IMG/VR virus record: IMGVR_UViG_3300031722_000100
Coordinates: 1 to 35,572 of that record
Direction: 5' to 3' (one strand)
Length of the DNA: 35,572 bases
From: a virus
In this document: piece by piece, positions 1 to 35,572 of the stretch
Numbering within the stretch: the stretch's first letter is position 1
Layout of the letters: each line of letters opens with the position of its first letter
Translations under genes and position numbers: made by a program
Notes under the pieces: model-generated
The model's database searches: none
The model's input: the letters and a program-made list of their open reading frames with translations, nothing else
Told to the model about the DNA's origin: nothing

Positions 1-64
1 GGTAGGGGTTCGGGCCCGCTCATGTTTGAAAAGTCTACTTAGTGTACTTTTTATTATATTATTA
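1..64. repeat. Left copy of imperfect 64-nt terminal direct repeat
   Basis: Bases 1-32 are identical to 35509-35540, and bases 46-64 are identical to 35554-35572. The 13 bases between (33-45 against 35541-35553) are the same length but match at only about half their positions. The two contig ends are therefore versions of one locus, which fits a circular or circularly permuted genome opened beside the long G run. It could also be real terminal redundancy with variation. Confidence 0.8.
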
Positions 65-129
65 TTAGATATCAATGAGTTAGATAATTTTTCTTCTACT
101 TAAATTAAGTAACCCCTACTTAATTGAAA
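35..129. repeat. Left arm of 95-bp inverted repeat
   Basis: This arm is the reverse complement of 35337-35431, with one mismatch (115 against 35351). It starts with CTACTTAGTG and ends with CTACTTAATTGAAA. The arms are subterminal: 34 nt lie outside this arm and 141 nt outside the other. If the genome circularises through the 64-nt repeat, the arms face each other across about 111 nt and could extrude a large cruciform. No gene lies in it. Confidence 0.9.
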
Positions 130-134
130 TCGGG

Positions 135-279
135 TTATAATTTATAGATCGGTTTTATAATTTATAACCCCTTTAATTGATATCGAGTTATAATTTATAG
201 AGCTGTTTATATTATAACCGCCATAAAAAACCCCCAATCAAGGGGGCTGTAATTTATAAAACCGATCTATAAATTATAA
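135..279. repeat. AT-rich 12-mer repeat cluster, candidate replication origin
   Basis: The 12-mer TTATAATTTATA is perfect at 135-146, 155-166 and 188-199 on the plus strand, and inverted at 268-279. Degenerate copies lie near 206-217 and 248-259. Segment 135-164 is also a near-perfect inverted repeat of 250-279 (29 of 30 bases). The inverted copy overlaps the last codons and stop of the primase-helicase gene, so part of the cluster may come from duplication of that gene's 3' end. Iteron-like repeats, high AT content and neighbouring replication genes suggest an origin, but this is inference. Confidence 0.5.
225..246 (-). terminator. Rho-independent terminator of leftward replication operon
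   Basis: Read on the minus strand this is CCCCC, loop TTGATT, GGGGG, then TTTTTT. It lies just after the stop codon of the primase-helicase gene (267), where the leftward operon should end. It limits readthrough into the terminal repeat region. Confidence 0.85.
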
Positions 280-2654
280 AACCGCTTCCCGGTCGGGTCG
301 ATCTGTAATTTTATAATCCCTGCAAATACCATATTAGTCAAAACTTCCCGGATATGTTTTGATTTATTCGCTGTTAAATCTTTAAAAGGTTTATTTTTAG
401 TTAACATTTGAACTAATGTTAACTCATGTTTCGGCCGGTTATCCCGTTCAAATATTCCAATAACCGCGTTCTCCTCTGATGTTTTTCCGATTATTTCCTT
501 ATCCTCGCATAAGGATAAATTCGACTGGATTAATAAATCAACGATCTTTATAGCAATACTCACGTAAGAATCATTTATTAACAGGTTTCCTGGTTCGCTC
601 ATTGCGTGCAGTATGCTCGATATTTTCATTATCTGAATATCTGACTTACCAGCCGCGCCCCTCAAGTTGATATGTGAATAAATCCCGCCGTCGGCAATCT
701 TGGGTTCTATTTCATTTTTATAGTCCGCAATCAACCGCCAACCGGCCGCGCTTATCTTCAACGTTTTAATATTGTCGAATGTTTCCGGGCCGTTTAAATA
801 GTCGTTAAAAAACCGGCATAACACCGAATAGTTATTCTTTATTGCTTGGTTCTGTTCGTAGGCATCATTAACCCTGTTGTGATCCCTGGTCCCCAAGTTA
901 TTCGGCTCAGCTAACATAATGAATCGCTCACTAAGCCCCGTTCCACCACTGGCGTCTAAAACCGTCTTAACACTCCCATCCTGAGCAAAACAACAAACGC
1001 CACCTAATACTTGACCAAAATAACCAGCCCTATTCAACCTCATACTTGCAACCCGGCCACCGTCAAACCCATTTAGTAGGATATCGTTATTGTTAACGCG
1101 GTCCTTTCCGTATGATCCACCTAATAACGAATTAAACAAACCCTGTTCGGATGATACCGCACTGAAAAATCCATCCGACGCGGTTAAACTATTTTCCATG
1201 GCTTCCGGGGTCGCATTGGTAATAAACAAACTTTTAAGGATACTCAACCGCTTGTCAATGCTGGCTATACTTTGGCGCTGTTCGTCTGTAAAAACCGTAT
1301 CTAAATCTTTCAACTGTCTAAAATAATCCTGCTCACTCATTAAACTGTTTTTAATTGCGTCGGCAATCTTGAAAAATGGCGCTTGCCATTCCCTAACACA
1401 CCACGTTTTACTTGTTGCTGGCGGTTGCTCCGCGATCACATATAACCCCGTCGGGATCGTATAACCGTTTTTATAGGCTACCTTATAGGATCGCGTTAAC
1501 ATGCTGCCAACGATGGCCGCGCCAACCATAAAAACCGTGTTACTAGGTAACCATGTTTCATAACTAATAATATCAGTCATTTTTCTCAATATGTGATCCT
1601 CTGGTAATAGTTCAGCAATATTACCTGCCAACTTTTTAACCAAATGAGGGGGCGGGGGCGGGGCGGTAATGCTCGTGGGCATTGGGGGCGCTGGCGCTAC
1701 GGATCCGTGGGTGTAATACTCTGAATCAGGTAAAACGATTTCGCCGGTAAACAAGCTAAAAATAGGCTTATTTAAACCTTTATCAATGAAACTTTTAACG
1801 GTATTGTGGGCGGTTGCTCGAACCTGGGGACCGTCGTTATAAAAGTCGTTTATATCATGACTGGCTTGTAACATGGCCGCACGTCCGATTTCATTATCGA
1901 CCTGTCCCCCGGCAATGTACCCGCCCATGGCCAACGATAATTTAACCCTCCCTTGCTTATGTATTGATCCCGCCGGCACGTGCTTAAGCATGTATACTAA
2001 ACGGTCCACTATCGCCTGATTATGGGTTGCTATGCTTAGCATTGCCGGGGCTGGTACGTTCACCACTGGTTGAGCTTTTCGGGGTGTCACCGGGATAATT
2101 GACGCGGTTTCATTGATCCATATATCGGGATCATACGACACAAAACAAACCCGCCTAACGTCGCAGCCTGATCCGTCTACAACGATCCCAAACGATTCAA
2201 TATACGCCTTAACCTCATTAAACAAATGCTTGTTATCGTCGTCGTTTTTAACGTGGTCCGCATTGATCCGGATTAATACCTTTAACCCCTCACCGCTCGG
2301 ACTCGTGAAAACTGCATAGGTAAACGGCAACATTTTCAAGATCTCCCTCGCCTTGAAAATATCCCCGGTATCAATATCAATCGTCATCAATCCGCTAGAC
2401 TCGACAAAACCGGAATTATTAACCGATCCGGAAAATGATCCGCTAAACGCCCAAGCAGGAAGTTTTCCCTTTTCCTCTTTGTATAACGTCGGGTCAAGCT
2501 GTTTTATGGTTCTAATCTGGTTGATCTGATCCCGATAGGTTCCTAATCTGATTTCATTCAAGGCTCTGGATAATGGGATCGTTTCAAAATCGGACGGCTT
2601 GAAAATATTTTTTAAAAAAGTGATTTTTGCTGTATGATTATTCATAACAAACAT
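267..2654 (-). CDS. Primase-helicase: BT4734-like primase N-domain, DUF3987 and C-terminal winged-helix-like domain
   Basis: This is the likely replicative primase-helicase. Residues about 60-190 resemble the BT4734-like (VirE N-terminal) primase domain: acidic motif M-T-I-D93-I-D95, then S-P-S-G-E-G-L-K at 118-125 and a C-D-V-R-R stretch near 164-168. A Pro-rich linker (about 320-337) leads to a DUF3987-like region with a P-loop-like PPATSKT at 411-417 and a later SGGTGLSERF stretch. The last 70 residues are a separate module about half identical to the N-terminus of the 161-residue protein at 34554-35039. It is the last gene of the leftward operon and its stop lies inside the AT-rich repeat cluster. 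An alternative start is the ATG three codons in (2645). The P-loop is degenerate, so helicase activity is less certain than the family call. Confidence 0.8.
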   Translation of the reverse strand: MFVMNNHTAKITFLKNIFKPSDFETIPLSRALNEIRLGTYRDQINQIRTIKQLDPTLYKEEKGKLPAWAFSGSFSGSVNNSGFVESSGLMTIDIDTGDIFKAREILKMLPFTYAVFTSPSGEGLKVLIRINADHVKNDDDNKHLFNEVKAYIESFGIVVDGSGCDVRRVCFVSYDPDIWINETASIIPVTPRKAQPVVNVPAPAMLSIATHNQAIVDRLVYMLKHVPAGSIHKQGRVKLSLAMGGYIAGGQVDNEIGRAAMLQASHDINDFYNDGPQVRATAHNTVKSFIDKGLNKPIFSLFTGEIVLPDSEYYTHGSVAPAPPMPTSITAPPPPPHLVKKLAGNIAELLPEDHILRKMTDIISYETWLPSNTVFMVGAAIVGSMLTRSYKVAYKNGYTIPTGLYVIAEQPPATSKTWCVREWQAPFFKIADAIKNSLMSEQDYFRQLKDLDTVFTDEQRQSIASIDKRLSILKSLFITNATPEAMENSLTASDGFFSAVSSEQGLFNSLLGGSYGKDRVNNNDILLNGFDGGRVASMRLNRAGYFGQVLGGVCCFAQDGSVKTVLDASGGTGLSERFIMLAEPNNLGTRDHNRVNDAYEQNQAIKNNYSVLCRFFNDYLNGPETFDNIKTLKISAAGWRLIADYKNEIEPKIADGGIYSHINLRGAAGKSDIQIMKISSILHAMSEPGNLLINDSYVSIAIKIVDLLIQSNLSLCEDKEIIGKTSEENAVIGIFERDNRPKHELTLVQMLTKNKPFKDLTANKSKHIREVLTNMVFAGIIKLQIDPTGKRFYNL

Positions 2655-2676
2655 TGCCTATGTTAGTTGTCTCAAT

Positions 2677-2706
2677 GGCCGGACTAAACAACCGGCCTTT
2701 TTTTTT
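2677..2706 (+). terminator. Plus-oriented terminator-like hairpin inside leftward operon
   Basis: On the plus strand this reads GGCCGG, nine-base loop, CCGGCC, then nine T. That is a good intrinsic terminator for rightward transcription, but all genes here point left, and the minus strand has no U-run after the stem. It may stop antisense transcripts, or act leftward as an attenuator or RNA-processing hairpin between the TetR-like gene and the primase-helicase gene. The T-run overlaps the stop codon of the upstream gene. Confidence 0.6.
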
Positions 2707-2977
2707 ATTTGTTCGGGGTTACTATTATCACATAATCCGCGGCCGCTTCATGATTAATTGTTAACAATTGCAGAATGAATTTATAATCCCGATCTTCTAC
2801 GCCTTGCCACGCGGCCCGATCAATTAATTTTTCAAACGATCCAAAATAATAATTAATCAACGCCGGGGAGCAAGCTGTTTTATTTGTAACGTCGGCCCTG
2901 GTTACCTTGTTAATACCTTGCTCTTTGATCGCTTCAATCGTCGCCTTGATTAAATCATTCTTACGTTTTGCGCTCAT
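2705..2977 (-). CDS. Small TetR-type helix-turn-helix protein
   Basis: This 90-residue protein looks like a TetR DNA-binding domain with no ligand-binding half. Residues about 8-55 fit the pattern: helix IKATIEAIKEQG, then VTRADVTNKTACSPALINYYFGSFEKL, where the usual G-V-S-x-G-x-L-Y-x-Y-F-x-S-K-E-x-L of TetR is recognisable. The start overlaps the stop of the VRR-NUC gene by four bases (ATGA), so translation is probably coupled. Similar stand-alone TetR-like miniproteins occur in phage replication operons to my knowledge. It may regulate the early operons, or serve as an accessory DNA-binding factor for the primase-helicase encoded just downstream. Target unknown. Confidence 0.65.
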   Translation of the reverse strand: MSAKRKNDLIKATIEAIKEQGINKVTRADVTNKTACSPALINYYFGSFEKLIDRAAWQGVEDRDYKFILQLLTINHEAAADYVIIVTPNK

Positions 2978-3348
2978 TGTATCTCCCCTGTTGAAAATAT
3001 GGCTAAACCGCCCAAAGATTTAATTAACTCGCGCCATGTGTTTTGCGCTATTTCATGCGGTAAGTCGTCGTTAAAAACCCAACCCTCTTTTTTAGTTTCA
3101 ATGCTTACAAACTGCCCTATTGTTTGCCCGATCATATCCGCGGTTATCAATACCGGCCTGATCCCGATTAAATCCGCGCTTTTAACGTGCGCGTTTTCCA
3201 TGGCCGAACTGTTTGCCAATCCCCATCTGATAAACTTACCATTGTTTAAAACGCCCGCGCCCACGTTGTTACGCCATAACCGCCACCCTTTAACGCTGGC
3301 CGCTACCCGTAGCGCTTCACTCACTTCATATTCACTTTTCAATTTCAT
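2974..3348 (-). CDS. VRR-NUC family nuclease
   Basis: A 124-residue stand-alone VRR-NUC domain, a PD-(D/E)XK-fold nuclease common in phage replication operons, where members are thought to act on branched or flapped DNA. Visible motifs are W-R-N-N-V-G-A-G (25-32), I-R-W-G-L-A-N-S (40-47), S-A-D59-L-I-G and the catalytic pair E84-T-K86-K. The conserved C-terminal part ends G-G-L-A-I-F. The gene overlaps the 3' end of the helicase gene by 17 nt and the next gene by 4 nt, so the three are one tight translational unit. Length is typical of the single-domain phage version. Confidence 0.85.
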   Translation of the reverse strand: MKLKSEYEVSEALRVAASVKGWRLWRNNVGAGVLNNGKFIRWGLANSSAMENAHVKSADLIGIRPVLITADMIGQTIGQFVSIETKKEGWVFNDDLPHEIAQNTWRELIKSLGGLAIFSTGEIQ

Positions 3349-4975
3349 TTTGTATAGCCTCGGTAATTAAAATCATTTCATTTTTGTCTAAAGTTTGAAC
3401 GGTCAAAACATCATAACCAAACGTTAAATAAAAAATTCGCTGCGCGGTTGGTACGTCCAAACCGCTGGCCCTGTACCAATCCCCTATTGCTTTCCTTAAT
3501 CCGTGTAATACTTCCCGTTTTTCGCAGGATAACCTCTGTAAACTGGATATTATGGGACGGGTTGCGTTGTAAGGTGTCGGGTAATCCTTTTCATTTTGTG
3601 TAACTTTACCCTGTAACGCTTGCAAGGTTTCCGGGGCCAACTCGAACAAATCCCCCTCAACCTGCTCAATTGTTTTTCTCATTGCTACCGGGGGCCGTTC
3701 GTTACAATAGGGGCATAGGATTCCCTGATCGCGGGGATAAACGCCAAAACATAGGGGGCAGGTTCTAACGGTTGGCGGTAATATGCTGGATCGTGATTTT
3801 TTATCGGCCGGGTTTAAGGTCCATTCACCCCGAACTATATATTTGATCCAATCCCTAGAATGTTGCTCGATGTTTCCAACGTGGTCGATTATTAAAGCGG
3901 TTTTATTAGGATAATATGTCAATGCCCTGCTGAATTGCTGGACCACTAAGGGGAAACTTTTTGACGGCCTGGCCAATATAACCGCTTCAAGGCTTGGCAC
4001 GTCAACGCCCTCGCCGTATAAGTCAACATTGCAAATAACTTTAATCAACCCCGCGTCAAACTTCCTTTTTAAGTTTATACGTTCAATCGCTGGCGTTTTA
4101 GCACTGGCCGCCATGGCCGGGACCCCTGCTGTATTAAACGCGGCTGCCTGTTCGGTTGCGGCTTCAACGTCAACGCAAAACACCATGGCGGTTTTATTCG
4201 GGATCAATTTTAAATAATGCGTTACAACGTCTCCGGTTATCTTGGACTCATGAACGGCCTTGTTTAACTTCGCCTGGACATAATCTCCCCCGGCTCCTGT
4301 TGTTACGTTCGACAGGTCAATATATGATCGCGGGGCATAAATCCGATAGGGGGCGATAAACCCGCGGGATTCCAACTCTGCATTTTTAACCCCTATAACT
4401 ATTGAATTGAATACTCCATCCGATTCTACGCCTAATCCTTTTCCGTCCGAACGCGTTGGAGTTGCGGTAACACCTAAACCTCTGGCATTGGGAAAAAGAT
4501 TAATAACCGCTCCCCACTTGTTACCCTTGATAGTCTTGCCGGTTTCGTCGTCGTATTCGTGCGCCGTGATGTGATGGGCTTCATCAACAACCCATAACTT
4601 TACCGCTTTTAACCATTGTTCGCCGGGATCTGTTTTTATTAGTGTGTCAACGCTTGCAACTATTACGTGCGCAGTTGGATCAATATAGTTTTTTCCGTAA
4701 CTGATTAACGACGCACGCGCACATTCTTTGATAGTCCCGGCCGATCCAATTATTTTGTGAATGATTTCACGCTTACCCAATGTTTGGCTTATTTGTGTTA
4801 ATAGTTCGCCCCTGTGTGCGATAACAACAACGCTTCCTAGTTCATCTTTTATGATCTGACCGAAGGTGTGGGTTTTTCCTGACCGGCAAGGCATTACCAG
4901 GATGACATTTTTATTTTTAGTCCATTCGGCTTTAACATTATTTATTGCGTCCGTCTGGTAGTCTCTCATTTCCAT
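3332..4975 (-). CDS. SF2 DEAH-box helicase with C-terminal zinc ribbon
   Basis: A 547-residue superfamily 2 ATP-dependent DNA helicase or translocase. Motifs in order: Q-like motif R-D-Y-Q-T-D-A (4-10), Walker A P-C-R-S-G-K-T (29-35), DEAH (131-134), motif III T-A-T-P (170-173), G-E-G-V-D-V-P (322-328), and a motif VI-like Q-Q-F-S-R-A-L (347-353). After the helicase core, C407-x2-C410 and C422-x2-C425 make a zinc ribbon. The last 120 residues are not recognised. It probably melts or remodels DNA at the origin or fork together with the primase-helicase and VRR-NUC genes that follow. Its start overlaps the small gene upstream by 10 nt. Confidence 0.88.
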   Translation of the reverse strand: MEMRDYQTDAINNVKAEWTKNKNVILVMPCRSGKTHTFGQIIKDELGSVVVIAHRGELLTQISQTLGKREIIHKIIGSAGTIKECARASLISYGKNYIDPTAHVIVASVDTLIKTDPGEQWLKAVKLWVVDEAHHITAHEYDDETGKTIKGNKWGAVINLFPNARGLGVTATPTRSDGKGLGVESDGVFNSIVIGVKNAELESRGFIAPYRIYAPRSYIDLSNVTTGAGGDYVQAKLNKAVHESKITGDVVTHYLKLIPNKTAMVFCVDVEAATEQAAAFNTAGVPAMAASAKTPAIERINLKRKFDAGLIKVICNVDLYGEGVDVPSLEAVILARPSKSFPLVVQQFSRALTYYPNKTALIIDHVGNIEQHSRDWIKYIVRGEWTLNPADKKSRSSILPPTVRTCPLCFGVYPRDQGILCPYCNERPPVAMRKTIEQVEGDLFELAPETLQALQGKVTQNEKDYPTPYNATRPIISSLQRLSCEKREVLHGLRKAIGDWYRASGLDVPTAQRIFYLTFGYDVLTVQTLDKNEMILITEAIQNEIEK

Positions 4976-5157
4976 AATTTACCCCCTAATGTTATCCGGG
5001 GCTTAATGTTAAGTGGGTAAAAATAGCTGTAAATTATAAAGTCTATCTCTTGTTTTAATTCCTCTTTGCTACCTATAAAAGCGATCTCACCGCGCCGCGC
5101 TTTTGTTTCGTATATAATGCTGTACACGTTTAAAACTTCATGTGTTATTTTTATCAT
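4966..5157 (-). CDS. Hypothetical 63-residue protein, first gene of leftward operon
   Basis: I do not recognise this protein. It has a mixed, well-folded composition (Ile, Tyr, Lys and Glu-rich) with no signal peptide or membrane segment. A strong ribosome-binding site (GAGGTG) lies just before the ATG, and the gene is the first behind the leftward promoter at 5190-5218. It overlaps the helicase gene by 10 nt, which supports it being translated. Being first in an early operon it could be a host-takeover or regulatory factor, but nothing in the sequence shows this. Confidence 0.7.
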   Translation of the reverse strand: MIKITHEVLNVYSIIYETKARRGEIAFIGSKEELKQEIDFIIYSYFYPLNIKPRITLGGKLWK

Positions 5158-5189
5158 TTTTCACCTCGTTAAAATTTTTAATTGCGTTC

Positions 5190-5218
5190 ATCATAAAAAA
5201 GTTTGACTCAAAAGTCAA
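5190..5218 (-). promoter_or_regulatory. Leftward early promoter
   Basis: On the minus strand, -35 TTGACT (5218-5213), a 17-base spacer and -10 TATGAT (5195-5190) form a near-consensus sigma70-type promoter. It fires into the leftward replication operon, whose first ATG is at 5157. Its -35 box is the right half of the palindrome at 5203-5218. Confidence 0.75.
5203..5218. promoter_or_regulatory. Palindromic operator-like site shared by divergent promoters
   Basis: The sequence TTGACTCAAAAGTCAA is two inverted 6-bp arms around CAAA. Each arm is exactly the -35 box of one of the two diverging promoters. One dimeric protein bound here would block both, and RNA polymerase could occupy only one side at a time. 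Candidate binders in this window are the TetR-like protein (2705-2977) and the ribbon-helix-helix protein (34554-35039); this is inference. Confidence 0.55.
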
Positions 5219-5232
5219 TTTATGATTATAAT
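5203..5232 (+). promoter_or_regulatory. Rightward early promoter
   Basis: On the plus strand, -35 TTGACT (5203-5208), an 18-base spacer and -10 TATAAT (5227-5232) form a near-consensus sigma70-type promoter. It drives the second early operon, beginning at 5279. Its -35 is the left half of the palindrome shared with the leftward promoter. Confidence 0.78.
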
Positions 5233-5278
5233 TTACCCGCACCAAAAAATTTTCTAACCACTAACCAAAAGGCATTTT

Positions 5279-6004
5279 ATGAAAATCATAGTAAAAACCC
5301 CGTTAACAGAATTGGATTACAGTTTTCTTTTGATGATGATAACGGATCATCAAAATAATAAGCTTGTGCCGGGGGCGGTTCCTGATGCTATTGAACCTGA
5401 ACAAACAGTAAGCGAAAAACTTACCGCTCAACTTTCAAACGCTGAACCTACAACCGCTATTGACGACGGCCAACTTGACGACGGCCAACTTGACGACGGC
5501 CAACTTGACGGGCCACTTGTTCAATCTGCCCCCGAGGTCGCTCCCGTTAACGTTGAATTAGACAATAACGGGATCCCCTGGGATGCTCGTATACATTCAA
5601 CCTCGAAAGCTAAAACGGCTGAAGGCAATTGGAGGAAACTTCGCAACCTGGAACCGTCTGTTTTCGATTTGGTCATGTGTGAACTTGAATTAAATCGGGA
5701 GGATAAAAAAAAGGTCGCACCGCCACCCCCTAACCTTGCCGCACTGTTACCGGCCGATATCGCCCCGCCACCGGTCGCAATCGCACCGCCGCCACCACCG
5801 TCCGCTCCCGCTGTAAACGCGCCAACATTCCCGGAATTTATTGGTAAAATTGGAGCTGCAATGAGCGCCAGGACATTAACAACTGATATAATTAACGCGG
5901 CAATTGTAGCGGTTGGTTTCTCGACGGTTGCGGACATTGCTAAAAATCCCGATATGATCCCTTTGGTATTATCAACATTACAGGCTCAAGGTTATGTTAT
6001 CTAA
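5279..6004 (+). CDS. Conserved phage replication-associated protein with Pro-rich linker
   Basis: This 241-residue protein starts the rightward operon. It carries a stretch (NNGIPWDARIHSTSKAKT and following GNWRK) that I recall from phage proteins encoded beside DUF2800 and DUF2815 genes; the function is not established. Layout: short N-terminal part, an acidic in-frame repeat DDGQL three times (about 62-76), the conserved block (about 95-125), a poly-proline linker, and a small helical C-terminal domain (FPEFIGKIGAAMSARTLTTD onward). It ends in QAQGYVI, reminiscent of the end of the ssDNA-binding protein (LSGFMI). The ribosome-binding site is AAAAGG eight bases before the ATG. The stop overlaps the next start by 11 nt. 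Confidence 0.65.
   Translation: MKIIVKTPLTELDYSFLLMMITDHQNNKLVPGAVPDAIEPEQTVSEKLTAQLSNAEPTTAIDDGQLDDGQLDDGQLDGPLVQSAPEVAPVNVELDNNGIPWDARIHSTSKAKTAEGNWRKLRNLEPSVFDLVMCELELNREDKKKVAPPPPNLAALLPADIAPPPVAIAPPPPPSAPAVNAPTFPEFIGKIGAAMSARTLTTDIINAAIVAVGFSTVADIAKNPDMIPLVLSTLQAQGYVI
5462..5506 (+). repeat. Three tandem copies of a 15-nt unit inside a CDS
   Basis: The unit GACGACGGCCAACTT is repeated three times perfectly, followed by a decayed partial fourth copy. It encodes the DDGQL repeats of the first rightward gene. Being in phase with codons, copy number could change by slippage without breaking the frame; it probably lengthens a flexible acidic linker. Confidence 0.95.
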
Positions 6005-7064
6005 TCTTAATCCATCATACGCTCATCGTTGGGTTAATTGCGGGGCCTCGGTCCGGCTGTTATCTCAAACGATCCCGCAACATGATAGAAAATATGCTAA
6101 TGAGGGCATTGAAGCGGAAAACGTTGCTTATAACATGCTGGCGGGGCGGCCGTTAGATTGTACTGACTCCGATATGATCGACGGGGCGCAACTTTTTTGT
6201 GAAACAGTCTTTAATGTAACAAGTGATTTAAACAAGGTTATCATTCAAGGTAAAATAACCGCCCCCAATATTGGCCCGAATGTTGTGGGATCGCCTGACG
6301 CTTACGTGTTTTTAAAAGATAAAAATGAGATTCACATTTTCGATTATAAATACGGCCACGCTTATGTTGATGCTTTTGAAAATTGGCAATTAATAACATA
6401 CGCTTCTGGAGTTCTGTCTAATACTAACCATGCCGACGACGTTAAAATAACGCTATGGATCATCCAACCCCGCAACTACAACTTTGCGGGCCCGGTTCGT
6501 TCCTGGGTTGTTTCTAAAGCTGAACTTGCGCCCTATTTTGAACGCTTAAAGACGGCCGCTGCAATTGCTAACGCGCCTGATGCCCCGTATGTCACCGGTT
6601 CGCATTGTTTCCGCTGTCATGCGGCCCATTGTTGTGATGCGTTGTTGAAAGTAGGATTAAACGCGTTAGACTTAACGAATGATAACTTTTTTGATCTTCA
6701 AGGGGTTGAAATAGGATTCATGCTGGCGTTGATAACTGAGGGGATCGAAAGATTAAAAGCGTTACAAATGGGCTTAACTGAGGACATTTCGTATAGAATC
6801 CGGTCGGGATCGCAAGTAAATGGTTACACGTTAACCCCGTCCTATACAAACAAACGTTGGTCCAAAAGTGAAAATGAATTGCTAGCGATCGCTTCGCTTT
6901 ATGGTATCAACTTAACATCAACCAAACTTATAACCCCCTCACAAGCGGAAAAATTAGGATTTCCAACTGAGGGTTTTTGTAAACGGGACTTAAAAACTCC
7001 CGAACTCGTTAGCACAAAAAAACTTTTATCTAAAATCGTTTTAGACAATAACCTACCTTTTTAA
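5994..7064 (+). CDS. DUF2800-like PD-(D/E)XK nuclease
   Basis: A 356-residue RecB/Cas4-like nuclease of the DUF2800 type, often found in phages beside a DUF2815 protein and a DNA polymerase. The catalytic core is visible: G-S-P-D102-A-Y, then I-F-D117-Y-K119-Y-G and the Q132-x3-Y136 motif. A Cys cluster (C205-x2-C208, then C213-C214 in H-C-C) sits after the core and may hold a metal or Fe-S centre, as in Cas4-like nucleases. It probably makes or trims single-strand ends for replication or recombination together with the ssDNA-binding protein downstream. The start overlaps the previous stop by 11 nt, which implies coupling. Confidence 0.82.
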   Translation: MLSNLNPSYAHRWVNCGASVRLLSQTIPQHDRKYANEGIEAENVAYNMLAGRPLDCTDSDMIDGAQLFCETVFNVTSDLNKVIIQGKITAPNIGPNVVGSPDAYVFLKDKNEIHIFDYKYGHAYVDAFENWQLITYASGVLSNTNHADDVKITLWIIQPRNYNFAGPVRSWVVSKAELAPYFERLKTAAAIANAPDAPYVTGSHCFRCHAAHCCDALLKVGLNALDLTNDNFFDLQGVEIGFMLALITEGIERLKALQMGLTEDISYRIRSGSQVNGYTLTPSYTNKRWSKSENELLAIASLYGINLTSTKLITPSQAEKLGFPTEGFCKRDLKTPELVSTKKLLSKIVLDNNLPF

Positions 7065-7081
7065 CATAGGATTATAAAATT

Positions 7082-7912
7082 ATGCCTGATAATACTGCAT
7101 TATTACCCGTCGGCCGTTTACTTTGGGGTTCACTGTATACACCGCAACTCCAAACGGATGATAATAACCAACCCCGGCTAGATAGCACTGGAAAACAAGA
7201 AAGTAAATTTGTTTTTGCGGTTGCCATTCCTAAAATCCCCGGTACACCCTGGAATGTAACGCCATGGGGACAAATGATCTGGAATATAGGCGCGGCCGCC
7301 TATCCTGGTGTCATCAATACGCCCGCTTTTAGCTGGAAAATTAAGGATGGGGATTCAACCATACCAAACACCGTCGGAAAACGGCCATGCGATCAACACG
7401 GCCACCCTGGTAATTGGATCATAACAATGTCTCAATCATGGGCCCCGTTGTTATGTGATCTCAAACGCCAAATGTTAACTCAACCTGATGCTATCATGCC
7501 GGGGGATTTTGTAGCGGTTCAAGTTTCCGTAGCTGCCAATGTCATGAAGCCGGGGGCGCGTTCACATACGCCGGGGGTATTTATTAACCCGCTGGCGGTT
7601 GTTTTCGTTGGTTATCATCCTGACGGCCGTATAGTTAACACTATTGACGTAAACACCATTAACATTGAATCTCTGGTTATACCGCCCAACGTCGCGGCCG
7701 CACCGGTTATAACTACTCACCAAGTAAACGCTCCGGCCCCTATGCAAGCCCAAACCGCCGCTTCAATGGATCCACCGCCACCACCACCCGCCCCGCACCC
7801 TGCACCGCCACCGGCTAAACAAATGACGACCGCCGCTGCTTATACTTATGAACAGTACATTGCAAGCGGTTGGACTGACGACGCGTTACGGTTATCCGGC
7901 TTCATGATATAA
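7082..7912 (+). CDS. DUF2815-like single-stranded DNA-binding protein
   Basis: A 276-residue protein placed, as usual for DUF2815, between the DUF2800 nuclease and the polymerase. Its N-terminal 170 residues are beta-rich (GRLLWGSLYTPQ, KFVFAVAIPK, PGDFVAVQVSV, GVFINPLAVVFVGY), compatible with an OB-like ssDNA-binding fold. A flexible Ala/Pro linker including six consecutive prolines leads to a short C-terminal peptide, YEQYIASGWTDDALRLSGFM. This resembles the layout of SSB proteins, where a disordered tail ends in a partner-docking tip. It should coat ssDNA made by the helicase and nuclease. Confidence 0.72.
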   Translation: MPDNTALLPVGRLLWGSLYTPQLQTDDNNQPRLDSTGKQESKFVFAVAIPKIPGTPWNVTPWGQMIWNIGAAAYPGVINTPAFSWKIKDGDSTIPNTVGKRPCDQHGHPGNWIITMSQSWAPLLCDLKRQMLTQPDAIMPGDFVAVQVSVAANVMKPGARSHTPGVFINPLAVVFVGYHPDGRIVNTIDVNTINIESLVIPPNVAAAPVITTHQVNAPAPMQAQTAASMDPPPPPPAPHPAPPPAKQMTTAAAYTYEQYIASGWTDDALRLSGFMI

Positions 7913-7919
7913 TCTAATA

Positions 7920-7939
7920 GGGCAGGGTGATACCTGCCC
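7920..7939 (+). terminator. Stem-loop, possible weak terminator or attenuator before DNA polymerase
   Basis: GGGCAGG, a six-base loop and CCTGCCC form a 7-bp GC-rich stem, followed by GC and only four T. It lies in the 45-nt gap between the ssDNA-binding protein and polymerase genes and just before the AGGGG ribosome-binding site. It may be a leaky terminator lowering polymerase expression relative to the ssDNA-binding protein. Confidence 0.5.
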
Positions 7940-7957
7940 GCTTTTACAGGGGTTATT

Positions 7958-9856
7958 ATGGAAAATGATGTGCTAAATTATCCGTTAACAAAATGTTTTG
8001 ATATTGAAGTTTACCCAAATTATTTCTTATGTGCTTTTGACGATGGCCAATATTTTGAACGTTTTGAAAATGAGACATTGGATACTGTCGGGTTACTTGC
8101 TGCCCTTAAACAATATACCTTGATATCTTTTAACGGGATCTCTTACGACTTGCCAATATTAAAGCTCGCTCTAGCTGGTTGCACTAACGAACAATTGAAA
8201 GGGGCATCCGACGACCTTATCGTGTACGGGGTGTGCCATTGGGATTTATTAAGAAACTGGGGTATTAAGGATAATTTTAATTTAGATCATATAGACTTGA
8301 TCGAATTGCTACCGGGTCAAAATAGCCTGAAAATGTACGGGGGAAAACTGCATACTAAAACATTGCAGGATCTACCATTTAACCCGACAAATCGTTTAAA
8401 TTTTGTAGAAACTTTTTTACTTCGTGAATATTGTTACAACGATTTACGTATAACGCGGGAGGCTTACGAAAAATTCAAACCTCAAATAAAACTCCGCGCC
8501 GCTATGGGGGATAAATACGGCATGGATCTCCGGTCAAAATCTGATGCTCAAATTGCTGAATCAGTTTTCAAACATGAATTGAACAAAAAAACAGCTACGC
8601 CTAGTTACCCAGTCGGATTGGAGTTTTATTATCGCCCACCCGACTGGGTTAAATTTCACTCGCTCCCAATCCTAGAATTATTAACAAACCCTTTTGTTAT
8701 AAGTAAAAGCGGGGCGGTTGATCTTCCTAAAGCGTTAAGTGATTATGATTTAAAAATCGGATCAACCTGTTATCAAATGGGCATTGGGGGGTTACACTCA
8801 AAAGAAACTAATGTTAGTTATCATAAAACTGATACGCGGTCGTTAAAAGATTTTGATGTAGCCAGTTATTACCCCGCTATTATGATAAATAATGATATTG
8901 AACCGATCCAATTAAAAGGTGATTTTATGCCAATATATAGGGGTTGGCGTGATACCAGGATCACCGCAAAACATAGCGGCGATAAAAAACAAGCTGATAT
9001 GTTGAAAATCGTGCTTAATGGGACATTCGGTAAATTAGGCTCAAAGTATTCTATTTTCTACGCTCCAACCGAATTAATACAAGTTACGTTAACTGGGCAA
9101 TTAGCAATATTAATGTTAATTGAAACTCTCGAACTTTGTGGGATTTCGGTTATTTCGGCAAATACTGACGGAATAGTGTTAAACGTTGATAATGCAATGT
9201 TGTGGCTGGTCTACGATATCATTAAAAATTGGGAAAAATTAACCGGCTTTGAAATAGAAGAAACAGAATACACCGCCGTTTACTCCCGAGACGTTAACAA
9301 TTATATTGCAATTAAAACCGACGGATCCGTTAAGTTAAAAGGCTGTTTTGCGCCGCCTGAACCGGTTGGGGGTTCCTGGCCCTCACCGACGGCCAATATT
9401 GTTAATATTGCTATCATCGAATATTTAACTAATCAAACACCGATCGCTTTAACCGTTTATAACTGTAAAGATATCCGGCAATTTGTTTCGGTTCGCAAGG
9501 TTGCCGGATCCTGGGATGCTACAGGGCCGGGGGGCGGTTATTTCTCAAACTATCCACCGATCCCTAAAAAACCATCTAAAAAGCTGGCCGCGTCGTTGTG
9601 TGAACAATACGGGATAAACGACTATAACGATCTTTTAACGGCATTGGCGGCCCGTTATGAATATCTAGGTAAAGTCGTTCGTTGGTATTATTCAACCACT
9701 TCAACCGGCCATATTCAAACTAAAGCGGGTAATCTGGTTTCACTGTCTGAAACTTGCCGACCGCTGATGACATTGCCGGATTCATTACCGGCTGATCTGA
9801 ATTATAATTGGTACATTTCCACCGCCGCTAAAACAATTAATAGTTTTACTCAATAA
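7958..9856 (+). CDS. Family B DNA polymerase with 3'-5' exonuclease domain
   Basis: A 632-residue replicative DNA polymerase. Exonuclease motifs: Exo I F-D15-I-E17, Exo II F-N-G-I-S-Y-D, Exo III Y-C-Y-N-D. Polymerase motifs: A, D300-V-A-S-Y-Y-P306; B, K350-x3-N354-G-T-F-G358; C, A-N402-T-D404-G, where the usual D-T-D has become N-T-D. A K-L-K-G stretch follows motif C. Motifs A to B and B to C are each only about 50 residues apart, leaving no room for the TPR1 and TPR2 insertions of protein-primed polymerases such as that of phi29. Priming therefore more likely comes from the primase-helicase gene. The C-terminal 150 residues are not recognised. Confidence 0.85.
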   Translation: MENDVLNYPLTKCFDIEVYPNYFLCAFDDGQYFERFENETLDTVGLLAALKQYTLISFNGISYDLPILKLALAGCTNEQLKGASDDLIVYGVCHWDLLRNWGIKDNFNLDHIDLIELLPGQNSLKMYGGKLHTKTLQDLPFNPTNRLNFVETFLLREYCYNDLRITREAYEKFKPQIKLRAAMGDKYGMDLRSKSDAQIAESVFKHELNKKTATPSYPVGLEFYYRPPDWVKFHSLPILELLTNPFVISKSGAVDLPKALSDYDLKIGSTCYQMGIGGLHSKETNVSYHKTDTRSLKDFDVASYYPAIMINNDIEPIQLKGDFMPIYRGWRDTRITAKHSGDKKQADMLKIVLNGTFGKLGSKYSIFYAPTELIQVTLTGQLAILMLIETLELCGISVISANTDGIVLNVDNAMLWLVYDIIKNWEKLTGFEIEETEYTAVYSRDVNNYIAIKTDGSVKLKGCFAPPEPVGGSWPSPTANIVNIAIIEYLTNQTPIALTVYNCKDIRQFVSVRKVAGSWDATGPGGGYFSNYPPIPKKPSKKLAASLCEQYGINDYNDLLTALAARYEYLGKVVRWYYSTTSTGHIQTKAGNLVSLSETCRPLMTLPDSLPADLNYNWYISTAAKTINSFTQ

Positions 9857-9917
9857 TCAGTCTGTGTTGTAATTAATTCGCAGTAAAAAACTCAACTTTA
9901 AACTTTGGAGCATTAAA

Positions 9918-10253
9918 ATGAAAATTATCTCGTTAGTCTGTCTTTTGTTATCCCTGGCGGTTGTTTATGCGCCGGCCGACGCTCATAACGCCGCGTTTGA
10001 TTTCGGGGTCGCGTCCTCAGTTGGCTCCAATATCGCTGGCGGTTCAAATACGTCGGTATCGGTCAACGCCGGGGCGGGTATAAAAACAACCGCCGACGCG
10101 TTTAGGACCCCCCATGGCATCGCGTCCCAAACCATAACAACGACTCGTAGTTATGGGTCAAGTTTTGCGATCCCTGGGGCTTCGGGGGCTTTCGTTGGCG
10201 GCACGTTCGGCGGGTCTGAGGTTTCAGGTCACGTCGTTTATCCTATTAAATAG
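9918..10253 (+). CDS. Small secreted Gly/Ser/Ala-rich protein
   Basis: This 111-residue protein begins with a clear Sec signal peptide (MKIISLVCLLLSLAVV, cleavage probably after A-D-A at residue 22). The mature part is low in charge and rich in Gly, Ser, Ala and Thr, with short beta-strand-like runs such as GASGAFVGGTFGG. A GGAG ribosome-binding site precedes the ATG. It follows the polymerase gene in the early operon, so it would be exported early in infection. I do not recognise the family. A role in the periplasm or envelope, such as blocking superinfection, is speculation. Confidence 0.65.
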   Translation: MKIISLVCLLLSLAVVYAPADAHNAAFDFGVASSVGSNIAGGSNTSVSVNAGAGIKTTADAFRTPHGIASQTITTTRSYGSSFAIPGASGAFVGGTFGGSEVSGHVVYPIK

Positions 10254-10263
10254 GTTCGCCGCC

Positions 10264-10794
10264 ATGAAACATATTTATTTATTCGGATCATACTTTTTTG
10301 TCGCGGTTGTGATCGTTCTATCGCTATTCGGTAATGCTCACGCCGAACAACAAAGCAATTCAGCCGCTGGTAGTCAATCGGGAGCGGTTATCGTGCAGGA
10401 CTTTGGGCATAATGCCGCGTCTCCGGCTGTCGATCTGTCGCGGGCTGTTGGTACGGCTTACGCCCCGGCTATTCCTGGCTCCCTGATAACCTGTCAAGGC
10501 GGGGTATCCGTCGGTGCTGGCTTCGCTGGTGGCGCGTTCTCGTTGGGGCGGTCTATTGAATCGGATCCTTGCAACTTGCGCCAAAATGCCCAATTACTGG
10601 CTAACCTGGGGGATATGGAAGCGGCTCGGATCGTCATGTGTACGGATCCGATCATTCGGGCCGCTTACCTGTTAACTGATCGCCCTTGCCCCCAATCAAA
10701 CCCAACCATAAACGCGGCTAAAATCAAAGCTAAATCCCTTGAACGGTTGGCCGCGTTGCAAGCTCAATATGATAAGCGGTACGGGATAAAGTGA
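10264..10794 (+). CDS. Secreted protein with four cysteines in the mature part
   Basis: The open frame extends further upstream, but the ATG at 10264 starts a clear signal peptide (MKHIYLFGSYFFVAVVIVLSLFG, cleavage after A-H-A), giving 176 residues. The mature protein has an Ala/Gly/Ser-rich first half and a more ordered second half (CQGGVSVGAGFAGGAFSLGR, ESDPCNLRQNAQLLANLGD, MCTDPIIRAAYLLTDRPCPQ) with four Cys that could form disulfides in the periplasm. The end is helical and charged. I recall similar proteins in other podophages but no established function. It sits 10 nt after another secreted protein gene, and its stop overlaps the next start. Confidence 0.7.
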   Translation: MKHIYLFGSYFFVAVVIVLSLFGNAHAEQQSNSAAGSQSGAVIVQDFGHNAASPAVDLSRAVGTAYAPAIPGSLITCQGGVSVGAGFAGGAFSLGRSIESDPCNLRQNAQLLANLGDMEAARIVMCTDPIIRAAYLLTDRPCPQSNPTINAAKIKAKSLERLAALQAQYDKRYGIK

Positions 10795-10916
10795 ACGGGC
10801 TTATTTTTAAATTCGGATTATTAGGTGCTAAAAAGCGGCTTGATAATTATTACAAACTTCGCCGGTTACTCGGTAAACTAAAATACTATAAAAGGCTTAA
10901 TGATGAAAAAATATAA
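10791..10916 (+). CDS. Basic 41-residue microprotein
   Basis: A GTG start overlaps the stop codon of the secreted protein (GTGA), a usual arrangement for coupled translation. The product begins MNGLIFKFGLLGAKKRLDNY and is strongly basic, with many Lys, Arg, Leu and Tyr; it would form an amphipathic helix. It ends inside the start region of the next gene. Function unknown, and the call rests on gene packing and composition only. Confidence 0.45.
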   Translation: MNGLIFKFGLLGAKKRLDNYYKLRRLLGKLKYYKRLNDEKI

Positions 10917-11046
10917 TGATTTATTCGACGATTATGACACAACCCCCTCACCTAAATTAAAACGTCTTGTATGGACGTATATATTCATAATTGACGCGGT
11001 TATTTTCTCGATCATTGGGATCGGGATGTATAACCATTTATCTTAA
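10900..11046 (+). CDS. Single-pass membrane microprotein, 48 residues
   Basis: The ORF has a polar acidic N-terminus (YNDLFDDYDTTPSPKLKR) and one hydrophobic segment (LVWTYIFIIDAVIFSIIGIG), probably with the N-terminus in the cytoplasm. AAAAGG lies five bases before the first of two adjacent ATG codons. It is the last gene of the rightward operon, directly before the terminator. It could be an inner-membrane inhibitor or exclusion protein; nothing shows which. Confidence 0.6.
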   Translation: MMKKYNDLFDDYDTTPSPKLKRLVWTYIFIIDAVIFSIIGIGMYNHLS

Positions 11047-11051
11047 GCAAT

Positions 11052-11077
11052 AAAAAAGGGGCCATAACGGCCCCTTT
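11052..11077. terminator. Bidirectional intrinsic terminator between converging operons
   Basis: A run of six A precedes GGGGCC, a five-base loop and GGCCCC, then TTTCT; the A and T runs extend the stem. It lies between the end of the rightward operon (11046) and the end of the leftward late operon (11098) and can stop transcription from both sides. Confidence 0.9.
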
Positions 11078-11097
11078 CTAGTTTTACAACTTAGTTT

Positions 11098-12756
11098 TTA
11101 CTTATTCGCACCGGCCCCGGCAATGATGCGCGCTTTTAGAACTGCGTCGGCTGTTTCAACCGTCGGCGTATACGTTATCCGATCCATGGGAAAAGTTCCA
11201 TAATCCGGTATTGTCGCGCCGTTCAACAAGTATGTGCCAACTGATTTATTACCTAAGCCGACGTCGGTTGGGTAATAGTAATCGTGGTTAACTGTTATCT
11301 GCTTAATGCTACCAAGCGGTTCGTATATATTACCTTGACCATAATACGCGGCCCCCTGGCTGATCGCTATAGGGGATTCACTCCAATTAGCCGACGCGTA
11401 GTTATTCCACTCGTGAATTGTTGAACCTTTACTATGCGCCCTTGGGTTGCGTGATGTGCAGTTATCATACCAATTGTGATGTGAACTAATCCGGGTCGGT
11501 AACACCACCGTGTTTCCGGTATTATGTGACTCGCTACCCGTTAACACCGCTCGGCTATTCACCGCTTTGTAATGGTTCCAGCTTAACGTTACGCCTGTTA
11601 ATTCTGAGGTTGATCCATCAAGGCCGGTCGTTGAATGATTCCATACTGCAATAGGCTGGCCTGACGTACTACCTGAGGTCTGTCCGCTGAACGTATTATG
11701 ATCCACCCAAACGTTATAACTACCCCAATCTATCTGAACCGCGCTGCCGTCTGCGATATTATCCTTAAACGTCATGTTCTTAATAATAATGTTGGACTTA
11801 CCATTGGTATTGATCGACGCTCCTGTGATTGTTATATCTGCATCTTTACCGTCAAGTGTAACATTTCCGTTTTGCAAGTACATAAACGGGGAGGTTGCTG
11901 ACGCTGGCGGCATTGATATTATGGCCGTTAATCCTGGCGTAAACTTGATCGTACGCGCCCCGGCCCGGTTAATGTAATCATAAAGTGAATTAGTCCCGCT
12001 GTTTGCGCCGTTTGTTACCGTGTAAACTGTACCACCTGCGCCACCTGTTACATTCGCAACTTTGGCAAAACCTTGAATAGCATAATCATCAACTGCAACC
12101 GTATTATCAACTGTAACGTTAACATTGGCGCTTGTTGTAGTATTCCCGGCTGCATCTCTAGCTAATGCCGTTAATACGTGCGGCCCATCGGTTACGGTTG
12201 TTGAATCCCAAACAATGGCATAAGGTAACTGATGTTCTTCAGCTCCAATGTTAACACCGTCAAGCTTAAACTGTACGCCAACGACCCCGATATCATCCGT
12301 TGAAGTTACTGCTAAATTTACAGTGGATCCGGATAATGTCGATCCGGTCGTTGGTGCTGTTATTACCGACGTTGGCGGGGTGCGGTCAACAACAACAACT
12401 AAATGGTTGTTTGTTTCGTCATCCTCTGCAATTAATAACGTCGGATCTGCCCATGTGTCAAGGGTATAAGTTCCTGCCGGGATCGTATACAGGGGGACGC
12501 TTCCAATATTAACCGACGCTCCCGCTGCTAATACTTGCGTTACGCTACCATACGAACGCTCTACACCGTCAACATAATAACGCACGCTTATTTTTTGGCT
12601 TGGCGTGATCGCGGTCGTACCCACGTTTTTCAACGTCGCGCTAAATTTTTGCGTAGGTGCATCATAAGCGGTTGCTGTCACTATTAAATCAGGTCCGGCC
12701 ATGGCTACCAATGGCAAAAAACCCAATAAAGCAATAATTAATGTTTTACTTTTCAT
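11098..12756 (-). CDS. Secreted pectate lyase (PL1-like) with CARDB and Ig-like domains
   Basis: This 552-residue enzyme should cleave polygalacturonate by beta-elimination outside the cell. A Sec signal peptide (about 1-20, ending V-A-M-A) is followed by a CARDB-like adhesion domain (about 22-123), a bacterial Ig-like domain (about 128-216, from PPTSVITAPTTGS), and a parallel beta-helix lyase domain. PL1 marks are G-F-A then V-T-G-G-A-G-G, V-W-V-D-H (349-353), and R436-N-P-R-A-H before H-E-W-N-N-Y-A, matching the R-x-P-x-x-R region with the last Arg replaced by His. It lacks a head-binding domain, so it is not a tailspike. It is the last gene of the late operon, four bases after a holin-like gene. 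It is likely a host-derived cargo gene; substrate and activity are untested. Confidence 0.85.
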   Translation of the reverse strand: MKSKTLIIALLGFLPLVAMAGPDLIVTATAYDAPTQKFSATLKNVGTTAITPSQKISVRYYVDGVERSYGSVTQVLAAGASVNIGSVPLYTIPAGTYTLDTWADPTLLIAEDDETNNHLVVVVDRTPPTSVITAPTTGSTLSGSTVNLAVTSTDDIGVVGVQFKLDGVNIGAEEHQLPYAIVWDSTTVTDGPHVLTALARDAAGNTTTSANVNVTVDNTVAVDDYAIQGFAKVANVTGGAGGTVYTVTNGANSGTNSLYDYINRAGARTIKFTPGLTAIISMPPASATSPFMYLQNGNVTLDGKDADITITGASINTNGKSNIIIKNMTFKDNIADGSAVQIDWGSYNVWVDHNTFSGQTSGSTSGQPIAVWNHSTTGLDGSTSELTGVTLSWNHYKAVNSRAVLTGSESHNTGNTVVLPTRISSHHNWYDNCTSRNPRAHSKGSTIHEWNNYASANWSESPIAISQGAAYYGQGNIYEPLGSIKQITVNHDYYYPTDVGLGNKSVGTYLLNGATIPDYGTFPMDRITYTPTVETADAVLKARIIAGAGANK

Positions 12757-12759
12757 ATT

Positions 12760-12990
12760 TTAAAATCCAATTTTGTCAGTTGTTGCGGTTGTCATGTAAA
12801 TGTTAAGCCCACCAACGAACGCACCTAGCGCCGCCAAATTATCAGGGGTAACATACTGGGCTAACGTCGGGTTAAAAACCGCTATAAGCGGCCCCGCCGA
12901 TCCTACAAGCGTTAACACTTGTTGAACTTTTTTATATGTCGTTGGATTACTTACAGATACGCCTTTTTGTAAAACTGAAAATATACTCAT
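12760..12990 (-). CDS. Small membrane protein of the lysis cassette, possible holin
   Basis: The frame is open further upstream, but the ATG at 12990 has a strong GAGGAAAAA ribosome-binding site, giving 76 residues. Two moderately hydrophobic stretches (VLTLVGSAGPLIAVFN and NLAALGAFVGGLNIYMTT) could span the membrane as a hairpin. It lies between a holin-like gene and the pectate lyase gene, within the lysis region. I do not recognise the family exactly; a holin or antiholin role is inferred from position and hydrophobicity. Confidence 0.5.
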   Translation of the reverse strand: MSIFSVLQKGVSVSNPTTYKKVQQVLTLVGSAGPLIAVFNPTLAQYVTPDNLAALGAFVGGLNIYMTTATTDKIGF

Positions 12991-13028
12991 TTTTTCCTCT
13001 TTTTTGTCAAACGTTGATAAAATTATTC

Positions 13029-13250
13029 TCATCTTATATTTTCGCGCCGCTCAATTATCCGCGCAAGTATAGCATTGGTTTCCGCTTGTCGGCTATCTGC
13101 TACTTTTGTAGCTTCGGTGTAAGCTGCTAACCACTCAGCGCGCTCGCTTGAATGTAACTTGACTAGGAAATAAATAAATGCAAATAACGCGCCTATTATT
13201 AACCCGTTTAATCCAAATTGCGAAAAGCTCTCCGTTATGGAATTATCCAT
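13029..13250 (-). CDS. Holin-like protein: one membrane helix plus coiled coil
   Basis: This 73-residue protein has a single membrane segment (GLIIGALFAFIYFLVKL, about 16-32) followed by a charged helix (SSERAEWLAAYTEATKV onward) that looks like a coiled coil. The layout resembles the BhlA/UviB type of small phage holins. It starts four bases after the lysozyme stop, and the lysozyme has no signal peptide of its own, so a pore-forming partner is expected here. The start has AAGG nine bases upstream. Confidence 0.65.
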   Translation of the reverse strand: MDNSITESFSQFGLNGLIIGALFAFIYFLVKLHSSERAEWLAAYTEATKVADSRQAETNAILARIIERRENIR

Positions 13251-13253
13251 TTA

Positions 13254-13703
13254 TTAAACCTTTTTTAATAATAACTGGGCTTCAATCCGTCGCCTGTTTA
13301 TTAATCCATTGTTAACAACACTGGATACGCGGTTCCATTTTTTAATCTGTTCGGCCGCTCCGATCCAATCGCCCGCGTCGATTTTTTTTCTAAAAGTCGA
13401 ATAAATATACCCGATCCGCTTTTGATTTCCTAACCCAACATTAAAAATAAACGACGCAACCGCCGCTTGACGGGACTCATTCGCGGTTTCTAAAATAGGG
13501 GATAACCTGACGGCATCGGCTAACGCTTCGGCTGCCCTTCGGTTTAGTTCGCTATCTGCTTTTTCTTGCGTCCATTTAACGCCCTTTTTAATGTCCGGAC
13601 CGGTGCAACCTACGCCCACCGTCCAAACGCCGCCTTGATCTTGATAGGCGGTTAATTTGCACCCCTCCCATCGTTTTAGATGTTCAATCAATATAGTGTT
13701 CAT
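13254..13703 (-). CDS. GH24 lysozyme (T4-like endolysin)
   Basis: This enzyme cleaves peptidoglycan for host lysis. Taking the ATG at 13703, just after the tailspike stop (13708), gives 149 residues with the catalytic triad at E13 (R-W-E-G), D22 (Y-Q-D) and T28 (V-W-T-V-G), the same spacing as E11, D20 and T26 of T4 lysozyme. The ORF could begin up to 16 codons earlier (13751), but those residues would overlap the tailspike gene and precede the usual N-terminus of the family. It has no signal peptide, so release needs a holin, found just downstream. Confidence 0.9.
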   Translation of the reverse strand: MNTILIEHLKRWEGCKLTAYQDQGGVWTVGVGCTGPDIKKGVKWTQEKADSELNRRAAEALADAVRLSPILETANESRQAAVASFIFNVGLGNQKRIGYIYSTFRKKIDAGDWIGAAEQIKKWNRVSSVVNNGLINRRRIEAQLLLKKV

Positions 13704-13707
13704 AATG

Positions 13708-15183
13708 TTAAATAGTCGCATCAAGCATATATGTGGCGGTTGCACGAGCAACCCCTAAAGCGGTAACTATAAAATCCTCTTTAATATACTGAGTGGAAGG
13801 TAATACGTTAAAAGCTGACGCGTTAACATACGTCGGCCCTGTTAATATTGTCAATGTTGGGCTTGCTGATCGCAATGGTACGGGCAAATTTCTATAACGA
13901 ATTGAATCCATACCTGCCGATCCATAAACCTGCTCGCTAAATGTTACAGATTGTCTGTGCCTATAACACCTTAACAGTTCAACCACCTGCAATTCTGGCA
14001 CATATGGCACAATGTTATCCCCTAGCGTCAATGTTGGATTCCACATTGTACCGGGCAACCATTCAAGAACCACGTTGGTATAATAGTTCATGGATATAAA
14101 AGCATAACCATTCGTAAATGTCGTGCCGTAAATTTTACAACTAGCGGTTCCGCTCCATGATAGTACATAATTCCCGCTTATTTTAATTTCCTCCCATGAT
14201 TCAACTGTTTGTGTTAAGGATCCCGCTGTTATGTTTATTCCGTTCCTCGATAGTGATAAACTTGGGATAATTTGATACGTTACACCGGCCGCTCCCGCAC
14301 GCCACACGTCGTTTGCAACCGCTGTAGCTCCCAATGTTACGGCCGCTCCGACCATATTTAGGCCGCCCTGATTAACCGTGAAACCGCTATTTATAATCAG
14401 ATTACGGTTGCTCGATTGTATTCCCATTTCTGCCCGATATATGTTGTTACCAGACTTCCAAGCTATAGTCGAACTAGATACAATTAACTGGACCTGACTC
14501 AACGTCCCCGCTGAGAACTCAATATTGATTGTTACCCCACCGACTAAAGTAACCGCTCTAGGTGTTCCATAAACTCCTGCACCAACGCGACCTTGTGCAG
14601 TTCCATTCCAACTTAGCCAATAAGTTTGGCTAAATGCCCTAAAACCTGGAACCTGGGTGTAAAGCGTACCGGAAACTATTGTAACAGTAGTTACGCCAAG
14701 ACTGGTCGTAAATGTATAAGTACAGCCGCCCGATCCCGCATACCACCAATCATGGCCGGCTTGGTTAGCTGACAATGTCACCGTTCCACTAACGCCCAAC
14801 TGATTATATTCAAAATTAGAGTTTTGTATTAAATTATCATTGCTGACTGGGATTGTTGGGACGGTCACAACTTGATCCGTAAACCCTCCCGCCTGGGCCG
14901 ATAAAATACTAAAAACATTAACATCATTGTGATCTTTTAAAGTTAAACTGTAATCACTTGCGCTAAAAAACACATTCGAGGGCCCGCCTGCAAATGTTAT
15001 AAACCCGTTCTGCAATGTTAAGGGTTGCGCCGCTGGTTGGGTTAACGCTCGATCCCAATAAACTGTCAATGGTGCGGTTTCGGCAATGTTACCCGCAACC
15101 CCAACGTATAACTTACCGTTCTGTAGCGGTTGGCCGTCGGCCCCTAAATAAGGTGTAAAAGGGTTTAATATAGCTTGTGACAT
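13708..15183 (-). CDS. Tailspike or tail fibre with P22-type head-binding domain and two carbohydrate-binding-like modules
   Basis: A 491-residue receptor-binding protein. The first 100 residues match the P22 tailspike head-binding domain: NPFTPYLGADGQPLQNGKLY, then VYWDRALTQPAAQPLTLQNG and SDYSLTLKDHNDVNVF. Two similar beta-rich modules follow, each opening with N-L-I followed by NSNFEYNQLG (near 136) or NSGFTVNQGG, like the sugar-binding modules of phage tail fibres. After these comes E-L-L-R-C-Y-R-H and a C-terminal beta domain. No catalytic residues are apparent, so it probably binds rather than cleaves the receptor. It lies between the ejection proteins and the lysis genes. Confidence 0.82.
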   Translation of the reverse strand: MSQAILNPFTPYLGADGQPLQNGKLYVGVAGNIAETAPLTVYWDRALTQPAAQPLTLQNGFITFAGGPSNVFFSASDYSLTLKDHNDVNVFSILSAQAGGFTDQVVTVPTIPVSNDNLIQNSNFEYNQLGVSGTVTLSANQAGHDWWYAGSGGCTYTFTTSLGVTTVTIVSGTLYTQVPGFRAFSQTYWLSWNGTAQGRVGAGVYGTPRAVTLVGGVTINIEFSAGTLSQVQLIVSSSTIAWKSGNNIYRAEMGIQSSNRNLIINSGFTVNQGGLNMVGAAVTLGATAVANDVWRAGAAGVTYQIIPSLSLSRNGINITAGSLTQTVESWEEIKISGNYVLSWSGTASCKIYGTTFTNGYAFISMNYYTNVVLEWLPGTMWNPTLTLGDNIVPYVPELQVVELLRCYRHRQSVTFSEQVYGSAGMDSIRYRNLPVPLRSASPTLTILTGPTYVNASAFNVLPSTQYIKEDFIVTALGVARATATYMLDATI

Positions 15184-15187
15184 GATT

Positions 15188-17653
15188 TTATAATCCGTAA
15201 TTGTTAATGATCCCCGCGCCGGGTTTTAACGCGTTGTTTATAGATTGTTCTTCAATCGCCCGCAACCTTGCGTCAAGTCCCATTTCTACGACGGGGCCGA
15301 TCCCTGGGATATGAGTCAATCCTTTGTTTATTTTATCACCTAATGATGCCGTGAATGTATTTGAATTATTAACATATCCGCTGGATTTTTGTGCCTTTAT
15401 CCAATCGCCAACGTCGGCCACTTTACCCAAGTCGTTCAAGTCCTCCGGGTTCATAATAGACTGTAACCTGGGTTCTAAATGATTCAATGCTTTTCTGTAG
15501 GTGTCGGCCTTGAATCCATTTTTACTAAACGCCGCTTTTTTTAATGCCCGCATTACACCGCTGTTCATTGATTGAATGGCTAACGGGTCGTCGGCTAAAT
15601 GTTCAACCATGGTTTCTAAATTTTTACGCTTACCGTTAATAACAAATTTTTGGATAAAATCATCGGCCGCAACCTTATCGTTAACCGCCGCCTTATACGC
15701 CGGATCCCTCTCTAACATGCTAAAACGGTTTTTTGCGGCCGCCCTGGCGGTATCTGCTAAACTTTTCATATCCTGGGTTGCTCCAGGTAATAATGGCGCG
15801 TTCTCTAATGCGTCCCGTACTATTCTAACCGCGTGCAAAGCTGTGCCATCCCCTTTTATTTCAAGTTTGCGGGCTTCACTCGCTAAAATCGTTCGTAAGT
15901 TCTCAAACTGTTCGAAACTCATAACCCCGTTTTCTTGTAAATTAACTAAAACCTTTTTTAATTTACTCGGTAAAAATGCGCCCCGCATTGTTCGGGTTAA
16001 CTCTTGACTTGCGGCCCCAATAAATTGGTTTGTGTCAATTGGCAATGCTCCTCCGTTCGCGTCGGCTAATGCTTTATATTTACCTCGAATATCTGTTTTT
16101 AAATCGTTATCTAATAATTTATAACCATCAATTACTCCCTGGCCATCGTCAATATGGGAACCCCCGAATATATCCGGGGCGGCTCGCTCGTGAATAGCGT
16201 CTAAATTAGCATGTAAACCCGCGTCTTGTTGGTCTAAACGCTCCCCTATCTGCGGGTATTTTGCCCGGCTGTTCTTTTCAATTGACATGCGTGCGGCATC
16301 GTCTAACGCTTGCCCCTCGGTTAACTCTATCGGAACTGGTAAACTATGTGCCGCCATATGGCGGACCGTCGCGGTTTCGTTCAATAAGTTATTTTGTTCG
16401 CCGGCTTGGATTATTTTGGTTATTTCTGGATTTATACCGCTTGCCGCGGCCTGTTCGCTTAAACTCGCACCGGCCGCGCTTGCGTTCCTGGCCGCGTTGT
16501 TGGCGTTAACCGCCGCAGTTCTCTCTAACGCTGTGCCGGGTGCGGTCCATGAATCAACCGCGGGGGCAACTGTAGCAACTTCGCGCGGGGCTGCATTAAG
16601 TAAGGATTTCATTCCCCCGGCTAACCCTAAAATGTTTAAAGCTGTACTTACTGGCCGATCATGCGCCGTTTTTAGGATCGCTTCCGGGGATCCATAACTG
16701 TTTTTTAAATCTTGCGCCATGGCTTGGAACTGCGGCCGCGCGTCGGGGGTTATACCTTGTTTTATTAATGCGTTAGTAACTGAATCCGGTAAAGCTGACT
16801 GCATACCGCCACGAATAACCCCGGCCAAATTAGCGGCCGTATCTAACGGATGACTTACTGTATTTATAACCCCCTGTCCAATGTCGGTGATATCTCGCGC
16901 CATACGCTGCCCGATCCGATCACCTTCGGCCGCTGGTTGGTCATCCTGGGGGCTTAACGCGTTATTGATAACGCCCGCGCCCATACTTAACGCCTGATAT
17001 GGGTTTAAGGTTAACGGGTTACCTATAGCGGTTTCTTTGGCTGGTTGGGGCGGTTGCTTCGCCGCTTTCCATGCTTGAAAGTCTGCTAATATTTTCGCCG
17101 GGTCGTTGGGATCGCTGCCGCCCTGATCCGGTTGGGGGATCGCTGGCGCTTGCTCGGGTTGTACCTGTTCGGGTTGCTTCGCTGCTTTCCAGCTTTGGAA
17201 GTCAGCTAATATTTTCGCCGGGTCGATCTCGGGACGTTCGGCCGCGTTAGCGGTTACGATCGGGTTTAATGCTGACATTACCCGATTAACATAACTTTTA
17301 GTCACTGGTCCATGGTTTTTTCGATCTGTGCCGCCAACGTACTCTGCAACCGCTTCGGCCGGGTTACCACCGTTCCTGTCTTGCGCTTCCTTTAATAATA
17401 ACGCGGCTGTCATCGCTGCATTATGAGGGCTTAAATAAGCATCAATACCGTACTTTTTTAACACCGATTTCCTGGTTTTCGGGATAATTTGATAAACCGA
17501 ACGCGCCCCCTCGCTGCTAACCTGATCCGCGTTTGATCGTTCCCCATGTAACCGAACGCTAGACAATAAACCCGCCGGCAAACCGACGCGACTTTCTACT
17601 TGCTGGTCAATTAGATTATAAATCGGATCCTTGTAACTTTTAGGGGCATCCAT
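15188..17653 (-). CDS. Ejection protein with N-terminal lytic transglycosylase domain (P22 gp16-like position)
   Basis: An 821-residue internal virion protein. The N-terminus is an SLT-type transglycosylase: G-E38-R-S, then V-S-S-E-G-A-R-S-V-Y-Q (45-55) and repeated helices ending in YVNRVMSAL, so it can open peptidoglycan during DNA ejection. A flexible linker contains two copies of DPAKILADFQ-x-WKAAKQP. The remaining 600 residues are Ala-rich helices without a family I can name, ending Gly/Asn-rich. Gene order (last of the ejection proteins, before the tailspike) matches the place of gp16 in P22. Confidence 0.8.
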   Translation of the reverse strand: MDAPKSYKDPIYNLIDQQVESRVGLPAGLLSSVRLHGERSNADQVSSEGARSVYQIIPKTRKSVLKKYGIDAYLSPHNAAMTAALLLKEAQDRNGGNPAEAVAEYVGGTDRKNHGPVTKSYVNRVMSALNPIVTANAAERPEIDPAKILADFQSWKAAKQPEQVQPEQAPAIPQPDQGGSDPNDPAKILADFQAWKAAKQPPQPAKETAIGNPLTLNPYQALSMGAGVINNALSPQDDQPAAEGDRIGQRMARDITDIGQGVINTVSHPLDTAANLAGVIRGGMQSALPDSVTNALIKQGITPDARPQFQAMAQDLKNSYGSPEAILKTAHDRPVSTALNILGLAGGMKSLLNAAPREVATVAPAVDSWTAPGTALERTAAVNANNAARNASAAGASLSEQAAASGINPEITKIIQAGEQNNLLNETATVRHMAAHSLPVPIELTEGQALDDAARMSIEKNSRAKYPQIGERLDQQDAGLHANLDAIHERAAPDIFGGSHIDDGQGVIDGYKLLDNDLKTDIRGKYKALADANGGALPIDTNQFIGAASQELTRTMRGAFLPSKLKKVLVNLQENGVMSFEQFENLRTILASEARKLEIKGDGTALHAVRIVRDALENAPLLPGATQDMKSLADTARAAAKNRFSMLERDPAYKAAVNDKVAADDFIQKFVINGKRKNLETMVEHLADDPLAIQSMNSGVMRALKKAAFSKNGFKADTYRKALNHLEPRLQSIMNPEDLNDLGKVADVGDWIKAQKSSGYVNNSNTFTASLGDKINKGLTHIPGIGPVVEMGLDARLRAIEEQSINNALKPGAGIINNYGL

Positions 17654-18964
17654 TTAACGACCTCTGCTTTGTAAAAATTCGGCCGCTTCCTGGGGGGTTG
17701 CGCCGTTCTGTATCAATATGCTCATTATAGCGTTATTATCCGGGGCGGTTGGTTCTACGGTTCCGGCCGGCAACATTCCTAATTGCTCGGATTTTTTCGC
17801 ATATTTCGCGCTTCGTTTTTGCGCTACGCTTAACACTGTATGGATTTTGGTTAAATGTTTCTCTAGTTCTTTTGAATCTAGGGCCGTATCTAAACTGTCA
17901 AGTTCGCTCTTTAGCAGTTCCATATCCTTGTCTGACATTGAACCTGTCCACCCCGCCGCTTTTGCCGCTGCCAATGTTGGAATTAGGTTCATTGTTTGAA
18001 TAGTCGCAAGCTTTTGGTCAAAAGTTTTATAAGGGGATCCCGGGACCCCGTTAAATAACTTTCGTTGCCATGGCGACGCTTTTAACGCTGGATCGCTTAA
18101 CGCGTCCATTAACCTACTTTTAACACCCTCGATTGTACTGTTTGCGGTTTCGTACGCTTGCGCCCCGTCTAATTGCTTTTGTTGCCGTTCCTGCTCCTTA
18201 ATGCTTAAATTCTGATTTAATTCACGTTGTTTTAACGTGTTAGTTTGAACACCGACGGCCGCATTTAACGCGTTAACCTCATTATCTGCTTTCGTATCGG
18301 TTAACGCGTACTGTTTGTTTTGTAATTCGGCCGCTGCTGTATCTGCTGCAAATGGTAATACCGCCTCTTTTGTTGCCGCGTCTGCTACATCTTTTTTACC
18401 CTTGGCGGTTTCTGAGTAAATTTGATAAGGGGTCAATTGGTTAACGTTTTCCGCTTTCGTCTGATCCAGCCACGTTTTACCAAAATTATCCGCGCCCATA
18501 CCATGAGCTAAACTCATTCCAGCATAATTTTTAAAACTCTCTGGATCCTCGGTTGCCATGGCTGCAAAATCACGCAACCGCGCTACTTCTTCTGGATCGC
18601 CGTTACTATTCTCTAATGCTAACGCTTGTTTTTCTAGCATCTTTTTGGCCACGTCCATTCTACCCGCCAACGCCGCGCTATAAATTGGAATGGTAGCATC
18701 AACGCGCCGCTTTTGCTCGTTAGTATCAAACCCCTCGAAAGCTGTTTTTATATGCCCGCTCAACTCGGGATATTTCAAAACTAAGTTTAAAATTTGTTTA
18801 GGGCTATGATTTTCGCTCAAGGCTTGTAAATCCGCGTCGCGTTGTGCTAGTTTATCCCGTTCCTCTATGCTATCCCGTACCGCGTTAACGTTATCAAACC
18901 CCATTTTAAAAGGGTTTTGTAGGCTGTTCGCTATAATCGTACTAGGGTCTAATAAATCGCTCAT
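17654..18964 (-). CDS. Helical ejection protein (P22 gp20-like position)
   Basis: A 436-residue, almost wholly alpha-helical protein rich in Ala, Lys, Glu and Gln, with long heptad-like stretches in the middle (TLKQRELNQNLSIKEQERQQ). It ends in NAIMSILIQNGATPQEAAEF and a charged tail. It fits the phage DNA-injection proteins carried inside the capsid and lies exactly where P22 has gp20. It abuts the transglycosylase gene (stop and start 1 nt apart), so the two are probably made together. No enzyme motif is visible. Confidence 0.68.
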   Translation of the reverse strand: MSDLLDPSTIIANSLQNPFKMGFDNVNAVRDSIEERDKLAQRDADLQALSENHSPKQILNLVLKYPELSGHIKTAFEGFDTNEQKRRVDATIPIYSAALAGRMDVAKKMLEKQALALENSNGDPEEVARLRDFAAMATEDPESFKNYAGMSLAHGMGADNFGKTWLDQTKAENVNQLTPYQIYSETAKGKKDVADAATKEAVLPFAADTAAAELQNKQYALTDTKADNEVNALNAAVGVQTNTLKQRELNQNLSIKEQERQQKQLDGAQAYETANSTIEGVKSRLMDALSDPALKASPWQRKLFNGVPGSPYKTFDQKLATIQTMNLIPTLAAAKAAGWTGSMSDKDMELLKSELDSLDTALDSKELEKHLTKIHTVLSVAQKRSAKYAKKSEQLGMLPAGTVEPTAPDNNAIMSILIQNGATPQEAAEFLQSRGR

Positions 18965-18967
18965 TTT

Positions 18968-19735
18968 TTATAAACCTTTGAAGTTGTACCCGTTCGCTAC
19001 TGGTTGCGGTCCACCTTGAAAAACATTAGGCGTCTGTGCTGGTTGCGGTCCGCCTTGAAAAAGCCCGCCGCCCTCATTACCTCTTCCCTGATTACCATAA
19101 CCGGGACCATAATAAAGGGGGCGGGGCGTGTTATTTCCGTAAGTTTGCATCGGTTGTCCGGTCGCCTGTCCACCCTCAAAACCGCGTCCCTGGTTACCAT
19201 AACCGGGGGATCCGTTCAACGGTTGCGCTGCTGGTCCGCTTATGCTTTGCTGTAATGTGTGAACAATATCAGGGTGTAATTGTTGCCCCGTCTGGATCGC
19301 TTGAACAATCGCGGGGTGCAGCGGTTGGTTAGCGAGCATTGCATCATTAACGGTTGGGTGCAACAACGCCGGGTGTAATTGTTGCCCGTTTTGTAATGCT
19401 TCCGCCACTAATGGATGATAACTAGTACGCCAGTTATTTGCCTGTCCCTGGAATACATTTGGGGGCCGTGGGATCGTATAAGCCGGCAACTGTGTTGCAG
19501 GTTTCTGCGCAAGTGGTAACTGTGTACCAGGTAGTCCGGCACCTGGTATGGGGGTAGGTCCCCCGGTAACTTGCCCACCTGTTAACGGTTGCTTAATCGC
19601 TGGTAATGGCACACCGTTCCCGCTTACATTGTTGTTTAGCGGTTTAGCTGTGGTAGTTAAACCTGGTGCGCCTATATTCACATTGCTCACTGTGCTGTCC
19701 GAACCTTGGCTAACGCCTGGTATTAAATTCGCCAT
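18968..19735 (-). CDS. Pro/Gln/Gly-rich repeat protein among ejection proteins
   Basis: A 255-residue low-complexity protein of unknown family. The middle has four repeats of about 14-19 residues built on Y/L-H-P-x-hydrophobic with Q-x-G-Q-Q (first YHPLVAEALQNGQQ, then LHPALLH, LHPAIVQAIQTGQQ, LHPDIVHTLQQ). The C-terminal third has two copies of PGYGNQGRG-x-EGG and NVFQGGPQP repeats. The N-terminus is Gly/Pro/Asn-rich. It is probably disordered. Its place between two ejection-protein genes suggests a virion protein, perhaps a flexible channel or scaffold component. The repeats are visible in the DNA too (19004-19060). Confidence 0.6.
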   Translation of the reverse strand: MANLIPGVSQGSDSTVSNVNIGAPGLTTTAKPLNNNVSGNGVPLPAIKQPLTGGQVTGGPTPIPGAGLPGTQLPLAQKPATQLPAYTIPRPPNVFQGQANNWRTSYHPLVAEALQNGQQLHPALLHPTVNDAMLANQPLHPAIVQAIQTGQQLHPDIVHTLQQSISGPAAQPLNGSPGYGNQGRGFEGGQATGQPMQTYGNNTPRPLYYGPGYGNQGRGNEGGGLFQGGPQPAQTPNVFQGGPQPVANGYNFKGL

Positions 19736-19757
19736 AATATTTTAACCTCGTTAATTT

Positions 19758-21314
19758 TTAATGTAATCCTGCAAAACCATAACCGCCTGATCCGTACCCG
19801 CTCGGTACGCCCCAACTACCTGAACTTCCGCCCGAACCACCACCTCCGCCCGAACCACCACCAAATAAACCAGATAACGCGCCTAAACCTTGACCTAACG
19901 CATTGCCCCAACCCAACGCGCTCGATTGGTTATAACCTCCCGCTTGTTGCGCTTGGTTTGCGCCGGCTTGCCCTAATTGTTGCATTAACTGAGCTTGATA
20001 ACCGTTGGTCCCGCTGCTGTAATCAATAGCGTTCTGACGGTTGCCGTTAATGTATGATAGATAATTGTTTAATTGATTAGAGTAATTTTGATTGGTTAAC
20101 GCTGTTTGATTTTTGATCCATTGGCTACCTATTTCAGCGGTACGATTCGCATTGGCTGTTTTTAAACCGCCAAATTGTGTTGCTTTTTGTGATCCTAAAT
20201 CTCCTGCCCTTAAGTTATAATCGCTGTTATTTTTACCGATCCCGGTATATTTTGCCGAGCCTAAATCGCCGACCCTTAACGCATAATTGCTGTTGTTATT
20301 TCCTAACGCTGTTTTATAAGTTGCGCCAAAATTACCCCTATCCGCATTAACCCCCGCTAACTGGTTTCCTAAATCGGACCTGTAACCAGCCAATGAATTG
20401 GACGCGCTTAAACCTTGATTAGACATACCAGCAAGGTTCGCCGTTTGCTTGTCAATTATGTTTTGCATCATGGCCGGTCTGAATTGGGCCAACGCGGCCG
20501 CTGTATTGCCGCCCCGCACCCCGCCTGTTGCCGCTGCATTCTGCAATAGACTATTCTCGCCTTGTTTAGCCAACGCTGCATATTGGCCATTCTGTAACCC
20601 TGTAAAAGCGGCATCCTGGGCTGCTTTACCGCTTAAACCCATTAGAGCTTGTTGACTACTCAATGCGCCGGTTCCGGCTTGCATGTACGGATCAAAATAA
20701 CCCTGTATACCTTTAAACGCCGCGTTGTAATTGGCATCTCTGGCGGTTGCCGCACCCATTTGAGCATTATATGCGCCGGTTGCCCCACTATTCAACGCGT
20801 CGCGTGATCCACCGGCCGCGTTCATTTGTTCGCCGTACGATTGATTTATGGCATTATTCAACGCGTCGCGCGATCCACCAGCGCCGCCCATTAATGCCTT
20901 GTAACTTTGGTTTATTGCGTCGGTTCCATACTGCAAGCCCTGGGCATTAGCTTGATTCCAGTAATTAGAATCCTGATTGTTTCCTTCCAGGGCGGTCCCG
21001 TACATTTGCCCTTGTAGCTGCCCTGTTTGATCGTAAGCATACTGGTTATATGCTTGGCTCTGATCCCGTGTAACGGTCGCATTTCGCTCATTAGCATTAC
21101 TAGCTCCCTGCATTGCCGCTAGTTGTTGCATATAGGCGGCCCATGATGCTTTTTGTCCCGCCCTGCCCGCGCTCGAACTAGCTAACCCGTTACCCAACGC
21201 ACCGGCCGCACCTACCCCAACGCTTAAAGCGGTTCCAGCACTGATCCCAAAAAAATCAAAGCGGCATCCCGTAAGGATCCATAAAAATGGTTTTAAAATT
21301 TTATGTAAAATCAT
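19758..21314 (-). CDS. Ala/Asn/Gln-rich ejection protein (P22 gp7-like position)
   Basis: A 518-residue internal virion protein. The region YFDPYMQAGTGALSSQQALM, then NAAATGGVRGGNTAAALAQF, is typical of phage ejection proteins at this place in P22-like gene orders. It has internal repeats (GGSRDALN twice, NNNSNY and KNNSDY with L-R-x-GDLGS twice) and a Gly/Ser-rich C-terminus. The N-terminus is doubtful: the ATG at 21314 overlaps the upstream gene and gives a hydrophobic leader, while an ATG at 21282 in another frame gives M-D-P-Y-G-M-P-L then CTT TGA; a +1 shift there yields a more natural start joined to DFFGISAG. Confidence 0.75.
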   Translation of the reverse strand: MILHKILKPFLWILTGCRFDFFGISAGTALSVGVGAAGALGNGLASSSAGRAGQKASWAAYMQQLAAMQGASNANERNATVTRDQSQAYNQYAYDQTGQLQGQMYGTALEGNNQDSNYWNQANAQGLQYGTDAINQSYKALMGGAGGSRDALNNAINQSYGEQMNAAGGSRDALNSGATGAYNAQMGAATARDANYNAAFKGIQGYFDPYMQAGTGALSSQQALMGLSGKAAQDAAFTGLQNGQYAALAKQGENSLLQNAAATGGVRGGNTAAALAQFRPAMMQNIIDKQTANLAGMSNQGLSASNSLAGYRSDLGNQLAGVNADRGNFGATYKTALGNNNSNYALRVGDLGSAKYTGIGKNNSDYNLRAGDLGSQKATQFGGLKTANANRTAEIGSQWIKNQTALTNQNYSNQLNNYLSYINGNRQNAIDYSSGTNGYQAQLMQQLGQAGANQAQQAGGYNQSSALGWGNALGQGLGALSGLFGGGSGGGGGSGGSSGSWGVPSGYGSGGYGFAGLH

Positions 21315-21822
21315 GTGTAATGTCCCACGTTAACGCTTGTTTGTTGGCCGGTTCACCTAATAATTCATTATAAGGCTGTTTAATTACTTTTTTAACAATA
21401 TTTTCAAGGTTGCGGCTGTTTGTTGGGTTCGGTACAAATCCGTACAATGTGCTATCTTCATAAGCGTACATGCTGTTTTTTGTACCTACCGAATTTTTTA
21501 ACAATTCCCCGGCTTCAATATCGCGTGTTAAATCCCCCTCAACGATCCGCAAACGGCCGCGGGCCAATAACCAAAAACATTCAATAGAATATAACGCGCC
21601 GGTTATAACAATACCGGCCGGGATCGTAAATGCCCGCGCCATGATATCTAAACCGTTATTATTATCGGTAAAAAAATGCTCAACCGGGCAAGTTTCTGGC
21701 TTAACGTTATCAATTAAAAACCGCTCAAGTTTATCCCCTTTTTTGCGTTGGACGGTTAACGCACGGTTATGGTTTTTTAAAGTTTTTTGTTGTTTTTTTG
21801 TGATTTTCACATTCTGTACCAT
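21301..21822 (-). CDS. Cupin-like virion-associated protein
   Basis: A 173-residue protein of a type I recall from the structural region of many podophages. After a basic N-terminus (KITKKQQKTLKNHNRALTVQ) comes a beta-barrel-like pattern: VEHFFTDNNNGLDIMARAF, then TIPAGIVITGALYSIE, LLARGRLRIVEGD, and KNSMYAYEDSTLYGF, where cupins usually have IPAG-T-hydrophobic-G, a G-x-hydrophobic strand and H-E-D. Several expected metal-binding His are replaced here, so it is probably structural. It overlaps both neighbours by 14-16 nt. Exact place in the virion is unknown. Confidence 0.55.
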   Translation of the reverse strand: MVQNVKITKKQQKTLKNHNRALTVQRKKGDKLERFLIDNVKPETCPVEHFFTDNNNGLDIMARAFTIPAGIVITGALYSIECFWLLARGRLRIVEGDLTRDIEAGELLKNSVGTKNSMYAYEDSTLYGFVPNPTNSRNLENIVKKVIKQPYNELLGEPANKQALTWDITHDFT

Positions 21823-22226
21823 ATTCCGCTTGCTTTGGAAAACTTAAACCTCACCCCGGCCGCGTTGGCCGCTAATGAAGTAAAACCCATATTAAACGCC
21901 GCTCCTGGGCTTAATAATAATATAGGGTTGATTGTGTAAACTGTCGTTAAAAATACTTCCTGCCCGTCGATTAAATTATCAACGTTTGGCAATGTCACAG
22001 TGAATCCTCCCGTTATTACTGACGTTGGGGAAAATTCCAACCATAAACTTTGCCCGCTCTCTATTACGTCATAACTACCCCCGTCAACCGGAACCACTTT
22101 AATATTTTTAAGGCTTAATTGTTGCTCATTCCTGGCAACTGCAAACAGATTAATAAACCGGTTTATTAGGTCGTTAGAGTTTAAAAACGTTGATAATTGA
22201 CTGTTTGAGGGGGTTAAAATTTTCAT
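21807..22226 (-). CDS. Small structural protein, paralogue-like to 25594-26058
   Basis: A 139-residue beta-rich protein. Its second half has strands around VTLPNVDNLIDGQEVFLTTV and ends with V-R-F-K-F-S-K-A-S-G-I-W-Y-R-M. The 154-residue protein upstream has the same plan (AIDGQKIALVSTQT and an F-K-Y-N-Q-P-L-N-V-W-F-R ending), so the two look related. It sits directly after the gp10-like gene (start one base from its stop), where P22 has the tail needle gene. It may be a tail appendage or needle-tip type protein; not established. Confidence 0.5.
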   Translation of the reverse strand: MKILTPSNSQLSTFLNSNDLINRFINLFAVARNEQQLSLKNIKVVPVDGGSYDVIESGQSLWLEFSPTSVITGGFTVTLPNVDNLIDGQEVFLTTVYTINPILLLSPGAAFNMGFTSLAANAAGVRFKFSKASGIWYRM

Positions 22227-23638
22227 TAATTAATTAATGCCTCGGCTCGGACTTCTAAAGCGGTTATGGTCAAATGGCTGTCACTGGTTCCGCCTATTCG
22301 TTGGATCCGTCGATCGTTCATAACGCCGCATTGTAGCCAGTTTAAACGCTTTTCACGTTGACCCAACCTACCGGCCCGCCTTGTTCTAATATTGCTCCAC
22401 GTTGCGCCGCTGTCGTTACTGTAATTGGTCCATAGCATCGGATCCGCGTTCATGTTCTCAACGCGGCCAGTTAAGCACATAATTTCAATTTCGTGAAAAA
22501 TGCCACCTTGCCCGCCGTTATAACTAATCCCTGTTTGGATCTCCCAACCAACCGCCGCGCCATAATGCCCGCCGATATCAGATCTCAATTTATTTAACCC
22601 GCTTGCTATCGGATTTCCACAAAACCATTCGTTGTAAGCATAGTTAAAATTAAACGCTTGGTATGGACCCTCACCGGTTAACGTTGATCTTAAAATAAAC
22701 CATATTGGGGTGCTTAATTCAGCGCTCCCAGCCGCATCGTAAACATAGGAACCATTGGGTAAATGGATATATAAAAATTTATGGTTTTTGTCGGTCCGGG
22801 ATTCAATGATAATATGTTGCAACTCGTCGTCAGTATAACGTTGTAACTGAACGTCGATCTCCCTTGTGCTTATCTTAGTCATGTTTGAATCAGCTGCCAA
22901 CCACACACCAACTCCTTCATTCTGACCGCCACCAACAAATGCTATGGTATCGTCAAACACGCAAGCGGCAAAACTACCCACCGCGCCCCGGGGTATAAAA
23001 CCGCCGTCAACGCGTTGAAATGGGAAAAATTGCCCGCCAATATTTTGGAATTGTTCGATCGAATAGCGGTTGATAGCATATAAATGATTTCTTAAAACTT
23101 GCAAGCTGTTAATTGAATCCGGTACCACTTCACTTGATCCATAATTTAATGGGCTGAATGTTGTTGGTGTGCTTAAATTCGATGTGATTATATAATCTCC
23201 GTCTGTGCTGATAAAATAACCGTCCAACCAATTTATATATAAACAGGTCTGTAAATAAGGATCTATGACTTGCGCCAAACTGTTAGTTTTTAACGTGAAA
23301 TAATACAATAAACCTACCGCGCTTATTGCAATAATATCAAAACTGTAACATAAAGAACACTGTCCCACGCCTGGTATAACACCTAAATAGACTATTGAAC
23401 CGTCCGCATTGATCCGTGCAAATTTATTACCAATAACCCGATATAAAACACCATTTACAACGATCCCGCCGCGGTCATTTCCGACGGTATCTGTTATCCG
23501 TTCCAATCCTTCGGCGGGTCGTAAATAGCTGTCGCTAATCCCCGTTGATTGTGCCACTGGTACAAGGTTCACGGGGTAACTACTCCGATAATCCCCCGTC
23601 TGATCGCTATAAACCCCGCTTAATATTGGGACCTGCAT
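22226..23638 (-). CDS. Packaged-DNA stabilisation protein, P22 gp10-like
   Basis: At 470 residues it is nearly the same length as P22 gp10 (472), a tail-hub factor that closes the portal after packaging. The N-terminus (M-Q-V-P-I-L-S-G-V-Y, then R-S-S-Y-P-V-N-L-V-P-V and L-R-P-A-E-G-L) and beta-propeller-like repeats fit the family, as does the C-terminal tract with W-x-N-x-R, R-A-G-R-L-G-Q-R and R-L-N-W-L-Q-C-G. Gene order differs slightly from P22 because an SGNH protein and a small protein lie between it and the gp4-like gene. Confidence 0.85.
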   Translation of the reverse strand: MQVPILSGVYSDQTGDYRSSYPVNLVPVAQSTGISDSYLRPAEGLERITDTVGNDRGGIVVNGVLYRVIGNKFARINADGSIVYLGVIPGVGQCSLCYSFDIIAISAVGLLYYFTLKTNSLAQVIDPYLQTCLYINWLDGYFISTDGDYIITSNLSTPTTFSPLNYGSSEVVPDSINSLQVLRNHLYAINRYSIEQFQNIGGQFFPFQRVDGGFIPRGAVGSFAACVFDDTIAFVGGGQNEGVGVWLAADSNMTKISTREIDVQLQRYTDDELQHIIIESRTDKNHKFLYIHLPNGSYVYDAAGSAELSTPIWFILRSTLTGEGPYQAFNFNYAYNEWFCGNPIASGLNKLRSDIGGHYGAAVGWEIQTGISYNGGQGGIFHEIEIMCLTGRVENMNADPMLWTNYSNDSGATWSNIRTRRAGRLGQREKRLNWLQCGVMNDRRIQRIGGTSDSHLTITALEVRAEALIN

Positions 23639-23641
23639 AAA

Positions 23642-25591
23642 TTAACCCATGTTTTGAGATGTTACGAAAGAAAAACTTAACAACGCACCCGCATATTCGC
23701 AACCTAATCTATTGGGGTGTGATGAATCGTTACCATAAAAATCAAAGTTCCCGTTACCGGTTGTTGCACCAACCCAACCCGTTCCGGTAAACCATTGGGG
23801 CGGCCCGACGTTAAACGTAATCCCCCTGGAATTGGTGCAGGTCCCTCGCGTAGGATCAACAAATACCCAATTAATCCCCGGATAATTTTTCAACTCATTA
23901 AGAACAACTAACGCTTTTCCTTGCTGATCCGGTATGGACGCGCCTAACCAACTACTTGCAGGTGTCCAACCGCCAACGATCAAATATACAGCATTAGGTA
24001 ACTGGCTAAACAAGGTTGCATAAAAGTTTTTAACCGCTGCCGTATGTGCTGCCCCAATCGCGTCGTTAAGGTTTCCTGCAATCAAAACATTCTTAGGATT
24101 ACAAGCTATGATATTCGGTAAACGGTCAATAAAAACGGGTGCGCCGGAATTATACCCCGTACCTGATACCGCTGATTCATGGATTAAAACCCCGTGTACA
24201 TTGCTAACAAATTCATCATATGGACCTGCCCACCATTGGTTGCATCGCTGTATACCATACGAATCGGATATTAACGCCCATGGGGGAAAATCGACGGTAT
24301 GATCTAACGCGCCGACGGTTGTATTCGGTTCGATCACCAACCCCGCACACGAAGCGTTATAACCAACCGCTGTAATGCGCCTAAATCCGCGCGTTCCAAA
24401 ATTGACTTTAATAAATGAAATATCGTTACCTAACCCCGGTGGAATATTGATGTATAACGGGCATAATATAACAAATCCTTTCCCGTCCATTCGATCAACA
24501 TAAAAATTCCACTTATCGTTAGCATTACCAACAACTTCAAACATCGTACCCTCATGAGTAAAACTCATTGTTGTGTGCCACGCTAAACCACTTGCCCGCC
24601 CCTGATAAAAGTCATAAGCGGTTGTTGTCTTTTTAAACGTGTAACCGGCTCGATCATAAATAAAAATGCTTGCTGCATCCGTAAACGGTATCTTAATACC
24701 ACCAGCAATTGTTGACGCTGGAAACTGTCCGCCCGCGTTGGTGCTGTTAAATGTCACTTTAGGCTTAGGGGGATAAAAAACCGCGTTATATGTTGCGCCA
24801 GATCCCGTGCCTCCCGTCGCTGTTACGGTTGTTCCTGCTACCGGGACCACTGAATAAACACCTGGATCCTGCAAATTTGTAGTTTTAACGCCCATTACAA
24901 CATTAACCGTACAACCCGTTAATGTGGCGTTAGTCACTGGCTCAATTAATACGTTCGTAGGGTTGGCGCTGTACGACCCTGCCCGCTTTATTGAATCTAT
25001 GCTAGTGCAAATACCCCCGGCAATCGTTACAGTTAATAAAAATGCCTCGGAAAATGTCCCGGTTGTGCCTGTTAACGTTGTGGATCCATTCGTACCACCT
25101 GATCCCGCGGCCACAATAGTGGCACTAACTACCATTGTTTCAACGACGATAGCTTTCGCGGCTGGGGAGGCTGTACCCCCCACAAGCGTTAAAATGTCGC
25201 CGGGTATGTAATTACCAACGCCGGGGGTTAACGGTTGAACCCCATAACAACGCCCAACCGCATCATCTATTAGGGCCGGCACTGGGCTATATTTTGGCAA
25301 TTTTGGGATTGTTTCTCCTACAACCGGGGCAATCGCTGAAGAATATTCAATTATTGCTCCAACCGATTCAATAAAAATTGTTGTTGTTCCGTCACCTACA
25401 TCTGAGGTCGGATAAGTTACAACAAACCTATTATTCACAATAGGATTAAACAACATAGGTTGTTTAATCCCTAACGGTCCGATCTTGTAAACTTTAGCTA
25501 TGCCCGTATGTATAACATCAACTGTTAAGCTTTCGCCTAACTGCATTTCAATTATGGCTGAGCCGTTCGGGAAAATTGTTCCGGTTTTCAT
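23642..25591 (-). CDS. Tail-associated protein with SGNH/GDSL hydrolase domain
   Basis: A 649-residue protein whose C-terminal third is an SGNH hydrolase: block I S-D-S444-Y-G, G-T-G-Y block, block III G-N-L-N509-D510, and block V D622-S-S-H625. Such domains in phage tails usually remove O-acetyl groups from surface polysaccharide. The first 400 residues are beta-rich and Gly/Thr-rich, with V-T-A-T-G-G-T-G-S-G-A-T-Y linker-like stretches, suggesting a trimeric stem. It has no P22-type head-binding domain. Located between head-closure genes, it could be a second tailspike. The substrate is unknown. Confidence 0.78.
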   Translation of the reverse strand: MKTGTIFPNGSAIIEMQLGESLTVDVIHTGIAKVYKIGPLGIKQPMLFNPIVNNRFVVTYPTSDVGDGTTTIFIESVGAIIEYSSAIAPVVGETIPKLPKYSPVPALIDDAVGRCYGVQPLTPGVGNYIPGDILTLVGGTASPAAKAIVVETMVVSATIVAAGSGGTNGSTTLTGTTGTFSEAFLLTVTIAGGICTSIDSIKRAGSYSANPTNVLIEPVTNATLTGCTVNVVMGVKTTNLQDPGVYSVVPVAGTTVTATGGTGSGATYNAVFYPPKPKVTFNSTNAGGQFPASTIAGGIKIPFTDAASIFIYDRAGYTFKKTTTAYDFYQGRASGLAWHTTMSFTHEGTMFEVVGNANDKWNFYVDRMDGKGFVILCPLYINIPPGLGNDISFIKVNFGTRGFRRITAVGYNASCAGLVIEPNTTVGALDHTVDFPPWALISDSYGIQRCNQWWAGPYDEFVSNVHGVLIHESAVSGTGYNSGAPVFIDRLPNIIACNPKNVLIAGNLNDAIGAAHTAAVKNFYATLFSQLPNAVYLIVGGWTPASSWLGASIPDQQGKALVVLNELKNYPGINWVFVDPTRGTCTNSRGITFNVGPPQWFTGTGWVGATTGNGNFDFYGNDSSHPNRLGCEYAGALLSFSFVTSQNMG

Positions 25592-25593
25592 GG

Positions 25594-26058
25594 TTATGAT
25601 CCAAATCTAAACCAAACGTTAAGCGGTTGGTTGTATTTAAAATTAATCGGGGTCGTTGGGCTTAATCCCGCGTTAGCTCCGATCACTGTTGAACCTAACG
25701 AGCTTAACGTCAAGGCTGTTATTGTTTGCGTTGAAACTAGGGCTATTTTCTGGCCGTCAATCGCCACACCGTATGCAGGAAAAGTCACTGTTAACGCGGC
25801 AATGGTCCCGACTGGCTGGATAATGTACCACTTGTTATAAGTTGCGCCATTGTCAGGGATCGTCGCACCAGTCAATGGTACGCTGTAAAAAGTAACATAA
25901 CTAGAAACTGACGTTAATAGGCTTTGAATAAACGCGGCAATTGTCGAAAATGCCGCCGCCATGGTTAACCCTGAATTTTGAACAAACACCGGGACCAAAT
26001 CGCCGGCCCCAACTGACTGGGTAACAGGCAAACGGCTACCGTTTAAAAATTGGCTCAT
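25594..26058 (-). CDS. Small structural protein, tail appendage candidate
   Basis: A 154-residue protein. The N-terminal 45 residues (SRLPVTQSVGAGDLVPVFVQ and an Ala/Thr-rich helix, AAAFSTIAAFIQSLL) look like an attachment segment; the rest is a beta sandwich with LTVTFPAYGVAIDGQKIALV and a V-W-F-R ending. It shares this plan with the 139-residue protein at 21807-22226. It lies one base after the gp4-like gene and three bases before the SGNH gene, so it may anchor that protein to the tail; this is inference. Confidence 0.5.
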   Translation of the reverse strand: MSQFLNGSRLPVTQSVGAGDLVPVFVQNSGLTMAAAFSTIAAFIQSLLTSVSSYVTFYSVPLTGATIPDNGATYNKWYIIQPVGTIAALTVTFPAYGVAIDGQKIALVSTQTITALTLSSLGSTVIGANAGLSPTTPINFKYNQPLNVWFRFGS

Positions 26059-26059
26059 A

Positions 26060-26539
26060 TTAAATTATCTCGGTTGGGGTTGTTGAATCATTGCCCGAAT
26101 TAAAAACGCGGCTTAACGGCTTATTTCCTGCCCCTGTCAATAGCGTTCCGGGGTATTGTTTATCGGGGATAACACTCAAGTTTAAAAGCATCGCCGTGAA
26201 CGATTCCCTGGCGTTGCTTATTGAATCAGGGGTTAATGTTTTACCAAACGACGGGGCGATCCTTTTCGCTAGATTCATGTAAGCGGCTTCAACCGCTGCA
26301 GCTGGTAAATTAGAAAGCTGGTTGATATCTGAACCGATCTGCCCGGTTGGTAATGGATAACCAATATTAACGCCCATAGCCGCCCATGTACCCATTAATC
26401 CATCAAGCTGCAATAAAACCCGGCTTAATTGCGCCGGGTCAATATCATATAAATAATTAGCAAAACCGATCTCATTAAAAGCGGCCGTTATAATGTCAAG
26501 TTTTGTCCATCCACTATTTAAACCGCTATTATCTGACAT
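26060..26539 (-). CDS. Head-to-tail adaptor, P22 gp4-like
   Basis: A 159-residue helical protein close in length to P22 gp4 (166), which binds under the portal and starts tail assembly. The opening W-T-K-L-D-I-I-T-A-A-F-N-E-I-G, then L-D-G-L-M-G-T-W-A-A-M-G-V-N-I-G-Y and E-A-A-Y-M-N-L-A-K-R-I-A-P, are typical of the family. The C-terminus (P-G-T-L-L-T-G-A-G-N) is also gp4-like. A good AGAGG ribosome-binding site precedes the ATG. It follows the coat gene and two tiny genes, as expected from P22 order. Confidence 0.85.
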   Translation of the reverse strand: MSDNSGLNSGWTKLDIITAAFNEIGFANYLYDIDPAQLSRVLLQLDGLMGTWAAMGVNIGYPLPTGQIGSDINQLSNLPAAAVEAAYMNLAKRIAPSFGKTLTPDSISNARESFTAMLLNLSVIPDKQYPGTLLTGAGNKPLSRVFNSGNDSTTPTEII

Positions 26540-26542
26540 TGG

Positions 26543-26734
26543 TTAAACCTCTGCTTTTGTTTTATTGGTTGTTTTTACTGGCGGGGCGGTTAACGCTTCG
26601 GCTTCATCGGGGGATAATGCCCAACCGTTAACTAATGCGTCGGTTAATTCGTCGCCGTCGTCAACGTTCTTAATATCGTAGGTTTTACCCTCCAGATATT
26701 CAATCTGATCGCCTGGATATCTGTAAACAAACAT
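26543..26734 (-). CDS. Hypothetical 63-residue protein of head region
   Basis: A small acidic protein with a folded N-terminal part (FVYRYPGDQIEYLEGKTYDI, then a D-D-G-D turn and A-L-V-N-G-W-A-L) and a Lys/Thr-rich tail. It lies one base after a Lys-rich microprotein gene and four bases before the gp4-like gene, so it belongs to the head operon. It may be a capsid-associated protein. I do not recognise the family. Confidence 0.6.
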   Translation of the reverse strand: MFVYRYPGDQIEYLEGKTYDIKNVDDGDELTDALVNGWALSPDEAEALTAPPVKTTNKTKAEV

Positions 26735-26735
26735 T

Positions 26736-26846
26736 TTAACACCCCTTTTTCTTGCCGGGGGCTTTACCCTTTGGCATTTTTGCGGGGGCCTTTTTTCCGA
26801 TCATAATAATTATACCCGGCTTGGTGACTGGTTGTGATTTTGCCAT
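26736..26846 (-). CDS. Lys-rich 36-residue microprotein
   Basis: The open frame extends upstream to 26939, but only the ATG at 26846 has a good ribosome-binding site (CAGGAG), and the longer version would overlap the coat gene. The product is very basic: a short hydrophobic stretch (GIIIMIG) followed by a tail of K-K, P-K-G-K-A-P and G-K-K-K-G-C. It directly follows the coat gene. The basic tail suggests nucleic acid or capsid-interior binding, but this is a guess. Confidence 0.55.
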   Translation of the reverse strand: MAKSQPVTKPGIIIMIGKKAPAKMPKGKAPGKKKGC

Positions 26847-26874
26847 TTTACTGCACTCCTGAAAATTAAGGGGG

Positions 26875-26890
26875 TTCCCATCCATGGGAA
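26875..26890 (-). terminator. Hairpin downstream of coat gene, possible leaky terminator
   Basis: Seven-base arms (TTCCCAT and ATGGGAA) flank two bases, just after the coat gene stop (26909). No clear U-run follows on the minus strand; only TTAATTTT appears after five C. It may stabilise the coat mRNA or partly terminate it. Confidence 0.35.
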
Positions 26891-26908
26891 AATGAAACTC
26901 TATAAAAA

Positions 26909-28195
26909 TTAAGTTTGATTGAAAAGCATAACGCCGCATTGTTGCGGTTGGTTAACCACTACGCCGAACAACGTATCGACCCGGCCTTTTAATGTCAAAG
27001 TGTTAATGTCTAAAAAGTAAGACATTGTTAATGTGATACCGCTCTCGGTCGTACCTGTCATTACATTAACGCCCGCATCGGTTGGGATCTCATATTTACA
27101 TGGGATAATTTCGATGGCTTGTTTTTGCCAGAACGGGTTAACCGGGGCTGCTACAGTATTTAAAAATGTAATAGCTGCACCCGCGCCGGGTGTAGCTGTC
27201 ACGTTCTTATATTGCAGTTCTGCCGGGGTTCCACCTGTGCCGCTTATGATAGGCGGGCTTATTTCAACCGTACCTGTGCCACCTGCACCTGTTACGATCC
27301 GGTTAATAACGAACGTCATCGGCTGGCCGGTATCTACTTTTGTAATTTGATGAACCGAGTTACAAACGTTGGCGGCAAATTGAAAACGATCACCAACCGC
27401 AACCGTGCCACTGGTTACAGTAATCGGGATCACCTGATACCTGTTTTCTTTCGGGGTAACTGATCCGTCGGACTGGGTTGTAGTAGCTGCCGGGGTGTAA
27501 TATTGGCCCGCACTTGTTAAAGTAACAGTAACACCGGCCGCGGCCGCTTGTCTGTAACCATAATCAAGTTTAAACATTTCAAAACCGGCAATATCAGCAT
27601 TGATACGCGCTTTTTCGTATGCTGTACGGGGCAAATCATTAATTGTCTGACGTGATGCCAGGTTACCCGCTGCCGCGTTGTAATCACGTGGCGTTAACGC
27701 TGCTTTACGTTCAAACATCGATACGCCGCGTTCATCCATTGCTGCACTTGCCAGCCCCCAATCATCATAACCGACTGACGCCGTGGTTCGCTTAATCGTG
27801 ATTGTACCTTGCAACGCGGCCGCGTTAGAAACTGCGACGTTAATGTCTGATGCTAGTTTTTGCTTTGCCGCTTTTAGCAGGCTGCCGCGGGTTAACGCGT
27901 CGCGGAGTTCTAACCCATTAAGGTTAAACACTGAGTTTTTTTGAAAACCAATTGACGCGGGAACGGCCAATTGTGTGGCGCTGGCTGCTGAAAATGCGGA
28001 CGTGGCATCAATACCGTTCTGACTTGTAGCGATCATTGGGATCGTTCGCCAAATGGTATCACTTGATCGTTGGAAACTTTCGCCTGATGCGTTGAACTTT
28101 TCAACGTTTTTAGACATTACTAATTGATCGTCGAATGATTCCAGTAAGTTTTCAAACTGGATCGTTATTTGTTTATTTAAGTTATTCGTGGCCAT
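26909..28195 (-). CDS. Major capsid protein, P22 coat-like
   Basis: At 428 residues it is almost the length of P22 coat protein (430). The N-terminal helix (NLNKQITIQFENLLESFDDQ), W-R-T-I-P-M-I after a D-T segment, and the C-terminal V-D-T-L-F-G-V-V-V-N-Q-P-Q-Q-C-G-V pattern fit this HK97-fold family. An inserted beta domain in the middle (about 220-340, Gly/Thr/Val-rich) corresponds to the P22 insertion domain. The ribosome-binding site is strong (AGGAG), and a near-consensus promoter lies about 130 bases upstream, fitting the need for the most copies. Confidence 0.9.
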   Translation of the reverse strand: MATNNLNKQITIQFENLLESFDDQLVMSKNVEKFNASGESFQRSSDTIWRTIPMIATSQNGIDATSAFSAASATQLAVPASIGFQKNSVFNLNGLELRDALTRGSLLKAAKQKLASDINVAVSNAAALQGTITIKRTTASVGYDDWGLASAAMDERGVSMFERKAALTPRDYNAAAGNLASRQTINDLPRTAYEKARINADIAGFEMFKLDYGYRQAAAAGVTVTLTSAGQYYTPAATTTQSDGSVTPKENRYQVIPITVTSGTVAVGDRFQFAANVCNSVHQITKVDTGQPMTFVINRIVTGAGGTGTVEISPPIISGTGGTPAELQYKNVTATPGAGAAITFLNTVAAPVNPFWQKQAIEIIPCKYEIPTDAGVNVMTGTTESGITLTMSYFLDINTLTLKGRVDTLFGVVVNQPQQCGVMLFNQT

Positions 28196-28320
28196 TGTTG
28201 GCGCTCCTATAAAATGGATTGATTAAAAGTTATACCTTTCTAATCTCGCCATTTTATAAGGGCCTTGTGCGGGGGGCTTTGTTCGCGGTTTTTTAACGGC
28301 TACCGGTTGCCTTTTGTTCA

Positions 28321-28349
28321 ATTATAGATTTATGTTTTTACTTTGGCAA
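28321..28349 (-). promoter_or_regulatory. Promoter for the coat gene
   Basis: On the minus strand, -35 TTGCCA (28349-28344), a 17-base spacer and perfect -10 TATAAT (28326-28321). It lies in the 164-nt gap before the coat gene, giving a leader of about 115 nt. It would add coat transcripts beyond those from the upstream late promoter. Confidence 0.75.
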
Positions 28350-28359
28350 TGATCTATTG

Positions 28360-28563
28360 TTACCCGTCAAATGCCCCAGCTAATAAGTTATGTTTAAATG
28401 ATTCAAGTAAATATAAAAGGGTCGCTTTATTACCTGTGGATCCTGCATAATAAAAATCCCTGGCTTCACCTTTTTTAAAACCAATAATCAGAACATCATC
28501 CAGTCGCCCCATAGCTGCTCTTAAAACATCATTTGGGGTTGGTTTTTTTTCTAGTTCGCTCAT
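28360..28563 (-). CDS. Hypothetical 67-residue protein between scaffold and coat
   Basis: A small protein with mixed alpha and beta character (TPNDVLRAAMGRLDDVLIIG, then a Tyr and Gly-rich turn and L-L-Y-L-L-E-S-F-K). The start overlaps the scaffold stop by four bases (ATGA), so it is co-translated. It is conserved-looking but not a family I can name. Its place suggests a minor role in capsid assembly. Confidence 0.6.
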   Translation of the reverse strand: MSELEKKPTPNDVLRAAMGRLDDVLIIGFKKGEARDFYYAGSTGNKATLLYLLESFKHNLLAGAFDG

Positions 28564-29411
28564 TTTTGCAACCCTCTCTTATAAGCGGCTACTTTTGTAA
28601 AATCTCCTGTTTTTTGCGCTTCGGTTCGTAAACGTTCAAGTTTCACGTCGGTTTTACCACTTATAACCGCCGCGCCTGATCCGGTCCCCAAGTTCAAACG
28701 CCGCTCGGGTTCGGGGGCTGTTCTTTTCGTCACTGTAATGCTCCTTTCAATTTCATTCATTTGTAATGCGAACTGAATCGGGTCAGTTATCTTCGCCAAC
28801 GCTTCCAATTTTGATTTATTCTTACCCAACGCATAAATTAGTTTCGCGGGCTCCTTGGCAAATTTTAAAATAATCCCCTGCCGTTCGGGATCAATAACGC
28901 TTATTAATTCCGCTTCGGCATCGTCAAAATCTTTAACTTTTAACGCGGCCTTTTGCCCCTTGTAAGAATCTACTAACCCAGCCCAACCTTTTTGTGCATC
29001 GATAACCCGCTGTTGCTCTTGCTGAAGCTGTTGGGTAACCGTTTGTTGATGTATAACCCAATTTACCAACGCCGCCTCATGGGCTTCGGTATCATACCCG
29101 CAACTTTCCAATGTCGGCTTTTCGATAACGTCCGGGGCGTGCTGGTTCGTTATCGGTTGGCGCAAGGCTTCCAACTCTGCCGCAAGTTCCCGGTTTTTGC
29201 GTTGCGTCTCTTTAAAAGCTTTTCTAAATTCTTTTATAGGCGGTAATGCGTCAAGCTCTTTTTCTGCTTTTTCCTCGTCGGTTAACTCGTCATCGTTACC
29301 GATTGATATTTCAAACTCCGCGCCGTCGTCTGGATCGCCCGCGCCGTCTAATTGGTCGTCAAGTTCAACGTCCTCAATATCGTTATCTAAATCATTTTCT
29401 AAAACGTCCAT
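28560..29411 (-). CDS. Capsid scaffold protein, P22 gp8-like
   Basis: A 283-residue protein with the layout of P22 scaffold (303). The N-terminus is very acidic (DNDIEDVELDD and similar), the centre is coiled-coil helix (KAFKETQRKNRELAAELEAL and a Gln-rich stretch), and the basic C-terminus (T-D-V-K-L-E-R-L-R, T-G-D-F-T-K-V-A-A-Y-K-R) matches the coat-binding end. It guides coat assembly around the portal and then leaves the capsid. It lies between portal and coat genes, as in P22. Confidence 0.82.
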   Translation of the reverse strand: MDVLENDLDNDIEDVELDDQLDGAGDPDDGAEFEISIGNDDELTDEEKAEKELDALPPIKEFRKAFKETQRKNRELAAELEALRQPITNQHAPDVIEKPTLESCGYDTEAHEAALVNWVIHQQTVTQQLQQEQQRVIDAQKGWAGLVDSYKGQKAALKVKDFDDAEAELISVIDPERQGIILKFAKEPAKLIYALGKNKSKLEALAKITDPIQFALQMNEIERSITVTKRTAPEPERRLNLGTGSGAAVISGKTDVKLERLRTEAQKTGDFTKVAAYKRGLQK

Positions 29412-29423
29412 TTTAAACCCTTG

Positions 29424-29561
29424 TTAAATTAATAAAAAAAAACTTTGTGTTGTTTCGTGGCCGGACATGGTAACAGCGGCCAATAAAAAAACCGTACCCA
29501 ATACCGCAATAAAACCAACAACTATTTTTAAAACATCATGTAACACCTCTAACGCTCTCAT
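29424..29561 (-). CDS. Single-pass membrane microprotein, 45 residues
   Basis: This small ORF begins MRALEVLHDVLKIVVGF and has one hydrophobic helix (about IVVGFIAVLGTVFLLAAVTM), then a short polar part and a hydrophobic end. GGGG lies eight bases before the ATG. It fills the gap between portal and scaffold genes, behind a stem-loop that follows the portal gene. Function unknown; a membrane role in lysis timing or exclusion is possible. Confidence 0.5.
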   Translation of the reverse strand: MRALEVLHDVLKIVVGFIAVLGTVFLLAAVTMSGHETTQSFFLLI

Positions 29562-29579
29562 GATAAACCCCGTTTAATT

Positions 29580-29613
29580 AAAATCAGTTAACAATATAAA
29601 ATTAACTGATTTT
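29580..29613 (-). terminator. AT-rich perfect stem-loop after portal gene
   Basis: Twelve-base perfect arms (AAAATCAGTTAA and TTAACTGATTTT) flank a ten-base loop, starting 13 bases after the portal stop codon. The stem is AT-rich and its 3' arm ends in TTTT followed by AATT, so it may be a weak leftward terminator or a processing site. Confidence 0.5.
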
Positions 29614-29625
29614 AAAATCAAGTTA

Positions 29626-31839
29626 TTATTGGGGCGGTTCCTGCATCATTGCACCCTGATCCATTGGCATCGGTTGCGGCTCGTTCATTTCCTGGCCGGG
29701 TTGCTCAACCTCTCCCGCTGGTTCGCCTGTTATCAATTGTGACTTTAACCACTCATCAATTATCATGGCCTTATTAATGTCTAATTGTTGCGCTGCCTGG
29801 ATCGCTTTTAACTCGTTTATCCGGGCCTCGCTCAAAATCTTTTGTGTGTTCGCTTCAACCTGTTCCGCTTCTTTGTTAACTTTTTCCGTCTGTGCTTTTA
29901 GGTTTTCCGCTTTTGCTTGCTCGGCTGCTGCACTGGCTGTTAAGAAGTCAACGTTAGCTTGATCCGTTGGGCTTGGCTGTTCCGGTTGCTGGTTCTTGGC
30001 ATCCTCGGCCATTTTATCGGATTCCTCTTTGCTCGGTTCAATTGCGCCTTGTTGTATTAATTGTTTCCTAAAATACGGCCGCAATTCGCTCATGCCCTCC
30101 CCTGAACTGTTCGCAAGGATCATGTTAGATAAAATACCCTGCGTTCCGGGGTCCTGGATCTGTCCCATTAAACCTATTAACCCTTTTTCGGTTGCTGCCC
30201 GCTTGGACTCGCTACTTGCGCCTATCTCGATCTGTATATCCATGGTTTTCAATTGGCTAAAATCATTTATAGCAGTAACCGTCCCCGTTTGATCGTCTAT
30301 TATCGGTTTTTTAATATCGATCTGTTCGGCCGATCCCCCCTCACTTTCACCTTTTAACTTTCTACCCTCGCGCGTATATAAATCTTTAACCATTTCCAAC
30401 CATACTTGCGCCGCCCATTTTTCAGCTATCGCAAAATTGGACATATAACCGGCTGTCTGGACACTTATTTGCGCCTGGATTAATTCAACCGCTAATCCTG
30501 ATAAATTGCTTTTAACCTGTTCGGCCTGATCCTGGTTACCCATTAAATCATTTAAACCGTCGTTAGCAAATTGCAACAACGCGCCCAACGCCGGGGGTAA
30601 ATCGGGACTTTTGGTCATCCCTACGGGTCCGGGTTGTATCAATTGGCCGTTAATATCATACGATAAGTTTATAAGCTGATAGGGGTAATCTGAAACAGCA
30701 TCATTAGCCCATCGCGCTTCATGTCCTAATACCTGTTCGGGAGTAAATATGGGCTTTTCTATGCTGGATCCGCTTGCGATCTCCGCCAACTTGCTAGATT
30801 GAACATTTAACAACCGCTGGCTATCCTTGCAAATACGAATAACACCGCTTGCCCGTTCCATATTCTGGATATAGGTGCGCTTCCCGTATGTTATGATTAT
30901 TGGCAAATAGCGCCCAGCAATATAACCGCAATCTTCAAGGATCCCGCCGCCGCTCATGATGTACTTATGAACGCGCTGGCGTTTGATCTTACGATTCCGG
31001 GCTAACTTGTAACCCTTGGCGTCAAGCTCGCTTAAATAGTCCTTATCGCTGTATTCTTCCGGGGTAACTTTGATTTCATCCCCGGCCAAACCATAATAAA
31101 ACCTTAAAGTCTCGCTGGTTTCCTCGATCTCATAATATTCGGCCAAATAAACAACGTCATTCACGCACCAATCGAAAAAGCGGTTATCATTCTTCGGCCA
31201 ATCCGCGGGGGTCGTTTTATGGGTTTCTTCAAATTCCTGGGCATCCATGGACGTTACCACATAACAATATTTTGCGTCGGCTTTATCCTGGCGTTTTGCG
31301 TTCAAGTCAAAATATACTGATGTTTCGGGGTCGAATATCGGTTCAAACGTTATTAACTGATCTTCGTTATCTTCGTCATATTCGTCCTCATATTCTGCAC
31401 GTAAACGCCACGCACCAATACCCCCGGTTATACTGTCCATAAATGCGTTATCCCCGAACTCTGTACCCCTGGCTTTGCGTTGCGCTCTGTATAGTGAATT
31501 AAGGTTATCACATGTTTCGTCGCTCTCGGATCCGTCGGCGGGGCTAAATACCGCACTGATCCGGTTGGCTCGATATTCGTTGTTAATCCTGGTAACTGCA
31601 AGCTGCACCTTGTTAACTTCTAACCTGGGCTTATTGCTTAATTGTTCGGTGTAAAAATCTTCCCACATTGCACCAGCCACCCAACAAAAGCGTCGATCCT
31701 GTAGACATTGTTGGCGCTCCTCATAACATGCTGTCTGAATATTATCAAATGCTCGAACGGCCCGGTTAAAAACCTCGTTTAGTTTGTTTGTTCGCTTCAA
31801 TTCTAGGTCTAAATCTTCTAACTCGATTTCATTATCCAT
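29626..31839 (-). CDS. Portal protein, P22 gp1-like
   Basis: At 737 residues it matches the unusually large P22 portal (725). The N-terminal half carries family stretches: D-R-R-F-C-W-V-A-G-A-M-W-E, N-K-P-R-L-E-V-N-K-V, I-N-N-E-Y-R-A-N-R, G-I-G-A-W-R-L-R-A-E-Y, and F-D-P-E-T-S-V-Y-F-D. The C-terminal 150 residues form a long Glu/Gln/Lys-rich helix, like the barrel of P22 portal, then a Pro/Gln/Met-rich tail. It forms the twelve-fold DNA gate at one vertex. The ribosome-binding site is GGTGATCC, and the start is three bases from the terminase stop. Confidence 0.9.
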   Translation of the reverse strand: MDNEIELEDLDLELKRTNKLNEVFNRAVRAFDNIQTACYEERQQCLQDRRFCWVAGAMWEDFYTEQLSNKPRLEVNKVQLAVTRINNEYRANRISAVFSPADGSESDETCDNLNSLYRAQRKARGTEFGDNAFMDSITGGIGAWRLRAEYEDEYDEDNEDQLITFEPIFDPETSVYFDLNAKRQDKADAKYCYVVTSMDAQEFEETHKTTPADWPKNDNRFFDWCVNDVVYLAEYYEIEETSETLRFYYGLAGDEIKVTPEEYSDKDYLSELDAKGYKLARNRKIKRQRVHKYIMSGGGILEDCGYIAGRYLPIIITYGKRTYIQNMERASGVIRICKDSQRLLNVQSSKLAEIASGSSIEKPIFTPEQVLGHEARWANDAVSDYPYQLINLSYDINGQLIQPGPVGMTKSPDLPPALGALLQFANDGLNDLMGNQDQAEQVKSNLSGLAVELIQAQISVQTAGYMSNFAIAEKWAAQVWLEMVKDLYTREGRKLKGESEGGSAEQIDIKKPIIDDQTGTVTAINDFSQLKTMDIQIEIGASSESKRAATEKGLIGLMGQIQDPGTQGILSNMILANSSGEGMSELRPYFRKQLIQQGAIEPSKEESDKMAEDAKNQQPEQPSPTDQANVDFLTASAAAEQAKAENLKAQTEKVNKEAEQVEANTQKILSEARINELKAIQAAQQLDINKAMIIDEWLKSQLITGEPAGEVEQPGQEMNEPQPMPMDQGAMMQEPPQ

Positions 31840-31842
31840 GGA

Positions 31843-33171
31843 TCACCAACTTTTGTAATTTGTAAGTATATTAAGGGGCGGTTGTAACGGTTGTTTATAT
31901 GGCACTATCGGCCACTCGAACTCTATCATGTATCGAATAGCGGTCCCTATATGCTGGTATTCGTCATCTTCTTCTAAAAACGTGGATCCTTTCTTTAATT
32001 TTCCATTTAAAAGTGATTTATGCGAATAGGGCGCGTTGATATTATTGCAATATAAACTAATTTCGCCGCTTGCGTTAGCAATCTTGGCTCGTACTGCGTT
32101 CTGGCCGTCCTTTATGGATCGCGTAGAATTTCTAATCTTGCGTTGATACTTCCAACCGTATGACCGTAACACGGCTTCTATCGCTGTATAATCTGAACTA
32201 TGCCCATGTTTCTCGCCAACCTTGCCCGCTGGATCTCCATAAATCGTTACAGTTTTATTTTGATGCTCTTTATACTTTTCAACGAACTCAAGTGCAGACT
32301 GCTCACTAACGGCCGATTGTAAAATTATCTCATCCAACAAGTAAACGGTTTCACCGCGCCGCACTCCAACGCCGCTAGACATTGGACTAAAATTAAAATC
32401 ATGATACCAAAGGAGCGGCTCATAAGGCTGTATGGTTTCGTTCGTATAGTTTGCTGGCCCATAATCGTCGTAAATCCGGCCAGTTGAATTAAGAAAAGCG
32501 GCCTCATATTCTGTCTGATACTGCCTAGCACTCATACGTTTTTTAGCTGATGCTATAACGTCCGCTGGCAGGATATCGGAAGAAAACCACGTATATTTCC
32601 GCCATGTAGGATCTTGCCCGCTGTCTGCATATTCGGCTAACTCTAAATAATGGCCGAACCCGTCCGGGACCCCAATAAGCCAAACCCATGGCCGATAATC
32701 GGGTCGTAACGGGTTAAACGTATCTAAAGCGGGGGCTATGTTCTCTGGCCATGCGTTGGGCTTACAGTCGGCAATTTCGTCAACTATGCCACCGTCCCAA
32801 ATAACACCCTCAATGCGCTGGGGTTGATCCAAACCAATCAGACTTAAAAGGGATCCATTCGGAAACTTTATGATTAACTGGGTTTCGCTCGGTCGATCCG
32901 GGAAACAATCGGAAAATGATAAAAGTTTTAAATCTTTCCAGTAAATTCGTTTTACCTGATCCCTGGTTGGAGCGGCCACAAAATAATTCCCTGGCGTTCT
33001 CATACATTCCCGCACAACGTACCGCTTCGCGCGTTCTGTTTTTCCTGAACGTCGCCCAGCTGGTACAATTTTAACGCGTATATTGTCGTTAATTAAAGCG
33101 GTCTGGATCGCGTGATCTTTTAAGGGATACCAGCGATCCAACGATTTTTTATATTTAACCGCGTCCATCAA
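31843..33171 (-). CDS. Large terminase subunit
   Basis: A 442-residue ATP-driven DNA packaging motor and nuclease. ATPase: Walker A A-G-R-R-S-G-K-T (38-45), Walker B G-G-I-V-D131-E132. Nuclease: Y-H-D258-F-N-F, Y-G-D313-P-A-G, and S-D327-Y-T-A-I-E, the three acidic positions of the RNase H-like fold. Translation may begin at TTG (33171) or at the adjacent ATG (33168); the ribosome-binding site is weak. The small terminase lies upstream, separated by two tiny genes. Paired with a P22-type portal, headful packaging is a reasonable inference. Confidence 0.92.
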   Translation of the reverse strand: MMDAVKYKKSLDRWYPLKDHAIQTALINDNIRVKIVPAGRRSGKTERAKRYVVRECMRTPGNYFVAAPTRDQVKRIYWKDLKLLSFSDCFPDRPSETQLIIKFPNGSLLSLIGLDQPQRIEGVIWDGGIVDEIADCKPNAWPENIAPALDTFNPLRPDYRPWVWLIGVPDGFGHYLELAEYADSGQDPTWRKYTWFSSDILPADVIASAKKRMSARQYQTEYEAAFLNSTGRIYDDYGPANYTNETIQPYEPLLWYHDFNFSPMSSGVGVRRGETVYLLDEIILQSAVSEQSALEFVEKYKEHQNKTVTIYGDPAGKVGEKHGHSSDYTAIEAVLRSYGWKYQRKIRNSTRSIKDGQNAVRAKIANASGEISLYCNNINAPYSHKSLLNGKLKKGSTFLEEDDEYQHIGTAIRYMIEFEWPIVPYKQPLQPPLNILTNYKSW

Positions 33172-33291
33172 TTATGTTTTTAATTTTCTCTTGTGATCCA
33201 GCTCGGCTTTGTACCATGCTGTTACCCATATTGGAGCGGTTATCAATACTAGAACCCATCCGATTATAAATATTAACGTTTTTGTCATCAT
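33172..33291 (-). CDS. Single-pass membrane microprotein, 39 residues
   Basis: From tandem ATG codons (33291 and 33288) the frame encodes MMTKTLIFIIGWVLVLITAP followed by W-V-T-A-W-Y-K and a Lys-rich tail. That is one membrane helix with a positive, probably cytoplasmic C-terminus. AAGGG lies just upstream. It ends right at the terminase start. A longer 67-residue ORF on the same strand (33155-33358) overlaps it in another frame but is less protein-like and overlaps the terminase start. Confidence 0.5.
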   Translation of the reverse strand: MMTKTLIFIIGWVLVLITAPIWVTAWYKAELDHKRKLKT

Positions 33292-33350
33292 AACCCTTAA
33301 AACCCCCTAAACTATGTAAATTGATAGGTTTGAAAGTGAACTCGATTAAC

Positions 33351-33527
33351 TTAACCATTGCTTCTAAGATTCCATAACTCTTTAGCGGTTAACCCTAATC
33401 TGTTGGCCGGGCTATTATCGCTCGGTCCATAAGTAAAACACTCCAAACATTCATAATAATTAAACGCTTCGTGAATTTTATCGGACCCACAAAACGGGCA
33501 AGGCTTTAATTCTTTGTTACTTTCCAT
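33351..33527 (-). CDS. Lar-like zinc-ribbon protein
   Basis: A 58-residue protein starting MESNKELKPCPFCGSDKIHE. C10-P-F-C13-G and C32-x2-C35 (Y-Y-E-C-L-E-C-F) form a zinc ribbon; the end E-L-W-N-L-R-S matches the A-x-x-x-W-N-x-R ending of Lar-type proteins. Rac-prophage Lar relieves type I restriction, though most phage relatives are untested. A strong AAGGGGAT ribosome-binding site precedes the ATG. It lies between small and large terminase genes, in what looks like late rather than early territory, which is odd for an anti-restriction factor. Confidence 0.7.
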   Translation of the reverse strand: MESNKELKPCPFCGSDKIHEAFNYYECLECFTYGPSDNSPANRLGLTAKELWNLRSNG

Positions 33528-33545
33528 TTGATCCCCTTAAAAATT

Positions 33546-33821
33546 TTATACTGGCAAACGTTCGGCTAAATCTGCTAACACGTCAACCACGTTAACATTT
33601 TCAGCCTTTAGTTCTACTTCTTTCGGGATTACTGATTTCAATAACCCCAAATATGCAACCGGGTTAACATATGCTTGAATCGCAAGATACTCAACGCCGC
33701 CAACCCGGTCAAACGACTCTAAAATTGCTTCTCTGAGGGTCGTCTGTGCCGCTCTTACGTTTTTCTTCCGGGCCGCGGCTTTCGGTGCGCCCCCTGTCTT
33801 TTTCAGTCCTAAACCGGCCAT
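33546..33821 (-). CDS. Putative small terminase subunit
   Basis: A 91-residue protein with a basic N-terminus (Lys and Ala-rich, K-K-T-G-G-A-P-K-A-A-A-R-K-K) followed by helices (TTLREAILESFDRVGGVEYL, then PVAYLGLLKSVIPKEVELKA). This helix-turn pattern with G-G-V-E-Y-L and L-L-x-x-V-I-P-K-E is common in short small-terminase-like phage proteins placed before the large terminase. It would recognise the packaging site. The ribosome-binding site GAGGGGGC is strong. The assignment relies on context as much as on sequence. Confidence 0.65.
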   Translation of the reverse strand: MAGLGLKKTGGAPKAAARKKNVRAAQTTLREAILESFDRVGGVEYLAIQAYVNPVAYLGLLKSVIPKEVELKAENVNVVDVLADLAERLPV

Positions 33822-33863
33822 TTTGCCCCCTCGATCAATTTTGATAATTTGTTAAAATTATCA

Positions 33864-34160
33864 TTATAGAGATTTTTTTCTATATTTTCTTTTTGGCTGC
33901 CCTAATAACATATCAATTGCAAGTTTTATATCACGTTTATGTTGTGTTAAACCAATTCTCGGCTGATCCGCACAATAAACCTCGTTTTTATGTTTCTTGG
34001 GAATTGACTGGGAGCGTTCCGCATATTTTATATGAAAATTACGCGCCGCTTTATCTGTTTTAAATTCAAACTTACGATAACCAATCTTAACGCCATAAAC
34101 CCTTCTTAATGGAAAATAACAAGGTGCGTTTAATACGTCCGGGTTAATTACTTCTTTCAT
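33864..34160 (-). CDS. Hypothetical basic 98-residue protein
   Basis: A Lys/Arg-rich protein with a folded-looking N-terminal half (PCYFPLRRVYGVKIGYRKFE, then F-K-T-D-K-A-A-R-N-F-H-I-K-Y-A-E-R) and a basic C-terminus (PKRKYRKKSL). It overlaps the upstream stop (TAATGA), so it is translationally coupled. The charge suggests nucleic-acid binding. I do not recognise the family. Confidence 0.55.
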   Translation of the reverse strand: MKEVINPDVLNAPCYFPLRRVYGVKIGYRKFEFKTDKAARNFHIKYAERSQSIPKKHKNEVYCADQPRIGLTQHKRDIKLAIDMLLGQPKRKYRKKSL

Positions 34161-34444
34161 TATCTGTAGCCTCGGTTGTAGTTGTATTGTTGATTAGGAA
34201 AAACGTACAATTGTGGATATTGTTGAATGCGGTTGGCTTGTTCCATTATCCTGTTACGTTCCTGCTGGATCGCCATCATTTCACGCTGTTGTTGCTGCTC
34301 GGCTTGCTGTTGTAGCATCCTGGCCGTGTACTGATCCCCCTGATAACTGCCCCCCTGATAACAATATTGATCCGTATAACCGCAAAACGCGCCAGCATTA
34401 CCGGCCGCTAACAACATGGCCGCCATAAATATTAACTTAATCAT
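34160..34444 (-). CDS. Secreted Gln-rich coiled-coil protein
   Basis: This 94-residue protein begins with a Sec signal peptide (MIKLIFMAAMLLAAGNAGA, cleavage about residue 19). The mature part has two Cys (F-C-G-Y, Y-C-Y), then a Gln/Met/Arg-rich helix (QQQAEQQQQREMMAIQQERN) likely to be a coiled coil, and a Tyr/Asn/Gln-rich tail. It should act in the periplasm or outer envelope. Strong AAAAGGGG precedes the ATG. No family recognised; it lies in the small-gene region downstream of the right-hand promoter. Confidence 0.6.
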   Translation of the reverse strand: MIKLIFMAAMLLAAGNAGAFCGYTDQYCYQGGSYQGDQYTARMLQQQAEQQQQREMMAIQQERNRIMEQANRIQQYPQLYVFPNQQYNYNRGYR

Positions 34445-34553
34445 TTCAAACCCCTTTTACATTATCAAATTCGCCCAAAATCGGACCACCATTAAACGAT
34501 AATCACTAACCCGCTACAACTATCGCGCTAAACTGTTAAAACGTCCTATATGT

Positions 34554-35039
34554 TTATTTTACCCCCAACGCTTGCAAAGCTTTAACAAGCTCAGTTTGTT
34601 TTGTTTTGATCTCGAGATCGGTTTCAAATCCACCGATCGCTAAATAGTTTTTAATCATTTCACGTAAAACATAGGTTGCGGTAACCCCGTTCGATCGCGC
34701 TTTATTAAAAAACTTAATTTTTAAATCAGCGTCGATCATAACTAAAATAGGTTGCGACTTATCAACCGTTAATAAAACAGGTTTAAAACTTTGATTAAAC
34801 TCTTTATCCCAGTCTACTAAACTATAAAACCTCTGGCGTAATGAGTTTGTTTCTACTTTAACCCTATCCATTAGCACTAATTTTCTTAATTCTTGGCGTA
34901 TTTTATAGCTTTTATGTTTAGTTAAATCTTTAAACGGTTTGTTATGACTTAACATTTGAACTAACTCTAAGTCTTTGCGTGGTTTTTTATCCCGTAAAAA
35001 TAAATTTATAATGGCTAACTCTTCTTCCGTGCTTTTCAT
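34554..35039 (-). CDS. DNA-binding protein: winged-helix-like domain plus ribbon-helix-helix
   Basis: A 161-residue protein made of two parts. Residues about 5-75 align with the last 70 residues of the primase-helicase (267-2654), about 33 of 69 positions identical, including N-K-P-F-K-D-L-T and R-F-Y-x-L; the pattern of short helices suggests a winged helix. Residues about 97-141 (ILVMIDADLKIKFFNKARSN, G-V-T-A-T-Y-V-L-R-E-M-I-K-N-Y-L) fit a CopG/Arc ribbon-helix-helix. The start overlaps the upstream stop by four bases. It could be a repressor, an origin-binding protein, or both. Confidence 0.65.
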   Translation of the reverse strand: MKSTEEELAIINLFLRDKKPRKDLELVQMLSHNKPFKDLTKHKSYKIRQELRKLVLMDRVKVETNSLRQRFYSLVDWDKEFNQSFKPVLLTVDKSQPILVMIDADLKIKFFNKARSNGVTATYVLREMIKNYLAIGGFETDLEIKTKQTELVKALQALGVK

Positions 35040-35230
35040 TGCTGAACCTCGATAGTGTTAAATTTTTCCGCGTTGTATATTTCGGTCTGAACGTCCAAAC
35101 ATTTAACGTCGGCCCCAATGCTTGCAATTAACCCGCGGTTAACCATGGTTTGCAAAACATTATTTTTGTTATCCTGATAAACGTAAACAGTTTTACAATA
35201 ATCCAGGATAAACATTTTATATTTTTTCAT
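35036..35230 (-). CDS. Hypothetical 64-residue protein, first gene of right-hand leftward operon
   Basis: A small protein with alternating hydrophobic strands (MFILDYCKTVYVYQD, then V-L-Q-T-M-V-N-R-G-L-I-A-S-I-G). It has a strong ribosome-binding site (AAGGGGAAGG) and is the first gene behind the promoter at 35279-35307. Its stop overlaps the start of the DNA-binding protein gene, so the pair is probably expressed together. No family recognised; an early regulatory partner is possible. Confidence 0.6.
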   Translation of the reverse strand: MKKYKMFILDYCKTVYVYQDNKNNVLQTMVNRGLIASIGADVKCLDVQTEIYNAEKFNTIEVQQ

Positions 35231-35278
35231 TTCCTTCCCCTTGTTAAGTTTAAATTGTCTTTCTTTTAATTCGGGTTC

Positions 35279-35307
35279 ATTGTTTCATATTAAAATATAG
35301 TTGTCAA
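35279..35307 (-). promoter_or_regulatory. Right-hand leftward promoter
   Basis: On the minus strand a perfect -35 TTGACA (35307-35302) is followed after 17 bases by AACAAT (35284-35279), a weaker -10. It precedes the gene starting at 35230 and is the best candidate for transcription of the regulatory and late genes. The inverted repeat arm begins only 30 bases upstream. Confidence 0.6.
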
Positions 35308-35336
35308 CATACTTTTTTAATTTTATAGCGGTTATT

Positions 35337-35431
35337 TTTCAATTAAGTAGCGGTTACTTAATTTAAGTAGAAGAAAAATTATCTAACTCATTGATATCTA
35401 ATAATAATATAATAAAAAGTACACTAAGTAG
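35337..35431. repeat. Right arm of 95-bp inverted repeat
   Basis: This is the partner of 35-129, with 94 of 95 bases paired. It contains GCGGTTACTTAATTTAAG and the AT-rich stretch ATAATAATATAATAAAAAG. It lies upstream of the right-hand promoter and contains no gene. Its near-identity to the left arm suggests recent copying, gene conversion or selection for pairing. Confidence 0.9.
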
Positions 35432-35463
35432 TTTTTTTTCTCTTTTCTTTTCTCTATTTTTTT
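35432..35463 (+). other. Pyrimidine-rich tract
   Basis: Almost pure T and C (T-runs broken by single C, one A), directly next to the right inverted repeat arm. Such tracts can unwind easily or form triplex DNA. No coding content. It is one of the elements between the two inverted repeat arms in the circular map. Confidence 0.7.
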
Positions 35464-35495
35464 CAATTTTGAAATTATGTAATTTTTTATAGGCT

Positions 35496-35526
35496 GGGGG
35501 GGGGGGGGGGTAGGGGTTCGGGCCCG
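35496..35526 (+). other. Run of 15 G followed by further G-tracts
   Basis: A 15-base G homopolymer continues into TAGGGGTTCGGGCCC. Several G-runs close together could form a G-quadruplex on the plus strand. Long G-runs also break sequencing and assembly, and the contig start lies at this element, so its exact length is uncertain. Confidence 0.75.
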
Positions 35527-35572
35527 CTCATGTTTGAAAATTAAAATTATTTTACTTTTTATTATATTATTA
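35509..35572. repeat. Right copy of imperfect 64-nt terminal direct repeat
   Basis: This copy matches 1-64 at both ends (32 and 19 bases identical) with a 13-base divergent block (35541-35553). In this copy the block is AT-only, whereas in the left copy it is part of the inverted repeat arm and carries CTACTTAGTG. Confidence 0.8.

Follow-up and report, generated by a model that had tools for sequence, protein, structure and literature searches.

A candidate regulator that shares the winged-helix module of the primase-helicase in an uncultured P22-like phage

We found that the primase-helicase of an uncultured phage and a small protein of 161 residues (p161), whose gene lies beyond the junction between the ends of the genome, carry a common module, C-terminal in the former and N-terminal in the latter. 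The paralogy is firm, the similarity lying far above that of shuffled sequences. Structure prediction identifies the module as a winged helix, and a regulatory role of p161 is plausible. We propose tentatively, giving the idea a little less than an even chance, that p161 arose from the origin-binding domain of the helicase and serves as a dimeric regulator, acting at sequences of the junction that lies between the two genes.

Results

The phage and its primase-helicase

The window, that is, the whole stretch of DNA analysed, comprises the 35,572 bases of one virus record, which is probably complete or nearly so. The virus is uncultured, P22-like and infects bacteria. Its virion genes are of the P22/APSE kind (coat, PF11651, E 3e-83; portal, PF16510, E 8e-128), and the closest portals, at 44-48% identity, are those of two circular environmental phages and of Pseudomonas phage PfAn1. 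Among its other genes is one for a pectate lyase with CARDB and Ig-like domains (11098-12756, minus strand); MW202475, a circular structural relative, also has a gene of the pectate lyase superfamily. Two contigs from other metagenomes, L003 and L004, are apparently fragments of this phage, because they encode proteins that do not differ from their counterparts in the window: p161 in the case of L003 and the DNA polymerase in that of L004.

The primase-helicase (795 residues; 267-2654, minus strand) is predicted to consist of a PrimPol-type N-terminal domain (BT4734-like), a DUF3987 helicase and a C-terminal winged helix, in this order. The AEP-type N-terminal domain matches PF08800 above the cutoff (E 2.3e-19) and NCBIfam PrimPol_Db below its cutoff (E 1.1e-16), and an hhhDhD motif, MTIDID, is present near residue 90. 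The ATPase/helicase domain matches PF13148 (DUF3987, E 1.3e-28) and the DNA helicase family phrog_2373 (E 2.7e-70). By these sequence matches and the structure model, the protein has the PrimPol/AEP, DUF3987 and winged-helix parts that characterize AEP-DUF3987-WH replication proteins. A single-protein scan found no close relatives of the primase; a search with an alignment that included cultured phages gave 38 loci. Directly upstream of the gene lies that of a 90-residue protein (2705-2977, minus strand) with a TetR-type HTH (TetR_N, E 1e-5) and no detected ligand domain.

The module shared by the two proteins

Residues 725-795 of the primase-helicase align with residues 4-74 of p161 without gaps (BLASTP, E 1e-19), 34 of the 71 positions being identical (48%) and 49 positive, which bears out the original prediction that the last 70 or so residues of the former are about half identical to the N-terminus of the latter. 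The motifs NKPFKDLT and RFY are identical in the two modules. The Smith-Waterman score of the pair was 170, whereas none of 300 shuffles scored above 61. The module is encoded at 270-482 in the primase-helicase gene and at 34818-35030 in that of p161, both on the minus strand, and the window holds no further copy; a match suggesting a third one (L021, E 1e-4) turned out to be the large subunit of the terminase, and we discounted it as due to chance. Both copies are supported by this alignment and by AlphaFold2 models and, in the helicase, also by conservation in related phage helicases.

Between the two coding sequences, identity is 59%, 75% and 45% at codon positions 1, 2 and 3, respectively, and the same codon is used at 20 of the 34 identical residues (14.8±2.7 expected from codon usage). 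The near saturation of third positions, together with the conservation of the protein, indicates that the duplication is old and that the amino-acid sequence is under selection. In a small tree, weak because it rests on 70 residues, p161 groups with the helicase module of its own phage (support 0.87).

A similarity of this kind might also arise by chance, from a chimeric assembly or from a decaying duplicate, and the ends of the contig are indeed repetitive and imperfectly assembled. Against this stand the E-value of 1e-19, the purifying pattern across codon positions and the identity of p161 and of its flanking genes in L003, which comes from another metagenome. We regard this explanation as refuted in the main and its residual probability as very small.

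Identity peaks at residues 24-48, a segment covering most of helices 2-3 (18 of 25 positions, versus 16 of 46 elsewhere); the Fisher p of 0.003 refers to a segment picked after the alignment had been seen, and for the predicted span of helices 2-3 (23-56) p is 0.10. Because of divergence in helix 1 and in the wing, the DNA specificities of p161 and of the helicase may differ.

The module is a predicted winged helix

It had been claimed that the C-terminal domain of the primase-helicase is shared with a ribbon-helix-helix (RHH) protein. The module is indeed common to both, but in the models it is a winged helix and not an RHH, the latter being a separate, weakly indicated C-terminal part of p161. 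AlphaFold2, run on window and locus sequences only, gave a mean pLDDT of 91.8 for the primase module, with the elements H-H-H-E-E (helix-helix-helix-strand-strand), and a pLDDT of about 87-97 for residues 1-80 of p161. The predicted elements correspond, H23-31, H43-56, E60-64 and E70-74 of p161 to H74-82, H94-107, E112-115 and E121-124 of the modelled primase piece. Among solved structures, the closest in fold are DNA-binding proteins with a winged helix (Orc1 initiators on origin DNA, Fur/Zur and PadR regulators), with modest E-values, the best being 3e-3. A non-DNA-binding fold in the predicted structures would have spoken against a common DNA-binding module, as originally predicted; both proteins instead gave a winged helix of the DNA-binding type with matches to DNA-binding proteins, and that reading survived. 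The same winged-helix domain forms the C-terminus of the DUF3987 helicase in 41 related phage records.

At the C-terminus of a helicase, however, a winged helix can also mediate protein contacts, and several of the fold matches are protein-binding winged helices, for example the C-terminal domain of ScpA with SMC, and cohesin. Thus p161 could use its winged helix as a mimic: it would join the helicase assembly, load it or block it, or would bind a component of the replisome that partners the helicase C-terminus, with the RHH anchoring it to DNA. The basic character of both modules (pI 9.7 and 10.0) and the DNA-binding type of their fold argue against such a role, which we consider improbable.

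p161 and its operon

The gene for p161 (34554-35039, minus strand) is an open reading frame found identically in L003. Downstream of the winged helix, residues 85-161 matched Pfam RHH_1 with E 0.07 (13.6 bits, cutoff 20.5) and, in the PDB, CopG-family chains (E 0.23 and 0.79) and the RHH antitoxin DinJ (E 1.6), CopG and DinJ accounting for three of the five PDB matches. Each of these matches alone is non-significant, and the structure model is of low confidence in this half of the protein. An RHH fold at residues about 96-134 (34638-34754, minus strand) is weakly indicated by these sub-threshold matches, and we judge it likely. The predicted beta-alpha-alpha pattern of this stretch, itself a sub-threshold match, is like that of CopG/RHH repressors; unlike them, p161 has its putative RHH fused to a winged helix.

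As a whole, p161 has no full-length family match in Pfam, PHROGs, NCBIfam, phages or plasmids. No homologue was detected by tblastn in phages or plasmids, and searches of viral and genome contigs (peptide patterns; p161 alone and a two-row alignment) returned only L003, which is the same phage in another sample. Since no homologue was found outside this phage, every argument from conservation is limited.

The operon begins with a 64-residue open reading frame (35036-35230, minus strand; no confident match in Pfam or PHROGs), which overlaps the p161 gene by 4 nt, and continues through p161 with genes toward the terminase. A sigma-70-like promoter for it is suggested at 35279-35307 (minus strand; TTGACA-17-AACAAT with TG before the -10 element) by consensus match only, the number of promoter-like sites in the region being not above chance. 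Upstream of this putative promoter, a repeat search found two 22-bp tandem repeats, 82% identical (35313-35356), a candidate operator.

This setting would also suit an ordinary transcription regulator of the packaging or late operon, for which the winged helix of the helicase was borrowed as a scaffold with a specificity of its own and with no role at the origin. Consistent with this, p161 sits in the terminase-ward operon behind the promoter-like site and the 22-bp repeats, half of its module has diverged, and unrelated small HTH proteins occupy the equivalent spot in other phages, such as a Fis-type HTH in pYD38-B. However, conservation is strongest in the segment that covers most of helices 2-3, and one noncoding junction serves both genes; we therefore hold this explanation to be possible but unlikely.

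The junction is a probable origin

From the primase stop (267) to the 64-residue open reading frame (35230), the sequence across the junction is 72% A+T. Bases 1-64 recur imperfectly at 35509-35572 (plus strand; 58 of 64 identical in an end comparison), and a circular, if imperfect, map is thus likely. In the database the record is listed as linear, probably because about 13 nt at the core of the end overlap are variable. Two arms of a 101-bp inverted repeat, at 29-129 and 35337-35437, face each other across the ends, 98 of 101 positions of the left arm being identical to the reverse complement of the right; no exact match to the repeat was found in viral contigs, and a variant or an assembly fault at this place is likely. 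Its spacer holds a run of 15 G (35496-35510) that could be an artefact of assembly or sequencing. L003 starts just outside the junction repeats. We rejected protein-primed replication from these inverted repeats as terminal structures: the DNA polymerase is CAjan/Seurat-like, the phage has a terminase gene, and two circular P22-like genomes are among the records with the most similar portal proteins.

A large stem-loop, the candidate origin, lies directly 3' of the primase stop (135-279), its 45-nt arms (135-179 and 235-279) being 89% complementary. In spite of the high A+T content, 120-300 exceeds every other 181-nt segment examined across the window in hairpin stability (z -6.9, ranked first of 590 windows). 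The stem-loop holds four exact copies of TTATAATTTATA (135-146, 155-166 and 188-199 on the plus strand, 268-279 on the minus strand), and no exact copy exists elsewhere in the window; allowing one mismatch, there are seven matches versus 1.44 expected, a number reached in none of 100 shuffles. Inside the stem-loop, an intrinsic terminator of the primase transcript is predicted at 229-248 (minus strand), and the region contains six terminator-like sites, versus 0.4 in shuffles. Apart from the long inverted repeat, the right side with its 22-bp repeats has only short motifs in common with the left.

By analogy with the replicons described below, this junction between the primase-helicase and p161 genes is probably the origin. 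An origin at this place had been predicted, and the rank of the stem-loop, the terminator and the gene order support it as probable. The primase-helicase gene adjoins the junction, and the matching ends fit the circular map on which both genes were said to flank the repeats; p161, however, does not flank them directly, because the 64-residue open reading frame lies in between.

Comparison with known replicons

Plasmid pRN1 has a stem-loop of about 100 bp just 3' of its primase-helicase-WH gene, after the terminator, which is needed for replication; a similar stem-loop is reported for Bordetella phage BIP-1, and, for the winged helix, a binding site downstream of the gene that encodes it was proposed (PMC4234260). 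The window shares with this type the union of primase, helicase and C-terminal winged helix in one protein, a terminator and a large stem-loop immediately beyond the 3' end of the replication gene, and a small candidate regulator in the replication region, DNA binding by p161 being predicted. A long C/G homopolymer is also found in both, 15 G in the window and, in pRN1-family plasmids, an unexplained C17 run near the replication operon (PMC4234260). The differences are that the helicase is DUF3987 and not SF3, that the primase domain is BT4734-like, and that p161 includes a copy of the winged helix of the helicase and has its gene beyond the junction, outside the replication operon. The place of a repressor gene within that operon, typical of pRN1 and BIP-1, is not taken by p161; the gene preceding the primase is that of the 90-residue TetR_N-type protein. 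Since its helicase belongs to DUF3987 and not to SF3, the window would work like a pRN1/BIP-1 replicon without being a strict member of the type.

In proteins described in PMC5862659, DUF3987 is fused to primases with a C-terminal winged helix, for which origin recognition is proposed; for PrimPol-helicases, PMC5862659 and PMC4234260 independently assign this function to the C-terminal winged helix. The PrimQH and All3500 families, as presented in PMC5862659, have the same primase-DUF3987-WH order and the same proposal for the winged helix. They differ in that the primase here matches BT4734-like_N, and a separate small winged-helix paralogue is not described in the sections on these families (PMC5862659). 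P4 alpha is likewise a primase-helicase with a C-terminal winged helix, which, according to the passage on P4 in PMC4234260, binds the origin repeats. P4, unlike the window, has a TOPRIM-type primase and direct iterons in that account; the four TTATAATTTATA copies all lie within 135-279 in a stem-loop arrangement and are not typical direct iterons.

Small winged-helix proteins of the helicase type in other phages

We searched related phages with a profile of helicase winged helices, excluding the phages' own helicases, and found two small proteins annotated as hypothetical, both of which also matched in whole-record searches: QGJ84309.1 of Pseudoalteromonas phage XCL1123 (123 residues; L007, 2699-3070, minus strand; E 8.5e-9) and XTK85571.1 of Aeromonas phage AsC4_1 (116 residues; L009, 1580-1930, minus strand; E 3.8e-6). 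Each gene heads a terminase-ward cluster, beside a noncoding gap of 530-650 bp next to the helicase operon. They thus resemble p161 in being small, in having the winged helix of a DUF3987 helicase, in heading toward the terminase and in facing such a gap, but their winged helix is C-terminal and they lack the RHH. Their winged helices share no more than 31% identity with any other copy and do not stem from the duplication that gave p161. Since the two are closer to each other than to p161, the helicase-type winged helix has appeared as a small protein of its own at least twice.

The check for co-occurrence thus had two outcomes: no relative of p161 itself was found in phage and plasmid records and two public contig collections, while analogous winged-helix proteins exist in XCL1123 and AsC4_1. 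No relatives of the XCL1123 protein were found in viral contigs. A small winged-helix paralogue was undetectable in 39 of 41 related phage records, and the small protein is therefore not a required partner of the helicase. The XCL1123 gene that precedes the helicase looked RHH-like by eye; it has no Pfam, PDB or NCBIfam match and no similarity to p161, and we do not count it as evidence.

Discussion

In the mechanism we propose, the C-terminal winged helix of the primase-helicase would recognize the noncoding junction 3' of its own gene, with the stem-loop (135-279) and the AT-rich repeats, as modelled on the proposals for P4 alpha, pRN1 ORF904 and phage BIP-1. A copy of this winged helix would have been fused long ago to an RHH dimerization/DNA-binding domain, giving rise to p161. 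Probably a dimer, p161 would bind the same or closely related junction sequences and control its own operon, that is, the 64-residue open reading frame, p161 and then the genes toward the terminase. By competing or cooperating with the helicase at the origin, it could link replication to late transcription. That the two winged helices have the same binding site is plausible from the similarity of the modules, at just under even probability.

More generally, phages may repeatedly have turned the origin-recognizing winged helix of the DUF3987 helicase into small origin-side regulators that head the packaging operon and compete with the helicase for one site, the putative RHH fusion of p161 making a switch from replication to late expression; we consider this generalization speculative and rather doubtful. 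It concerns the choice and control of origins in phages with PrimPol-DUF3987 replication proteins, and we found no description in the literature consulted of a regulator derived from the initiator helicase of its own phage. XCL1123 and AsC4_1 are cultured, so the idea is testable in both. A regulator built from the DNA-binding domain of the helicase would itself point to the site at which both act: one DNA region, two proteins and one shared module.
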